The notes beneath the pieces were generated by a model. It had not been told where the DNA came from. It saw only the letters and a program-made list of their open reading frames with translations, and did not search any database. Below are positions 1 to 56,924 of a stretch of 56,924 nucleotides of DNA, one piece after another. Source of the DNA: Lachnospiraceae bacterium. Lineage in GTDB: Bacteria > Bacillota > Clostridia > Lachnospirales > Lachnospiraceae. Within the stretch, counting starts at the first letter, position 1; the number at the start of each line of letters is the position of its first letter. Both the position numbers and the translations under genes were made by a program. The stretch spans positions 1 to 56,924 of the forward strand of contig JAAWBG010000079.1 in the NCBI GenBank assembly GCA_022792535.1, in the 5' to 3' direction.

Positions 1-54
1 ATAGCCAAGCTGGGCTATATCTCCATGCTTGACTATTATCTAAGAGTATCGTGA
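1..54 (+). CDS. Group II intron reverse transcriptase/maturase, C-terminal end (partial)
   Basis: The window opens inside a reading frame that runs in frame 1 to a TGA at 52-54 and gives a short tail ending in MLDYYLRVS. The bases just after it fold as group II intron domains V and VI, so this is most simply the C-terminus of the intron-encoded reverse transcriptase/maturase, which in bacterial introns lies in domain IV just upstream of domain V. Only 17 residues are visible, so the protein identity rests on this context and not on catalytic motifs. The rest of the gene lies outside the window. Confidence 0.6.
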   Translation: MAKLGYISMLDYYLRVS

Positions 55-140
55 AAACTATTGAACCGCTGTATACCGAACGGTACGTACAGTGGTGTGG
101 GAGGTCGGTTACTCAACTAATGGGTAGCCTCCTACCCGAT
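55..140 (+). mobile_element. 3' end of a group II intron (domains V and VI)
   Basis: Positions 65-73 (ACCGCTGTA) pair with 88-96 (TACAGTGGT), and the intervening ACC-GAAC-GGT forms the capped upper stem, the classic two-part hairpin of group II domain V. The following stretch to about 140, with an AACTAAT loop between TACTC and GGGTA, fits domain VI with a bulged branch-point adenosine. The 3' splice site should lie close to ...CCCGAT (about 140), just upstream of the helicase gene. The intron class is not determinable from the tail alone. Confidence 0.75.
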
Positions 141-265
141 CGTAGAAAATTGTGGCTGGAACAGCAAAACATGCAATTCTCTTAAAATTGAAAAAGGGAA
201 TTGAAGTGGGATTTATCCCCTTTATGCTGAAAATAGATTATACCCAAAGAAAGGTTTGTAAGACG

Positions 266-2617
266 ATGGAAACGATAAAAATCTCGGTAAGGAATCTGGT
301 GGAATTTATTCTTCGGTCAGGAGATATTGACAACCGTCAGGGGAAGGCTGCCCAAAAAGAAGCCATGCAGGAGGGAAGCAGGATACACCGGAAGATCCAG
401 CGGAGGATGGGGGCCTCTTATCAGTCAGAGGTTCCCTTAAAAATAGAACTGAATCGGAAACGGTATGTTTTGGTGATTGAGGGCAGAGCAGATGGAATCA
501 TAACAGAAAATGACCATGTGACCGTAGATGAGATTAAGGGGGTTTACCGAGATGTAAATCTGATGGAAGGGCCGGTTCTGGTACATACCGCACAGGCCAA
601 ATGTTACGCTTATATTACAGCCCTGCAGCAGGAATTATCTGAGATTTCCATCCAGATGACATATTGTAATCTGGATACAGAGGAGATTCGCAGATTCCGG
701 GAGGTCTATTCTTTTTTGGAACTTAGCATGTGGTTTGAGGAGCTGATCCGCTCTTATGAACGGTGGGCGGATTTTCAGTATGAGGCTAAATTAGAGCGCG
801 ATACATCTATTGTGAAGTTAGAGTTTCCCTTTCCTTACCGCAAGGGTCAAAAGGAATTGGCAGCCGATGTGTATCGAACCATAAAGCGGGAAAAAACCTT
901 GTTTATTCAAGCGCCTACTGGAACTGGAAAAACCCTTACCACCTTATTTCCGGCTGTGAAAGCAGTGGGAGAAGGACTGGCGGATAAAATTTTTTATCTG
1001 ACAGCCAAGACGATTACCAGAACTGTGGCAAAGGAAGCATTTGACCTGATGCGGGAGCAGGGATACCGGGGAAGGGTCATGGTAATCACAGCCAAAGAAA
1101 AACTTTGTCTCTGTGAGGAAATGGACTGCAATCCAGTGCATTGCCCCTATGCCAAGGGCCACTACGACCGGGTCAACGACGCGGTGTTTGATCTGCTTCA
1201 AAGGGAATATGATATTACAAGGGAGATTTTGTTAGAGCAGGCAGAAAATTTTCAGGTATGTCCCTTTGAGATGTGTCTGGATCTGTCTCTTTGGCTGGAT
1301 GATATTATCTGCGACTACAATTATGTTTTTGATCCCAATGTGTATTTGAAACGTTTTTTTGGGGAGGGAGTAAAAGGAGAGTATTTGTTTTTAGTGGACG
1401 AGGCTCACAATCTGGCAGAGCGGGCCAGAGAAATGTACAGTGCGGTTCTCTACAAAGAAGATGTTCTTCTGATAAAAAGAATTTTAAAAAATTATAGTCG
1501 GAAATGTACCATGGCTTTGGAGCGCTGCAACAAACGTTTGCTGGAAATGAAGCGGGAGTGCGAGACTTATGAAGTCCTTGACCACATTGGAGATTTGGTT
1601 TTTGCTCTGATGCAGTCAGCCTCTGCACTGGAAGAATTTTTTCTGAAAGACCTTGTTTTTCCAGAAAAAAAAGATGTGCAGGAATTCTATCTAAACCTGC
1701 GCCATTTTCTAAATATGTATGACCGGGTGGATGAGAACTATGTGATTTATACAGAACAGGAGACAGACCGGAGATTTAAACTGAAACTTTTCTGTGTGAA
1801 TCCTGCCCAAAATCTTCAGGAGTGCATTGATAAGAGTAGAAGTACGATTTTCTTTTCTGCAACTCTTCTGCCTATTCAATATTATAAGAAACTTTTGAGC
1901 GTCAGAGAGGATAATTACGCAGTCTATGCCAAGACCGTATTTGAGGAAAAACAGCGTCTGCTGGCGGTGGGAAGAGATGTGAGCAGCAAGTATACCAGAC
2001 GGACAGACAGAGAGTTTCAGAGGATTGCAGATTACATTTATCAGGCCTCCAGCTGCAGAAAGGGAAATTATATGGTTTTTTTCCCTTCTTATAAGATGAT
2101 GGAGCAGGTTTGGGAAAAATTTCTGGAAAAAGAGGGGATTTTGGAAGAGCTGGACTGTATTTGTCAGGAAAGCGGTATGGATGAACAGGAAAGGGAAGAA
2201 TTTTTACAGGCTTTTTCTGGAAAAAGAGAAAAGACGCTGATTGGATTTTGTGTGCTTGGAGGAATATTTGCGGAGGGGATTGATTTGAAGCATGAGGCAT
2301 TGATCGGCGTTATCATTGTGGGAACCGGACTGCCTCAGATCAGCCACGAACGAGAGATCCTAAAGGAATTTTACCAGGAGCAGGAAGGAGAGGGGTTTGG
2401 ATATGCCTTTCGCTATCCAGGCATGAATAAAGTGCTTCAGGCAGCCGGGCGGGTCATCCGCACAGCAAAAGACCAGGGAATTATTCTGCTTTTGGATGAG
2501 CGTTTTCTCCAGAGAGAATATCAGGATCTGTTTCCCAGAGAATGGGAGAACTGCCAGGTAGTATCACTGTCTGAGGTGCAAAAAACAGTGGAAGAGTTTT
2601 GGAATGGATCGGAATAG
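266..2617 (+). CDS. PD-(D/E)XK nuclease-like domain fused to DinG/Rad3-type Fe-S DNA helicase
   Basis: This is an ATP-dependent superfamily 2 DNA helicase of the XPD/DinG group. The preferred start is the ATG at 266 (METIKISVRN), which follows an AAAGG; an upstream in-frame extension to 152 is unlikely to be translated. The protein has about 783 residues. The N-terminal part carries a nuclease-like signature, GRADGI around residue 74, VDEIKG around 88 and a conserved QAKCYAY. Walker A (PTGTGKT) lies near residue 218, a cysteine cluster (CLCEEMDCNPVHC, then CPFEMC) follows at about 281-340 and should hold a 4Fe-4S cluster, the DEAH box is near 376, and motif VI (AAGRVIRT) is near 727. DinG-like enzymes unwind D-loops, R-loops or damaged DNA; the fused nuclease suggests coupled cutting and unwinding. 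It stands alone between the intron tail and a terminator. Confidence 0.88.
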   Translation: METIKISVRNLVEFILRSGDIDNRQGKAAQKEAMQEGSRIHRKIQRRMGASYQSEVPLKIELNRKRYVLVIEGRADGIITENDHVTVDEIKGVYRDVNLMEGPVLVHTAQAKCYAYITALQQELSEISIQMTYCNLDTEEIRRFREVYSFLELSMWFEELIRSYERWADFQYEAKLERDTSIVKLEFPFPYRKGQKELAADVYRTIKREKTLFIQAPTGTGKTLTTLFPAVKAVGEGLADKIFYLTAKTITRTVAKEAFDLMREQGYRGRVMVITAKEKLCLCEEMDCNPVHCPYAKGHYDRVNDAVFDLLQREYDITREILLEQAENFQVCPFEMCLDLSLWLDDIICDYNYVFDPNVYLKRFFGEGVKGEYLFLVDEAHNLAERAREMYSAVLYKEDVLLIKRILKNYSRKCTMALERCNKRLLEMKRECETYEVLDHIGDLVFALMQSASALEEFFLKDLVFPEKKDVQEFYLNLRHFLNMYDRVDENYVIYTEQETDRRFKLKLFCVNPAQNLQECIDKSRSTIFFSATLLPIQYYKKLLSVREDNYAVYAKTVFEEKQRLLAVGRDVSSKYTRRTDREFQRIADYIYQASSCRKGNYMVFFPSYKMMEQVWEKFLEKEGILEELDCICQESGMDEQEREEFLQAFSGKREKTLIGFCVLGGIFAEGIDLKHEALIGVIIVGTGLPQISHEREILKEFYQEQEGEGFGYAFRYPGMNKVLQAAGRVIRTAKDQGIILLLDERFLQREYQDLFPREWENCQVVSLSEVQKTVEEFWNGSE

Positions 2618-2618
2618 G

Positions 2619-2646
2619 AAAAGGGACAGCGGCCGCTGTCCCTTTT
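2619..2646. terminator. Bidirectional terminator between helicase and glyoxalase genes
   Basis: AAAAGGGACAGC pairs with GCTGTCCCTTTT around a GGCC centre. It is an uninterrupted palindrome with A-rich and T-rich flanks, placed between two converging genes, so it can stop transcription from either side. Confidence 0.85.
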
Positions 2647-2651
2647 GGGTG

Positions 2652-3032
2652 TTATTTTTTGTGATCTCGTACTGGTACTACCTCTAACCAGTAGCCGTCT
2701 GGATCTGCCACGAAATAGATTCCCATAGCTGGATTTTCGTAACAAATACAGCCCATAGCTTCATGTTTGGCGTGGGCTGCGTCTATATCGTCTGTCTGGA
2801 AAGCCAGGTGGAATTCGCATTCGCCCAGATCGTAAGGACCTTCTTTTTCTTTCAGCCAGGTCAGTTCCAGACTGAAGTCGCTCTCTTCGTTGGAGAGAAA
2901 TACGATAATATAACTGCCATCCTTTGCCTCTTTGCGGCGGACCTCTGTAAGGCCAAAAGCTTCGTGATAGAAGTCAATGGATTTCTGCAGATCCTGTACG
3001 TTGTAATTTTCGTGTACCATCTTAAAAGACAT
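2652..3032 (-). CDS. VOC/glyoxalase I family protein
   Basis: This is a 126-residue protein of the vicinal-oxygen-chelate fold, close in pattern to small glyoxalase I (lactoylglutathione lyase). The paired beta-alpha-beta-beta-beta modules are visible: an N-terminal HENYNV strand with the likely first metal ligand His, LELTW with a Glu, EFHLAF with a second His, and WLEVVP near the C-terminus with the fourth ligand Glu. That His/Glu/His/Glu set fits a metal-dependent lyase that detoxifies methylglyoxal, although other VOC enzymes share the arrangement. Its own upstream region on the minus strand has a GGAGG-type site. Confidence 0.75.
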   Translation of the reverse strand: MSFKMVHENYNVQDLQKSIDFYHEAFGLTEVRRKEAKDGSYIIVFLSNEESDFSLELTWLKEKEGPYDLGECEFHLAFQTDDIDAAHAKHEAMGCICYENPAMGIYFVADPDGYWLEVVPVRDHKK

Positions 3033-3123
3033 AACAATTCCTCCTTCTGTAATCTCTGTGAAATGTGAAAAGCAAATGTTTTATTTCTGCGGGAAATGCT
3101 GCAGAAATATGGGAGTAAAAAGT

Positions 3124-3867
3124 TTAGTGACAGCCTTCGGAACCGCAGCCATGGCTGCCGCAGGAATGACCTTCTTCGTGAGAATGGTGGCTGCACATAG
3201 TATCAGGATCGTATACCAGCTGGCCTTTCAGGAAAGATTCTACCTGGGCGTCTGCGTCTCCTACCGCGCCGGGATAAAGTTCAATACCCGCTTCTGCCAG
3301 AGCATTTCTTGCACCGCCGCCGATTCCGCCGCAGATCAGCACATCCACGCCGCCTCCAAGTAAGAATCCAGCCAGAGCGCCATGTCCCTGTCCGTTGGTG
3401 TCTACGATCTCAGAAGAGACGATGACTCCCTCTTCTACATTGTAAACTTTAAATTGTTCGGTGTGTCCAAAATGCTGAAATATCTGTCCATTTTCATAAG
3501 TAACTGCAATTTTCATAAGATGCTCTCCTTTTTGAGAATGGGGGAAATCTTTTCGGCAATTCCAGCGAGAGGGGCAGAGCTGATAACTGCCGCCGCTGAT
3601 GGTAAGGTCACAGCCTTCCACCAGAAAACGAGCTAATTTTCGACGTGCCTGGGTATACAGCGCCTGAATCGTAGTGCGTCCCGTTTCCATATGATCGGCC
3701 GCCTCCTGCTGGGTAAATCCTAGGTAGTCCAAAAGACGGATCACTTCATATTCTTCCACACTGAGCTGCAGGCCAGAGGGTCTGTCCAGGCTCTCAGATT
3801 CTTCTGTATAAAAATGTGTGCAGGACGGTATACCGCACACCCGTCTTGGCTTGCTGGGACGCGCCAT
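3124..3867 (-). CDS. DUF134 DNA-binding domain fused to NifX/NafY-like Fe-Mo cofactor domain
   Basis: The 247-residue protein has two recognisable halves. Residues 1 to about 105 match the DUF134 family: MARPSKPRRVCG start, then a helix-turn-helix resembling sigma-70 region 4 (LGFTQQEAADHM...TTIQALYTQARRKLA). Residues from about 118 (MKIAVTYENGQIFQHFGH) to about 225 match the dinitrogenase iron-molybdenum cofactor (NifX/NafY/NifB C-terminal) fold that binds metal clusters. The tail is rich in His and Cys (CSHHSHEEGHSCGSHGCG), a probable metal-binding end. No nitrogenase genes are nearby, so a metal- or redox-sensing regulator is more plausible than cofactor assembly. An internal ATG begins the second domain, so a separate short product is possible. 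Confidence 0.8.
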   Translation of the reverse strand: MARPSKPRRVCGIPSCTHFYTEESESLDRPSGLQLSVEEYEVIRLLDYLGFTQQEAADHMETGRTTIQALYTQARRKLARFLVEGCDLTISGGSYQLCPSRWNCRKDFPHSQKGEHLMKIAVTYENGQIFQHFGHTEQFKVYNVEEGVIVSSEIVDTNGQGHGALAGFLLGGGVDVLICGGIGGGARNALAEAGIELYPGAVGDADAQVESFLKGQLVYDPDTMCSHHSHEEGHSCGSHGCGSEGCH

Positions 3868-3956
3868 AGGGATCTCCTCCTGGTATCATAGTTTTATCTT
3901 GACACAATAGACACGAGAAATTAATAGTCCCTGTATCAATTAGTTTTGATAAAGAT

Positions 3957-3989
3957 AGTATAAAATAGTTATTGACATATGTCAATAAC
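3957..3989 (-). promoter_or_regulatory. Strong sigma-A promoter overlapped by a 22-bp perfect palindrome
   Basis: On the minus strand a consensus -35 TTGACA (3985-3980) is followed after 17 bp by TATACT (3962-3957), upstream of the DUF134-NifX gene. The -35 lies inside a perfect 22-bp palindrome (3968-3989, core TTGACATATGTCAA). A dimeric regulator bound there would block RNA polymerase, and the encoded helix-turn-helix protein is an obvious candidate for autoregulation. This is inferred from sequence only. Confidence 0.75.
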
Positions 3990-4084
3990 GTGAAATGAAA
4001 ATCTACTGCTGGAGTTTTTACGTTTTTCTATCCTTCCATATTTTTCATGTCAAAATGCTGAAACTTAAGTGAATTGAAATTGAC

Positions 4085-5104
4085 ATGGATATTTTAGAAT
4101 TGTACAATGAATATGAGAATACAAGAGAGGGGATCGTTGAAATGAATAAAAGAATTGCTTATATAGGATTATCTTATCCTTTGCTTTATGATTACCAGAA
4201 CCAGGCGAAACGTTCAGGGAATGATTTATCGGATTCGCCGAATCCTATTATAGAGAGTCCCCTAGGATTGATGATATTATATGATGAGTTATGGTTTTTA
4301 TGTAAGAGCTTATGTCCCTCTAATATGCGTAAACTTCCCTATGTCAGATATGTGGATGAAATGTTTCCGAATCTGTATTACGAAGGAGTTGACGCATTTA
4401 AAGAAAGTATTGATCTGAGTGTAAAACAACAGAGCGGGTTATCTTATGAGAATATTTTGGACAGAATGAATCTTAAAAAGAGAAGAGGAATTGATACACA
4501 TACGCATGAGATCAGGATTGGCAATGTTGCAGTCTATGGAAATGGAGGGATTGATAATCTGTTGTTTGATCTCTATGTTTTCATGGCTTTAAAAGAACAA
4601 AGTACAGCTGATATAGAATTGATTGCAAACAGCAGATTTTGTATGAATGAGTTTGTGCAATCCAATTATGATTTGGGAGTTGTTGAAAAAATAGTGATTC
4701 CCGATATTCCAAATTATTTGAGTAAAGAAGGCCCCTATCATCCTTGTATGGAGGAGCTGCGTGAGAATACGTATCTGACGGATTTTAGGAAATGGGTAAC
4801 GGAGCATCATAACCATATACAAAATAGTGAAGTTGATGAGATATGTCGGGATGTAAACAAAACCATAAAGGATACAGAGGAAAAGATTTTGAATAAGTAT
4901 TTGAAAGATCACAATAAATATGCCTTTTTTAGGTCTAGCGGGACAACTATAATAAAAACAGCTTTTGGTATTGCAAGTATTCCGTTTTCCATTGCGGATG
5001 CTTTTTTTGGTATAGCAATCGCTGGTAAAAATGCTCATAGGGTCAGCAATGACAGATGGCAGGGATTTGTGGTTCAGTCAAGAAATATGATAGGTTTCAA
5101 TTAA
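4085..5104 (+). CDS. Uncharacterised protein with hydrophobic C-terminal region
   Basis: I do not recognise this 339-residue protein. The first ATG (4085) has a poor ribosome binding site, whereas the in-frame ATG at 4142 (MNKRIAYIGL) is preceded by GAGGGG and may be the true start. The protein is mostly soluble and mixed alpha/beta in appearance, with a motif-like stretch THTHEIRIGNVAVYGNGG in the middle and a small-residue hydrophobic segment (TAFGIASIPFSIADAFFGIA) near the C-terminus that could associate with a membrane. The gene is visibly richer in A+T than the flanking hflX and DUF134 genes and stands alone, which suggests recent acquisition. No function can be assigned. Confidence 0.7.
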   Translation: MDILELYNEYENTREGIVEMNKRIAYIGLSYPLLYDYQNQAKRSGNDLSDSPNPIIESPLGLMILYDELWFLCKSLCPSNMRKLPYVRYVDEMFPNLYYEGVDAFKESIDLSVKQQSGLSYENILDRMNLKKRRGIDTHTHEIRIGNVAVYGNGGIDNLLFDLYVFMALKEQSTADIELIANSRFCMNEFVQSNYDLGVVEKIVIPDIPNYLSKEGPYHPCMEELRENTYLTDFRKWVTEHHNHIQNSEVDEICRDVNKTIKDTEEKILNKYLKDHNKYAFFRSSGTTIIKTAFGIASIPFSIADAFFGIAIAGKNAHRVSNDRWQGFVVQSRNMIGFN

Positions 5105-5139
5105 GAATAAGCGGGATAGAATTTTAAGGAGGACAGTGT

Positions 5140-6426
5140 ATGGCAGAAACATTGAAGATAGAAGAGGTAACAGAGGAGATTACGGAGAAAGTAATTTTGA
5201 TAGGGGTCAGCCTTCAGGAAAATGACGACACAGAGGATTCTCTGGAGGAATTGGCAGAGTTGGTGCAAACAGCCAAAGCTCAGGTGGTTGGAAAAGCCAT
5301 TCAGAGCCGGGATCATATTCACCCAGGCACTTATGTAGGAAAAGGAAAGCTAGAAGAATTAAAAGAAATGCTGTGGGAGACGGAGGCGACAGGGATTGTC
5401 TGTGATGATGAACTGTCTCCTGCACAGCTGCGGAATATGGAAGAGGCGCTGGAATGTAAAGTGATGGACAGAACCTTAGTGATTTTGGATATTTTTGCGG
5501 CCAGGGCCTCCACCAGAGAAGGCAAAATACAGGTGGAGCTTGCGCAGTTAAAGTACAGAATGAGCCGGCTGACCGGTCTTGGAGTTTCTCTTTCCAGACT
5601 GGGCGGCGGAATTGGAACACGGGGACCGGGAGAGAAGAAGTTAGAGATGGACAGGCGTCTCATCAAAAGCAGAATCGCCCAGCTGAACCGGGAACTGGAC
5701 CAGGTGCGCAGACACCGGGAGGTGGCCAGAGGACAGCGGGAGCGCAATCAGACGAAGGTGGCGGCCATTGTAGGGTATACCAACGCAGGGAAATCTACTT
5801 TGCTGAATCAATTGACTAGCGCGGCAGTGTTGGAAGAAGATAAATTATTTGCAACTTTAGATCCTGTAACGCGGAATCTGAAATTAGACAGCGGCCAGGA
5901 GATCCTGCTTACAGATACGGTGGGATTTATCCGAAAGCTGCCCCATCATCTGATTGAAGCTTTTCGAAGCACTTTGGAGGAGGCAAAATATGCGGATATG
6001 ATTATCCACGTGGTGGACGCCTCCAATCCCCAGAGAGAGCAGCAGATGCAGATTGTATACGAGACTTTGAAAAATCTGGGAATCTCAGGCAAAAAGATTC
6101 TTACCTTGTTTAATAAGCAGGATAAAATAGAAGAGGGAGAGCTGTTAAAAGATTTCCAGGCAGATAGGACTTTGAAAGTGTCAGCCAGAACAGGAGAAGG
6201 AATGGACTTGCTGAAGGAATCCTTAGAGGAGATTCTGCGGGAAGAAAAACAATTTTTGGAAGGAACCTTTCCTTACGAACAGGCCAGTCAGATTGCAGTG
6301 ATCCGCAAATATGGAGAGCTGCTGGAAGAATCCTATGAGGCAGACGGGATTTACGTAAAAGCGTTTGTGCCGGCAGAATCCTATCGAAATCTGACTGAAA
6401 ATATGCGGGCAGGGGAATCCATATGA
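5140..6426 (+). CDS. hflX: GTPase HflX
   Basis: HflX is a ribosome-associated GTPase that splits stalled or hibernating 70S ribosomes, mainly under stress. The 428-residue sequence has the HflX N-terminal domain, then the diagnostic glycine-rich linker RLGGGIGTRGPGEKKLE near residues 152-168, then a G domain with GYTNAGKST (about 211), DTVGF (about 258) and NKQD (about 324). Translation starts at the ATG at 5140 behind AAGGAGGA. The stop overlaps the next start as ATGA (6423-6426), so it is translationally coupled to yaaA. Confidence 0.95.
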   Translation: MAETLKIEEVTEEITEKVILIGVSLQENDDTEDSLEELAELVQTAKAQVVGKAIQSRDHIHPGTYVGKGKLEELKEMLWETEATGIVCDDELSPAQLRNMEEALECKVMDRTLVILDIFAARASTREGKIQVELAQLKYRMSRLTGLGVSLSRLGGGIGTRGPGEKKLEMDRRLIKSRIAQLNRELDQVRRHREVARGQRERNQTKVAAIVGYTNAGKSTLLNQLTSAAVLEEDKLFATLDPVTRNLKLDSGQEILLTDTVGFIRKLPHHLIEAFRSTLEEAKYADMIIHVVDASNPQREQQMQIVYETLKNLGISGKKILTLFNKQDKIEEGELLKDFQADRTLKVSARTGEGMDLLKESLEEILREEKQFLEGTFPYEQASQIAVIRKYGELLEESYEADGIYVKAFVPAESYRNLTENMRAGESI

Positions 6427-7193
6427 AAATCATAATCTCTCCCGCAAAGAAAATGAATCAAGATACAGATACCCTAGAGTACCATGATCTTCCTGTTTTT
6501 CTTCAGGAGGCAGAAGAATTAAAAGAATCTATACAAGCTCTGACTTATCAGGAAGCAAAAAAACTCTGGAACTGCAATGATAAGATTGCAGCCTTGAATT
6601 ATGAGCGGTTTCAGGGGATGGATCTGAAAAAGAATCTGACCCCTGCCCTGCTTTCCTATGAAGGGATTCAGTATCGGTATATGGCGCCTGTCGTTTTTGA
6701 GGATCAGGCGTGGGAATATGTAGAAGAGCACCTTCGCATCTTGTCCGGCTTTTACGGTGTGGTAAAGCCTTTTGACGGAATTGTGCCTTACCGGCTGGAA
6801 ATGCAGGCCAAGATTCAGTTTCAGAATTACCGGAATCTGTATGACTATTGGGGAAGAAAGATTTTTGAAGAGATTTATGGGGAGACAGAGGTGGTTTTGA
6901 ATCTGGCCTCGAAAGAATACAGCAAATGTGTGGAAAAATATCTTACATATGAAAAGAAATTTTTGACCTGCAGGTTTGGGATTTTGAAAAATGGAAAGGT
7001 AACAGAGACCGGGACCCAGGTGAAGATGGCCAGGGGCGAGATGGTGCGGTTTTTAGCCCAGAACGCAGTGGAAGATTTAGAGACGGTAAAAGAGTTCTGC
7101 GGTCTGGGGTATCAATACGCGCCGGAGTATTCAGATGAACATACTTATGTATTTCTTAATTCTATCGAAAAACCTTGTGCTGTTAAAGGGTGA
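6423..7193 (+). CDS. yaaA: Peroxide stress protein YaaA
   Basis: YaaA (DUF328) proteins limit intracellular iron-driven damage during hydrogen peroxide stress and bind DNA in vitro in the E. coli case. The 256-residue product has the family signature opening MKIIISPAKKM, the YDYWG-like block in the middle (LYDYWGRKIF) and a conserved LNLASKEYSK segment. Length equals the family norm. It overlaps hflX by four bases, giving a two-gene stress operon. No clear terminator follows before the convergent fabH. Confidence 0.93.
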   Translation: MKIIISPAKKMNQDTDTLEYHDLPVFLQEAEELKESIQALTYQEAKKLWNCNDKIAALNYERFQGMDLKKNLTPALLSYEGIQYRYMAPVVFEDQAWEYVEEHLRILSGFYGVVKPFDGIVPYRLEMQAKIQFQNYRNLYDYWGRKIFEEIYGETEVVLNLASKEYSKCVEKYLTYEKKFLTCRFGILKNGKVTETGTQVKMARGEMVRFLAQNAVEDLETVKEFCGLGYQYAPEYSDEHTYVFLNSIEKPCAVKG

Positions 7194-7254
7194 AAGTGTC
7201 TTTCTGATAGAGATTTGTGTATCAAAAGGTGGATAAAAAATTTAAAATCTATCA

Positions 7255-8226
7255 TTACCACTCTAACAGAGAAGCAGCCCAGGTAAGTCCTCCGCCAAAA
7301 CCGGACAGCAGAAGAATGTCGCCGCTGGAAAGCTTCCCTGTTCTATGCATTTCGTCTAAAAGGATAGGGATGCTGGCAGCGGAAGTGTTGCCGCAGCGAT
7401 CCACATTGGATGGAAACTTTTCCATGGGAAGATTTAATTTCCGGGCAATGGAGGCGATCATGCGGTGATTGGCCTGGTGGAGCAGAAAATAAGTGATCTG
7501 AGAAAGGTCCAGGTCTGCCTGCCCCAAAAGGTTTTCGATACATTCCGGCACTTTTTTTACAGCAAATTTAAAAACTTCCTGTCCATCCATTGTAAGGTAG
7601 TCTGGTTCTTTGCCGGTGGAGACAAAAGGATTGTTGTTTGTGCGGTTTTTACAGAGCAGGATCTCGCCTCTGGAACCGTCGGAACCTTGAAGAGAGGCTA
7701 TCATTCCTCTGGAAGAGGCTTTTGCCACAACAGCGCCGGCTCCATCGCCAAAGAGAACGCAGGTGGAGCGGTCGGACCAGTCTATGATCTTCGAGAGTGT
7801 TTCTACGCCGATTACCAGGGCAGTCTGGCAGATTCCGGCCTGAAAATAGGCGTCGACAGTATGGAAAGCAAACAGAAAGCCAGAGCAGGCGGCATTCAGG
7901 TCAAAGGCAGCCGCATGATATGCCCCCAGTTCTTTCTGCACCATACAGGCAGTGCTGGGAGTAATGAAATCAGAAGAGACTGTTGCCACTAAAATTAAAT
8001 CCAGATCTTTCGAACAAATGCCGGCGTCAGCCATGGCCTTTTCTGCCGCGTGGACTGCCAAAGTCAGAGTGGTTTCTGCTTCAGAAGAAACAAGATGACG
8101 TTCCCGGATTCCAGTACGGCTCTGAATCCAGGCGTCGGAGGTATCTACGAATGTGGAAAGATCTTTATTTGTTACACATTTTTCTGGAAGGCAGCTTCCA
8201 GTTCCAATAATTTTTGCTCTCATCAT
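7255..8226 (-). CDS. fabH: Beta-ketoacyl-ACP synthase III
   Basis: This enzyme starts fatty acid synthesis by condensing an acyl-CoA with malonyl-ACP. The 323-residue protein carries the full catalytic triad: Cys114 in NAACSGF, His250 in LLHQANHRM and Asn280 in RCGNTSAAS, plus the C-terminal GFGGGLTWAASLL glycine loop. Two tandem ATG codons start the frame behind AGGACGG on the minus strand; either could be used. Unlike the usual clostridial arrangement, no other fab genes are adjacent, so it may be an accessory copy with a different acyl preference or role. Confidence 0.93.
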   Translation of the reverse strand: MMRAKIIGTGSCLPEKCVTNKDLSTFVDTSDAWIQSRTGIRERHLVSSEAETTLTLAVHAAEKAMADAGICSKDLDLILVATVSSDFITPSTACMVQKELGAYHAAAFDLNAACSGFLFAFHTVDAYFQAGICQTALVIGVETLSKIIDWSDRSTCVLFGDGAGAVVAKASSRGMIASLQGSDGSRGEILLCKNRTNNNPFVSTGKEPDYLTMDGQEVFKFAVKKVPECIENLLGQADLDLSQITYFLLHQANHRMIASIARKLNLPMEKFPSNVDRCGNTSAASIPILLDEMHRTGKLSSGDILLLSGFGGGLTWAASLLEW

Positions 8227-8313
8227 ATATTCCGTCCTATTAGTTTGAAAATCAAAATAATTACAGGATAACTATAACCGCCAGGAAGAGATTTGTCAAT
8301 GAAAATATTTTTC

Positions 8314-8342
8314 TTGACGCATAAATCTTACTAGTGTAATAT
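8314..8342 (+). promoter_or_regulatory. bla promoter with BlaI-type operator
   Basis: A -35 TTGACG (8314-8319) and -10 TAATAT (8337-8342) are 17 bp apart. Between and over the -10 lies TCTTACTAGTGTAATA (8326-8341), an imperfect dyad that matches the operator before blaI (TATTACATTTGTAATA) at 12 of 16 positions and contains the TAC...TGTA core of BlaI/MecI sites. Binding here would occlude the -10 of the beta-lactamase gene. Confidence 0.8.
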
Positions 8343-8388
8343 TTAAAATGACAGAAGAAAAATAAAGCAATTTGGCGGGAGGTTGTCT

Positions 8389-9387
8389 GTGAAAAGGAAA
8401 ATTTATCTTGTAAAATTAATGAGCTGCTGTATGATCTTTCTGTTTCTGCTGGGCGGCTGCGCCGGAAGACAGAGTTCAGAAGAAGAGAAAGAGATATTGG
8501 AACACGAAAAACCAGAAACGGTAGAAAATAAAAAGACAGAAGAAATAGGAGAAATAGAAGAAATAGAAGAAATAGAAGAAATAGAAGAAATAGAAGAAAT
8601 AGAAGAAATAGAAGAAATAGAAGAAATAGAAGAGGCAGATTGGTCAAGTTATTTTGACGGGTTTCCTGGAGCAGCTGTTTTGTATGATGCTTCCTCTATG
8701 AAATTTACAGTGTATAACAGTTCCCTTGCCCAGACCAGGCGGTCTCCCTGTTCTACTTTTAAGATTATCTCATCTTTGATCGCCCTGGAAAATGGAATTG
8801 TTGATCCAGAGAATTCCATACGCAGATGGAGCGGTGAAATGTTCTGGAAGGAAGACTGGAATCAGGATCTTGATTTTCGTGGGGCTTTTCAGGCTTCCTG
8901 CGTCTGGTATTTTAGAGAGGTGATAGATGAGATCGGACAAGAGAAAATGCAGGAAGAGCTGGATAAGCTTTTATATGGAAATTGTGATATTTCTGATTGG
9001 GAAGGGCAGAGGAACACAAATAACAATAACCGTGCTTTAACGGGATTTTGGATTGAATCTTCCCTTAAAATTTCTCCGAAAGAGCAGACGGAAGTAATGG
9101 AGCGGATTTTTGGGGACAATTCTGTGTATTCGGAACAGACCCAGAATGCATTAAAGGAAGTTATGCTGGTGAAAAAGGATGATGAATCAGGACTCTCTGT
9201 CTATGGAAAAACGGGAATGGGAAAGGCGGAAGGTGTTGTTGTGGACGCTTGGTTCACCGGATTTGCAGAACGCAGGGGAGAGAAAGTGTATTTTTGCGTC
9301 TATCTGGGCCAGGCAGATGAGAAAGAGGTATCCAGTGCAGCTGCGAAAGAAATTGCAATTGGGCTGGTCTTGTCAGAAATAAATTAG
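8389..9387 (+). CDS. Class D beta-lactamase-like lipoprotein
   Basis: This is a serine beta-lactamase of class D, exported and probably lipid-anchored. GTG at 8389 is the best start, six bases after GGGAGG; a TTG at 8383 is less well placed. The 332-residue protein has a signal peptide with lipobox LGGC (Cys24), then a repetitive acidic spacer of nine Ile-Glu-Glu units (residues 56-82), then the catalytic domain with S122-T-F-K125, S170-C-V172, a YGN motif and K274-T-G276. All class D motifs are intact. It faces blaR1 across a shared terminator and shares its operator with blaI, so it is expected to be induced by beta-lactams. The substrate range cannot be read from sequence. Confidence 0.88.
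   Translation: MKRKIYLVKLMSCCMIFLFLLGGCAGRQSSEEEKEILEHEKPETVENKKTEEIGEIEEIEEIEEIEEIEEIEEIEEIEEIEEADWSSYFDGFPGAAVLYDASSMKFTVYNSSLAQTRRSPCSTFKIISSLIALENGIVDPENSIRRWSGEMFWKEDWNQDLDFRGAFQASCVWYFREVIDEIGQEKMQEELDKLLYGNCDISDWEGQRNTNNNNRALTGFWIESSLKISPKEQTEVMERIFGDNSVYSEQTQNALKEVMLVKKDDESGLSVYGKTGMGKAEGVVVDAWFTGFAERRGEKVYFCVYLGQADEKEVSSAAAKEIAIGLVLSEIN
8554..8634 (+). repeat. Nine-copy 9-bp tandem repeat encoding Ile-Glu-Glu units
   Basis: ATAGAAGAA is repeated nine times (the last unit ends in GAG) in the spacer between lipobox and catalytic domain of the beta-lactamase. Because the unit is a multiple of three, gain or loss of copies alters spacer length without breaking the frame. Confidence 0.95.
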
Positions 9388-9393
9388 ACTTAT

Positions 9394-9413
9394 CCCCGCA
9401 GCAAGCTGCGGGG
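9394..9413. terminator. Shared terminator between bla and blaR1
   Basis: CCCCGCAGC pairs with GCTGCGGGG and is followed by TATTTTA. It lies between the stop of bla and the stop of the convergent blaR1, so it can serve both. Confidence 0.85.
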
Positions 9414-9417
9414 TATT

Positions 9418-11220
9418 TTACTTCCAGATATTTAGATCAGACAGAATTGAAAAGGTCAGATCAGCGGCGGCGGATCCTGTGGCGGAGGTTTCATTTTGAA
9501 TGTTGGAGGCAAAGAAATAAATATTGTCGCTGGTTTCGATATAACCGATAAACCAGCCAAGGGTGTTTTGACCCTGTTCTTCTCCAGTTCCGGTTTTTCC
9601 ATAGATATCACCCCAGTCGGTGGAAGATAGATGAATGGATTCTTTTACAGCATTGATATTTTCTGGTGAGAAGTCAAATTGGTTGTAATAGAATTTCTTT
9701 AACATCTCGACTTGTTCCACAGGGGAGATAGTCAAAGAAGCGTCCGTCCAGTAAGTAGCCAAATCTTTGCCTATGGTCTGGCTGCCATATCCTATTTCAT
9801 GAACATAGTCTCTGACAGCAGAGAAACCTGCCTGTTGGTCCATGGCTTGAAAATACCAGGTGACGGAATGCTCCATGGCAGATTCCAGGGTTTGGTCAGC
9901 ATTCCACAAGCTGAATACATAATGATGTCCATTCCAAGGAATCAGAGATTGTTCAGGGGAGATAATTCCAGCTTCCAGACCCAAAAGGGCGCTGTATATT
10001 TTGTAGGTGGAAACAGGAGACACACGCGTCAGGGCAGCTTTTTGATTATAAATCTGCCAAGTATTCTCTGCAGTATCGTATAAGACGAAACTGCCTTCAT
10101 ATTTGCCAAAGGAATCTGCTAAATCAAGATAGGAGATGGTTTTTCCTTGTTCTGAAAAAGAATAGTGGTTATAACCGGCTGCCTGTATAGACAGAAAGGG
10201 AAGAAAACCAGAGAAACAAAAGGCAATCAGCACATAGATAAAAAGCCCAAAAAGAATGCTGCGGGAAGAGGCTTTCTGATAATTTGCAATATTTAAGATC
10301 CGCTTCTGCATTTGTGCCATATTTCCGCCGATTCCTGTGGAAAAGAAAAAAGGGGAATGGGATATTTTCTCAGCATAATTGATCAGTGCGTGTCCATAGT
10401 CTTCATAAGCGTCTGCTTCCAGCATGTCTAGAACGGAAGCGTCGCAGGCCATTTCCCGGTCGCTTCTCATTGCCTTTCGGGCGTACCACACAAATGGATT
10501 GAACCAGTAGAGGATGCATGCTGCGTGCATAAGGCAGTTGACCAGGGAGTCTTTGTGCCGGTAATGGGAAAGTTCATGGAGCAGCATATACCGGATATCC
10601 TTTGGGCTGTGGTCCAAGATCAGGGAAAGGGGCAGGTAAATACAGGGTTTAAAAATTCCTGCAATCATTGGGGATTTTAAAAATGCTGTGCTGAGGATAG
10701 GAATATTTTTTGTAATATTCATCTCCCTTTGGCAGTTGTGGTACAGACTGATCAGAGCAGGGTTCTGTACAGGAAGGCAGGATTTTTTCAGACTGTTGAA
10801 TCGGATGGCAGACTTTATGGTTAACAGAATCATTCCCAAGATTCCTCCAATCCAAAAAAGAAATAGAAAGAGACTAAGGGGGGAAGGCGTCTGCCGGCTG
10901 ACTGCAATGCCAAAATCTTCCATCCAGTGAGGGACGTCAGCAGGAGAGAAAAGATCCTTTTCTCCTGTAAAAGTGTTTAGGGAAAGTCCAGGCGTACCTT
11001 TCAGATGTTTCAACCAGGAAAAAAGCGGCGGAAAAAAATTTGCTGAAAAAGACAGGGACAGGAAGGGGACTGCCAAAAGTCCAAGGAGAAGGAACCATAG
11101 GCGGTACTGCATCCGGCTGGTAAATCTTTTTTGAAAAAGTTTTTTGAATGCCAGCAATAAGAGGATCATGGCAGCGATAAAAACATTGGAGATCAAAAAT
11201 TGGATCACAAAATTTCCCAT
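9418..11220 (-). CDS. blaR1: BlaR1-type beta-lactam sensor/signal transducer
   Basis: BlaR1 senses beta-lactams outside the cell and triggers loss of the BlaI repressor through its cytoplasmic zinc protease. The 600-residue protein has N-terminal transmembrane segments, an M56 metallopeptidase domain with HELSH at 215-219 and a downstream REMACD, another membrane helix near 322-340, and an extracellular penicillin-binding domain with S404-T-Y-K407, SVT (452-454), YGS (478-480) and K542-T-G. That is the complete BlaR1 architecture at normal length. It is one base pair downstream of blaI, in the same operon. Confidence 0.94.
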   Translation of the reverse strand: MGNFVIQFLISNVFIAAMILLLLAFKKLFQKRFTSRMQYRLWFLLLGLLAVPFLSLSFSANFFPPLFSWLKHLKGTPGLSLNTFTGEKDLFSPADVPHWMEDFGIAVSRQTPSPLSLFLFLFWIGGILGMILLTIKSAIRFNSLKKSCLPVQNPALISLYHNCQREMNITKNIPILSTAFLKSPMIAGIFKPCIYLPLSLILDHSPKDIRYMLLHELSHYRHKDSLVNCLMHAACILYWFNPFVWYARKAMRSDREMACDASVLDMLEADAYEDYGHALINYAEKISHSPFFFSTGIGGNMAQMQKRILNIANYQKASSRSILFGLFIYVLIAFCFSGFLPFLSIQAAGYNHYSFSEQGKTISYLDLADSFGKYEGSFVLYDTAENTWQIYNQKAALTRVSPVSTYKIYSALLGLEAGIISPEQSLIPWNGHHYVFSLWNADQTLESAMEHSVTWYFQAMDQQAGFSAVRDYVHEIGYGSQTIGKDLATYWTDASLTISPVEQVEMLKKFYYNQFDFSPENINAVKESIHLSSTDWGDIYGKTGTGEEQGQNTLGWFIGYIETSDNIYFFASNIQNETSATGSAAADLTFSILSDLNIWK

Positions 11221-11221
11221 A

Positions 11222-11608
11222 TTAAGTCCTCCCTTTTTTGGAATCTTTGGACAGGAGAGACCGAAGAGCGTCGATTTCAGTTTCCGACAATTGGTCTTGT
11301 TCTAGATAGGCAGATACCATGGCAGAAATATTGCCATTATAAAAACGTTTCAGGAAAGAGCTGCTTTCCTGGCCGATATATTCCTCCTGGCTGACCAATG
11401 GCGTGTAGACAAACATTCTGCTGTGTTTTTCATAGGTAAGGGCACCTTTGGTTACCAGGCGCTTGATCAATGTCTGTATGGTTTTTGGGCTCCAGGATGT
11501 GGTTTTTACTAAGTGGTCTGTGATCTCGTTTGTGCTGATGGGCGCATAGTTCCAGACAATTTTCATAACTTCAAATTCAGCTTCAGAGATTTGGGGCAGC
11601 TTTTTCAA
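11222..11608 (-). CDS. blaI: BlaI/MecI-family transcriptional repressor
   Basis: A 128-residue winged-helix repressor of the BlaI/MecI/CopY family. It has the opening LPQISEAEFEVMKIVW, the recognition region SWSPKTIQTLIKRLVTKGAL and a C-terminal dimerisation segment with two acidic helices. The start is a TTG at 11608 placed eight bases after GGAGG. It should bind the TATTACA/TGTAATA dyads at its own promoter and at the bla promoter, repressing both until BlaR1 signals. The operon order is blaI-blaR1, as in staphylococcal and clostridial systems. Confidence 0.93.
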   Translation of the reverse strand: MKKLPQISEAEFEVMKIVWNYAPISTNEITDHLVKTTSWSPKTIQTLIKRLVTKGALTYEKHSRMFVYTPLVSQEEYIGQESSSFLKRFYNGNISAMVSAYLEQDQLSETEIDALRSLLSKDSKKGRT

Positions 11609-11630
11609 GATAAATTCCTCCGATCATAAA

Positions 11631-11679
11631 TATTACATTTGTAATAAAAATTATAAAGCAAGAAAGGGAATTATGTCAA
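11631..11679 (-). promoter_or_regulatory. blaI-blaR1 promoter with BlaI-type operator
   Basis: On the minus strand -35 TTGACA (11679-11674) and -10 TATAAT (11655-11650) are 18 bp apart. Directly downstream lies TATTACATTTGTAATA (11631-11646), a dyad of TATTACA and TGTAATA around two central bases, the form of known BlaI/MecI operators. It sits around the expected transcription start. Confidence 0.88.
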
Positions 11680-11802
11680 TTAGGAAAAGCAATATTTTGA
11701 GAAAATCAGGGGTGGGAATGGCAGGAAACTTTAGACTCAGAATGCATAGTATAAGAGAAAATACCTATTTGTGCAAAAAGTCTGCGCAGAAAGGAGAAAA
11801 CT

Positions 11803-12561
11803 ATGGCAGCTACAATTATATTGGATGCAGGACATGGCGGCTATGACAATGGGGCGTCCTATAATGGAAGAAGAGAAAAAGATGACACGCTGCGGGCAGC
11901 TCTTGCAGTGGGACAGAAGTTAGAAGATGCTGGATATCATGTATTGTATACAAGAACCACAGACCGTTATGACTCCCCTTTTGAAAAGGCACAGATTGCC
12001 AACCGGTCCGGCGCCGATTATTTTATTTCATTTCACAGAAATTCCGGCCCGAATCCCAATACTTATAATGGAACTCAGGCCCTGGTGTATGAGGCAGGTA
12101 CAGAGGCGGCAAGGCTTGGGAAATCCATTAATGATGAGCTGGTAGATTTTGGATTTAAAGATTTAGGGGTAGTGGAACGTCCCGGTCTTGTGGTACTCAG
12201 AAGAACTCAAATGCCGGCGGTACTGATGGAACTTGGATTTATCAACAATGAATCAGACAATCAGTTATTTGACCAGCAGTTTAATGAGATGGTGGACGCT
12301 ATTGTGACAGGAGTGGAAAAGGCCCTTCCATTAAAAACGCCATCCAGAAAATATGGCGTTCAAGTAGGACTGTACCGCTATGAATCAAATGCTGCGTATA
12401 TGAAAGATCAATTAGAAAGTCAGGGATACTTTGTATCCATACGTTGGGAAGATCCCTATTATGCAGTGATCGTGGGAAGAGAGGACAGCTTAGACGATGC
12501 TATGGAACTTCAGAATCAGCTCCGCCAGGATGGGTATGATACGTTGGTAGTGAGTATGTAA
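11803..12561 (+). CDS. N-acetylmuramoyl-L-alanine amidase with SPOR domain
   Basis: The 252-residue protein cleaves the amide bond between muramic acid and the peptide stem of peptidoglycan. The Amidase_3 domain begins at the N-terminus with zinc ligands His11 (DAGHGG), Glu25 and His78 (SFHRN) and catalytic Glu143 (MELGFINN). Residues 182-252 form a SPOR domain (KYGVQVGLYRYES...YYAVIVGREDS), which binds denuded glycan strands at septa or spore cortex. There is no signal peptide: the amidase fold starts at residue 3. The gene has an AAAGGAG site and is monocistronic. Release by mother-cell lysis or a non-classical route would explain the missing signal. Confidence 0.9.
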   Translation: MAATIILDAGHGGYDNGASYNGRREKDDTLRAALAVGQKLEDAGYHVLYTRTTDRYDSPFEKAQIANRSGADYFISFHRNSGPNPNTYNGTQALVYEAGTEAARLGKSINDELVDFGFKDLGVVERPGLVVLRRTQMPAVLMELGFINNESDNQLFDQQFNEMVDAIVTGVEKALPLKTPSRKYGVQVGLYRYESNAAYMKDQLESQGYFVSIRWEDPYYAVIVGREDSLDDAMELQNQLRQDGYDTLVVSM

Positions 12562-12600
12562 TTTTTGAAAAATGTTTATGCTGTCTGAAAAATTCAGAGG

Positions 12601-12630
12601 CTGCCGCAAAATACTGCCATTTTGCGGCAG
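12601..12630. other. Strong hairpin downstream of the amidase gene
   Basis: A perfect 12-bp stem (CTGCCGCAAAAT with ATTTTGCGGCAG) and six-base loop begins 40 bp after the amidase stop. No good T-run follows, so it may be a weak terminator or an mRNA-stabilising hairpin. Apart from this hairpin and the two repeats listed next, I see no gene in 12562-13322. Confidence 0.65.
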
Positions 12631-12800
12631 GCCCATGGTACTTTTAGTGAAAACTTTCTGATCTGATCCTCTCTGCATCTGCCGTAAATCTAAAATTTTT
12701 ATAAAATGAAAGAAAGCCATTTACAGCAAGGTCAACGTTCTGTATGATAAATATATCTTTTGTTCAAAGTACAGCGTCTATGTACAAATTTCCCAAATAG

Positions 12801-12920
12801 ATTAGGGTGTCAAAAGGGTGCGACGCACCCACTCTATACCATATATTGATGTGCAAGCAAGCTTGCAATAGCAATATATGGTATGAGTGCAGCGCCAAAG
12901 GCGCTTTTGACACCCGAATC
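12801..12920. repeat. Cloverleaf-type intergenic repeat, copy 1
   Basis: A full copy of the element also found at 48459 and 54144. The ends pair over about 15 bp (ATTAGGGTGTCAAAAG with CTTTTGACACCCGAAT, one mismatch). Inside are three arms: GGGTGC/GCACCC, a long arm ACTC-ATACCATATATTG pairing with CAATATATGGTATGAGT and capped by GCAAGC/GCTTGC, and GCGCC/GGCGC. It lies between the amidase gene and the palindrome at 13010. No open reading frame is inside. Confidence 0.9.
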
Positions 12921-13009
12921 CCAAATATAAAATAGATTCATAGGATCGAGATTTTCATTTATATATCTGTTTCAAATTTTCTGAACAGAATCTGTCTCCT
13001 TAATTCATA

Positions 13010-13295
13010 TAGGTAATTGCGAAACTGCCTAATGATCAAAATCTCATGTACCATTACCACAGTTTCTCTCAAATATTTTCTTCATACAAAAGACCGAAAT
13101 GCTGGACGCACCAAACATTCCAGCGAGCCTCTGAATACAAGGAATCATGTTCAGCAAAGGCTTCCATGCTTCTTTGAGTCTCGCTTCCATGGTGCTGGAA
13201 TGCATTTCTCACCTTTTGTATGAGAAAATATTTATACTCAAATTTTTTGAATGGTACATGAAATTTGGAAAAGTATTGAGTTTCGCAATTACTAA
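13010..13295. mobile_element. MITE-like 286-bp near-palindrome flanked by 10-bp direct repeats
   Basis: The two halves pair over most of their length: 13013-13026 with 13279-13292 (GTAATTGCGAAACT), 13045-13055 with 13250-13260 (CATGTACCATT), 13071-13092 with 13213-13233 (AAATATTTTC...CAAAAG), 13096-13102 with 13202-13208 and 13117-13124 with 13194-13201. The element is bracketed by exact copies of TTAATTCATA at 13000-13009 and 13296-13305, which look like a target-site duplication. It contains no coding capacity, so it would have moved with a transposase encoded elsewhere. Confidence 0.7.
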
Positions 13296-13322
13296 TTAAT
13301 TCATAAAAGAAAAGGAGAACAA

Positions 13323-14195
13323 ATGAAAATAGCGTTTTGGAGTGAGGAACAGGAAACGGATACCACCTTTCACATGGCTGTGGTCGCCTGCGCCTCTGCG
13401 TTGATGTACCCTTTATGTATTGCAGTGGTATCCAGCGGCTGCCGGGATAAAAAGCTGGAAAGTTATTTTATGAGAAAGGAGGAATTAGAAAAGGGAAAGT
13501 CTTTTGACTGGCAGTGGCAGGGAGAAAGAGATCAGAAGCTGGAGAAAGCAGTGTTGGCGGCAGAACAGCAAGAATATTTTCTGACCGGCGGCCTGGATTA
13601 TCTTTTGAGCAGGGAACAGCCAGAGCGTTTGACCCAGCAGGAAGTGAGAAGGAATCTGTATCAGGTAATAGAAAACAGATTGTATTGTCTGTCTCGAAGC
13701 CAGAGAAGAGAAGAATGGTGGTATGAGCCCCATGTGCAAAAGCGGCTGGAGCAAGTGATGCACAAGATAGAAGACAGTTTTGACCTGGTATTTATAGACT
13801 GTGGAAACAAGAAAGATGACTTTACACAGAGAATGCTCCAGGAAGCAGATCTCTGCGTTTTGAGCATGAATCAAGAGGCAGAAATGATCGGAGAATATTA
13901 CCGGAAGCCAAAGAGATTTCCAGGAAAGATATTCTTTTTGGTGGGAAATTATTTTGAAAACGGAGTGTATACAAGAAAAAATTTAGAGCGGATCTACCGG
14001 GTGGAAGAAGAGCTGTTAGGGGCTATTCCCTATCACCCTCAGCTGCAGGCGGCCAGCAAATTTGGAAAGACAGAAGGAGAGCTGAAGGATTCCATGGAAA
14101 AGGGACGGAATTTAAGATTTCAACAGGAGCTGACAAGAACGGTAAGATTGATTTTAAAGAAAACAGGGGTGGAAATAAAAAAAGACGTCAGATGA
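13323..14195 (+). CDS. Degenerate ParA/MinD (TadZ-like) protein
   Basis: The 290-residue protein resembles the deviant-Walker ATPases of the ParA/MinD/TadZ group. It opens with a hydrophobic strand MKIAFW and, where the P-loop should be, has SEEQETDTTFH, which keeps the TT but lacks the glycines and the lysine. A Walker-B-like strand DLVFIDCG lies near residue 160, and ADLCVLSMNQ and GKIFFLVGNYF match the later strands of the fold. It therefore probably does not hydrolyse ATP normally and may be a scaffold for localisation. No pilus or tad genes are adjacent. The start ATG at 13323 follows AAAAGGAG. Confidence 0.6.
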   Translation: MKIAFWSEEQETDTTFHMAVVACASALMYPLCIAVVSSGCRDKKLESYFMRKEELEKGKSFDWQWQGERDQKLEKAVLAAEQQEYFLTGGLDYLLSREQPERLTQQEVRRNLYQVIENRLYCLSRSQRREEWWYEPHVQKRLEQVMHKIEDSFDLVFIDCGNKKDDFTQRMLQEADLCVLSMNQEAEMIGEYYRKPKRFPGKIFFLVGNYFENGVYTRKNLERIYRVEEELLGAIPYHPQLQAASKFGKTEGELKDSMEKGRNLRFQQELTRTVRLILKKTGVEIKKDVR

Positions 14196-14204
14196 AAAGA
14201 AAAA

Positions 14205-14242
14205 GGTACGAAAAGCCATCAGAATAAGTGATTTTTCGTATC
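14205..14242 (+). terminator. Terminator after the ParA-like gene
   Basis: GGTACGAAAA pairs with TTTTCGTATC and is followed by TCTTTCTTCT. It lies between convergent genes and could act in both directions. Confidence 0.6.
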
Positions 14243-14316
14243 TCTTTCTTCTAAAAATTATGATGCTGTATTTATTATAAAAAATTTTTTACCATCTGAG
14301 TAAGGGCGAAGCGGGA

Positions 14317-14838
14317 TCAACAAGTTTCCGGTTCTGGATAAGTCTCGCCAAAGGTTTCCACCGTGACTTTTTCTAAGATCTGAGGTTCCATGGGACGATC
14401 AGAATAATCTACTGGAGTTTCTGCAATCTTATTTACATGTTCCATGCCTTCCGTGATTTTGCCGAAAGCTGCGTAGGCCCCGTCTAAATGAGGAGAATCC
14501 TGATGCATAATAAAAAATTGGGAGCCGGCAGAATCCGGCGCCATCGTCCGGGCCATGGAGAGAACTCCTGCCGTGTGCTTCAGGTCGTTGGAGAAACCAT
14601 TCTGTGAAAATTCCCCGCGAATGCTGTATCCTGGTCCGCCGGTACCTGTGCCTTCCGGGCAGCCGCCCTGGATCATAAAGCCGCGGATTACACGATGGAA
14701 ACAGAGACCGTCATAATATCCCTTTTGAATTAAGCTGATAAAATTATGGACGGTATTGGGAGCGATATCGGGGTAGAGTTCTGCCTTCATGATATCTCCG
14801 TTTTTCATTTCAAAAGTTACAATTGGATTTTGAGCCAT
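14317..14838 (-). CDS. Cyclophilin-type peptidyl-prolyl cis-trans isomerase
   Basis: A 173-residue cytoplasmic cyclophilin that speeds cis-trans rotation of prolyl bonds. The active-site pattern is present: FHRVIRGFMIQGG with the catalytic Arg, Phe and Gln, then SMAR, SQFFIM and LDGAYAAFGK. No signal peptide or anchor is seen, so it acts in the cytosol. It starts at 14838 behind GAGGTAAAA on the minus strand and is monocistronic. The gene is PpiB-like, but paralogues with the same motifs exist. Confidence 0.92.
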   Translation of the reverse strand: MAQNPIVTFEMKNGDIMKAELYPDIAPNTVHNFISLIQKGYYDGLCFHRVIRGFMIQGGCPEGTGTGGPGYSIRGEFSQNGFSNDLKHTAGVLSMARTMAPDSAGSQFFIMHQDSPHLDGAYAAFGKITEGMEHVNKIAETPVDYSDRPMEPQILEKVTVETFGETYPEPETC

Positions 14839-14868
14839 ATGATTTTACCTCTTTTCAATGATTAATAT

Positions 14869-14896
14869 TCTGATGATCCCTTTGGAAATCATCAGA
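14869..14896. other. Small hairpin between divergent genes
   Basis: TCTGATGAT pairs exactly with ATCATCAGA around a ten-base loop, in the spacer between the divergently transcribed cyclophilin and SSB-like genes. It could be an operator or an mRNA hairpin; nothing decides between them. Confidence 0.45.
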
Positions 14897-15047
14897 TCTA
14901 AGGCTATTATAGCGGGTATCTGTAATTTCGTAAAGGGTAAATCCTGTCGACAGAAAGTGCGAATATTTTTAAAAAGCCAATGGTATCCTTTAGAAAAATT
15001 TATACTTCATCGATATGCCATCGATATACGAAAGGGGATTAATACTC

Positions 15048-15674
15048 ATGGCAGATAAAATATTTGAAAACAATCAGGTTACCATTACAGGTGAGATCGT
15101 CTCAGATTTCCAGTATAGTCACGAAGTGTTTGGGGAAGGCTTTTATATGGTGGAAGTATCAGTGAACCGGCTCAGTAATTTTGCAGATATCATTCCAATG
15201 ATGATCTCAGAGCGTCTCATTGATACACAGAACAGTTATATTGGACAGTACATTCGGGTGGACGGACAGTTCCGCTCTTATAATAGACATGAGGAAAAAC
15301 GAAACCGTCTGGTATTGTCTGTATTTGTGAGAGAGTTAGAATTCGTGGATGAGATTCCGGAAGGAGAAAAGAGCAATCAGATATTTTTGGACGGATATAT
15401 CTGCAAAGAGCCGATCTATCGCAAGACGCCCCTGGGAAGAGAGATTGCGGACCTGCTGATCGCAGTAAACCGGTCTTATGGCAAATCGGATTACATACCA
15501 TGTATCTGCTGGGGAAGAAATGCCAGATATGCTTCTGGGTTTGAGGTGGGAGGACACGTACAAGTCTATGGAAGAATCCAGAGCAGAGAATATGTGAAAA
15601 AAATATCAGAGACAGAGGTGGAACACAGAGTTGCCTATGAAGTGTCTGTAAATAAGATAGAATACATGGAGTAA
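15048..15674 (+). CDS. SSB-like single-stranded DNA-binding protein with two OB-type halves
   Basis: The start is ATG 15048 (MADKIFENNQ), behind AAAGGGG; an earlier in-frame ATG at 15015 lacks a site. The 208-residue protein shows two successive beta-rich halves. The first (VTITGEIVSDFQYS...FYMVEVSVNRLS) and the second (IFLDGYICKEPIYRKTPLGREIADLLIAVNR...YIPCICWGRNA) both follow SSB/PriB oligonucleotide-binding folds; the second has the typical SSB WGRNA turn. Ordinary bacterial SSB has one such domain and an acidic tail ending in a Phe; this protein has no such tail. It is probably an accessory SSB. It is monocistronic. Confidence 0.75.
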   Translation: MADKIFENNQVTITGEIVSDFQYSHEVFGEGFYMVEVSVNRLSNFADIIPMMISERLIDTQNSYIGQYIRVDGQFRSYNRHEEKRNRLVLSVFVRELEFVDEIPEGEKSNQIFLDGYICKEPIYRKTPLGREIADLLIAVNRSYGKSDYIPCICWGRNARYASGFEVGGHVQVYGRIQSREYVKKISETEVEHRVAYEVSVNKIEYME

Positions 15675-15744
15675 GGAGAGGAAAGGTCCTTATTTTGTAT
15701 ATTTATGATTTGAATTCATCTGCTGAAAGGACCTGCTGCAGCCG

Positions 15745-15827
15745 CACTAAGAGAAATTACAAGGTACAGATTAGTTCAAAAGGTTTCCATTGCGGCAAGA
15801 CCTTTTGAAGGCGTGAGTCTCTTAGTG
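15745..15827. repeat. Nested inverted repeat (cruciform-forming)
   Basis: CACTAAGAGA (15745-15754) pairs with TCTCTTAGTG (15818-15827), and inside it TTCAAAAGGT (15775-15784) pairs with ACCTTTTGAA (15800-15809). It lies in the non-coding spacer after the SSB-like gene. Just before it, AAGGA...TCCTTATTTT at 15673-15696 could be that gene's terminator. Confidence 0.65.
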
Positions 15828-15882
15828 TGACAGCCCCATTTTTAGCATAAAGAGATTTAATAAGCGCTTAGATCCATAAAAA

Positions 15883-15939
15883 GATTCCAGTGTCAAAAGC
15901 ACCCTTGGCGCTGCGCTGCAGCCTTTTGACACTCGAATC
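15883..15939. repeat. Cloverleaf-type repeat, collapsed copy
   Basis: GATTCCAGTGTCAAAAG at one end and CTTTTGACACTCGAATC at the other reproduce the ends of the full elements at 12801, 48459 and 54144, but only about 20 bp remain between them (GGCGCTGC-type bases). It looks like an internal deletion derivative. The remainder of 15675-16024 holds the nested repeat above and no gene that I can see. Confidence 0.7.
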
Positions 15940-16024
15940 ACAAAGTAAATTCTAACAAAAATTTGCATTTTCCAAGGGTTTGTGGTATTTTAAAAAAGGA
16001 TTCGGTTTGAGAAAGGAAAAGAGC

Positions 16025-16507
16025 ATGTGTAAGGAAAAAATTACTGTGTATTGCGGTAATGGAAAAGGTAAGACAGCAGCGGCGCTTGGATATGCGATAC
16101 AGTCTGCAAGCCAGGGAAGCAGTGCGATTATTATCCAGTTCTTAAAGGGAAAAAAAGAAGAAGAACTTGGATATCTGCAGAGATTGGAACCGGAAGTGAA
16201 ATTTTTCAGCTTTGCAAGGTTTGAAAAGGATTTTACAGAGCTCTCTGAGGAAGAACAGAAGGAAGAGAGCATGAATATCCGCAATGGATTTAATTTTGCA
16301 AAAAAAGTACTGGTGACTGGAGAATGCAGTATTTTGATTTTGGACAGCTTTCTGGAACTTTTAGATTACGGAATGATCACGGAAGAAGACATGGAAGTTT
16401 TGATGAAGGCGAAATCAGACGATACAGAAGTGATGTGTACAGGAAAACATGTGAACAGCATTCTTCGAAAATATATCGGAAAGATTTACGAAATCCATGC
16501 AGATTGA
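16025..16507 (+). CDS. CobA/BtuR-family ATP:corrinoid adenosyltransferase-like protein
   Basis: The family transfers the adenosyl group of ATP to cobalt of corrinoids to make coenzyme B12. The start ATG 16025 (MCKEKITVYCGNGKGK) follows AAAGGAAAAG; the 15-residue upstream extension is unlikely. The 160-residue protein has a clear P-loop GNGKGKTAAALG near residue 12, a QFLKGKK strand and the family's FAKKVLVTGECSILILDS segment. The position normally occupied by Asp-Glu (LDE) reads Asp-Ser here, so catalytic competence is uncertain. No cobalamin genes are adjacent. Length is near the family norm but lacks extra C-terminal residues. Confidence 0.72.
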   Translation: MCKEKITVYCGNGKGKTAAALGYAIQSASQGSSAIIIQFLKGKKEEELGYLQRLEPEVKFFSFARFEKDFTELSEEEQKEESMNIRNGFNFAKKVLVTGECSILILDSFLELLDYGMITEEDMEVLMKAKSDDTEVMCTGKHVNSILRKYIGKIYEIHAD

Positions 16508-16517
16508 TGAATCCTTG

Positions 16518-16546
16518 TTGACTTTAGAAAAGGAAAATGCTATATT
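16518..16546 (+). promoter_or_regulatory. Promoter of the lysine riboswitch-dapA unit
   Basis: TTGACT (16518-16523) and TATATT (16541-16546) are spaced by exactly 17 bp. The riboswitch begins about 25 bp further on. Confidence 0.85.
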
Positions 16547-16570
16547 AGCGTTAACAGAAGAATATGATTA

Positions 16571-16736
16571 GATAGAGGTTGCGCAATTCATGAGTAATTT
16601 ATCGGATGTGGCAGGCACAGAGGATGATAATGGAAAGGGAAGAGCGCCGAAAGAATTTTATACCTGCAGAAGAATTCTTGGGCATATAATGAATAATTAT
16701 ATGACTGTCATCTTTCACATGGATGGAGCGCTATCA
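16571..16736 (+). ncRNA. Lysine riboswitch (L box) aptamer
   Basis: GATAGAGGTTGCG opens and GGAGCGCTATC closes the P1 helix. Conserved core segments of the L box are visible in order: ATTCATGAGTAATTTATC, GGCAGGCACAG, GGGAAGAGCGCCGAA, the CTTGGGC block, and ACTGTCATCTTTCACATGGATGGAG. The downstream terminator and the following dapA gene agree with control of diaminopimelate/lysine synthesis: lysine binding should favour the terminator and switch dapA off. Confidence 0.95.
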
Positions 16737-16789
16737 TAGATTTTATAAGCAGAGAACATGTTTTTGCAGATGTCAGAATAGAATCTTTC

Positions 16790-16816
16790 AGCCGACTTGT
16801 CCAGAGTCGGCTTTTC
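16790..16816 (+). terminator. Riboswitch-controlled terminator before dapA
   Basis: AGCCGACT (16790-16797) pairs with AGTCGGCT (16805-16812) and runs into TTTTCTTCT. It sits between the aptamer and dapA as the expression platform. A second, A+T-rich hairpin (TTAGAAATA/TATTTCTAA) follows at about 16823-16845. Confidence 0.9.
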
Positions 16817-16946
16817 TTCTAGTTAGAAATAGAATTTATTTCTAATTGAAAGAAAGCCAGGGTGCCTGTGCACGTAAGTGGAAATAAGACCAAGAAGGGG
16901 TATCTGATATCTGAGACTGTAATTTTATGAATTAGGAGGAACGTAT

Positions 16947-17840
16947 ATGGCAATTTTCAAAGGAGCAGGTGTTGCTCTTGTCACACCAATGAAAGAGAAT
17001 CTGGAAGTAGACTACGATAAGTTAGCAGAGATCCTAGAAGATCAGATCCAAAATGGAACGGACAGCATTATCATTACAGGAACCACAGGAGAAGCCTCCA
17101 CCTTGACGGTGGAAGAACATTTAGAGGTGATCCGGGCGGCGGTTTCCATTGTGGATAAAAGAATTCCGGTCATTGCAGGAACAGGTTCAAATTGTACGCA
17201 GACAGCAGTGGAACTTTCCTACCAGGCTCAATTGGCAGGAGCAGACGGACTTTTGGTAGTGACGCCTTATTACAATAAAGCTACGCAAAAGGGGCTGATC
17301 AGTCATTATACACAGGTTGCAAAATATGTGGATATTCCGATTATTCTCTATAATGTTCCCAGCCGGACCGGGTGCAGAATCGCGCCGGAGACAGCGGCAG
17401 CTCTGTCAAGGGATATTGAACATATTGTGGGAATGAAAGACGCAGTCGGTGATATTTCTTATACTTTGAAACTGATGGAGGCAACCCAGGGAGATTTTGA
17501 CGTGTATTCCGGCGAGGACGGACAGGTGATTCCGCTGCTTGCCTGCGGCGGAATCGGCGTGATCTCTGTGCTTTCCAACATAGCGCCCAGATTCACCCAC
17601 GATATGGTGATGAATTATCTGAATGGAAATCACAAAGAAGCTCTGGATATGCAGATTAAGGCATTGCCCCTGGTGGATGCGCTGTTCTGCGAAGTGAATC
17701 CCATTCCAGTAAAAGCTGCTATGAATTTGATGGGGTGGAAAGTAGGGTCTCTTCGGTCTCCATTAAGTGAATTGGAACCGGAGAATGTGAAAAAATTAGC
17801 AAAAGCAATGGAGGACTTTGGTATTTCTCTGGCACAATAA
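16947..17840 (+). CDS. dapA: 4-hydroxy-tetrahydrodipicolinate synthase
   Basis: DapA condenses pyruvate with aspartate semialdehyde, the committed step to diaminopimelate and lysine. The 297-residue protein has the pyruvate-aldolase signature: GTTGE (Thr46, Thr47), Tyr135 in YNVPSRTG and the Schiff-base Lys164 in VGMKDAVGD. Length is standard. The ATG at 16947 follows AGGAGG. Regulation is through the lysine riboswitch about 210 bp upstream, and dapB follows on the same strand. Confidence 0.97.
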   Translation: MAIFKGAGVALVTPMKENLEVDYDKLAEILEDQIQNGTDSIIITGTTGEASTLTVEEHLEVIRAAVSIVDKRIPVIAGTGSNCTQTAVELSYQAQLAGADGLLVVTPYYNKATQKGLISHYTQVAKYVDIPIILYNVPSRTGCRIAPETAAALSRDIEHIVGMKDAVGDISYTLKLMEATQGDFDVYSGEDGQVIPLLACGGIGVISVLSNIAPRFTHDMVMNYLNGNHKEALDMQIKALPLVDALFCEVNPIPVKAAMNLMGWKVGSLRSPLSELEPENVKKLAKAMEDFGISLAQ

Positions 17841-17874
17841 GCAGAGGATTAAAATAGAAAAATACGCATAAGAA

Positions 17875-17934
17875 GAGCTGCCTTTTCAAAGAATGTGTTT
17901 GAACCTTATTTTCAGACTTGTTATGAGGCAGCTC
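17875..17934 (+). other. Hairpin in the dapA-dapB spacer
   Basis: GAGCTGCCT (17875-17883) pairs exactly with AGGCAGCTC (17926-17934), with a smaller TTCAAA/TTTGAA hairpin inside. No T-run follows. It may adjust mRNA stability or relative expression of dapB. Confidence 0.5.
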
Positions 17935-17958
17935 GCCTTACATTTAGGAGGAAAAGAA

Positions 17959-18717
17959 ATGGTAAGAATGATCATGCATGGGTGCAATGGAAAAATGGGA
18001 CAGGTGATCTCTGGAATCTGTCAGGAAGACAGTGAGATTGAGATTGTGGCAGGAATTGATCCCTATACTGGAATTGTAAATCCCTATCCAGTATTTTCTA
18101 AGATAGAGGAATGTCAGATAGAGGCGGACGTAGTGGTAGATTTTGCAGCGGCTTCTGGGGTGGATGGTTTACTGGACTATTGTATAGCGCGTCAGATGCC
18201 GGTTGTTTTGTGTACCACAGGGTTAAGCGAGGAGCAGTTGAAAAAAGTAGAAGAAGCCAGCCGGCAGACAGCAGTGCTGAAATCTGCCAATATGTCGCTG
18301 GGAATCAATATGCTGATGGAATTGCTTCAGACAGCGGCGAAAATCTTAGCCCCGGCAGGATTTGATATGGAGATTGTGGAAAAACACCATAACCAGAAAG
18401 TAGATGCGCCCAGCGGAACCGCCCTTGCTCTGGCGGATTCTATCAATGAAGCCTTGGGAAATTCTTACGAATATAACTATGACAGAACGAAAGAGCGCAA
18501 GAAACGGGAATCCTGTGAGATTGGGATTCAGGCGGTGCGCGGCGGAAGTATTGTGGGAGAACATGAGGTGATTTTTGCAGGGCTGGATGAAGTGATAGAG
18601 ATCAAGCACACAGCATATTCCAAAGGGATTTTTGCTAAGGGCGCGGTGGAGGCTGCAAAATTTCTGGCAGGCCGGCCGGCAGGAAGATATGATATGAAAG
18701 ATGTGATTGCAAAATAA
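17959..18717 (+). CDS. dapB: 4-hydroxy-tetrahydrodipicolinate reductase
   Basis: DapB reduces the DapA product with NAD(P)H to tetrahydrodipicolinate. The start ATG 17959 lies behind TTAGGAGG; the longer frame from 17893 has no such site. The 252-residue enzyme has the nucleotide-binding GCNGKMGQ near the N-terminus, the EKHHNQKVDAPSGTAL substrate motif with the catalytic His pair and Lys, and the C-terminal GEHEVIFAG segment. It is co-transcribed with dapA, 118 bp downstream of it. Confidence 0.96.
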   Translation: MVRMIMHGCNGKMGQVISGICQEDSEIEIVAGIDPYTGIVNPYPVFSKIEECQIEADVVVDFAAASGVDGLLDYCIARQMPVVLCTTGLSEEQLKKVEEASRQTAVLKSANMSLGINMLMELLQTAAKILAPAGFDMEIVEKHHNQKVDAPSGTALALADSINEALGNSYEYNYDRTKERKKRESCEIGIQAVRGGSIVGEHEVIFAGLDEVIEIKHTAYSKGIFAKGAVEAAKFLAGRPAGRYDMKDVIAK

Positions 18718-18778
18718 GAGTTTCCTGTTAAAATAGAGATGATAGGATAAATTTGTCATTGATCAGGGAGAAGAATAT

Positions 18779-20734
18779 ATGGAGAAAGCAGATATCAGAT
18801 ATTTGAAAGGGTTGGCGAAACAATATCCCACCATTCCGGCAGCAGCCACAGAGATTATAAATCTCCAGGCTATTTTGAGCCTGCCCAAAGGAACCGAGCA
18901 TTTTATCACAGATATTCATGGAGAATACGACCAATTTCAGCATGTGATGAAAAATGGTTCCGGAGCCATCAAACGGAAGATTGAAGAAGAGTTCGGCAAC
19001 AGTCTCTCGGTGGCTGAGAAAAAAGGAATTGCAATTTTAATTTACTATCCAGAGCTGAAGCTGAAACAAGTGCTGAAACAGGAAGAAAATATGGAGGACT
19101 GGTACAAGGTGACCTTGTACCGCCTGATTCGGATCTGCAAAGGAGCATCTTCGAAATATACCCGTTCCAAAGTGAGAAAAGCCCTTCCCAAGGACTTTGC
19201 CTATGTGATCGAGGAGCTTTTGACCGGAAGGCCTTACGTATCGGATCAGGAGGCATATTACAATGAGATTATCAATTCTGTGATCCGTACCGGAAGAGCT
19301 TCCGAACTGGTGATTGGATTCTGCAATCTGATCCGGCGGCTGGTGGTGGATCATCTGCATGTGGTGGGAGATATTTACGACAGAGGACCTTATCCTAATC
19401 TGATTATGGATACGTTGATGGAACATCATTCTGTGGATATTCAATGGGGGAACCATGACGTTCTGTGGATGGGAGCGGCGGCAGGCAATCCGGCCTGTAT
19501 TGCAAATGTAATCCGCATTTCCGCCAGGTATGGCAATCTGAATACCTTAGAAGACGGTTATGGAATCAATCTGATTCCCCTGGTGAGATTTGCATTGGAG
19601 CGGTATGACAAAGACCCTTGCGACGCTTTTCACCTGGATTACCGGGAGGATGAGTATGATGTGAAGGATGTTCAGCTGGATAAGAAAATGCATAAAGCCA
19701 TTACGATAATACAGTTTAAGTTAGAGGGGCAGCTGATCAAAAAACATCCAGAATTTCAGATGCAGGAGCGGCTTCTGTTAGATAAAATAGATTTAGAAAA
19801 GAAAACCGTAACAGTGGAGGGAAAGACCTATCCATTGAAGGATACTTGCTTCCCCACTTTAGATATGAAACATCCTTATGAATTGTCTCCGGAAGAAGCA
19901 GATGTGATGGACCGTCTTGTGACAGCCTTTATTAACTGCGAAAAACTGCAAAAACATATTCGATTCCTCTACACAAAGGGAAGCCTCTATAAAGTATACA
20001 ACGGGAATCTGCTGTATCATGGCTGCGTTCCTTTTAACGAGGATGGAACGTTTAAAAAGGTACGTATTTTTAATAGAGAGTACAGTGGAAAAGAACTGTA
20101 TGACGTATTGGAACATTACGCGAGAAAAGGTTACTATTCCATTGATCCCAAGGAAAAAGAGAAAGGGCTGGATATCCTGTGGTTTATCTGGCAGAATGCC
20201 AATTCACCTGTGTTTGGAAAATCGAAGATGACCACCTTTGAGCGGTATTTTATTGCAGACAAGGCCACCCACAAAGAGCCCAAGAATCCATATTATCGCT
20301 TGTTGGAACAGGAAGAGATTGTCAATAAGATTTTAAGGGAGTTTGGCCTGGAGGGAGAGGACGCCCATATCATCAACGGTCATGTGCCAGTGGAGACGAA
20401 ACGGGGAGAATCCCCGGTAAAATGCGGCGGAAAACTGCTGATCATTGACGGAGGATTTTCCAAGGCTTATCAGCCCAAAACAGGAATTGCCGGTTATACT
20501 TTGATCTATAATTCTTATGGTCTGCTGCTTGCAGCCCATGAGCCTTTTGAGTCTGTGGAAAAAGCAGTGCAGAATGGAAATGATATTCATTCTCATATGG
20601 TTTTAGTACAGCATACCAACCTTAGAAAAACGGTGGCAGATACTGATGTGGGAAAAGAGATTAAGGAAAATATTACAGAGCTGGAAGCGCTGCTGTGCGC
20701 ATACCGGGAAGGTACTATCGTAGAACGACAGTAA
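18779..20734 (+). CDS. fbp: Fructose-1,6-bisphosphatase class III
   Basis: This gluconeogenic enzyme hydrolyses fructose 1,6-bisphosphate to fructose 6-phosphate. The 651-residue protein is of the Firmicutes class III type, with a calcineurin-like phosphoesterase core: FITDIHGEYDQF near residue 42, DIYDRGPYPNLI near 200 and WGNHDVLWMG near 222 for the two metal ions, and GHVPVETKRGESPV near 540. Length is typical for this class. It starts at ATG 18779 behind AGGGAG, shortly after dapB. Confidence 0.96.
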   Translation: MEKADIRYLKGLAKQYPTIPAAATEIINLQAILSLPKGTEHFITDIHGEYDQFQHVMKNGSGAIKRKIEEEFGNSLSVAEKKGIAILIYYPELKLKQVLKQEENMEDWYKVTLYRLIRICKGASSKYTRSKVRKALPKDFAYVIEELLTGRPYVSDQEAYYNEIINSVIRTGRASELVIGFCNLIRRLVVDHLHVVGDIYDRGPYPNLIMDTLMEHHSVDIQWGNHDVLWMGAAAGNPACIANVIRISARYGNLNTLEDGYGINLIPLVRFALERYDKDPCDAFHLDYREDEYDVKDVQLDKKMHKAITIIQFKLEGQLIKKHPEFQMQERLLLDKIDLEKKTVTVEGKTYPLKDTCFPTLDMKHPYELSPEEADVMDRLVTAFINCEKLQKHIRFLYTKGSLYKVYNGNLLYHGCVPFNEDGTFKKVRIFNREYSGKELYDVLEHYARKGYYSIDPKEKEKGLDILWFIWQNANSPVFGKSKMTTFERYFIADKATHKEPKNPYYRLLEQEEIVNKILREFGLEGEDAHIINGHVPVETKRGESPVKCGGKLLIIDGGFSKAYQPKTGIAGYTLIYNSYGLLLAAHEPFESVEKAVQNGNDIHSHMVLVQHTNLRKTVADTDVGKEIKENITELEALLCAYREGTIVERQ

Positions 20735-20766
20735 AAGGGATATGATGTAACAGGGAGGGAGAAGTG

Positions 20767-21750
20767 ATGAAGAAGAGAAAAAGATGGGGATATCTGGGAT
20801 GTCTGCTGGCTGTAATCCTCTTGGTTACAGACTGTATGCCGGCATATGCGGCCAAACTTCCGGCCCTTAAGGTAAAGGGGACCCAATTGGTCAATACAAA
20901 GGGAAAAACAGTTCGGTTAAAGGGGGTCAGCACCCATGGGCTGTCCTGGTATCCAGAGTATGTGAACCAGAAATCTTTTACCTATATGAAAAAGAAATGG
21001 AAGATTAACGCCGTAAGACTGGCCATGTATACCGGTGAATACAATGGATACTGTACAGGAGATGCGGCCAACCGTAAGGCATTGGAGAAACAGATTGACC
21101 AGGGGGTGAAATACGCTGCCAAAGCAGGATTGTATGTGATCATAGACTGGCATATTTTAAGCGATGGTAATCCCAGGACTTATGAGAAGCAATCTTTAAA
21201 ATTTTTTAAAAAGATGGCTTCCAAATATAAAAATCACACCAATGTGATTTATGAGATCTGCAATGAACCGAACGGAGGCGCCTCTTGGGGTACCATCAAA
21301 ACTTATGCAAAAAAGGTGATTAAGACGATCCGCTCTAAGGACAAGGACGCAGTGATTCTCGTAGGGACGCCCAACTGGTCCCAGGATGTGGACATAGCGG
21401 CTCAAAGTCCCATCAAAGGATATAAAAATATTATGTATACCCTGCATTTCTATGCAGGAACCCATGGAAAAGATCTGCGGAATAAGGCGGAAACAGCATT
21501 GCAGAAGGGACTTCCCCTTTTTGTGTCAGAATTCGGTATTTCAGATGCCTCAGGAAATGGAAAACTGAACAAAAAAGAAGGGGAGCGGTGGATGAAGTTT
21601 ATGAAGAAAAACAAGATCAGTTTTATTGGCTGGAATCTATCGAATAAAGATGAGAGTTCTGCGCTGATCAAGCCTTCTTGTAAGAAGTATTCAGAATGGA
21701 AGAGCAGCCAGCTCACTCCCTGGGGGAAGTGGCTGGTAAAACAGTTTTAA
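20767..21750 (+). CDS. Secreted GH5 endoglucanase-like glycoside hydrolase
   Basis: A 327-residue glycoside hydrolase of family 5 that should cut beta-1,4-glucans or related glycans. A signal peptide is clear (MKKRKRWGYLGCLLAVILLV...PAYAA). The TIM-barrel active site includes DWHIL (His129), NEP with acid/base Glu167 and SEFG with nucleophile Glu255. There is no carbohydrate-binding module, dockerin or anchor, so it is released as a small single-domain enzyme. ATG 20767 directly follows an alternative GTG, with AGGGAGGG upstream. It is only about 30 bp after fbp and probably shares its transcript. Confidence 0.92.
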   Translation: MKKRKRWGYLGCLLAVILLVTDCMPAYAAKLPALKVKGTQLVNTKGKTVRLKGVSTHGLSWYPEYVNQKSFTYMKKKWKINAVRLAMYTGEYNGYCTGDAANRKALEKQIDQGVKYAAKAGLYVIIDWHILSDGNPRTYEKQSLKFFKKMASKYKNHTNVIYEICNEPNGGASWGTIKTYAKKVIKTIRSKDKDAVILVGTPNWSQDVDIAAQSPIKGYKNIMYTLHFYAGTHGKDLRNKAETALQKGLPLFVSEFGISDASGNGKLNKKEGERWMKFMKKNKISFIGWNLSNKDESSALIKPSCKKYSEWKSSQLTPWGKWLVKQF

Positions 21751-21778
21751 GAATGAAAATCATTAAAAAATTTCATTC
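21751..21778. terminator. Convergent terminator-like hairpin
   Basis: GAATGAAA (21751-21758) pairs with TTTCATTC (21771-21778) around an A-rich loop. It lies where the GH5 gene and the minus-strand spermidine-synthase-like gene converge and overlaps the latter's stop region. Confidence 0.55.
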
Positions 21779-23343
21779 AGATATAATTCTCGGTAATAAT
21801 CCAGTTCATCGGCAATGATTTCATCTAAAACCTGCATGCCCAGAAGCTCCACCGGAGCCTTGTCATCTGTCAGGATTAGATTGCCAGATTCCCGTAACTC
21901 CAGGTTTTTTGAAACCAGCGTCATCATTTCATCCAGAGCAGAATCGGTGAGATGATGGCGTTTTTCTTCGAAGGTTTCCAGCTGGCCAGAATCCTGAAAG
22001 GCAAAGACCTCACAGTTGGTTCCGCCGCTGACAGGCACCGTGTATACCCGATCAAAAACAGAGCCTATGGTGTCGCAGAGATAATCATTGATAGAATGTT
22101 TTGAATCAGACCGCATATTCATGTTTACCACCATAACTCCTTCCGGTGTTAAATGATCTCTGACTTCTGTGAAAAATTCCTGGGAGGACATCTGAAAGGG
22201 AATGGTAATATCCTGGTAGGCGTCCACCATAATCACATCGTATTTTTTGTCTGAAGCGGCCAGATAGGAACGTCCGTCGTAGACGGACACTTGAACAGAA
22301 TCAGGAAGTTCAAAATATTCAGATGCCAGATCTGCAATCTTCTGGTCGATTTCCACCCCTTCAATGGAACAATCTGGAAAGTATTCGCTGCAGTATTTGG
22401 CGAAAGTGCCGGTGCCCAGCCCCAGGATCAGAATATGGCCGGGATTGCCGGCAGTGATGCCTGCCATCAGAGGAGCGGCCAGGGCATAGTCGTAATACAT
22501 GCCGGTCAGTTTTGCGTCTTTCATCAAGATAGACTGTACGCCGAACAATACATTGGTGGACAGGATCACCGAGGAATCAGATTCTTTTACCTGGAGGTAA
22601 TTGTAGATGGATTCGTCTTCTAAGGTGATATCCTTCTCCCAGAAAGCAAAACTGTAGGAAGAAGAGGAGAAACCCAGTCCCAGAATCAGCAGAAGGACAA
22701 GGGCGCACGTTATTTTTTTCTGGCCCTGTGATAAAAAATAGACAATGCTGATCAGAGCCAGTACGCCGGAGAAGATCAGAAAGGTAACGGCTGTTCCCAC
22801 AGAGGGAATGGTGACAAAAGTGGGGAGGAAGGTGCCGATAATACTTCCGATGGTGTTTAGGGCGTTCAGCTCTCCTACGGTTTTTCCATTGCTGTCAAGG
22901 CTGTCCACAGAGTATTTTACCAGGGAAGGCGTCACCGTTCCAAGGAGTACACAGGGAAAGGCAAATACTGCCAGGCAGGCAAAGAGGGCGGCCCACACCA
23001 GGAAATTCCTGGTGATAAACACTGCAAGAAGCAGGGAAATTCCGCCAATCAGATACCGTCCGGCAAAGGGGATCAGGGCGATCCACACAGCGGCTAAGAG
23101 AAGCCGGCCATACAGCTTGTCCGGGGAGGGAGACTTGTCAGCCATTCGTCCGCCCCAGACATTTCCCAGGGCCATGGCGATCATGATTACCCCGATAATG
23201 ACAGTCCACACGATCTGAGAAGAACTGAAGTAAGGAGCCATCAGACGGCTTGCCCCCAGTTCCACAGCCATAACAGACATGCCGGAGAAAAATTCTGTCA
23301 CATATAGAAAATACTTGTTTTTTAAAATATTTCGTTCCTTCAT
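21763..23343 (-). CDS. Membrane-anchored spermidine synthase-like methyltransferase-fold protein
   Basis: The 526-residue protein fuses about seven N-terminal transmembrane helices (residues about 10-225) to a spermidine-synthase-like Rossmann domain. The latter shows a nucleotide/aminopropyl-donor loop ILGLGTGTFAKY near 307, VEIDQKI, DGRSYL and IMVDAY. Such fused SpeE proteins are widespread; whether they make polyamines is unclear because the canonical substrate residues are often changed. The final segment ILTDDKAPVELL is conserved in the family. It is divergent from the amino-acid transporter genes. Its start at 23343 follows an AAGGTGG on the minus strand. Confidence 0.85.
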   Translation of the reverse strand: MKERNILKNKYFLYVTEFFSGMSVMAVELGASRLMAPYFSSSQIVWTVIIGVIMIAMALGNVWGGRMADKSPSPDKLYGRLLLAAVWIALIPFAGRYLIGGISLLLAVFITRNFLVWAALFACLAVFAFPCVLLGTVTPSLVKYSVDSLDSNGKTVGELNALNTIGSIIGTFLPTFVTIPSVGTAVTFLIFSGVLALISIVYFLSQGQKKITCALVLLLILGLGFSSSSYSFAFWEKDITLEDESIYNYLQVKESDSSVILSTNVLFGVQSILMKDAKLTGMYYDYALAAPLMAGITAGNPGHILILGLGTGTFAKYCSEYFPDCSIEGVEIDQKIADLASEYFELPDSVQVSVYDGRSYLAASDKKYDVIMVDAYQDITIPFQMSSQEFFTEVRDHLTPEGVMVVNMNMRSDSKHSINDYLCDTIGSVFDRVYTVPVSGGTNCEVFAFQDSGQLETFEEKRHHLTDSALDEMMTLVSKNLELRESGNLILTDDKAPVELLGMQVLDEIIADELDYYRELYLNEIF

Positions 23344-23467
23344 AGATAACCACCTTTTCGATGAAATGATAAATAATATGGAGTTATTTTAACACAGACG
23401 TAAGAAAAATAGTAAATTTTTTAAAAATATTGAATAAAAGGGAAAAATCGGTCCATACTATTACCAT

Positions 23468-23597
23468 CCGAAGCAGACAAATCCCCCACTTGTACTGCTC
23501 GGTGAAAGCAAAATGCTTTGAACCAAAGATAAGGTTAAATACTTATCCTCCCCTTTTGAAAATCCCCGTGGCGCAAGACAGCGTTATGGGGATTTTT
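23468..23597 (+). ncRNA. Unassigned structured leader or small RNA with terminator
   Basis: Four consecutive hairpins lie between the divergent genes: 23468-23480 with 23490-23502 (CCGAAGCAGACAA with TTGTACTGCTCGG), AAAGCA/TGCTTT at 23505-23519, GATAAG/CTTATC at 23528-23547, and AATCCCCGT...GCGTTATGGGGATT at 23561-23595 followed by TTTTTGTG. The last is a good terminator. I could not match the upstream part to a riboswitch family I know. It may regulate the downstream amino-acid transporter or be a stand-alone small RNA. The rest of 23344-23771 contains a CGTAACGGTTACG dyad at 23611-23623 and promoter-like A+T-rich DNA. Confidence 0.55.
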
Positions 23598-23771
23598 GTG
23601 TCTGACGGAAACGTAACGGTTACGAAAATTTAGAAAACTTTCCAATGCGTACTTTAAAAATGAAATTTACTATGGTATCCTATTCTTGTACTTTCAGGTT
23701 TCAAAAATGAAAAAGATAGATCGAAAACAGACAGAAAAACCCAGACAGGGAAAGAGACAAGGAGAGAAAAA

Positions 23772-24659
23772 ATGAAAAGAATAACTGCGTTATTGTTGAT
23801 GGTATTATTATCATGTACTATGTTGGGATGTGCAGATAATAAAAAAACAGACACATTGTCGGAAACCGACGCAACAGTGGAAAAGGAAAGTGGAGATACA
23901 GAGCCAGAGGTTTCAAAGGAAGAGGGAACGTCTAAGCCTTTGGTGGTGGCGATGGAACTTGCCTATCCGCCTTTTGAGACAAGAGACGACGCCGGAGAGC
24001 CGGCAGGGGTCAGCGTGGATCTGATCAAAGCTTTTGGAACATACATCGGACGTGAGGTTCAGATTGAGAATACAGCCTGGGATGGCCTGATTCCTGCCCT
24101 GCAGACAGGGGCCGCAGATCTTGTGATTTCTTCCATGACCATTACCGAAGAACGGAAAGAGCTGATTGATTTTTCCGATCCCTATGCCAATGCCCTTTTG
24201 GCGATTTTAGCCAATGGAGATTCCAAGATCGCATCCATAGATGATCTGAACCAGGAAGGAAAGACAATTGCGGTAAAATCTGGCTCCACAGGCCATATGT
24301 ATGCAGAAAAAAATCTGACCAAGGCAAAAGTTCTGGCAATGCCGGATGAAAGCGCCTGTGTGATAGAAGTATCCCAGGGTCGGGCCGATGGATTTATTTA
24401 TGATCAGCTGACCATTTATCGGAACTGGCAGAATAATCAAGATACCACCAGCGCAGTCTTTATTCCATTTCAGGACCCGGAGCAATGGGGCATTGCAGTA
24501 CAGAAAGGCAATCAAAAGCTGCTGGATCAGCTCAATGAGTTCCTAGCAGAGTACAGAGAAAAGGGCGGATATGAGGAACTGACCGAAAAGCATCTGGCAG
24601 AGGAAAAGAAGGCCTTTGAGGAACTTGATTTCCAATGGTTTTTTGATATGGATGAGTAG
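23772..24659 (+). CDS. Amino-acid ABC transporter substrate-binding lipoprotein
   Basis: This is the extracellular binding component of a polar amino-acid importer. The 295-residue protein has a lipoprotein signal peptide with lipobox MLGC (Cys20) and an acidic linker, then a family 3 solute-binding domain: MELAYPPFETRDDAGEPAGVSVDLIKAFG around residues 57-85, WDGLIPALQTGAADLVISSMTITEER, and DFSDPYANALLAI. It heads a binding-protein/permease/ATPase operon. The exact amino acid cannot be read from sequence. A structured leader with terminator lies upstream. Confidence 0.93.
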   Translation: MKRITALLLMVLLSCTMLGCADNKKTDTLSETDATVEKESGDTEPEVSKEEGTSKPLVVAMELAYPPFETRDDAGEPAGVSVDLIKAFGTYIGREVQIENTAWDGLIPALQTGAADLVISSMTITEERKELIDFSDPYANALLAILANGDSKIASIDDLNQEGKTIAVKSGSTGHMYAEKNLTKAKVLAMPDESACVIEVSQGRADGFIYDQLTIYRNWQNNQDTTSAVFIPFQDPEQWGIAVQKGNQKLLDQLNEFLAEYREKGGYEELTEKHLAEEKKAFEELDFQWFFDMDE

Positions 24660-24681
24660 AGGGTAAGAGACGAGGATACAT

Positions 24682-25470
24682 ATGAAAAAATTGCGGAAGT
24701 TGTTTTGGGCGAAAGAAAAAGAGAAGGTAGGTCCGGCAGCGGTTTTGCTGAATTTATTGCTTGTGGTGTTGTTATGGGTATTGTTGTTTTGGATTTCTCT
24801 TCACACAATTCAGGTCCAGCTTGATTTCTCATTTCTCGGACAATTTCGGATTCGCGTGTGGGATGGATTTCTGGTTACCCTGAAACTCAGCCTCTTCAGC
24901 TTGATTTTAAGTCTTGTGATTGGAGTGCTCAGCGCGGCAGGGCAGAGTTCTTCTCTGCTTATCATCAGATATTTTTGTAATGTCTATGTAAAATTTATCC
25001 GGGGGACGCCTTTGATTATGCAGATTTATCTGTTTTTCTATATTGTGGGCACTGCCTGGGGCGTGAAGAACCGTTTTGCAGCAGGGGTGATTATCCTGTC
25101 CATTTTTGAAGGGGCATATATTGCAGAGATTATCCGTGGAAGCCTGCTGTCCATAGAAAGCGCTCAGTTAGAAGCGGCCAGGGCGGTGGGATTTACCCAA
25201 AGACAGACCCTGCGATATGTGTTGCTGCCTCAGATGGTGGCCCGGACCCTTCCGGCCCTTACCGGGCAGTTTGCCTCCATTATCAAGGACTCCTCTCTGC
25301 TGTCCATGATTGCGGTGATTGAACTGACCCAGACCATGCGGGAGATCAGTGCGGTGAATTTCCGCCTTTTTGAATGTTATTTGTTTTTAGGAGTGCTTTA
25401 TCTATGCCTGACGCTGCCGATCTCTCTGGTCAGTGAAAAACTGGAAAGGAAGTTTCGCTATGAAAATTGA
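24682..25470 (+). CDS. Amino-acid ABC transporter permease
   Basis: The 262-residue integral membrane protein is a HisM/GlnP-type permease. It has an N-terminal membrane segment, then a domain of about five helices. The cytoplasmic EAA loop is visible as SAQLEAARAVGFTQRQTLRYVLLPQ, the contact point for the ATPase. FIRGTPLIMQIYLFFY is the conserved family motif. It begins 22 bp after the binding protein gene and overlaps the ATPase start by 11 bp. Confidence 0.93.
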   Translation: MKKLRKLFWAKEKEKVGPAAVLLNLLLVVLLWVLLFWISLHTIQVQLDFSFLGQFRIRVWDGFLVTLKLSLFSLILSLVIGVLSAAGQSSSLLIIRYFCNVYVKFIRGTPLIMQIYLFFYIVGTAWGVKNRFAAGVIILSIFEGAYIAEIIRGSLLSIESAQLEAARAVGFTQRQTLRYVLLPQMVARTLPALTGQFASIIKDSSLLSMIAVIELTQTMREISAVNFRLFECYLFLGVLYLCLTLPISLVSEKLERKFRYEN

Positions 25471-26197
25471 GTTTCAGAATCTTTCCAAACAATTTGAACA
25501 GGGACCTTTGGTCTTAACACCTATGGACTTTTCAGACGAGGTGCATACCCTGGCCATTATCGGGCCTTCCGGCGGCGGAAAATCCACCCTTCTTAGAATT
25601 ATCGGCGGACTGATCGCCCCCACTACAGGAACTTTACAGGTGGATGGCGAAAAAGTGGAGGCAAATGAGGCGGCGTTGCAGAAATACCGTCGGAAGCTGG
25701 GATTTGTGTTTCAGCAGGGGGGATTGTTTCGGCATATGAATGCACGAGCCAATATCACCCTGCCATTAGAACAGGTTCATGGATTTTCCCATGAGGAGGC
25801 TTGCGAGAGGGCCATGGAATTACTGGCCAGGTTTGGTTTAGAGGACGACTGGAAGAAGAGACCGGCAGAGTTGTCTGGCGGACAGCAGCAGAGGGTGGCA
25901 ATTGCAAGGGCAGTGGCCGCAAAGCCTCGTCTGCTTTTGCTGGATGAGCCAACCAGCGCACTGGACCCAGAATACACCACAGAAGTATTGGATATTATTC
26001 ATGAGCTGAAAAAAGAAGGAATGGATTTTATCATTGTAACCCATGAAATGGGATTTGCCCGTCATGCCTGTGATAAAGTGGCCTTTCTCTGTGAAGGGAC
26101 TCTGATGGAATATGGTGAGAGCGAAGAGATTTTTACTCAGCCCAAGACAGAGAATCTGAGACGGTTTCTGGGAAAACTGCTGGAGTGGAATGTGTAA
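25460..26197 (+). CDS. Amino-acid ABC transporter ATP-binding protein
   Basis: The start ATG 25460 (MKIEFQNLSK) sits behind GGAAAGGAAG and overlaps the permease stop; a longer frame from 25433 is less likely. The 245-residue GlnQ-like ATPase has Walker A GPSGGGKST, the Q-loop FVFQQGGLF, the ABC signature LSGGQQQR, Walker B LLLLDEPTSALD and the switch His in VTHEMGFAR. It powers import through the permease. No terminator separates its stop from the tmRNA promoter 6 bp away. Confidence 0.95.
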   Translation: MKIEFQNLSKQFEQGPLVLTPMDFSDEVHTLAIIGPSGGGKSTLLRIIGGLIAPTTGTLQVDGEKVEANEAALQKYRRKLGFVFQQGGLFRHMNARANITLPLEQVHGFSHEEACERAMELLARFGLEDDWKKRPAELSGGQQQRVAIARAVAAKPRLLLLDEPTSALDPEYTTEVLDIIHELKKEGMDFIIVTHEMGFARHACDKVAFLCEGTLMEYGESEEIFTQPKTENLRRFLGKLLEWNV

Positions 26198-26203
26198 AGA
26201 AAC

Positions 26204-26231
26204 TTGACAAATCCCAAAACAGTGTTATAAT
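26204..26231 (+). promoter_or_regulatory. ssrA promoter
   Basis: TTGACA (26204-26209) and TATAAT (26226-26231) are both consensus, with a 16-bp spacer, and tmRNA begins about 33 bp downstream. Confidence 0.88.
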
Positions 26232-26263
26232 AAGTTCACTGCTAAACAATGTCAGCCAAACCA

Positions 26264-26607
26264 GGGGTTGTACTGGTTTCGACGGGGGTTGTGAAGCTAT
26301 GGAAGCCATTGGCGGCTCCTGACCGCCTCACCAACGGGAATAATAAATATAAACGCTGAAGATAATTTAGCAATCGCTGCCTAGTTGCAGCAGTCGGCCT
26401 TAGACCACCCACAGTTTAAGATCCCGGCTTCGACGATGTGGGAAACGACGTACGTTAAGCTTTGCGCGTACGGGCGTAGTATGAAGCTACTGAAACCGGA
26501 AGCTTGTCATTAGGCGGCCGGCAGAGGGAATGTCAAATTAATGACTGTAATGGGAGAGGCCATAGTGAATTGACTTTCGGACAGGGGTTCGATTCCCCTC
26601 AGCTCCA
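26264..26607 (+). ncRNA. ssrA: Transfer-messenger RNA (tmRNA)
   Basis: tmRNA with SmpB rescues ribosomes stalled on broken mRNAs and tags the product for degradation. The 5' end GGGGTTGTACTGGTTTCGACGGGG and 3' end GGACAGGGGTTCGATTCCCCTCAGCTCC form the tRNA-like domain; GGGGTTG pairs with CAGCTCC. The tag reading frame ends in codons for NAEDNLAIAA followed by TAG (26352-26384), the typical small-residue degron. The resume codon is not certain. The genome reads A-CTT after the acceptor stem, so CCA must be added after transcription. Confidence 0.97.
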
Positions 26608-26701
26608 CTTAAAGAACTTTGATTTTACAAGGATTGCGGGATTTACCAGGAAACAGTCGGTGTTATTTCGAGTTCAGTTCTCATTAAAATAATTGGAGAA
26701 T

Positions 26702-26743
26702 TAAGGATAGAAGAAATTTTTGCTTTTCTTCTGTCCTTATTTT
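26702..26743 (+). terminator. Terminator downstream of ssrA
   Basis: AAGGATAGAAGAAA pairs with TTTTCTTCTGTCCTT and is followed by ATTTTTAAT. It lies about 95 bp after the tmRNA 3' end. Confidence 0.8.
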
Positions 26744-26768
26744 TAATGTTTTAATATAGTAATTTGTG

Positions 26769-26798
26769 AAAGCTGCCAGGAAATAATCTGGTGGCTTT
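26769..26798. terminator. Second hairpin with T-rich side downstream of ssrA
   Basis: AAAGCTGCCAG pairs with CTGGTGGCTTT (one wobble) around an eight-base loop. With the preceding hairpin it isolates ssrA from the next gene. Between 26799 and 26968 I see only A+T-rich promoter-like DNA. Confidence 0.6.
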
Positions 26799-26968
26799 TA
26801 TGAGGGAGAAATGATATAATATGGAGAAATACAAGGCCAGAATGAAGGCAGGATAGGAAGGGAATAGAAAAGGTATTGACGCAAGTTATTATTATGAGGG
26901 ATACAATACCTTTAAATCAGAAGATTTGTAAATAGTTTATAGGATAGACAAGAGCGGAGGTGGATAAA

Positions 26969-27715
26969 ATGGATGTATCGAGGAAGAAAAAAAATGATAC
27001 AATAATAAAAAATAAGACGATAGTGGAAGGATTTTCTTTTACAGAGAAAGAGATTGCAAAAAAAGCATTACGGGAGGCAGAAAGTATCCGGTATGTAAAA
27101 GAAAATTTAGATATGGAGAATCCGCGGATGGTTTTAGAGATGTATCGCAAACTCACAGCAGAAAAAGTATTTGAGACGCCTGTGGGAATGATGTATCTGA
27201 AAAGACTTCAGGATTATCTTCTGCGGATACCAGAGATTCAAAGGGAAGGTTTAGAACCGATCCAGGTAAGTCAGATGGTCCGGGAGAGTTCCGAGAAAAA
27301 CAGATCAGGACAGACTAAAAACCAGGGGACAGGGAATCCTGCTTCCCAAGAACCTGCAGTGACGCCGCAGCAAAATGGACAGCAGAATATGGAGCCTTCA
27401 GACCTGGATGAGATGGCAGTCTGGTATGAAGAGCAGCTGGATCAGGAGAAGCAGAAAAGACGCGGGGCGGAGCTGAAACAGAGACAGACAGAAGGCAGGT
27501 TGAAGACGAATCGGGGCTTTTTGCGGTTTAGTATAGCTGGAAATCTGTTTTTGCTGATTCTTGTGATTGGAATGGTTGTGATTACGCTGTTAGACGACCA
27601 TCCGAATATTATCAATTATGAAGATAAAATTGTAAATCAATACGAAGAATGGGAACGGGAATTAGAAGAGAGAGAAAAGAAAATAGAAAAATTGGAGAGG
27701 GAACAGAATCCATAA
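26969..27715 (+). CDS. Uncharacterised single-pass membrane protein with coiled-coil tail
   Basis: I do not recognise this 248-residue protein. ATG 26969 (MDVSRKKKND) follows GGAGG by eight bases. The N-terminal half is charged and helical and contains a region rich in Gln, Asn and Pro at about 110-140 (SGQTKNQGTGNPASQEP). A single membrane segment is clear near residues 185-210 (SIAGNLFLLILVIGMVVITL). It is followed by a short acidic linker and a Glu/Arg/Lys coiled coil at the C-terminus (EEWERELEEREKKIEKLERE). The gene lies just upstream of a two-component system, to which it might relate, but nothing proves that. Confidence 0.7.
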   Translation: MDVSRKKKNDTIIKNKTIVEGFSFTEKEIAKKALREAESIRYVKENLDMENPRMVLEMYRKLTAEKVFETPVGMMYLKRLQDYLLRIPEIQREGLEPIQVSQMVRESSEKNRSGQTKNQGTGNPASQEPAVTPQQNGQQNMEPSDLDEMAVWYEEQLDQEKQKRRGAELKQRQTEGRLKTNRGFLRFSIAGNLFLLILVIGMVVITLLDDHPNIINYEDKIVNQYEEWERELEEREKKIEKLEREQNP

Positions 27716-27855
27716 CAGGTTTTATGAAAGAGAGCCTCTCAGGAAGATTCTTTTCACAGATTTTCCATAAACATATCGTATAATGTCCAATAAACATAAT
27801 TAGAACGGTCCGAAGGACTTAAAAATGGTCTGCAGAGATGGAGGGTGTGAATGAA

Positions 27856-28530
27856 ATGGAAAGTCGGAAAATATTGGTAGTGGATGATGAGAGCAGAATG
27901 CGGAAGCTGGTGCGGGATTTTCTGGTAAAACAGGATTTTGAAGTAATCGAAGCGGAAGACGGAGAAGACGCCCTAGATAAATTTTATGCCCAGAAAGATA
28001 TTGCTCTGATTATTTTGGATGTTATGATGCCTAAGATCAATGGATGGGAGGTCTGCAAAGAGATCCGGGAAAATTCTAAAGTTCCCATTATTATGCTGAC
28101 AGCCAAAGGGGAAGAAAGCGACGAGCTGCTGGGATTTGATATTGGCGCAGATGAGTATATTTCTAAACCCTTCAGTCCTAAGATTCTGGTAGCAAGGGTG
28201 GAAGCAATTTTAAGGCGGACTGGTAAGGCGGAAGAAGAGCTGTTAGAAGTGGGCGGAATTACTATAGACAGACTGGGACATCAGGTGATGGCAGACGGGA
28301 AAGAATTGGAGTTAAGCTATAAGGAATTTGAACTGCTCACTTATTTTATGGAAAACAAGGGAATTGCTCTTTCCAGGGAAAAGATTTTGAATCATGTCTG
28401 GAACTACGACTATTTTGGAGATGCCAGAACCATAGATACCCATGTGAAAAAGCTGCGCAGTAAACTGGGCAGCAAGGGGGAGCATATTAAGACGATCTGG
28501 GGCATGGGCTATAAATTTGAAGTAGAGTAA
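27856..28530 (+). CDS. OmpR/PhoB-family response regulator
   Basis: The 224-residue regulator has an N-terminal receiver domain with VVDDES, the phospho-acceptor Asp55 in IILDVMMP, Thr in MLTAKG and Lys in YISKPFSP, then a C-terminal winged helix (LSYKEFELLTYFMENKG...VWNYDYFGDARTIDTHVKKLRSKL). ATG 27856 follows GGAGGG by ten bases; an upstream ATG at 27838 is possible. The adjacent histidine kinase is its partner. The stimulus and target genes are unknown. Confidence 0.95.
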   Translation: MESRKILVVDDESRMRKLVRDFLVKQDFEVIEAEDGEDALDKFYAQKDIALIILDVMMPKINGWEVCKEIRENSKVPIIMLTAKGEESDELLGFDIGADEYISKPFSPKILVARVEAILRRTGKAEEELLEVGGITIDRLGHQVMADGKELELSYKEFELLTYFMENKGIALSREKILNHVWNYDYFGDARTIDTHVKKLRSKLGSKGEHIKTIWGMGYKFEVE

Positions 28531-28605
28531 AAGGGCCGCGGCTTGTGGCCGATGCAGCAGAATCAATGGTTTTTATAATACATTCAAGCAGTTCGAGGTG
28601 ACAGC

Positions 28606-30096
28606 ATGAGATCTTCTATTACGGGAAAAATAACAACGATCATGATCAGTATTGTGGCAGGTACCATTCTGCTATGCTGGTTTATCAATACTTCTCTGTT
28701 AGAAACTTACTATGTGGAACATAAGCAGAAGAAACTGCTGGATACCTTTCAGATGGCAGATCGTGCCAGCCAAGAGAGAGAAGTGGGGCAAGATAATTTT
28801 TCGATAGAATTGGAAAAACGATGTACCAAGAGCAACATTACCATGATGATTATCAGTTCAGACCATAGGATTCTCCAATCGAATGTGGGAGATAATGAGA
28901 CGCTGCTGCTTCAATTTATGGAACTGATTTTTCAAGTGGCCGGTCAGGAAGAGGAAGTTCTGGAAAATACAGAAATTTTGGAAAATACAGAACAATATGT
29001 GGTGGAGAAAACCACAGATCCCCGTCTCCACACAGAATATCTTGTTCTGTGGGGAAATCTCCAGAATGGCAATCTGATCTTAATGCGGACAGCTGTGGAA
29101 AGTATCAAAGAAAGCGTAGGAATTGCCAACCGATTTTTGTCTTACGTGGGAATTATTGCAGTGGTCCTCTGCGGGGTTATTATCTATATGGTGACTAGGA
29201 AAATCACGAATCCAATCCTGCAGCTTGCAGATATTTCCAGGCGGATGACTAATCTGGACTTTGAGGCCAAGTTTCAAAGCAGGGGGGAAAATGAGATCGA
29301 CCTGCTGGGAGAACACATGAACCAGCTGTCTGAGACTTTAGAGCGGACCATTTCGGAATTGAAAAGTGCAAACAATGAATTGAAGATAGATATTGAGAAA
29401 AAGACAGAGATTGATGAGATGCGCAAGGAATTTATTTCCAATGTATCTCATGAGCTGAAGACGCCCATTGCCCTGATTCAGGGATATGCAGAAGGATTGC
29501 AGGAATGTATCAATGACGACGCTGCAAGCCGGGAATTTTACTGTGAAGTGATTATGGATGAGGCGGATAAGATGAATCAATTGGTAAAAAATCTGCTGAC
29601 GCTGAATCAATTGGAGTCCGGAAATGAGCAGGTGGTTTTGGAGCGGTTTGACTTAATGGAAGTGATCCAGGGCGTGGTCAATGCAACAGCCATATTGCGG
29701 GAACAGGCAGGGATCACGCTGGAAATGAATCAAGAGGAGCCTGTGTACGTATGGGCAGATGAATTTAAGACGGAGCAGGTGGTGACAAATTATATCAGTA
29801 ATGCGATTCATTATGCCTCCGGGGAAAAGAGAATTACAATTTCGATTCTGCCGGGTCTGGAGACTGTTCAGGTGGAAGTGTTCAATACAGGAGAGCATAT
29901 TCCAGAGGAGGAACTGGAGCATATCTGGGATAAATTTTATAAAGTGGATAAAGCAAGAACGAGAGAATACGGGGGAAATGGGATTGGTTTGTCTATCGTA
30001 AAGGCAATTATGGATTCCTTTCACCGAGGGTGCGGCGTCAGAAATGAGGAAGACGGGGTGACGTTTTGGTTTGAATTAGATCACAAAAGTCAATAA
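28606..30096 (+). CDS. Sensor histidine kinase
   Basis: The 496-residue membrane kinase has two transmembrane helices (about 10-30 and 180-205) around an extracytoplasmic sensor, a HAMP domain (TNPILQLADISRRM...), a HisKA domain with phospho-acceptor His282 in FISNVSHELKTP, and an ATPase domain with the N-box YISNAIHYAS, G1 and GGNGIGLSIVKAI. It is expected to phosphorylate the response regulator 75 bp upstream. The ligand of the sensor region is not apparent from sequence. Confidence 0.94.
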   Translation: MRSSITGKITTIMISIVAGTILLCWFINTSLLETYYVEHKQKKLLDTFQMADRASQEREVGQDNFSIELEKRCTKSNITMMIISSDHRILQSNVGDNETLLLQFMELIFQVAGQEEEVLENTEILENTEQYVVEKTTDPRLHTEYLVLWGNLQNGNLILMRTAVESIKESVGIANRFLSYVGIIAVVLCGVIIYMVTRKITNPILQLADISRRMTNLDFEAKFQSRGENEIDLLGEHMNQLSETLERTISELKSANNELKIDIEKKTEIDEMRKEFISNVSHELKTPIALIQGYAEGLQECINDDAASREFYCEVIMDEADKMNQLVKNLLTLNQLESGNEQVVLERFDLMEVIQGVVNATAILREQAGITLEMNQEEPVYVWADEFKTEQVVTNYISNAIHYASGEKRITISILPGLETVQVEVFNTGEHIPEEELEHIWDKFYKVDKARTREYGGNGIGLSIVKAIMDSFHRGCGVRNEEDGVTFWFELDHKSQ

Positions 30097-30298
30097 TCCT
30101 AAGAGATGCCGTATGGCAGCTTAATTTCTGTCATCTGGCGGTACAGGACGGACGGCCAGGCTCTTTGGCCCTGTAAAATGGAAGAGGATAAAAATGGAAA
30201 AACTCAGAAGAAAATGTGGTTGCTCTGTGGAACAAATAATGGTAGAATAGAAAAAGAGAGATAGGAATATGCGATAGCGCAAAGAAGGAGACAGACTT

Positions 30299-31015
30299 AT
30301 GAAGAAATTCATAAAAAGGGGAACAGCATTGCTGGCAGCGGCATTGATCCTGACCGGATGCGGAGATGAGATGGCTACATTGACAGAGAGTGAAGAGGAA
30401 GTGATTGTGAATTATTCAGCCGGCACTCTCGCAAAACATAATAGTTACCAGCAAGAGGGAATGAGTTCCGTATATCCAAAAGAAGAAGAGGAAAGTTTCG
30501 ATTCAGAGGAGACAGAGGAGAAGGAACCGGAAAATCAGGAAGAATCGAAAGAAAATAAGGAATCAGAAGGAAGCCAGGAGAAGCCTGCAGAGGAAGAAGC
30601 AAAAACAGTTACTTTGACCGAGGCGTTGGCAATTCCAGGGATCGAATTTGCCTACCAGGATTATTCTACCAGCGACAGTTACCGGCAGGGAGATTATTTT
30701 TCCTTAGATGCATTGGAAGGTTCCACCTATGTGATCTTAAACGTGAATGTGACAAATACGGGAGCAGAGGCAGCGGAATGTGATCTGCTGAGCAGGCAGC
30801 CTGTTTTTCATTTGAAGATAAATGGAGAATCCGGCGTAAAAAATGTGATCAGTATGCTGGAGAATGATTTGTCTACTTATATCAGCACGTTGGAGGCAGG
30901 ACAGACTGCGGCCGGAATTCTTATGTTTGAGGTACCTAAGGAATTGGCGGAAAATATATCATCTCTTGAACTCAGTCTAGAGATGAATGGAAACACAAGT
31001 GAGATTAAATTGTAG
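30299..31015 (+). CDS. Lipoprotein with acidic linker and DUF4352-like Ig-type domain
   Basis: A 238-residue exported lipoprotein: signal peptide MKKFIKRGTALLAAALILTGC with lipidated Cys21, then a long Glu/Ser-rich disordered linker (about 55-105), then a beta-rich C-terminal domain (YVILNVNVTNTGAEAAEC...AAGILMFEVPKEL) that fits the immunoglobulin-like DUF4352/DUF5067 group seen in Gram-positive surface lipoproteins. Function is unknown. It follows the two-component system by 202 bp, with AAAGAAGGAG before the start, and could be one of its targets. Confidence 0.72.
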   Translation: MKKFIKRGTALLAAALILTGCGDEMATLTESEEEVIVNYSAGTLAKHNSYQQEGMSSVYPKEEEESFDSEETEEKEPENQEESKENKESEGSQEKPAEEEAKTVTLTEALAIPGIEFAYQDYSTSDSYRQGDYFSLDALEGSTYVILNVNVTNTGAEAAECDLLSRQPVFHLKINGESGVKNVISMLENDLSTYISTLEAGQTAAGILMFEVPKELAENISSLELSLEMNGNTSEIKL

Positions 31016-31139
31016 CAGCATGCCGCGGGTAATTCTTTGTGACAGGCACAATTTACGCCCGATTTTAAAAATAGCTGAATTGTAACAAAAAAATTTTTAA
31101 AAATAAAAAAATGTTGTGTATTTTTCAGAAAGTATGTGC

Positions 31140-31293
31140 TATAATGTAGGAAAACGTTATGTTGCCCAGGGTGGCATGGTGGATATTGTAATGTCTGCAA
31201 GGGACAGAGCCTTCGGGTGCCGAATGGCGCAGGTATATCCAGGCATACTTGAATATTATACGGAAATATACCGGAGAGGAGAGAGTTACTATT
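31140..31293 (+). promoter_or_regulatory. cheV promoter and structured leader
   Basis: An extended -10 element TGCTATAAT (TATAAT at 31140-31145) gives a leader of about 140 nt. It contains TGCC/GGCA near 31162 and the hairpin GCCTTCGG/CCGAATGGC at about 31209-31229. A small open frame overlapping the leader has no good ribosome binding site. Besides this, 31016-31293 contains no gene that I can support. Confidence 0.5.
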
Positions 31294-32214
31294 ATGGATA
31301 CAAATATTCTGTTGGAGAATGGCACAAATGAGCTGGAGGTATTAGAATTTACATTGGCCGGAAATCATTACGGTATTAATGTGGCGAAAATTCGGGAGAT
31401 TTTAACTTATCAGCCAGTTACTCCGATTCCTAATGCACATCCAAGTGTGGAAGGTATATTTATGCCGAGAGACACCATGATAACAGTAATTGATCTGCGT
31501 AATTGTCTGGGTCTTCCAGATATTGACAGGAATGGATTGTTTATTATCACTAACTTTAATAAGCTGAATATTGCATTTCATGTAGATGAGGTGTGCGGTA
31601 TTCACAGACTTTCTTGGGCAGATATTATCAAGCCGGATTCTACGATCAATGTAGAAGAGAGCGGTGTGTCTACTGGAGTGATCAAATTAGAAGATCGGTT
31701 AGTTGTTATTTTGGACTTTGAGAAGATCGTAACAGATATCAGTCCGGAAACTGGATTACAGATTTCTGATATAGAAGCATTGGAGGAGCGGAATAGAAGC
31801 GATTCCCCAATTATGGTGGCGGAGGATTCTCCGTTGCTGTCGAAACTGATCACAGACTGTCTGAAGAAATCCGGTTATACCAAGTTGATTGTTAACAGCA
31901 ATGGACAGGAACTCTGGGACAGACTTTGCGAGTTCAGAAAGTCAGGAGAGCTGAATGATAAGGTACATATGGTAATTACCGATATTGAGATGCCTCTGAT
32001 GGACGGACATCGTCTGACAAAATTGATCAAAGAAGATGAAGAGCTGAAGCATATTCCGGTGGTTATCTTCTCATCTTTGGTAAATGAAGAGATGAGGCGT
32101 AAAGGTGAGATGCTTGGAGCAGACGCACAGTTGACAAAACCGGAGATCGGTAAACTGGTAAATGCAATTGATAATCTTTTAGATGAACGGAAAGAGAAGT
32201 TAGCACAGAAATAG
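31294..32214 (+). CDS. cheV: Chemotaxis protein CheV
   Basis: CheV couples chemoreceptors to CheA like CheW and adds a receiver domain for adaptation. The start is ATG 31294 (MDTNILLENG) behind GAGGAGAG. The 306-residue protein has a CheW-like domain (LEFTLAGNHYGINVAKIREIL to about 160) and a C-terminal receiver with VAEDSPLL, Asp230 in ITDIEMP and VIFSSLV. The receiver Lys (LTKPE) is present. No other che or fli genes are in the window, so it is an orphan member of a chemotaxis system encoded elsewhere. Confidence 0.93.
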   Translation: MDTNILLENGTNELEVLEFTLAGNHYGINVAKIREILTYQPVTPIPNAHPSVEGIFMPRDTMITVIDLRNCLGLPDIDRNGLFIITNFNKLNIAFHVDEVCGIHRLSWADIIKPDSTINVEESGVSTGVIKLEDRLVVILDFEKIVTDISPETGLQISDIEALEERNRSDSPIMVAEDSPLLSKLITDCLKKSGYTKLIVNSNGQELWDRLCEFRKSGELNDKVHMVITDIEMPLMDGHRLTKLIKEDEELKHIPVVIFSSLVNEEMRRKGEMLGADAQLTKPEIGKLVNAIDNLLDERKEKLAQK

Positions 32215-32237
32215 GAGCGGTTAGAAAGAGAATAGAG

Positions 32238-32272
32238 TCTGCCTGAGAGAGATTTCTCTCAGACAGATTTTT
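32238..32272 (+). terminator. Terminator after cheV
   Basis: TCTGCCTGAGAGA pairs with TCTCTCAGACAGA with one mismatch and runs into TTTTTCTTG. Confidence 0.85.
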
Positions 32273-32307
32273 CTTGTTCCATGCGAAGGAGGATACGAAA
32301 GGTGAAA

Positions 32308-33015
32308 ATGTTGTCATTGGAAACAGAATTAAAGAGCAATTCTTATCCGGGAAGAGGAATTGTGATTGGAAAATCTAAAGATGGAAAGTATGCGGTGACT
32401 GCTTATTTTATTATGGGAAGAAGTGAGAACAGCAGAAATAGGATTTTTGTGGAAGAAGGAGAAGGAATCCGTACCCAGGCTTTTGACCCCTCTAAATTAA
32501 GTGATCCCAGTTTGATTATCTATGCCCCGGTAAAAGTGCTGGGAAATAAAACCATCGTGACAAATGGAGACCAGACAGATACAATCTATGAGCTGATGGA
32601 TCGGCAGCAAACCTTTGAACAGGCGCTGCGCACCAGAGAATTTGAGCCGGATGAGCCGAATTATACGCCTCGCATTTCTGGTATTATGCATGTGGAAAAT
32701 GGCAGTTACAATTATGCTATGTCTATCTTGAAAAGTGATCATGGCAATCCAGCTTCCTGCAGCCGTTATACTTTTGCCTATGAGAATCCAGTAAATGGAG
32801 AGGGAAGGTTTATTCACACTTACCAGGAAGATGGGAATCCATTACCCAGTTTTGAGGGAGAACCAAAATGGGTGGAGATAGATGGAGCGATTGATGAGTT
32901 TACAGAAAAGATTTGGAACAGCCTGAATGAAGAGAATAAAGTATCTTTGTTTGTGCGATACATTGAGATTGCAACTGGAACTTATGAGACCAGGATTGTA
33001 AATAAAAATAAATAA
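32308..33015 (+). CDS. purO: IMP cyclohydrolase, PurO type
   Basis: PurO closes the purine ring, converting FAICAR to IMP. The type was first known from archaea and replaces the cyclohydrolase half of bacterial PurH. The 235-residue protein shows the family features ELKSNSYPGRGIVIGKSKDGK, AYFIMGRSENSRNR, VTNGDQTDTIYE and PNYTPRISG. ATG 32308 is taken as start; GTG 32302 behind GGAGG is possible. The next gene encodes the preceding reaction, so together they supply what bifunctional PurH does elsewhere. Confidence 0.88.
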   Translation: MLSLETELKSNSYPGRGIVIGKSKDGKYAVTAYFIMGRSENSRNRIFVEEGEGIRTQAFDPSKLSDPSLIIYAPVKVLGNKTIVTNGDQTDTIYELMDRQQTFEQALRTREFEPDEPNYTPRISGIMHVENGSYNYAMSILKSDHGNPASCSRYTFAYENPVNGEGRFIHTYQEDGNPLPSFEGEPKWVEIDGAIDEFTEKIWNSLNEENKVSLFVRYIEIATGTYETRIVNKNK

Positions 33016-33047
33016 CAGAGAGAAAAGGCCAGAAAATGGAGGAAATT

Positions 33048-34226
33048 ATGCAGGAATTAGAATTGAAATATGGATGTAATCCTAACCAAAAACCGTCCAG
33101 AATCTATATGGAAGAGGGAGAACTGCCCATAGAAGTGTTAAATGGAAAACCAGGGTATATCAATTTCCTGGACGCTTTTAATGGGTGGCAGTTGGTCAAA
33201 GAGTTAAAAAAGGCAACAGGGCTTCCGGCGGCAGCCTCTTTTAAACATGTGTCTCCGGCAGGAGCTGCTGTGGGACTGCCCATGACAGAGGTGGAGAAAA
33301 AGATTTACTGGGTGGATGATATGGATATGGAATTTACTCCTCTTGCAAATGCTTACGCCAGAGCCAGGGGAGCAGACCGCATGTCATCTTTTGGTGATTT
33401 TATCTCTCTGTCTGACGTCTGTGATAAGGCTACTGCCATGATCATTAAACGGGAGGTTTCCGATGGAGTGATCGCCCCTGGATATGAACCCGAGGCTTTG
33501 GAGATTTTGAGAGCGAAGAAAAAAGGGAATTATAATGTGATTCAGATTGATCCGGATTATGTGCCAGAGCCAGTGGAACGGAAAGAAGTATTTGGCATTA
33601 CCTTTGAACAGGGCAGAAATGAATTGAAGATTGATCAGGAATTTTTCAATAATATAGTGACAGAAGAAAAAGAGATTCCAGAATCGGCACAGATTGATCT
33701 GGCTATTGCCATGATCACCTTAAAGTATACCCAGTCTAATTCTGTTTGTTATGCCAAGGACGGACAGGCAATTGGAATTGGGGCAGGACAGCAGTCTAGG
33801 ATTCACTGTACCCGTCTGGCAGGTCAGAAGGCCGATAACTGGTTTTTGCGTCAAGCTCCTAAAGTATTGAATCTGCAGTTTGTAGACAAAATCGGCCGGG
33901 CAGACCGTGATAATGCTATTGATCTGTATATCGGCGAGGATTACATGGATGTGCTGGCAGATGGGGCTTGGGAGAAGATTTTTAAAGTAAAGCCGGAAGT
34001 ATTTACCAGAGAAGAAAAACGAAACTGGCTGGATCAGATGACAGGGGTATCCCTTGGTTCCGATGCATTCTTTCCTTTTGGAGATAATATTGAGCGGGCC
34101 CATAGAAGCGGCGTTTCTTATGTGGCAGAGCCAGGGGGGTCTATCCGGGATGACCATGTGATTGCAACCTGCAATAAATATCATATGGCCATGTGCTTTA
34201 CCGGAATCCGCCTGTTCCATCATTGA
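33048..34226 (+). CDS. Stand-alone AICAR formyltransferase (PurH transformylase domain)
   Basis: The enzyme transfers formyl from 10-formyl-tetrahydrofolate to AICAR, giving FAICAR for PurO. ATG 33048 (MQELELKYGC) follows GGAGG by five bases. The 392-residue protein contains only the transformylase part of PurH: NPNQKPSRIY at the start, AASFKHVSPAGAAVG with the catalytic Lys-His, and GIGAGQQSRIHCTRLA near 245. The N-terminal cyclohydrolase (MGS-like) domain of bifunctional PurH is absent, as expected with purO upstream. It also depends on the folate made by the fol operon at 44397. Confidence 0.93.
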   Translation: MQELELKYGCNPNQKPSRIYMEEGELPIEVLNGKPGYINFLDAFNGWQLVKELKKATGLPAAASFKHVSPAGAAVGLPMTEVEKKIYWVDDMDMEFTPLANAYARARGADRMSSFGDFISLSDVCDKATAMIIKREVSDGVIAPGYEPEALEILRAKKKGNYNVIQIDPDYVPEPVERKEVFGITFEQGRNELKIDQEFFNNIVTEEKEIPESAQIDLAIAMITLKYTQSNSVCYAKDGQAIGIGAGQQSRIHCTRLAGQKADNWFLRQAPKVLNLQFVDKIGRADRDNAIDLYIGEDYMDVLADGAWEKIFKVKPEVFTREEKRNWLDQMTGVSLGSDAFFPFGDNIERAHRSGVSYVAEPGGSIRDDHVIATCNKYHMAMCFTGIRLFHH

Positions 34227-34307
34227 TGAATTTTGCTGGAATTTTTCAGCATTTTCTGTTAAAATAATAATGCAGGACATAATCAATCGAGAAAAGGAGT
34301 GTTGATC

Positions 34308-35210
34308 ATGGCAGAATCTATGGAAGATTACAAGGATGAGCTGGAAGCGTCCTTTCGAAAGATCAGGGAAGGAGATATCATTTCAGGAACAGTCATTGAT
34401 GTCAGTGAAGAGGAAGTTACACTTGATTTAAAATATTATGCCCAGGGAATCATCAAAGTGGAAGATTTGAGCAATGATCCAAATTTTCAGGTGATGGAAG
34501 AGGTACATGCAGGAGACGTCATAGAGGCCACAGTGGTAAAATTGGATGATGGAGAGGGAAACATCCAGCTGTCCAAAAAAGAAGCCAATGACATTCTGGC
34601 ATGGGAGAAATTAAGAACATGTATGGAAGAGGAAACGGAACTTTCTGTAAAGATCGCGGGGATCGTACCCAGCGGCGTGGTTGCCTATGTGGAGGGAATC
34701 CGTGGATTTATTCCGGCTTCTCAGTTAGCTCTTTCTTATGTGGAGGCTACGGAAGAGTGGCTGGGAAAGGAAGTTCGTGTTCGGGTAATCACAGTGGAGG
34801 AATCCAAAAAGAAACTGGTGCTCTCTGCGAAGGTGATTCTGAAGGAAGAACAGCAGGAAGAATACAATAGGAAAATTGCCATGATGGTTCCGGGAAGTAT
34901 ATTAGAAGGCACAGTAGAGACTCTTATGCCTTACGGAGCTTTTGTGGATCTTGGAGATGGAATCAGCGGATTAATTCATATTTCACAGATTTCTCAGAAA
35001 CGGATCAGCAAGCCTTCAGAAGTTCTGAATCCAGGGCAGAAGGTAAAAGTAAAAATTTTAAATACCAATGATCACAAGGTGAGTCTCAGCATGAAAGCCT
35101 TGGAAGAAGAGATGGTGGATGTGGACCAGCCGGAAAAAGTGGAAGAATATATCTCCCATGAAAGCGCGTCCACAAATCTGGGGGATCTGCTCTCCAAAAT
35201 AAAATTATAG
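34308..35210 (+). CDS. S1 RNA-binding domain protein (RpsA-like)
   Basis: The 300-residue protein has three S1/OB-type repeats: about 18-90 (GDIISGTVIDVSEEEVTLDL), 105-170 (VAYVEGIRGFIPASQL) and 192-265 (GSILEGTVETLMPYGAFVDLGDGISGLIHISQIS). Short S1-like proteins of this kind in Clostridia are often labelled ribosomal protein S1, but they lack the six-domain length of the enterobacterial protein. ATG 34308 follows AAAGGAG by eight bases. It probably binds mRNA or associates with ribosomes. Confidence 0.9.
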   Translation: MAESMEDYKDELEASFRKIREGDIISGTVIDVSEEEVTLDLKYYAQGIIKVEDLSNDPNFQVMEEVHAGDVIEATVVKLDDGEGNIQLSKKEANDILAWEKLRTCMEEETELSVKIAGIVPSGVVAYVEGIRGFIPASQLALSYVEATEEWLGKEVRVRVITVEESKKKLVLSAKVILKEEQQEEYNRKIAMMVPGSILEGTVETLMPYGAFVDLGDGISGLIHISQISQKRISKPSEVLNPGQKVKVKILNTNDHKVSLSMKALEEEMVDVDQPEKVEEYISHESASTNLGDLLSKIKL

Positions 35211-35243
35211 ATCACGGAAAATGACAGGAAGGAGCCGCAGGAA

Positions 35244-36023
35244 ATGAGAGTAAACGGGATACAGAGTACAGATGGCACAGGAGCACAGGCAGTTGCTGCC
35301 GTGACAGGACAGGGAGGGGATTTTTCTTCTTACCTGCAGACTACAGCATCTTTGGAAGCAATTTTTGAGGAAGCTTCCAAGACATACAATGTACCAAAGA
35401 ATCTAATCAAAGCGATTGCCAAAGCTGAATCTGATTTCAGGCCGGACGCTACCTCTAAGGCGGGAGCCCAGGGAATCATGCAGCTGATGCCTGCAACTGC
35501 CAGAGAATTAGGTGTAAAAGACTCTTATGACCCCTATCAGAACATTATGGGAGGCACAAAATATATCAGCCAGATGCTGGCAAAGTACAATGGCGATGTG
35601 TCTCTTGCCCTTGCAGCTTACAATGCTGGAAGTAATAATGTGGCAAAATATGGCGGGATTCCGCCTTTTAAAGAGACCCAGAATTACGTGGTAAAAGTTA
35701 CCCAGTATATGAATGAAGGCGTGGCAGTGCCCAATGCTTCTTATCAGGTAAACAGCGGTGCAGGTACAGCCGGAAACAATAGTGTGGCGGCTGCATCTGT
35801 AGAAGAGGCAGAAGAAAATTATTATCAGGATATTTTAGATCAATTGTTTTCCTATGAAGACTATCTTCGGTTTATAGAGATGTATACTAAGATGCAGGAA
35901 GCACAGCAGGAAAAAGAAGAAAAAGAGCAGGAACAGCAGAAGGATCAGTCAGATTCTATCTATACATATCAGGAGATCAAATACAGCCCGGCTGTTATGA
36001 ATCTGCTGGGAGGCAATCTGTGA
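35244..36023 (+). CDS. Lytic transglycosylase SLT-domain protein
   Basis: The 259-residue protein contains a soluble lytic transglycosylase domain that cuts glycan strands with formation of anhydro-muramic acid. Catalytic Glu62 lies in [10 protein letters not shown], followed by [35 protein letters not shown] and [13 protein letters not shown]. No signal peptide is present; the N-terminus ([15 protein letters not shown]) looks disordered as in flagellar-assembly muramidases. A C-terminal Gln/Glu-rich tail follows. The stop overlaps dut as TGATG. A flagellar role is an inference from the architecture and from cheV nearby. Confidence 0.88.
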
Positions 36024-36457
36024 TGGAGCGGATTAAGATCAAATATTTTGACCAGGATATGGAAAAGCTGGATTATATTGGCGGCAGATCCGATTGGATT
36101 GATCTGCGGGCAAGCGAGACAGTGGAGTTAAAGGCAGGAGAGTATCGTCTGATTCCCCTGGGTGTTGCGATGGAGCTTCCGGCAGGTTATGAGGCCCATG
36201 TGGTACCTAGAAGTTCTACCTTTAAGAATTATGGAATCCTCCAGACTAATAGCTGCGGCGTCATTGACGGAAGCTACTGCGGAGACGAAGATATGTGGCG
36301 TATGCCGGTTTATGCCACAAGAGATACTGTGATCCAGAAGAATGACAGAATCTGCCAGTTCCGCATTATGAAAAATCAGCCGGCTGTGGTATTTGAGGAA
36401 GCAGAATCGCTGAGACATGAGAACCGGGGCGGATTCGGCACCACAGGTATTCAATAA
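36023..36457 (+). CDS. dut: dUTP diphosphatase
   Basis: This 144-residue enzyme hydrolyses dUTP to dUMP, keeping uracil out of DNA. The five dUTPase motifs are present: DWIDLRA (1), [11 protein letters not shown] (2), [10 protein letters not shown] (3), DRICQFRI (4) and the P-loop-like RGGFGTTG (5). Length is slightly below the usual 150 but all motifs are there. Translation is coupled to the lytic transglycosylase through a TGATG overlap. Confidence 0.94.
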
Positions 36458-36520
36458 AGATTTCGTCAGTTTGTATAGAAAAACATAAAAATTTCGTTAA
36501 AACAACGAAGAGATAGAAGG

Positions 36521-36567
36521 GAGATACGCTTTCTTGGCGGATTTGACAAGAAAGCGTATCTCTTTTT
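36521..36567 (+). terminator. Strong terminator after dut
   Basis: A perfect 15-bp stem, GAGATACGCTTTCTT (36521-36535) with AAGAAAGCGTATCTC (36548-36562), is followed by TTTTTG. Confidence 0.95.
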
Positions 36568-36674
36568 GTACAGTTGGCAGGTGGTATTTATAAGGGAAAT
36601 TTGGTACTATATGTACATAAAGATTTCACAAAGAATTCTGCTGAGACAGAAGATTCACAGGAGGGAATAAGACA

Positions 36675-37787
36675 ATGGCAAGTTTATCATTAAAGAACAT
36701 TTGTAAGGTATATCCAAACGGATTTGAAGCAGTGAAAGATTTTAATCTGGAGATTGAAGACAAAGAGTTTATTATTTTTGTAGGACCATCTGGATGTGGA
36801 AAATCTACGACACTTCGTATGGTAGCTGGTCTGGAAGAAATCTCATCTGGAGAACTTTCCATTGATGGAAGAGTTGTGAACGATGTGGAGCCCAAGGACA
36901 GAGATATCGCAATGGTATTCCAGAACTACGCATTGTATCCTCATATGACAGTATTTGATAATATGGCTTTTGGATTAAAACTGAGAAAAGTTCCAAAAGA
37001 TGAGATTAAGAAAAAAGTAGAGGAAGCAGCTAGAATTCTTGACTTAGAGAAATTATTAGATCGTAAGCCAAAGGCTTTATCCGGCGGACAGAGACAGCGT
37101 GTGGCTATGGGCCGGGCAATTGTTCGTGAACCGAAAGTATTCCTGATGGACGAACCATTATCTAACCTGGATGCAAAATTACGTGTACAGATGCGTGCGG
37201 AAATCGCTTCTCTGCATCAGAGATTAGGCGCAACCATTATCTATGTAACACATGACCAGACAGAGGCTATGACTTTGGGAACCAGAATCGTTGTATTGAA
37301 AGATGGACTTACCATGCAGGTAGATTCTCCACAGAAATTGTACAACGAGCCGAATAACCTGTTTGTAGCTGGATTTATCGGATCTCCTCAGATGAACTTT
37401 TTAGATGCAGTATGCCATGTAAATGGTGAGAATGTGACCTTACAGGTGGGCGAGAACTCTATTGTATTACCTGCTGCAAAGGGTAAGAAATTAAGTGATG
37501 GAAATTACAATGGCAAGACAGTAGTAATCGGTATCCGTCCAGAGGATATTGATGAAGCTCAGCAAGGACAGGATGGTCAGGCAGGAAATATCTTCAACAC
37601 AAAGGTAACTGGATATGAATTGCTTGGATCTGAAGTATTGTTATACTATACGATCAATGGAGCAAGCATGACTGCAAAGGTAGACTCCAGCACAAAAGCC
37701 CGTCTTGGAGATCCCATTCAGTTAGTAATGGATATAGACAAAATTCACGTTTTTGATAAAGAAACAGAATTGACAATTACCCACTAA
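36675..37787 (+). CDS. ABC transporter ATP-binding protein, MalK/MsmK/UgpC type
   Basis: The 370-residue ATPase is of the carbohydrate-uptake CUT1 family that energises several sugar permeases. Walker A GPSGCGKST, Q-loop FQNYALYPHM, signature LSGGQRQRVAMGR, Walker B VFLMDEPLSNLD and a switch His in VTHDQTEAM are intact, and the C-terminal TOBE/regulatory domain (from about 240) includes IGIRPEDI. No permease or binding-protein gene is adjacent, which fits a shared MsmK-like ATPase. The gene uses a narrow set of codons compared with neighbours, as for highly expressed genes. Confidence 0.93.
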   Translation: MASLSLKNICKVYPNGFEAVKDFNLEIEDKEFIIFVGPSGCGKSTTLRMVAGLEEISSGELSIDGRVVNDVEPKDRDIAMVFQNYALYPHMTVFDNMAFGLKLRKVPKDEIKKKVEEAARILDLEKLLDRKPKALSGGQRQRVAMGRAIVREPKVFLMDEPLSNLDAKLRVQMRAEIASLHQRLGATIIYVTHDQTEAMTLGTRIVVLKDGLTMQVDSPQKLYNEPNNLFVAGFIGSPQMNFLDAVCHVNGENVTLQVGENSIVLPAAKGKKLSDGNYNGKTVVIGIRPEDIDEAQQGQDGQAGNIFNTKVTGYELLGSEVLLYYTINGASMTAKVDSSTKARLGDPIQLVMDIDKIHVFDKETELTITH

Positions 37788-37816
37788 TTCAGTAATATAA
37801 TTTTATGGCACGGATA

Positions 37817-37856
37817 TCCGGAAGTGATACAGAGATGTGTTGCTTCCGGATTTATT
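37817..37856 (+). terminator. Terminator after the MsmK-like gene
   Basis: TCCGGAAG (37817-37824) pairs with CTTCCGGA (37843-37850), followed by TTTATTG. The loop of 18 bases contains partly complementary segments. Confidence 0.75.
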
Positions 37857-37901
37857 GTTCTCTTATAGGAAATTCCTTCGGATTTTCTATAAGAGAACAA
37901 T
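37854..37901. repeat. Hairpin repeat, B family copy 1
   Basis: ATTGTTCTCTTATAG (37854-37868) pairs exactly with CTATAAGAGAACAAT (37887-37901). Between them GAAATTCC-TTCG-GGATTTTC-like bases extend the stem to a TTCG loop. A near-identical unit is present in opposite orientation at 41783, and degenerate copies lie at 48421 and 48612. The following 37902-38025 holds only a GGGGCGGA/TCCGCCTC hairpin. Confidence 0.85.
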
Positions 37902-38025
37902 AATTATCGCACTGGGGCGGAGAGGAAATGAACCGCAAGAAGTCCGAAGTCCGCCTCAGGGGCTTTTGCCGCCTGAATCCTCATAGGAAAGCCTTTGCCG
38001 CCACAAAGAAATGGGAGAAGAGAAA

Positions 38026-39132
38026 ATGTTATCAAATCATAAATTACAGGTTACATTAGAAGAAATAAAAGAAATATCCAGAATAGATCTGGCTCTTTAT
38101 AGTGATAAAGGGAAATTGCTGGCCTCTACTTATCAGTCAGAAGAGGAGATGGAAGAAGCGATTCGTTTTTTTGCAGATTCTATGGCAGAGAGCCAGATGT
38201 TGTCGGGATGTCATTTTTTTAAGATTTTGATCGAGAATGAATTGGAATATATTCTATTGGCTCGTGCCAGTAGTGAAGAGGCTTATATGATCGGAAGGCT
38301 TGCAGCCTGCCAGATCCGTAATATGGTCAGCGCCTTTCGGGAGCAGTTTGACCGGAACAGTTTTATGCAGAATGTGGTATTGGGCAATATGCTGGTGGTG
38401 GACATGTACAACAAGGCCAAGAAACTGCATATTGAGACAGCTCAACGGGTAGTGTTTATTGTGGAAGTTTCTGGAAAAAAAGATGGGGTTGTGATGGAGA
38501 CCATGAAGAATCTCTTTGCCTCCACGACAAGAGATTTTATCACAGAGGTGGATGAGAGATCTGTAATTCTGGTAAAAGATGTGCGGGAGATTGATTCGGA
38601 AGAGGGATTGGCAGAATTGGCAGAAATGATCGTGGATAATCTTCAGACGGAAGCCTTAGTAAAAGTCCGGGTAGGTTATGGAAACCGGGTGGATCTGCTG
38701 CAGGACATTGCGCGTTCCTATCAAGAAGCAAAAATGGCCTTAGAAGTGGGGAATATTTTTTATGTGGAGGATCACACGGTGTCTTACAGCAATCTGGGTA
38801 TTGGACGTTTGATTTATCAGCTGCCCATCAGCCTCTGCGAAATGTTTTTGAAAGAAGTGTTTGGGGAGAAAATACCAGATATTTTTGACGAGGAGACTAC
38901 CATAACGATTCACAAGTTTTTTGAGAACAATCTGAATATCTCAGAGACAGCAAGACAGCTGTATGTGCACAGAAATACTCTGGTGTATCGTTTGGAGCGG
39001 ATTGAGAAGGTGCTGGGGCTGGATATTCGAACCTTTGAGGACGCAATGTTGTTTAAGATTGCATTGATGGTAATCTCTCATATGAATTATCAGAAAAGGA
39101 TGACAGAACAGGAGAAGGAAGAGAAGGAGTAA
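38026..39132 (+). CDS. CdaR/PucR-like transcriptional regulator
   Basis: The 368-residue protein belongs to the sugar-diacid (CdaR) group of PucR-type regulators. The N-terminal half has a putative ligand-binding segment (ISRIDLALYSDKGKLLAST...), the middle a GGDEF-related region (ERSVILVKDVREI...RVGYGNRVDLLQDI), and the C-terminus the PucR helix-turn-helix (NNLNISETARQLYVHRNTLVYRLERIEKVLGLD). ATG 38026 behind GGGAGAAGAG is preferred over 38011. It follows an MsmK-like ATPase, so carbohydrate control is plausible but not shown. Confidence 0.85.
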   Translation: MLSNHKLQVTLEEIKEISRIDLALYSDKGKLLASTYQSEEEMEEAIRFFADSMAESQMLSGCHFFKILIENELEYILLARASSEEAYMIGRLAACQIRNMVSAFREQFDRNSFMQNVVLGNMLVVDMYNKAKKLHIETAQRVVFIVEVSGKKDGVVMETMKNLFASTTRDFITEVDERSVILVKDVREIDSEEGLAELAEMIVDNLQTEALVKVRVGYGNRVDLLQDIARSYQEAKMALEVGNIFYVEDHTVSYSNLGIGRLIYQLPISLCEMFLKEVFGEKIPDIFDEETTITIHKFFENNLNISETARQLYVHRNTLVYRLERIEKVLGLDIRTFEDAMLFKIALMVISHMNYQKRMTEQEKEEKE

Positions 39133-39241
39133 AAGGGAAGAAAGAGAGAATTTTCCTGTGGAAATATTTATATGGATGTCTATTTGAACAGTTTGTTTAC
39201 AACAATAAAAGGACCATTTATAACAGAAAAGTAAAAGAAGT

Positions 39242-39268
39242 TAAGGGAATTCTGAGAAAAACCGATAT
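39242..39268 (+). promoter_or_regulatory. Sigma-28-like promoter before the coiled-coil gene
   Basis: TAAG (39242-39245), 15 bases, then ACCGATAT (39261-39268) match the flagellar sigma-28/SigD pattern TAAA-N15-GCCGATAA, with two differences from the copy at 54302. The start codon of the downstream gene is 108 bp away. Confidence 0.6.
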
Positions 39269-39376
39269 ATAATATAGAAATTTATATGGATGAGATCGTT
39301 TCAGAAGGTATGGATAGGAAATCTTTCGCATTTTATAGAGATGCCTGTTGGTACGACTTAAGAAAGGGGAAGAGAG

Positions 39377-40273
39377 ATGAAAATAGGAAACCCAGCAGAA
39401 AATGTCACAACGGTGAAAACAGAGTATGGAACAAATCGTTTGGAAAAGCAGACAGAGGAAAAGCAGCAGAATAAGTTACAGGGAAAAAGTATTGATGCAT
39501 CTGAATTAAATCTGTTCCAGGATGGAATTGCAGATAAAAAGAAAAAGGCAATGAAAGACGCTATGGATTTTGTGAAGCAGCAGTTTGAATCTGATTCTGA
39601 GGTAGACAAGATTATGGAGGAATGCCGGGACCAGATCACAGAGGGAAAGGAACAGGCAGTAGCGGCAGTTAAGGAGATCAAATCGATTCAGGAGCAGAAA
39701 GAACAGCTAAAAGAGGAATATCCAGACGGCGGGGAAGAATATGAGGCCTATATGAAGGACTTGAATGAGATGGAAGGCCATTGGAGAAAAGAGATGGAAA
39801 ATGGCCAGGCGATGGTTTCTGATTCCACCAGGGCCATCAAATCCATAAAGCAGGAAGCTTTGAAGCACCATGGTATGATAGATGCTTTTCAGGCAGCAGA
39901 AGATACCTTAAAAGCGGCAAGCGAGGAAATGATGGGAATGCTGTTGAATGAAGGCAAGGAAACGGTAGAGGAGAAGCTGGAAGAGACGGTGGAGAAGGCT
40001 GAAGAAGCTAAGGAAGAGAAGACAGAGCAGGAAGAAGAGATGAAAGAAGCCCAGTTAGAGCGGGAGAAAAGAGCGAAAGAGATAGAGGAAGAGCTGGAAA
40101 AGATGAGGAGGGCCAGAGAAAATAGCGGGGGCTCTCGGATAAAAAACCTTGTAGTTACAGAAGAACTTCAGCGGAGACAGATGGAGGTGATAGAGAATAC
40201 CAATCAGATTTTGGAGGAGCAAGCATTGCTGCCGGAAGAGATTAAGGGAATTGTGGTAGATTTTAATCTTTAG
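39377..40273 (+). CDS. Uncharacterised Glu/Lys-rich coiled-coil protein
   Basis: I do not recognise this 298-residue protein. It is largely alpha-helical: an N-terminal Asn/Thr/Glu-rich region (to about 60), a helical middle with AMKDAMDFVKQQFES, and a long coiled coil at about 195-255 rich in EEK and EKAEEAKEEK. It has no signal peptide or membrane segment, so it is cytosolic or exported without one. ATG 39377 follows AGGGGA. A sigma-28-like promoter lies upstream, which would place it in the motility regulon. A terminator follows at 40362. Confidence 0.75.
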   Translation: MKIGNPAENVTTVKTEYGTNRLEKQTEEKQQNKLQGKSIDASELNLFQDGIADKKKKAMKDAMDFVKQQFESDSEVDKIMEECRDQITEGKEQAVAAVKEIKSIQEQKEQLKEEYPDGGEEYEAYMKDLNEMEGHWRKEMENGQAMVSDSTRAIKSIKQEALKHHGMIDAFQAAEDTLKAASEEMMGMLLNEGKETVEEKLEETVEKAEEAKEEKTEQEEEMKEAQLEREKRAKEIEEELEKMRRARENSGGSRIKNLVVTEELQRRQMEVIENTNQILEEQALLPEEIKGIVVDFNL

Positions 40274-40361
40274 TCAGATTGTGGAAATAGAAAAACAGGA
40301 AAAGAACAGATAATGAAAATGAGTCTCAAAGTGAAAAAGAAGACTTTTGATTGATAGAGAG

Positions 40362-40388
40362 AAGGAGCAGCTAACTGCTCCTTTTTGC
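40362..40388 (+). terminator. Terminator after the coiled-coil gene
   Basis: AAGGAGCAG (40362-40370) pairs with CTGCTCCTT (40375-40383), with a four-base loop and a T-run. Confidence 0.9.
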
Positions 40389-40445
40389 AGTATGTTTGTT
40401 CTGAGGCTGTAATAGAGAGAAAAAAACAGAAAGAAGGGAGAAAAG

Positions 40446-41597
40446 TTGAGAAACAAAAGAAAGGGAATGACATGGTTCCTGCTGATTTTTGTAATGATTC
40501 TGCAGATTGCAGGCTGCGGAGATAAAATTATCATGCAGGAGGCAGGAAACAGTTCAGATGATGTGTTTGAAGGAGAAACGCTGGAAGTGCATTTTATTGA
40601 TGTGGGACAAGGGGATGCCACATTGATCCGGCAGGGAAAGCATGCAATGCTGATTGATGGAGGAGACAATGATCAGGGAACGACGATACAATCTTACCTC
40701 CAGTATCAGGGAATTGAAAAATTGGATTATGTAATTGGAACCCATCCCGATTCAGACCATGTGGGTGGATTGGATGTGGTGATGTACAAATTTTCTTGGG
40801 ATCAGGTGATTCTTCCAGATTTGGAGAAGGACACAAAGACTTATCAGGATGTGCTGAAGGTAATCCGCGACAAAGGAAAGAAGATCACTTATCCAGTTGT
40901 GGGAGATACCTATATGCTTGGAAGCGCAGAATTTACAGTGACAGCCCCAGTGGAAAAGGACTACGGGGATAACTGGAATGATTATTCAGTAGGAATTCTT
41001 CTGGAGTTTGGAGAAAATCGGTTTCTGTTTACTGGAGATGCGGAAGAAGATGCGGAACAGGATATGTTAGAGGAAGGAATAGAACTCTCGGCAGATGTGT
41101 GGAAAGCCGCCCATCACGGCAGCGATACTGCCAATACCATGACCTTTTTGGAAAAAGTAAATCCTGATTCTGTGGTGATAAGTTGTGGAGAAGGAAACAG
41201 CTATGGACACCCCAGAGCGGGAGCCATGAACCGTTTCCGCAGTATTGGAGCACAGGTATACCGCACCGATGAACAGGGAACCATTGTGGCAGTTTCAGAC
41301 GGAAAAGAGATTACCTGGAATTGTTCTCCCAGCGAAAGCTGGAAGGCAGGAGAACCTCAGGGAGAGGGGAAGAGGGAGAAAGAGCCTGAGAAAGAGAGTC
41401 TTAATATAGATAAAAAGCAGGAAAAAGGGGATAAGGCAAAATCAGAATATGTGATCAATGGAAATAGCAAAAAGTTTCATAAAACCTCCTGCGGCAGCGT
41501 GGAACAGATGAAGGAAGAGAATCGAAAATACAGCAGCCAAAGCCGGCAGGAGTTGCTGGATCAAGGGTATGAGCCTTGTGGAAGATGCAATCCCTGA
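40446..41597 (+). CDS. ComEC/Rec2-like MBL-fold lipoprotein with Ada-like zinc motif
   Basis: The 383-residue protein begins with TTG at 40446 behind AGGGAG, has a lipobox IAGC (Cys24) and then a metallo-beta-lactamase fold of the ComEC/Rec2 type. Visible ligands are THPDSDHVGG (about 105), FTGDAE (about 200) and HHGSDT (about 222), plus GHPRAGAM. After a charged linker the C-terminus (about 340-383) has YVINGNSKKFHKTSCGS...YEPCGRCNP, an Ada-like zinc motif found in nucleases and DNA-processing proteins. It may be a surface nuclease or phosphodiesterase. It is monocistronic. Confidence 0.85.
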   Translation: MRNKRKGMTWFLLIFVMILQIAGCGDKIIMQEAGNSSDDVFEGETLEVHFIDVGQGDATLIRQGKHAMLIDGGDNDQGTTIQSYLQYQGIEKLDYVIGTHPDSDHVGGLDVVMYKFSWDQVILPDLEKDTKTYQDVLKVIRDKGKKITYPVVGDTYMLGSAEFTVTAPVEKDYGDNWNDYSVGILLEFGENRFLFTGDAEEDAEQDMLEEGIELSADVWKAAHHGSDTANTMTFLEKVNPDSVVISCGEGNSYGHPRAGAMNRFRSIGAQVYRTDEQGTIVAVSDGKEITWNCSPSESWKAGEPQGEGKREKEPEKESLNIDKKQEKGDKAKSEYVINGNSKKFHKTSCGSVEQMKEENRKYSSQSRQELLDQGYEPCGRCNP

Positions 41598-41657
41598 AGG
41601 AAGATGGATATGATTTTTGCGGAAAAATGGACGATAGATATGAAAAGCAGTGAATAA

Positions 41658-41780
41658 GAACAAAGTGGGCAAGCCCACATCAACTTCCCTACCCCTCAAT
41701 CTTGAGGGGATTGCACACTTTGACGCGCCGAGTGCAGTCGCTTTAGCGACATATTCCTTTTGCACGAGTGCGCATATTAT
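41658..41780. repeat. Hairpin-dense intergenic element (C family)
   Basis: CAAAGTG pairs with CACTTTG at 41716-41722, enclosing GTGGGC/GCCCAC and CCCCTC/GAGGGG hairpins. It is followed by GTCGC/GCGAC nested inside GTGCA/TGCAC. The whole looks like two adjacent multi-stem units. A single copy is seen in this window. Confidence 0.6.
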
Positions 41781-41782
41781 TT

Positions 41783-41822
41783 TTCTCTTATAGGAAATCC
41801 GAAGGAATTTCCTATAAGAGAA
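41783..41822. repeat. Hairpin repeat, B family copy 2 (opposite orientation)
   Basis: TTCTCTTATAGGAAAT (41783-41798) pairs exactly with ATTTCCTATAAGAGAA (41807-41822). The loop CCGAAGGA is the reverse complement of TCCTTCGG in copy 1, so the two copies have opposite polarity and otherwise differ at about one base. Confidence 0.85.
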
Positions 41823-41826
41823 CATG

Positions 41827-41878
41827 ACATAAAAATACTCAGGCGTTTTCCTATGGAAATGCCTGAGTATTTTTATGT
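41827..41878. terminator. Bidirectional terminator with 18-bp stem
   Basis: ACATAAAAATACTCAGGC (41827-41844) pairs perfectly with GCCTGAGTATTTTTATGT (41861-41878). It contains A- and T-runs on either side and overlaps the stop codon of the convergent LTA-synthase-like gene. Confidence 0.9.
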
Positions 41879-44121
41879 TACTTTCCAGCAGAGGCAGGTT
41901 CATTTTCTCCCTGTCCTGTTTCATCTGTCGTCTTTTCAGCGGCCCGGTCTCCGTTAATGGCTTTGTCAGTACTGTTTGGAGTTTCTTCTACCGTATCATC
42001 TACCGGAGTTTCTTCCACCGGCCCTGCTTGTTCTACAGCTGGCTTCAGATAAACAATCTCGTTGGAACTTCGGAAAATCGTATCGGATGATCCCATCTGG
42101 TTGACTACCAGGTTGTTGCTGCCTTCTGTAAGATTACTTATGGCAATCTTTAACTCTGTATCACTGATAAAGGAAGTGGAAACTTTTGTTCCGTTGACAA
42201 ATACTTTACTCCAGCGGGTGAAGTTGTTTCCGTAAATGTGCAGACCGTCTTCCAGCTCTTCTATGCGGTCTGCAGTGACGTCTTGAACACCCATCTGCAG
42301 ATCAGAAGCAGGATAGAGGTCTTCTCCATGGTAAGCGTAACGTTTTCCATATAGCGTATCATACTGCAGAAGTTCCATATCCTTGAAGTAATCTTCTGTG
42401 ATCTGATACTGATTGCTCTGGTGGAAGGACAACATAGTTCCCTCATGAATATTTGCCTGATCTGTAATAGCGGCAAGTAATTGATAAGAAGTTAAATCCT
42501 GATCTAATTTTTCCATGCCAAAGTTATTCCAGGTAACATATTTAGTTTTAAAGATGCTTTGGCTTTTCATATCCTGATCTGTGAGATTCATGGTAGGAAG
42601 GTGATCGCCGAAAAATACGACTACAGTTTTCTCCTCTCGTTTGGAGAGCATGTCGATGAAGTTGGCAATGAATTTATCTACTTCATGGATTTCATTGACG
42701 TAATATTCCCATTCATTGTTTTTGGCCTCATTTTCAGCGCCGGTTACGGTGATCTCAGGGTTTTCAATGATCTTTTCCGTAGGATATGCCCCATGTCCCT
42801 GAACGGTGATAGTGTAGATGAAATCCTGCTGTTCTGTGGAATCTAATGCTTTCTCCACCTCTCCAATCAGAATATCATCGGTAGGCCATGTGCCCAGAGG
42901 AGTGTATTCCTGAATATTCATCATTTCCTTACTGATAAAACTATCGAATCCCATCTGCGTAAAGGCATTCCGCCGGCTGTAAAAGTTGCCGCCATTGTTA
43001 TGTACTACGTGAGTGCCATAGTTCAGATTATTTCCCAGATCGGAAGCAACGCTCTCACAGGAGGTAGATTTTAGAATCGTCTTATAAGGATATTCTCCCA
43101 GGCCAAAAAACTGCATTCCCATACCGGTTAAAATCTCAAATTCTGTATTGGCAGTGCCGGCTCCTACCACCGGAACCGTCAGGTAACCGGAAGAGTAGTT
43201 ATTGTATAGGTTATCAAAATTAGGTACTGGATTTTCTGAAAAATTCAGGAAGTTGACTTCCTTGGGATCAATGAAAGATTCTAATAAGACGCAGATTACA
43301 TTGGGAAGTTCTGTGGAGTCAGAATCTTTGGTATTGATTTTTGCAAGGGCTTCGTCTACGGTTTCCTGAGAATAATCGCGGGGAGCAGTCATACCCTGGT
43401 CCACAACGCTGGCGGAAAAGCTGTACACGAATCCGTAATCTTCATAACCCTGGGCAATGTTTTCAAAATAGTCTGCAAGAATATTGTTGCTGACAGCCGC
43501 CTGGGTTACCATGGGAATAAAGAAAGCAAAAACGCCGATGGCTGCAATGCTGGCGAAGCGGTTCTGTCTGCCTTGGTATTTGGGTCCCCGTTTCCATAAA
43601 ACAACGATTCCGGCTAATACTGCCACAACCAGGAGAATCACTGCAAGGGCTTCGGTATTGCTGAAGTAATTGCTCTGCATGGTAAATAGGTCGTTGATCA
43701 GTTTGACATCGGTATAAGTAAATGGCGTTACTCTTTTGGCAAGAATACATCCGTTGATTGTTCCAAGGAACAGCCATGCAACGGAAATGATGGTACGCAT
43801 CAGCGCCCTTCTGCGGAAAAAATATACCAGATGCAGGGAGGTAAATACAATCATGGAGTTATATAAAAATACCAGACTGTGGTCAAACATAAAGATAAAG
43901 GCGTCCACAAAGGAATGTCTGGAGATCATTTCGATGATAAAGCAGACTCCGCAGGCTAAAAGATAATGAAAGATCAGGGAATAGCGGTTCAGAAATGTGA
44001 TCAATCTTTCTTTCTGATCCGGTTTCAGAAGATGCTTTTTCTCCCGGTTCTGTCTTTTTTCCCGAAAAGCCTTGTATTTTGCTGTAAACTTTTGTAAAGT
44101 GTTTTTTGCAGTATGAAACAT
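41878..44121 (-). CDS. LTA synthase-like membrane sulfatase-fold protein
   Basis: The 747-residue protein has an N-terminal cytoplasmic segment, about five transmembrane helices (45-210) and an extracellular alkaline-phosphatase-superfamily domain typical of lipoteichoic acid synthases (phosphoglycerol transferases). Glu281 (LLESF) and the nucleophile Thr323 (VGAGTANTEFEILTG) are in place, with FFGDHLPTM as a later metal site. After the catalytic part (about 600) there is an Ig-like/TIG region (LHIYGNNFTRWSKVFVNG) and a Glu/Thr-rich disordered tail. It could polymerise glycerol phosphate on a lipid or glycan. It is monocistronic. Confidence 0.88.
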   Translation of the reverse strand: MFHTAKNTLQKFTAKYKAFREKRQNREKKHLLKPDQKERLITFLNRYSLIFHYLLACGVCFIIEMISRHSFVDAFIFMFDHSLVFLYNSMIVFTSLHLVYFFRRRALMRTIISVAWLFLGTINGCILAKRVTPFTYTDVKLINDLFTMQSNYFSNTEALAVILLVVAVLAGIVVLWKRGPKYQGRQNRFASIAAIGVFAFFIPMVTQAAVSNNILADYFENIAQGYEDYGFVYSFSASVVDQGMTAPRDYSQETVDEALAKINTKDSDSTELPNVICVLLESFIDPKEVNFLNFSENPVPNFDNLYNNYSSGYLTVPVVGAGTANTEFEILTGMGMQFFGLGEYPYKTILKSTSCESVASDLGNNLNYGTHVVHNNGGNFYSRRNAFTQMGFDSFISKEMMNIQEYTPLGTWPTDDILIGEVEKALDSTEQQDFIYTITVQGHGAYPTEKIIENPEITVTGAENEAKNNEWEYYVNEIHEVDKFIANFIDMLSKREEKTVVVFFGDHLPTMNLTDQDMKSQSIFKTKYVTWNNFGMEKLDQDLTSYQLLAAITDQANIHEGTMLSFHQSNQYQITEDYFKDMELLQYDTLYGKRYAYHGEDLYPASDLQMGVQDVTADRIEELEDGLHIYGNNFTRWSKVFVNGTKVSTSFISDTELKIAISNLTEGSNNLVVNQMGSSDTIFRSSNEIVYLKPAVEQAGPVEETPVDDTVEETPNSTDKAINGDRAAEKTTDETGQGENEPASAGK

Positions 44122-44396
44122 TTTGTCACCATCCTTGAGTTATGTGAAATTGTATATATATGAACTAACTATGAACAAAATATGAATTCAAATTCCATAC
44201 CAAAGGTTAGCTTATTTTTTAAAAAAAGTCAATTAGTATCTTAAAAATTTTATAGATATGATAGTAAATATTAAGAAATTCTTTATAAATTAGTAAAATA
44301 GAATAAAACAGGAATTGGAAAACCAGCCTTTTGGCTGGGAATTCTTTGGAAATCGGCGGGATTCTTTTTCATTCTATGGGAAGAGAGGGAGAAAAT
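44122..44396. other. A+T-rich spacer with one hairpin
   Basis: Between the divergent LTA-synthase-like and folC genes the DNA is very rich in A+T. The only structure I see is CCAGCC/GGCTGG at 44323-44338, close before folC. Promoters of both genes must lie here, but no single pair of boxes stands out. Confidence 0.5.
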
Positions 44397-45761
44397 ATGC
44401 AGAGAAAAGAAGAGACGAAGATAGAACAGGAAAGAAAAAGGGTGTGTGAGACAGAGCAGGAGAGAGAGGTAAAAGATTTCTTAGAACAGATTGGAAAATC
44501 AGGCAGTATTTTGGGGTTAGATAGTATGAGGGAGTTGATGAGGACATTGGGAGATGTTCAGGATCAGCTTAAAGTGATCCATGTGGCTGGAACCAACGGA
44601 AAGGGTTCTGTCTGCGCGATGCTTTCATCGGTGCTGCAAGAGGCAGGCTGTCGTGTGGGAACGTATACTTCTCCAGCAGTTTTTGACAGAATGGAGCAGT
44701 ACCAGGTCAATGGACGTCCGATCTCTTCTCAAAGGTTTGCGGAGGTGATGCTGGAAGTGAGGAAGGGATGTCTTTCCATGGAGGAACAGGGGAAAGATAT
44801 GCCGACTTTGTTTGAGGTGGAGACAGCGGCGGCTTTTCTGTATTTCTATCAGGAAAGCTGTCAGGTGGTAGTGCTGGAGACAGGAATGGGGGGAGAAACA
44901 GACGCTACCAATATAATAAGGAAACCTTTGGTAAGCGTTCTCACTTCCATCAGCATAGATCACAGAAACTTTTTAGGGGACACGTTAGAAGAAATTGCCA
45001 GGGTCAAGGCTGGAATCATCAAGGAGTCTGGACAGGTGGTGGCCGCAAAGCCAGAACAGAGGCAGATACAAGAAATTTTGGAGCAAGTATGCAAAAAGCA
45101 GAAGGCAGAGCTGACTTATGGAGAAAAAGATCGGGCAGAACATCTGCGGCGGGAGGGAGAATACCTGTGTTTTTCCTATGAAGGATTTGGGGAAATACGA
45201 CTGTCTATGACAGGGGCCTATCAAGTGGAAAACAGTATCTGCGTGTTGGAGACTCTGAAGATTTTAAAGGCAATGGGATGGGAGATCAGCAGCCAGGCAG
45301 TCCGAGAAGGATTAAGAGGGGCTTGTTGGGAGGGCCGGTTTTCCCTTGTATGTCGAGATCCTCTTTTTTGGATAGATGGAGCCCACAATGAAGATGGAGC
45401 AAAAAAGTTATTGGAAACTTTAGAAATGGGTTTTACAAATGAAAAGATAATCTATATAATAGGGGTACTTGCAGATAAAGAATATGAGAAAATATTGAAA
45501 CTTCTTCTGCCCAAAGCCCAGAAAGTATTTACAGTTACACCGGATCATCCAAGGGGGCTGGAGGGAAGACTTCTGGCAAAAGAGGCAGAAAAGTATCATC
45601 AAAATGTGACTTATTGTGAAACGGTTGAGGAGGCAGTATCTCTTGCAGTTGCAGATGGAAAGGAAGAGGGGGCTGTGATATTGGCATTTGGTTCCTTGTC
45701 TTATCTGGGAGAGGTCAAGAAGATTACAGAGAAAATCACAAGGAGAAATAGATCATGGTAG
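44397..45761 (+). CDS. folC: Folylpolyglutamate/dihydrofolate synthase
   Basis: FolC adds glutamate to dihydropteroate and lengthens the polyglutamate tail of folates. ATG 44397 (MQRKEETK) follows GAGGGAG by six bases; an in-frame extension upstream lacks a site. The 454-residue protein has an extra charged N-terminal segment, then the family P-loop [10 protein letters not shown] (about 64), [17 protein letters not shown] and DGAHNEDGA (about 325) for the Mur-ligase-type fold. It overlaps folE by seven bases and starts a four-gene folate operon. Confidence 0.95.
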
Positions 45762-46312
45762 ACAGAGAAAAAATAGAACAGGCGGTGGCTCTTTTGCTGG
45801 AAGGAATCGGAGAGGATAGAAACCGGGAAGGTTTAAGAGAGACTCCTGACAGGATCGCCAGAATGTATGAAGAGATTTTCGCAGGTCTGGACCAGACCCC
45901 GGAAAAATATTTGACCCGGACCTTTCCGGTGCAGGGCAGCGGGATGATTCTGGAAAAGGACATTACCTTTTACTCCACCTGTGAACATCACCTGCTGCCT
46001 TTTTACGGGAAGGCACATATTGCTTATATACCAAGAGACCGGGTGGTGGGGCTCAGCAAGCTGGCCCGGACGGTGGAGGTCTATGCCCGGCGGCCGCAGC
46101 TTCAGGAACAGCTTACCCTGCAGATTGCAGAGGCATTGCTGGAATATCTGAAACCAGAAGGGGTGATGGTAATGCTGGAAGCAGAGCATATGTGTATGAC
46201 CATGCGGGGCGTGAAAAAACCTGGCACCCAGACAGTCACGTTGGCAGTCCGGGGCGCGTTTGAACAGAATAGAGATCTGCAGGATGAATTTTGGCGGATG
46301 ATGGGAAGGTGA
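45755..46312 (+). CDS. folE: GTP cyclohydrolase I
   Basis: FolE opens GTP to 7,8-dihydroneopterin triphosphate, the first step of folate synthesis. The 185-residue protein has the zinc/active-site motif [12 protein letters not shown] (Cys-Glu-His-His), MCMTMRGV with the second Cys and the [12 protein letters not shown] dimer helix. It is translationally coupled to folC and followed after four bases by folP. Length is the normal bacterial type. Confidence 0.97.
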
Positions 46313-46316
46313 AAAC

Positions 46317-47144
46317 ATGATTATTGGAAACAAAACTTTTGAGGTAGAAAAACATACGTATCTTATGGGAATCTTGAACGTGACGCCGGATTCCTTTTCC
46401 GACGGAGGAAAGTTTAACCGGCCGGATCTGGCCCTGGCTCATGTGGAAGAGATGATAAGAGAAGGGGCGGATTTGATTGACATTGGGGGTGAATCTACCA
46501 GACCAGGCCATCAGCAGATCAGTGAGGAAGAAGAAATACAGAGAACAATACCTGTTATTGAACTTATAAAATCAAGATTTGATATTCCGGTTTCTTTAGA
46601 TACTTATAAATCTAAGGTAGCCAAAGCCGGGCTGGAAGCCGGGGCGGATCTGATCAACGATATCTGGGGATTAAAGTATGATAGGGAAATGGCCAGGCTG
46701 ATCAGGGAATCAGGGGCAGCCTGCTGTCTGATGCATAACCGGAATCAGGCAGATTATGAAAACTTTATGGAAGATCTGAAAGAAGATCTGAGGGAGACTC
46801 TGGCGATTGCAGAGACAGAAGGGATTTTTGCAGATAAGATTATTCTGGATCCAGGAGTTGGGTTTGGAAAGACTTATGAGAATAATCTGGAGGTGATCTG
46901 TAAACTGGGAGAGCTTCAGGAACTGGGCTGCCCCCTTTTGCTGGGAACTTCCCGAAAATCGGTGATTGGACTTACGCTGGATCTTCCGGTGACGGAACGG
47001 ATAGAAGGAACGCTGGTCACTACGGTGCAGGCAGTGATGAACCGCTGCGCCTTTGTGCGGGTCCATGAGATTCGGGAGAACAAACGGGCGATTCAGATGG
47101 CAGAGGCCATCCGAGATGGCTGGCGTTTTGAACATAACCTGTGA
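46317..47144 (+). CDS. folP: Dihydropteroate synthase
   Basis: FolP joins hydroxymethyl-dihydropterin pyrophosphate to p-aminobenzoate. The 275-residue TIM-barrel protein has the pterin loop LNVTPDSFSDGGKF, DIGGESTRPGH, DTYKSKVAKAG, LINDIWGL and DPGVGFGKT, all conserved. It is the sulfonamide target. It is co-transcribed with folE, and an AGGTGAAA site overlaps the folE stop. Confidence 0.97.
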   Translation: MIIGNKTFEVEKHTYLMGILNVTPDSFSDGGKFNRPDLALAHVEEMIREGADLIDIGGESTRPGHQQISEEEEIQRTIPVIELIKSRFDIPVSLDTYKSKVAKAGLEAGADLINDIWGLKYDREMARLIRESGAACCLMHNRNQADYENFMEDLKEDLRETLAIAETEGIFADKIILDPGVGFGKTYENNLEVICKLGELQELGCPLLLGTSRKSVIGLTLDLPVTERIEGTLVTTVQAVMNRCAFVRVHEIRENKRAIQMAEAIRDGWRFEHNL

Positions 47145-47181
47145 CCAGAAAAAAGAGGCAGAATAGGGATAGAGTAGAAAG

Positions 47182-48030
47182 ATGAAAAAAAGTAAAAAGG
47201 AATGGGACAGAATTTATATCAAAAACCTGGAAGTTTTCGCCAGGCATGGAGTGTATCCAGAGGAAAATAAATTAGGACAGAAATTCTTGGTGAATGCGGT
47301 TCTATATACCCATACGAGAAAAGCAGGATTAAAGGACGATTTAACAAAATCAGTTCACTATGGAGAGGCAGCCTATTTTATGGACGCCTATATGAAGGAA
47401 CACACCTTCCAACTGATTGAGACAGCAGCGGAACAGATGGCAAGGGCGGTCTTGCTTCAATTTCCCAATCTGGAAGGAATCTGTCTGGAGATCGCCAAGC
47501 CCTGGGCGCCGGTAGGCCTTCCACTGGAATCCGTCTCTGTGGAAATTGAGAGAAGCTGGCACAGAGCCTTTGTGGCTGTGGGCTCTAATCTAGGAGAGCG
47601 GGAAAACCATGTGGAGCAGGCAATTCAGGCATTGGACCAGTGTGAGGACTGCAGAGTAGAACAAGTGTCGAACTTGATTGTCACAGAGCCTTACGGAGTA
47701 ACTGACCAGCCGGAATTTTTAAATGGGATGATAGAACTGCGCACCCTTTTGGAACCGGAAGAACTGTTGGAGCAGCTTCATAAGATTGAGCAGGAGGCAG
47801 GACGGGAGAGGCTGCAGCACTGGGGGCCCAGAACTTTGGATCTGGATATTATTTTTTATGATCATGACGTCATTGATCTGCCAAGACTTCAGATCCCTCA
47901 TTCAGATATGCAGAACCGGGAGTTTGTACTGGAACCCTTGGCTGAGCTGGCTCCTTATATCCGGCATCCGCTGTTTCTTAAAACTGCGGCTCAAATGTTA
48001 GAGGAACTTAGATCTGGAAAAATAAGTTGA
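47182..48030 (+). CDS. folBK: Fused dihydroneopterin aldolase / HPPK
   Basis: One 282-residue protein joins two folate enzymes. Residues about 10-125 are FolB (DRIYIKNLEVFARHGVYPEE, with the FQLIETAAEQMA helix), which splits dihydroneopterin. Residues about 128-275 are FolK (VAVGSNLGERENHVEQAI, EPEELLEQLHKIEQEAGRER, WGPRTLDLDIIFYD), the pyrophosphokinase that activates hydroxymethyldihydropterin. Fusion of consecutive steps is common in Firmicutes. It ends the folate operon, 37 bp after folP. Confidence 0.96.
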   Translation: MKKSKKEWDRIYIKNLEVFARHGVYPEENKLGQKFLVNAVLYTHTRKAGLKDDLTKSVHYGEAAYFMDAYMKEHTFQLIETAAEQMARAVLLQFPNLEGICLEIAKPWAPVGLPLESVSVEIERSWHRAFVAVGSNLGERENHVEQAIQALDQCEDCRVEQVSNLIVTEPYGVTDQPEFLNGMIELRTLLEPEELLEQLHKIEQEAGRERLQHWGPRTLDLDIIFYDHDVIDLPRLQIPHSDMQNREFVLEPLAELAPYIRHPLFLKTAAQMLEELRSGKIS

Positions 48031-48458
48031 CAAATTTTTGTACAGTTGTTAAGATATGACGTAGAAAATAGAAAAGAAATGAGGGATAAGATGTTCAGAT
48101 AATCTATTTTGTGTAGAACAGGAACAAAAAAGTTTTTTAAAACAGAAAATGTAAAGAGTTTGCTTGACAGTAAAGATCAAGTGCTTGTTTCTGTACCGAA
48201 ATAGATCATCTGTGCATAAGTAGGATTGCTATCCCTGCAATAAAGACAAATACCGCCATAGTGTATGAACACGTTTTATTGATCAATGCGTCATTCACTG
48301 AATATCAGAAAATTCTGTGGTTTTAGCTGCCCCGGAGATCAATCTGCTTTGGCGATCTGCATGGAAACAGAAGTCTGCTTTCGGAAACAAGCATTTGAGT
48401 TTGAACGGAAGCAGATTTGTTTTATCTTACAGAAAATTCTTTTGGATTTCCTATAAGG
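48031..48458. other. Spacer after the folate operon, no gene seen
   Basis: No supported reading frame is present. Visible are a -35-like TTGACA at about 48165, a long inverted repeat (AAACA...TCTGCTT with AAGCAGA...TGTTT at about 48364-48425) and a degenerate B-family hairpin at 48421-48458 that runs straight into the cloverleaf repeat. Confidence 0.5.
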
Positions 48459-48577
48459 ATTAGGGTGTCAAAAGGGTGCGCCGCACCCGCTCTATCCCAT
48501 ATATTGATGCGCAAACTCGTTTGCAATAACAATATATGGGATGAGCGTAGCACCAAAGGTGCTTTTGACACTCTAAT
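48459..48577. repeat. Cloverleaf-type repeat, copy 2
   Basis: Same layout as at 12801 and 54144, but several paired positions differ in both strands of the stem: GCTC/GAGC instead of ACTC/GAGT, ATCCC/GGGAT instead of ATACC/GGTAT, GCAAAC/GTTTGC instead of GCAAGC/GCTTGC and GCACC/GGTGC instead of GCGCC/GGCGC. It sits within a stretch that also contains degenerate B-family hairpins, upstream of the ABC-F gene. Confidence 0.9.
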
Positions 48578-48611
48578 CCTTTGAGATAAAACATTTATGC
48601 ACACGCAAATG

Positions 48612-48641
48612 CAAGGAAATTCTTTTGGATTTTCTTGAAGG
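48612..48641. repeat. Degenerate B-family hairpin at the ABC-F ribosome binding site
   Basis: AAGGAAATTCTTTTGGATTT continues to TTCTTGAAGGAG and resembles the B-family unit at 37854. Its right end contributes the AAGGAGG that serves as ribosome binding site of the ABC-F gene, so the hairpin could mask that site. Confidence 0.55.
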
Positions 48642-48651
48642 AGGCAGATTT

Positions 48652-50220
48652 ATGTTGCAGTTAAAGAATATTACCATTACACATAAAAAAGATTTACGGG
48701 AGATTGTGAAAGATTTTTCTTTCGTGCTGCGGCCAGGAGACCGGGCAGTGATGATCGGGGAAGAGGGGAACGGCAAATCCACCTTGTTGAAATTGATTTA
48801 CCAGGAATCTCTGATTGAGTCTTATGCAGAATATACAGGAGAGATCATAAAGAATGGACAGCGAATAGGGTATCTGGCTCAAGAATTATCGCCGGAGGAA
48901 AAGCAGGGGCAGGTAGATGAATATTTTTATCAGATACCAGTGTTTTTTGAGAAAACGCCGGGAGAGCTGGGGAATCTGGCCAGAGAATTGGGAATTCCCC
49001 ATAGTTTTTTCTTTGAGGATCGGAAGATTCAGACTTTATCCGGCGGAGAAAAAGTAAAAATGCAGATGGCAAAGATTTTGTTAGAGCAGCCAGATGTTCT
49101 TCTTCTGGATGAACCTTCCAATGATCTTGATCTGGAAACATTAGAGTGGATGGAACAGTGGCTTGGCCAATGTGACTTGCCGGTTTTGTACGTGTCCCAT
49201 GACGAGACCTTTATCCAGCGGACGGCTAATGTAGTAATTCATTTAGAACAGGTCAGGCGGAAAACCCTGGCAAGATATACGGTGGCGCGGATGGGATATG
49301 AATCCTATATCAAAGAGCGTCTTGCCAGCCTGCAGTACCAAAAGCAGCAGGCCCAGAGAGAACGCCGGGAACATGAAAAACAGATGGAACGGTTTCGCCA
49401 GATTCAGCAGAAGGTGGAACATCAGCAGAATACCATCACAAGGCAGGACCCCCACGGGGGACAGTTATTGAAGAAAAAAATGCACAGTGTGAAGTCCATG
49501 GGACGGCGTCTGGAAAGGCAATTTGAGGAAAGACATGAGATTCCTGATATTGAGTCAGCAATTTTCGCAAAATTTTCTGAAAAGATACAGATACCAAATG
49601 GAAAAATAATTTTGGATTTGACAATGGATCAATTATATGCGGATGGAGAAGCTGGCGGCGGAGCATCTGTGGAAAGGAAACTGCTGGCAGAGAACCTTCA
49701 ACTCAGAGTGCAGGGGCCGGAAAAGATCTGTATTATCGGACAGAATGGAGCAGGCAAGACCACACTGCTTCGGCAGATTGCCGGGGAACTGCTGAATCGG
49801 CAGGATATCCATGGAGCCTACATGCCTCAAAATTATGAAGAATTGCTGGAACTGGATAAGACGCCGGTAGAATTTCTGGAAAAAGAGCATAGCAAGGAAG
49901 AGCACGGCAGAATCCGTACCTATCTGGGCAGTATGAAATACACGGCGGATGAGATGGAACATAAAATTCGAGAATTATCTGGAGGCCAGAAAGCCAAACT
50001 TCTGTTTCTGAAAATGAGTATGGAGGGAAATGACGTGCTGATCTTAGATGAGCCTACCCGGAATTTTTCCCCGCTTTCCAATCCGGTAATCCGGGAAATT
50101 TTGAAAAATTATTCAGGGGCGGTGATCAGCGTATCCCATGATCGAAAGTATATGACAGAGGTCTGCGAAAAAATCTACCGCTTGACGAAAGAGGGGTTGG
50201 AATTAACTGCAGATTTATGA
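48652..50220 (+). CDS. ABC-F family ATPase (ribosome-protection-like)
   Basis: The 522-residue protein has two ABC domains and no membrane segments, as in ABC-F translation factors. Domain 1 has GEEGNGKST and LSGGEKVKMQMAK with LLLDEPSNDLD; a linker of basic coiled-coil helices (about 225-290) follows; domain 2 has GQNGAGKTT, LSGGQKAKLLFLK and the line LDEPTRNFSPLSNP. The TRNFSPLS form in the second domain is shared with many Gram-positive antibiotic-resistance ABC-F proteins, which remove drugs from the ribosome. ATG 48652 follows GGAGG. Two repeat units lie in its leader. Resistance is possible but unproven. Confidence 0.9.
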   Translation: MLQLKNITITHKKDLREIVKDFSFVLRPGDRAVMIGEEGNGKSTLLKLIYQESLIESYAEYTGEIIKNGQRIGYLAQELSPEEKQGQVDEYFYQIPVFFEKTPGELGNLARELGIPHSFFFEDRKIQTLSGGEKVKMQMAKILLEQPDVLLLDEPSNDLDLETLEWMEQWLGQCDLPVLYVSHDETFIQRTANVVIHLEQVRRKTLARYTVARMGYESYIKERLASLQYQKQQAQRERREHEKQMERFRQIQQKVEHQQNTITRQDPHGGQLLKKKMHSVKSMGRRLERQFEERHEIPDIESAIFAKFSEKIQIPNGKIILDLTMDQLYADGEAGGGASVERKLLAENLQLRVQGPEKICIIGQNGAGKTTLLRQIAGELLNRQDIHGAYMPQNYEELLELDKTPVEFLEKEHSKEEHGRIRTYLGSMKYTADEMEHKIRELSGGQKAKLLFLKMSMEGNDVLILDEPTRNFSPLSNPVIREILKNYSGAVISVSHDRKYMTEVCEKIYRLTKEGLELTADL

Positions 50221-50280
50221 AATGCAGAAATATAGGGAAGGCAGAGTCTTGGAGAGAAAGAGATCTGAATGGAGAGAAGG

Positions 50281-51219
50281 ATGTTAGAGCAGAATTTCGC
50301 TTATGAGAAAACAGAACAGGGAATCCGCATTCTGCGGTGTTATGCCCCAGAGGGAAGGGTGGTGATTCCCAGGGAATTAGAGGGAATTCCAGTGACGGAG
50401 CTGGCAGATTACGCTTTTGCAAAAGAGATGGAAGCAGAGCCGGAAAATGTAAGAGGACTGCCCTGTATCTGCGGGAATGATTTAGAGGAACTATGTCTGC
50501 CGGATACCATGAGGCGTCTGGGACGGTATGTGTTTTATAACTGTATTCAGTTTCGCAGCCTGTCTTTTTACAGTAATATTGCATTTATGGGGGCAGGGGG
50601 TTTTACAGGATGCGGACATCTTTCTCATCTTACCATGTATCAGAAAGAGGGAATGTCCTGTCTGCGTGAGATCCTTCAAGATTTGAAACAGCCGGTGACT
50701 GTGGAATGTTATCAAGCAGAGAGAGAGGCCCAGGGCCCTTTCTGCCGGCTGGTTTACCCAGAATTTTATGAGGAAGCAGTGGAAAATACCCCTGCCAGGA
50801 TCATATCTACTCAGACCCACGGGATGGGGATTCAGTATCGCAATACCTTCCAGAATACCCAGATTAACTTCCGGGAATATGATAAAATCTTTGAAACTGG
50901 AAAATATAATATGGATTTAATAACTATTATAAAAATAACGATTGCAAGACTTTCTTGTCCCTTTGAATTGGAAGAAAAGTCAAAAAAGGAATATGCATTC
51001 TGGCTGCGGGAACATCTTGGGGAAGCCGGAAAATATGTGCTGGAACAAGAGGAAACAGAAGTCTTGCGTTGGTTAGCAGAAACTTTTGCAGAGACAAGGG
51101 AAGAGCTGGAGGTGTTGGTGCAGACTGCCAATGATCAGTCCAAACCGGAACTTTTAAGTATTCTGATGGATGTGCTTCACCGAAGATTTTCCAGGAAGCG
51201 AAGGAGTTTTTATGTTTGA
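50281..51219 (+). CDS. BspA-like leucine-rich repeat protein of a vWA/MoxR cassette
   Basis: The 312-residue protein has short BspA-type (LRR_5) repeats at its N-terminus: LRCYAPEGRVVIPRELEGIPVTELADYAF, DLEELCLPDTMRRLGRYVFYNC, FRSLSFYSNIAFMGAGGFTGC and HLSHLTMYQKEG. The C-terminal half (from about 165) is helical and unrecognised, ending in a basic RRRFSRKRRSF. No signal peptide is present, unlike surface BspA proteins, so it acts in the cytosol. ATG 50281 is preferred (GGAGAG upstream); 50269 is possible. It overlaps the vWA gene by eight bases and is part of the same operon. Confidence 0.75.
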   Translation: MLEQNFAYEKTEQGIRILRCYAPEGRVVIPRELEGIPVTELADYAFAKEMEAEPENVRGLPCICGNDLEELCLPDTMRRLGRYVFYNCIQFRSLSFYSNIAFMGAGGFTGCGHLSHLTMYQKEGMSCLREILQDLKQPVTVECYQAEREAQGPFCRLVYPEFYEEAVENTPARIISTQTHGMGIQYRNTFQNTQINFREYDKIFETGKYNMDLITIIKITIARLSCPFELEEKSKKEYAFWLREHLGEAGKYVLEQEETEVLRWLAETFAETREELEVLVQTANDQSKPELLSILMDVLHRRFSRKRRSFYV

Positions 51220-52519
51220 GGAGAAGTTGATAGAAAAAGTGGATATCTGCAATGAGATCTTAAAAGACTGCAGGAATGAGCTCTATCTGAATCTGCGGTT
51301 TTTGGATGTGGCCCTTCACAGCTTGGCGCCGGAGCCTTCTATGGCTCTTAGAACAACGGCTACAGACGGGAGGGTATTCCGTTACAATCCGGAATATTTC
51401 GTGGAACAGTATAAGATCGGAAATGTAATGGTTAACCGCTGCTATCTCCACAGTCTTTTTCACTGTCTCTTCGGCCATCTCTGGCACAGGAGGAAACCGG
51501 AAGAAAAAATGCTCTGGGATCTTTCCTGTGATATTGCGGTGGAGTATCTTTTAGACGGGCTTCCCTGCCGATGTCTTCGGAATCCGCCCAAACCTTACCG
51601 CAGAGCAGTGTACGATGGATTGCTGAAAAAAATTCCGGTGATCCATGGGGAAGGGGTCTTTCATTTACTCCAGAAGGCAGAACCAGATGTCCGTATTCTG
51701 GCCAGGATGATACAGGAATTTTCCCTGGACGATCACTTTCTCTGGAACCAGGAAGATTCTGGGCAAAAGGCCCCTATGGAGCAGCAGGAACAGTGGAAAG
51801 ATATCCGGGATAAGATGGAAACAGAACTTGACCTTTTTTCCAAAGAAGCGGCGGAGGATTCCAAAGGGTTAAAGGAACAGCTTCATATTGAGAATCGGGA
51901 ACGGTATGATTACCGAAGTTTCTTGAAGAAGTTCTGTGTGCTGAAGGAGGAAATGCAGGTAGATCTGGACAGTTTCGACTATATCTTTTACAATTATGGT
52001 ATGGAATTGTATGGAAATATGCCCCTGATCGAACATCAGGAGACAAGGGAAATGCAAAAAATAGAGGATTTTGTGATTGTGATTGATACTTCTATGTCCT
52101 GTAAAGCAGTTCTGGTACAAAAGTTTCTGGAAGAAACCTATCAGATTTTAAGCCAGTCAGAATCCTTTTACCGGAGATTCTGCATTCATATTATTCAGTG
52201 CGATGAACGGGTGCAGTCGGATCTTGTGATTGAGAACCAAAAACAGCTCAGAGAATATATGGAAGGGTTTCAGGTTCAGGGAATGGGAGGAACGGATTTT
52301 CGGCCGGCCTTTGCCTATGTGGATCAACTGCTGGCAGAGAAGGCTTTTCGAAAGCTTCGAGGACTGATCTATTTTACGGATGGATATGGCACTTATCCCC
52401 TGAAAAAACCAGTGTATGACACAGCTTTTGTGTTTTTTCGGGAAGACTACCAGGATGTGGACGTGCCCCCCTGGGCGATTAAATTGATTTTGGGAGAAGA
52501 AGAGATCATAGAAATGTAG
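51212..52519 (+). CDS. DUF2201/vWA-domain protein
   Basis: ATG 51212 (MFEEKLIEKV) lies six bases after AAGGAG. The 435-residue protein belongs to the putative metallopeptidase/von Willebrand A type (DUF2201): the N-terminal region holds LHSLFHCLFGHLWHRR, a His-rich helix, and the C-terminal part a MIDAS-type site, VIDTSMSC near 290, a later GGTDF near 360 and YFTDG near 390. Such proteins pair with MoxR AAA+ ATPases, which act as remodelling chaperones. It overlaps the LRR gene upstream and precedes the ATPase gene. Confidence 0.88.
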   Translation: MFEEKLIEKVDICNEILKDCRNELYLNLRFLDVALHSLAPEPSMALRTTATDGRVFRYNPEYFVEQYKIGNVMVNRCYLHSLFHCLFGHLWHRRKPEEKMLWDLSCDIAVEYLLDGLPCRCLRNPPKPYRRAVYDGLLKKIPVIHGEGVFHLLQKAEPDVRILARMIQEFSLDDHFLWNQEDSGQKAPMEQQEQWKDIRDKMETELDLFSKEAAEDSKGLKEQLHIENRERYDYRSFLKKFCVLKEEMQVDLDSFDYIFYNYGMELYGNMPLIEHQETREMQKIEDFVIVIDTSMSCKAVLVQKFLEETYQILSQSESFYRRFCIHIIQCDERVQSDLVIENQKQLREYMEGFQVQGMGGTDFRPAFAYVDQLLAEKAFRKLRGLIYFTDGYGTYPLKKPVYDTAFVFFREDYQDVDVPPWAIKLILGEEEIIEM

Positions 52520-52609
52520 AAATAGAAAGACAGCGGTATCAAAAGACCATAGGAATGGGAGAGACAGATATCAAAAGAGCAATAAAAATGGAAAAGAGTG
52601 AAAAGTGAA

Positions 52610-54115
52610 ATGAACATTAAACGAACGAAGGAAGAGATCAGGAATACCATAGAGGCCTATCTGCAGAAAGATGAGTATGGAGCGTATGAGATTCCATCCA
52701 TACGCCAGCGTCCTATTTTTCTGCTGGGTTCCCCTGGAATCGGAAAGACTCAGATTATGGAACAGATCTCACGGGAATGCGGAATCGGCTTGGTGGCCTA
52801 TACCATCACCCATCACACCAGGCAGAGCGCCATCGGTCTGCCTTTTATCTCGAAAAAGCAGTATGGAGATAGAGAATATGCAGTGACAGAGTATACCATG
52901 AGTGAGATTGTGGGTTCCATTTATGAAAAAATGGAGCAGACAGGATTAAAAGAGGGGATTCTCTTTCTTGATGAAATCAACTGCGTGTCAGAGACATTGG
53001 CCCCGGCCATGCTGCAGTTTTTGCAGTGTAAATCTTTTGGAAACCACAAGATTCCAGAAGGATGGATCATTGTGGCGGCAGGAAATCCCCCGGAATACAA
53101 CAAATCTGTGCGGGAATTTGATGTGGTGACCATGGACCGGGTAAAGAAAATAGAAGTGGAGGCAGACTTTGAGGTGTGGAAGGAATATGCCTATCAGCAG
53201 GGAATTCATGGAGGGGTGATTTCCTATCTGAATACCAGAAAACAAAACTTCTATCAGATGGAAACTACGGTGGACGGCAGGAATTTTGCCACTCCCAGAG
53301 GATGGGAAGATTTATCAGATTTTATCAAGATCTATGAAAAAATGGGGAAAACCGTAGACCGGGAAGTAGTGGCCCAGTACATTCAGTTTCCCAAAATCGC
53401 CAAGGATTTTGCAAATTATCTGGAACTGTATGGTAAATACCAGACAGATTATCAATTGGAAGAGATTTTCCGGGGCAATCTGGATGAGATTCTGTTGAAA
53501 AAGATTGCTCATGCCTCCTTTGACGAACGTCTGAGCGTGTTGGGCCTGATCTTATCAAAAGTCAATGAAGCTTTGAAAAAGGCTGTCCAGTGGGAATCTT
53601 ATATGGAGCGGCTGCAGTCTTATCTGCTGGAATTTAAGGAGCTGACAGAGCAGCCGGAAGGAAACCTGGATGGACAGGAATTGTTTTCAAATGAATGTCA
53701 GAAATTAAATATAGATTATACAAAACAAAAAAGAGCGGAATTGTTAGACAGAGAAGAGGAGAAACAATACCGCAGACTGATTCAGACCATGGAAAGTTTT
53801 CAACAGACTTTGAGAATGGAAGGAATTCATGAAAAAAAGGAATCTTTTCTGCGTGTGCGGGAATTGTTTGAGAAAGAGAACGGCCAATTTGAACAACAGC
53901 AGGATCTGGCTTCTGATGCATTGGAATATGCCTTTGATTTTTTAGAGGGAGCTTTTGGAACCAGTCAGGAAATGGTGATGTTTATCACAGAATTGAATTC
54001 TGATTATTACAGTGTAAAATTTCTGGAGCATTGCGAATGCGAGCGATATTACCAATATAATCGGGAACTGCTCTTTGATGAAAAACGAAAAAAACTATTG
54101 GAACGCATAGAGTAA
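52610..54115 (+). CDS. MoxR-like AAA+ ATPase
   Basis: The 501-residue ATPase has Walker A GSPGIGKTQ near residue 45, Walker B GILFLDEIN near 122, sensor 1 IIVAAGNPPEYNKS and an arginine-bearing VTMDRVKKIEV motif. The C-terminal half is helical (rich in Glu and Gln) and may bind the partner. MoxR-type ATPases work with vWA proteins, and the upstream vWA gene fits. ATG 52610 has only a weak AGTGAAA site; GTG 52598 is an alternative. It is the last gene of the cassette; a cloverleaf repeat follows. Confidence 0.9.
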   Translation: MNIKRTKEEIRNTIEAYLQKDEYGAYEIPSIRQRPIFLLGSPGIGKTQIMEQISRECGIGLVAYTITHHTRQSAIGLPFISKKQYGDREYAVTEYTMSEIVGSIYEKMEQTGLKEGILFLDEINCVSETLAPAMLQFLQCKSFGNHKIPEGWIIVAAGNPPEYNKSVREFDVVTMDRVKKIEVEADFEVWKEYAYQQGIHGGVISYLNTRKQNFYQMETTVDGRNFATPRGWEDLSDFIKIYEKMGKTVDREVVAQYIQFPKIAKDFANYLELYGKYQTDYQLEEIFRGNLDEILLKKIAHASFDERLSVLGLILSKVNEALKKAVQWESYMERLQSYLLEFKELTEQPEGNLDGQELFSNECQKLNIDYTKQKRAELLDREEEKQYRRLIQTMESFQQTLRMEGIHEKKESFLRVRELFEKENGQFEQQQDLASDALEYAFDFLEGAFGTSQEMVMFITELNSDYYSVKFLEHCECERYYQYNRELLFDEKRKKLLERIE

Positions 54116-54143
54116 TCAAGAAAACCTAAAAAATACTATAAAG

Positions 54144-54259
54144 ATTAGGGTGTCAAAAGGGTGCGATGCACCCACTCTATACCATATATTGATGTGCAAG
54201 CTTGCAATAGCAATATATGGTATGAGTGCAGCGCCAAAGGCGCTTTTGACACCCTAATC
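54144..54259. repeat. Cloverleaf-type repeat, copy 3
   Basis: The cleanest copy: GATTAGGGTGTCAAAA pairs perfectly over 16 bp with TTTTGACACCCTAATC. Arms: GGGTGC/GCACCC, ACTC(T)ATACCATATATTG with CAATATATGGTATGAGT, and AGCGCC/GGCGCT. It lies 28 bp after the MoxR gene and may stop or process that transcript. Confidence 0.92.
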
Positions 54260-54301
54260 TATAAATTATAAAATAATTAAAAAGCAAGATGTTACATGTG
54301 T

Positions 54302-54328
54302 TAAAGAATTTCCAGAAATTGCCGATAT
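54302..54328 (+). promoter_or_regulatory. Sigma-28/SigD-type promoter
   Basis: TAAA (54302-54305), 15 bases, then GCCGATAT (54321-54328) matches the consensus TAAA-N15-GCCGATAA at all but the last base. It lies 97 bp before the start of the orphan gene at 54426. The same spacing occurs at 39242. Confidence 0.8.
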
Positions 54329-54425
54329 ATCTGACAGCTATGGATGGCATTTATTTCTAGGGAAGGATAGAAGTAAATGCCTTTTGTATAATACGCAGAG
54401 TCATGCTAGAAACAGGAGGGAAACG

Positions 54426-55229
54426 ATGTTGGATAGAGTACAGGGCAATACCGGAACGAATTATTTTACACAGGCAGTTTCAGAATATAAGAAAAATATG
54501 TGTCCGTGGGAAAAAGAAAAGAAAAATTCTGACAAAAAGACTATTGATGCCTTTTCTGAAAAAGAGTGGGATCGTCTTTTAAATAAAGTGGATCAGGCCA
54601 TTGAAGAGTACAAGGCAGACTTGAAGGAACGCAAAGAAGATTCAGAGGAACAGAAAAAAGAGCAGACAGAAGATTACATCCTGGGAAAAAGTTTTTGGCA
54701 GAAGCAGGAATACGAACGGACTGCAGTGGAAAATGGAAGGATCTATGCCAGACGTTTTCAGAAAGTAAATGGAACTTCTGCTGAAAAAGCGGCCAAAGAA
54801 TATGAAAAATTAGAGATAATAGATACCATCTCAGATGAGCTGGAAGATGAATTGATACAGAAAATCATTGGAAACCGCAATGCGCCTTATTCCACCCTTG
54901 CAGATGAAAACGGCATGGTAATTTATAACGACGTGATTTTCCAGTGTGATTATGAGAAAAACAGAATCTGTCTGGGAGATGTGTCAGATCCCAGTCAATG
55001 TCTATCTATTCCTCTGGAAAAAGGCGGATCTTTGGTGGTAAACCGAGACAGTATCGGCATGCTTTCTAAGGCAATCGGAATGTTCTCGCCGGAGGACATC
55101 AACCGTATTATGCGGGCCATTGCCCAGGATGCTAAAGTGCGTCAGACAGAGCAGCAGATTGAAGACGAGACCAGCGGATTAGAAGTGCTGGGTCAAGAAG
55201 AGGATGGAGAAAATGAATCCAAAGAATAA
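54426..55229 (+). CDS. Uncharacterised soluble protein under a sigma-28-type promoter
   Basis: The 267-residue protein starts at ATG 54426 behind AGGAGGG. I do not recognise it. The N-terminus is short and Asn/Thr-rich, then come charged helices (about 45-130) and a small beta-rich domain (about 170-225; MVIYNDVIFQCDYEKNRICLGDVSD), and the acidic tail ends in DGENESKE. There is no signal peptide. It is translationally coupled to the CPBP protease gene downstream through a 17-base overlap. The promoter suggests a role in motility or its control. Confidence 0.75.
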   Translation: MLDRVQGNTGTNYFTQAVSEYKKNMCPWEKEKKNSDKKTIDAFSEKEWDRLLNKVDQAIEEYKADLKERKEDSEEQKKEQTEDYILGKSFWQKQEYERTAVENGRIYARRFQKVNGTSAEKAAKEYEKLEIIDTISDELEDELIQKIIGNRNAPYSTLADENGMVIYNDVIFQCDYEKNRICLGDVSDPSQCLSIPLEKGGSLVVNRDSIGMLSKAIGMFSPEDINRIMRAIAQDAKVRQTEQQIEDETSGLEVLGQEEDGENESKE

Positions 55230-56094
55230 CCCATACAGCAATCATGCAATTTTTAAATCCTGGAATGTGATTTATCCAGTGTTTATCTATTTTGTGGTGA
55301 CAAACATTGCAATGTCTCTCTTTGCTGTGTTTGCAGCATTTTTGGGAGCTGATTATCAGGAACAGTATATGGCCCTGCAGACTGCCGCAGTTGCCGTGAC
55401 GATTCCTTTTATCCTCCGCTATTATGAGAGAGACCGGAAGGAACCCACAGTGTTCTGGGAACATATGAGGACGGCATATGAGAAAAAGAACCAGAAGCAG
55501 AAAATAGGAAATGGCATTTTAACTTTCCTGATTGGAGCGTCTGTGGGAATGGCGCTGAATAATGTGATTGCACTGACTACTTTAGAGGAGATCTCAGAGG
55601 GATACCAGGAAGCGGCAGGGTATTTTTTTGCCGGCGGAATCTTGTTTGAATTGCTGGGGGCTTGTCTGCTGACTCCTTTTTTGGAAGAGTTATTGTACCG
55701 GGCTGTCGTATATGGAAGGCTCTGTGACTTGATGATCCCAGATCAGGAAGCAGACACGGAAGAGAAAAGAAAAAAAAGAAGGCGCAGCCGGATCATCGCT
55801 ATGGTATTCTCGGCTTTGCTGTTCGGCGTGCTTCATATGAATTTGGTGCAGTTTGTCTATGCTGGAATTTTAGGTATAATGCTGGCATGGCTGATGGAGG
55901 AAACCGGGCATTTTTACGGCGCGCTTCTGGCTCATATAGGAGCGAACCTGACCTCTGTTCTTAGAGTGGAGACCAGTTGGTTTGCCTGGATGAACCAGAG
56001 CAAGACAGTATTTGCAGGAGTTACGGCAGGACTGGCAGTAGGCAGTGCAGTTCTGATTGGAGGGATTTGGCGGCTGAATCGAAGGAAGTCATAA
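55213..56094 (+). CDS. CPBP-family intramembrane metalloprotease
   Basis: The 293-residue protein has about eight membrane helices and the CPBP (CAAX protease/bacteriocin-processing) motifs: EELLYRAVVYGRL near 156, FGVLHMNL near 203 and LAHIGANL near 243. It should cleave membrane-bound peptides; self-immunity to bacteriocins or processing of a small exported product are the usual roles. ATG 55213 behind a GAGG is chosen over 55204. It overlaps the preceding orphan gene, so both are under the sigma-28-type promoter. Confidence 0.88.
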   Translation: MNPKNNPYSNHAIFKSWNVIYPVFIYFVVTNIAMSLFAVFAAFLGADYQEQYMALQTAAVAVTIPFILRYYERDRKEPTVFWEHMRTAYEKKNQKQKIGNGILTFLIGASVGMALNNVIALTTLEEISEGYQEAAGYFFAGGILFELLGACLLTPFLEELLYRAVVYGRLCDLMIPDQEADTEEKRKKRRRSRIIAMVFSALLFGVLHMNLVQFVYAGILGIMLAWLMEETGHFYGALLAHIGANLTSVLRVETSWFAWMNQSKTVFAGVTAGLAVGSAVLIGGIWRLNRRKS

Positions 56095-56133
56095 ATTCTG
56101 TGGTGAAAAAATTAACAAAGTTGTAAAAGCCCC

Positions 56134-56162
56134 TTGAAATTTTTTTCGAGATTAGTTAAAAT
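56134..56162 (+). promoter_or_regulatory. gapA promoter
   Basis: TTGAAA (56134-56139) and TAAAAT (56157-56162) are 17 bp apart, upstream of the GAPDH gene and downstream of the CPBP stop. Confidence 0.8.
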
Positions 56163-56226
56163 ATAAACAGGTTGGGTAATATATCCAAAGAAAAAACAAA
56201 TTCATTCAAAATTAGGAGGAATTATC

Positions 56227-56924
56227 ATGTCAGTAAGAGTAGCAATCAATGGTTTCGGACGTATCGGACGTTTGGCATTCAGACAGATGTTTGGCGCAGA
56301 GGGATACGAAGTAGTAGCGATCAATGATTTAACAAGCCCTAAAATGTTAGCTCACTTGTTAAAGTATGATTCATCTCAGGGAAAATATGCATTGGCAGAT
56401 AAAGTAACTGCTGGTGAGGATTCCATTACTGTAGATGGAAAAGAGATCAAAATCTACGCATTCCCAGATGCAAATAACTGCCCATGGGGAGATTTGAAAG
56501 TAGACGTTGTATTGGAGTGTTCCGGATTCTATACCTCCAAAGACAAAGCACAGGCTCATATCAACGCTGGTGCTCGTAAAGTTGTTATCTCTGCTCCGGC
56601 AGGAAACGACCTTCCTACAATTGTTTTCAATACAAACCATGAGACATTGAAGGCAGAAGATACCATTATCTCTGCAGCTTCCTGTACCACGAACTGCCTG
56701 GCACCAATGGCTGACGCTCTGAACAAATATGCAGCAGTTCAGTCTGGTATTATGTGCACCATCCACGCTTATACAGGAGATCAGATGACCTTAGACGGAC
56801 CTCAGAGAAAAGGCGATTTGAGAAGGTCTCGTGCAGCAGCAGTAAATATTGTTCCTAACAGCACAGGTGCTGCAAAGGCAATCGGACTGGTTATTCCGGA
56901 ATTGAACGGAAAATTAATCGGTTC
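56227..56924 (+). CDS. gapA: Glyceraldehyde-3-phosphate dehydrogenase (partial, runs off the window)
   Basis: This glycolytic enzyme converts glyceraldehyde 3-phosphate to 1,3-bisphosphoglycerate. The first 232 residues are visible, with the NAD fold [37 protein letters not shown], and the catalytic Cys in [12 protein letters not shown] near residue 155, plus HAYTGDQ with the general-base His. ATG 56227 follows AGGAGGAATTATC. Codon use is strongly biased, like the MsmK-type gene, as in highly expressed genes. The 3' end lies outside. Confidence 0.97.

Follow-up and report, generated by a model that had tools for sequence, protein, structure and literature searches.

A cloverleaf-shaped intergenic repeat of a Lachnospiraceae genome as a MITE family with a probable IS1182-like partner

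Copies of the repeat and their insertion sites

The window, that is, the whole stretch of 56,924 nucleotides of a Lachnospiraceae bacterium analysed here, contained one short repeat at all four places where the first-pass annotation had claimed it. A full element of 117 bp lies at 54143..54259 on the + strand, past a gene ending at 54115, and its apical loop has 4 bases fewer than those of the 121-bp copies. The two 121-bp elements lie at 12800..12920 and 48458..48578, also on the + strand; the former shares its subfamily with the 54143 copy, and the latter belongs to a second subfamily. The elements had been recognised correctly in the earlier annotation, with the three starts lying one base further left (12800, 48458, and 54143) than was given there. 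The 17-bp left end of the 54143 copy (54143..54159, + strand) was GATTAGGGTGTCAAAAG, and its 17-bp right end (54243..54259, − strand) has TTGACA in the outward direction. The fourth copy, of 57 bp at 15883..15939, retained its two ends and traces of the small arms but had lost the central arm, which bore out its earlier description as a deletion through the fold. In addition, the window contained a lysine riboswitch and a tmRNA at 16565-16741 and 26264-26610, respectively. The tmRNA was the only call made by ARAGORN in the window, and a tRNA or tRNA-like identity of the repeat was rejected.

The element is non-coding, measures 117-121 bp, which leaves no room for a transposase, and is bounded by near-perfect inverted ends of 17 bp. 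The host genome (G000; 3.19 Mb, 150 contigs) gave at least 40 forward BLAST matches spanning most of the element, a lower bound, as 40 of 85 candidates were scored. The end pattern GATTNNNGTGTCAAAAG, with at most one mismatch, occurred 66 + 73 times in this genome compared with 1 + 0 for the reversed-pattern control. An exact 7-bp target duplication was found in 28 of the 38 host copies with both flanks (the other two of the 40 did not have both flanks present), while duplications of 4, 5, 6, 8, 9, 10, or 11 bp were each found in 0-1 of the 38. Flanks of different host copies matched over 7 bp with a frequency of 0.063. In the window, the 12800 copy was flanked by the exact duplication CCAAATA and the 48458 copy by a 7-bp duplication with two mismatches (CTATAAG and CTTTGAG), and the 54143 copy showed an adjacent 6-bp direct repeat, TATAAA, with no exact 7-bp duplication. 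Three copies of genome G000 (L320, L021, and L325) had flanks that did not match each other, yet resembled other target sites, a pattern expected after recombination between copies.

The location of the copies was examined in the 22 of 38 host copies with at least 600 bp on each side, using crude ORF calling. Three of them overlapped an ORF measuring 80-150 aa, and no copy overlapped a longer ORF, so that the earlier statement that the copies lie only between genes held roughly. A BLAST match (E ≤0.001), in several cases partial only, was present in 17 of 29 genomes of the genus, including the host. Past the gene ending at 54115, ends were found within 450 bp in none of 29 sister loci from 27 genomes (G022 and G025 contributed two each); 14 of these loci had a recognisable downstream neighbour, which lay within about 300 bp in 5. 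Likewise, none of ten gaps between folB-folK and the ABC-transporter gene in relatives had both ends, one (L412) showing a single near-match. Furthermore, L379 was a clean empty site, in which the sequence beyond the insertion point was retained. Because of the 7-bp duplications, the ends shared with insertion sequences (described below), and the empty sites in relatives, the repeats are, on sequence evidence, a family of MITEs (non-autonomous DNA transposons), to which the shared ends, the duplications, the dispersal, and the absence at related sites all testify. Among the roles offered by the first-pass annotation, that of a MITE substrate was thus the right one, and the family is a marker of recent changes in the genomes of these bacteria.

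The symmetrised consensus of the duplications was CTWWWAG, with T-rich and A-rich sides. Half of the host copies (19 of 38) sat in a 17-bp arm (at most 3 mismatches) of a second palindromic repeat, TTTTATCTTATAGGAAA-N10-TTTCCTATAAGATAAAA. Its arms, with at most 2 mismatches, occurred 148 + 146 times in the host genome compared with 2 + 2 for the control and make up about 0.16% of the genome. This repeat has forms of 44 bp and about 63 bp, and in several loci it is followed by a further repeated stretch. The 48458 copy occupies one arm of such a palindrome, the remainder of which lies at 48420..48457 (+ strand), and two unoccupied members of this target family lie at 37856..37899 and 41781..41824. 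The insertions split the target palindrome and duplicate 7 bp. Such a strong choice provides a natural insertion-site system.

A candidate partner insertion sequence

A paired-end pattern search over 61 genomes detected the ends 1863 bp apart three times in genome G026 and 1913 bp apart once in G014, both of them sister species. These insertion sequences carried the same 17-bp end as the left end of the 54143 copy, apart from one base at the right end of the G014 element, and were flanked by the 7-bp duplications TGCATAA, CTATTTT, CTACTGG, and ATATAAT. IS1202/ISDol1, initially considered as a possible partner, was dropped once the G026 element appeared. Each insertion sequence encoded one transposase of 538 or 541 aa, for which IS1182 was the best match; the scores of 126.2 and 133.3 bits were below the NCBIfam IS1182 equivalog cut-off of 270 bits. 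Pfam DUF772 and DDE_Tnp_1_6 were above the cut-off in both transposases, a combination which we take to be the architecture of the IS1182 family. Among 299 genomes sampled from the family, 13 had relatives of the transposases (E ≤1e-60). Moreover, GTCAAAAG was present at one or both expected boundaries in 15 of 21 chosen related transposase loci, in seven of them as GTGTCAAAAG.

The partner and full MITEs hardly co-occurred in one genome, some assemblies being incomplete, and this raises doubt about the partner. No IS1182-like transposase was found in the host genome, and the L088-type transposase had no match in G000, G011, G013, and G015, which are among the genomes richest in ends. Conversely, G026, with three insertion sequences, had no match to the MITE, and G014 had one partial match. 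G021 had many ends together with one related transposase (L196), the latter with different ends. Accordingly, the MITEs may be the remnant of an earlier insertion sequence, or the insertion sequence may be missing from the drafts, or another transposase may be at work. If another transposase sharing the ends moved the element, the IS1182-like one would be coincidental; both the MITE-rich genomes lacking the L088 type and the lack of full MITEs in the genomes with the best partner would fit. However, the 17-bp ends of the insertion sequence are identical, its target duplications are equally long, and among the 30 PF13751 loci examined the exact GTGTCAAAAG end pair occurred only in the two G026 ones (these loci were part of a longer match list and had 1.5-kb flanks, so the far end could be missed). 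A coincidence is accordingly quite improbable in our judgement, and we infer that the IS1182-like transposase mobilises the MITE.

The MITE would thus be moved in trans by the DDE transposase of an IS1182-like insertion sequence, which would recognise the 17-bp end and cut the target with a 7-bp stagger. Insertion would prefer CTWWWAG in A/T-rich intergenic DNA, above all in one arm of the second palindromic repeat. A related choice of target has been described: IS1272, placed in the IS1182 family like the candidate partner here, targets stem-loops or inverted repeats (PMC5678879). It differs in that it replaces the target stem-loop with no duplication (PMC5678879), whereas here the palindrome is split and 7 bp are duplicated. 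Stem-loop replacement of the IS1272 type was absent from the three G026 copies and the G014 element, all of which have 7-bp duplications.

The three-arm fold and its covariation

The fold consists of a 16-bp closing stem, a small arm GGTGC-NNN-GCACC, a long central arm, and a second small arm GCACC-NNN-GGTGC. The minimum-energy DNA fold recovered it on the + strand of each of the three full copies, confirming that they share it, with z values of −9.5 to −11.9. For the two − strands folded, z was −9.0 and −10.9, and in every case none of 200 shuffles was as good. The z of the 57-bp copy was −5.0. The four double changes reported between copies in the earlier annotation were real and affected one base pair each, namely 32-89, 39-83, 95-103, and 58-63 (121-bp numbering). 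They separated two subfamilies only, the 12800 and 54143 copies from the 48458 copy, so that the window alone cannot show repeated compensation, which the wider set below does. Copies mixing both subfamilies also exist (for example, L015 and L018).

Forms of 54 bp with no central arm recurred in G000, G013, G023, and G024, and the 57-bp copy of the window is of the same general kind. Their breakpoint fits two GCG-NN-GCACC direct repeats flanking the central arm. The junction letters varied from copy to copy, which points to recurrent deletions and not to a single mobile subfamily. Three other elements (L075, L295, and L296, of 321, 89, and 86 bp) had 17-bp ends of the same type and unrelated interiors, and the first two bore exact 7-bp duplications. 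A further group (L172, L135, L185, L186, L060, L080, L119, L159, and L141) had the same size, related ends, and long hairpins, the two small arms being absent. The inner z of its scored members was −5 to −13, and it is possibly a sister architecture.

When genome contigs were scanned for the paired core at a spacing of 81-101 bases, at least 101 stretches were obtained. Together with the genus loci, these gave 143 distinct elements, 97 of which chained to the window family by pairwise score; one element put in the group 'other' (L160) was really a family member. A model search took in 100 of the at least 101 scanned loci. The family elements came from loci titled Lachnospiraceae, Herbinix, Mobilitalea sibirica, and Bacillota, among others. 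In 33 representatives, the mean z was −9.9 when the whole element was scored and −6.1 when the central arm alone was; L238 and L143 were weak. The two small arms were GGTGC-NNN-GCACC-like and GCACC-NNN-GGTGC-like, the second becoming a CCCC/GGGG arm in one group, and their opposite polarity was retained in most sequences. Beyond the genus, 7-bp duplications were rarer: in the contig scan, 13 of 39 family elements had an exact one and 17 of 39 had one with at most one mismatch. No 7-bp duplication was seen in 28 elements with the same core, a group hand-assembled as Bacteroidota in which L148 is titled Lachnospiraceae and L175, L178, L183, and L184 had no title shown. The element had no match in phage records, and ten plasmid records had distant matches with identity below 60%.

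For the covariation analysis, RNAalifold on a MAFFT alignment of 33 of the 97 family elements gave 21 pairs only, because the central arm was misaligned. A model built on the gapless genus alignment, to which the structure was supplied manually, took its place. The set comprised 53 distinct elements, namely 43 of about 60 matched elements (scores down to L191) and the genus-alignment rows, with one strand per element, a few rows in reverse polarity, and a mean pairwise identity of 0.69. Our own tree-aware G-statistic with a product correction was used, and the null consisted of 25 redistributions of the substitutions on the tree. This alignment had been fitted to the structure by the model; significance was reached by 14 of 50 structure pairs and by none of 6853 others. 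Along its branches, 87 two-sided and 59 one-sided changes kept the pairing, 96 broke it, and 42 restored it. The two-sided kept changes fell from 87 to 4-7 when the partners were slid by 1-3 columns.

Furthermore, 64 distinct genus elements were aligned pairwise by sequence only. Three of the 50 structure pairs (39-83, 58-63, and 95-103) and none of the 6853 others were significant, and structure pairs accounted for just 4 of the top 20 scores. In 14 gapless sequences, two-sided cells numbered 23 compared with 7.2 after shuffling, and pairs with such cells 9 compared with 4.3; further pair types (21 compared with 20.1) were not above the shuffled value. In the 53-element set, the covarying pairs included 94-104 and 95-103 in the right small arm, which has a 3-base loop, and none in the left small arm. 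In the copy tree, the terminal branches had 23-25 breaking and 28-29 kept changes at interior pairs, with no clear retention of pairing; the internal branches, with few events, had 3-4 breaking, 7-11 kept, and 5-7 restoring. A wider alignment with a covariation test had been proposed earlier, and covariation exceeded the tree-aware null on both the structure-fitted and the sequence-only alignment. The results support a real three-arm fold with conserved pairing.

Constraint on the fold and comparison with known repeats

In a sense RNA, G-U pairs are tolerated and A-C pairs are not. In the cross-lineage interior, losses of Watson-Crick pairs led to G-T in 31.8 events and to A-C in 29.9 (p 0.90), and in the genus set to G-T in 23.4 and to A-C in 14.7 (p 0.26). 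The copies between codirectional genes were oriented at random, six in the same and seven in the opposite direction. The similar numbers of events, together with the random orientation, disfavour a fixed sense-strand RNA, and a constraint at the DNA level or a symmetric mutational process is favoured. Covariation in intergenic repeats alone is no proof of RNA function.

An RNA role would mean that the transcribed cloverleaf protects or processes the neighbouring mRNA, as proposed for NEMIS/Correia and BCR repeats. It would be helped by the placement of 13 of the 22 copies examined between codirectional genes, by a very stable predicted RNA fold, and by the excess of G-T over A-C in the cells of the cross-lineage interior (55 vs 38, a few rows being in reverse polarity), towards which the genus events also lean. 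Similarly, many intergenic repeats lie within mRNA in two strains of B. cereus, 84 of 165 in one and 62 of 155 in the other (PMC3446304). The equal independent interior events and the random orientation to genes argue against it, as do positions that are not in common with relatives. In addition, a scan of the 48458 and 54143 copies gave no intrinsic terminator within either of them; the terminator at 54346-54381 lies 87 bp past the latter. The earlier suggestion of a transcript end consequently found no support. An RNA processing site is conceivable for single transcribed copies, the dedicated sense-strand form being the part disfavoured by the similar G-T and A-C events and random orientation. 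No Rfam family matched the copies at the gathering score, and a search of L001, L008, and L027 with E up to 1 gave one weak miRNA match of 27 bits compared with 140. We regard an RNA function of the fold as unlikely.

The pairing might also be kept by mutation rather than selection, if template switching or gene conversion copied changes from arm to arm. The symmetric G-T and A-C events would fit such a process, and so would the subfamily-mixing copies; the recurrent loss of the central arm in four genomes suggests that the palindrome disturbs replication. On the other hand, covariation extends to the right small arm, whose loop has 3 bases, and the small arms keep their opposite polarity in most sequences, a feature that would be lost if the whole palindrome were corrected. 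These points are not decisive. We consider this origin of the pairing rather doubtful, though a stronger contender than an RNA function. Selection and template-switch repair of palindromes are not separated by these data, so the earlier claim that covariation means selection goes too far; its other part, the conserved pairing, stands.

Taken together, it is likely that the repeats are one MITE family moved by an IS1182-like transposase. Self-folding of the DNA, most likely as a cruciform or as a single strand during replication, may be why the three-arm fold persists, as the fold would join both ends of a piece below the persistence length of DNA. That the arms are kept for such a role in uniting the ends is our inference, and we rate it at somewhat less than an even chance. 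This reading is weakened because fold-less elements move, because 96 changes broke pairs, and because template switching is an alternative. Three small elements with such ends (L125, L154, and L187) had an inner z near 0, yet carried exact 7-bp duplications, so transposition as such does not need the fold. Tentatively, and with less confidence than in the uniting of the ends, the cloverleaf could be a structural code in DNA, read as a cruciform or single strand by the IS1182-like transposase or by the replication machinery. It is similarly speculative that selection for transposition preserved the three arms, two of them small and opposite in polarity, in several lineages despite changes in the letters. 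If true, the donor of this mobile element would be recognised both by its end sequence and by its shape. The nearly strand-symmetric covariation provides a way into the question of whether DNA folding is important for DDE transposition.

Several short repeats of bacteria have been described. A search of published papers found no description of this element, and in a text search for the end sequence none of the matches listed is, by title, on bacterial repeats. According to the excerpt of one source, bacterial repeat elements except CIR have no arms, their two ends forming one stem-loop (PMC2229807). RUP of Streptococcus pneumoniae (107 bp, about 108 copies) is likewise short and intergenic, with IS-like ends and a target duplication, but its proposed partner is IS630-Spn1 and it uses TA sites, whereas 7 bp are duplicated here; the same excerpt mentions no multi-arm fold for it (PMC2229807). 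The Correia/NEMIS repeat of Neisseria is also mobile, with 107-155 bp and a stem-loop transcript; it differs in that the stem-loop is a proposed RNase III substrate, and a cloverleaf is not mentioned in that excerpt (PMC2229807). The BCR repeats bcr1-bcr18 of the Bacillus cereus group are intergenic too; bcr1-bcr3 have been likened to MITEs, and bcr10 and bcr18 have conserved secondary structures, like this element. They differ by their link to a TTTAT motif and their restriction to one species group, and an IS1182-like partner is not mentioned in the portions available of those sources (PMC3446304, PMC6542083). QMITE2 of Coxiella burnetii is also a MITE (about 190 bp) with direct repeats, of 7-9 bp, and a transcript that folds; its TIRs measure 23-29 bp (PMC10969869), and it is likened here by description, not by sequence. 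Compared with these repeats, the present family is ordinary in kind, being a MITE with an IS-type partner where the two are hardly seen together in one genome. The three-arm fold with nearly strand-symmetric covariation and the preference for the second palindromic repeat are unusual.

Outward promoters in the ends were also considered and rejected, as −10-like matches at a distance of 16-18 bp were not above those in shuffled flanks (19 in G000 compared with a shuffled mean of 11.8 and a maximum of 25, and 2 in G013 compared with 3.0). The hexamer TTGACA pointed outward at 73 of 74 host ends and 23 of 42 ends in G013, and a promoter-like match of 11 of 12 was present at 54246-54274.
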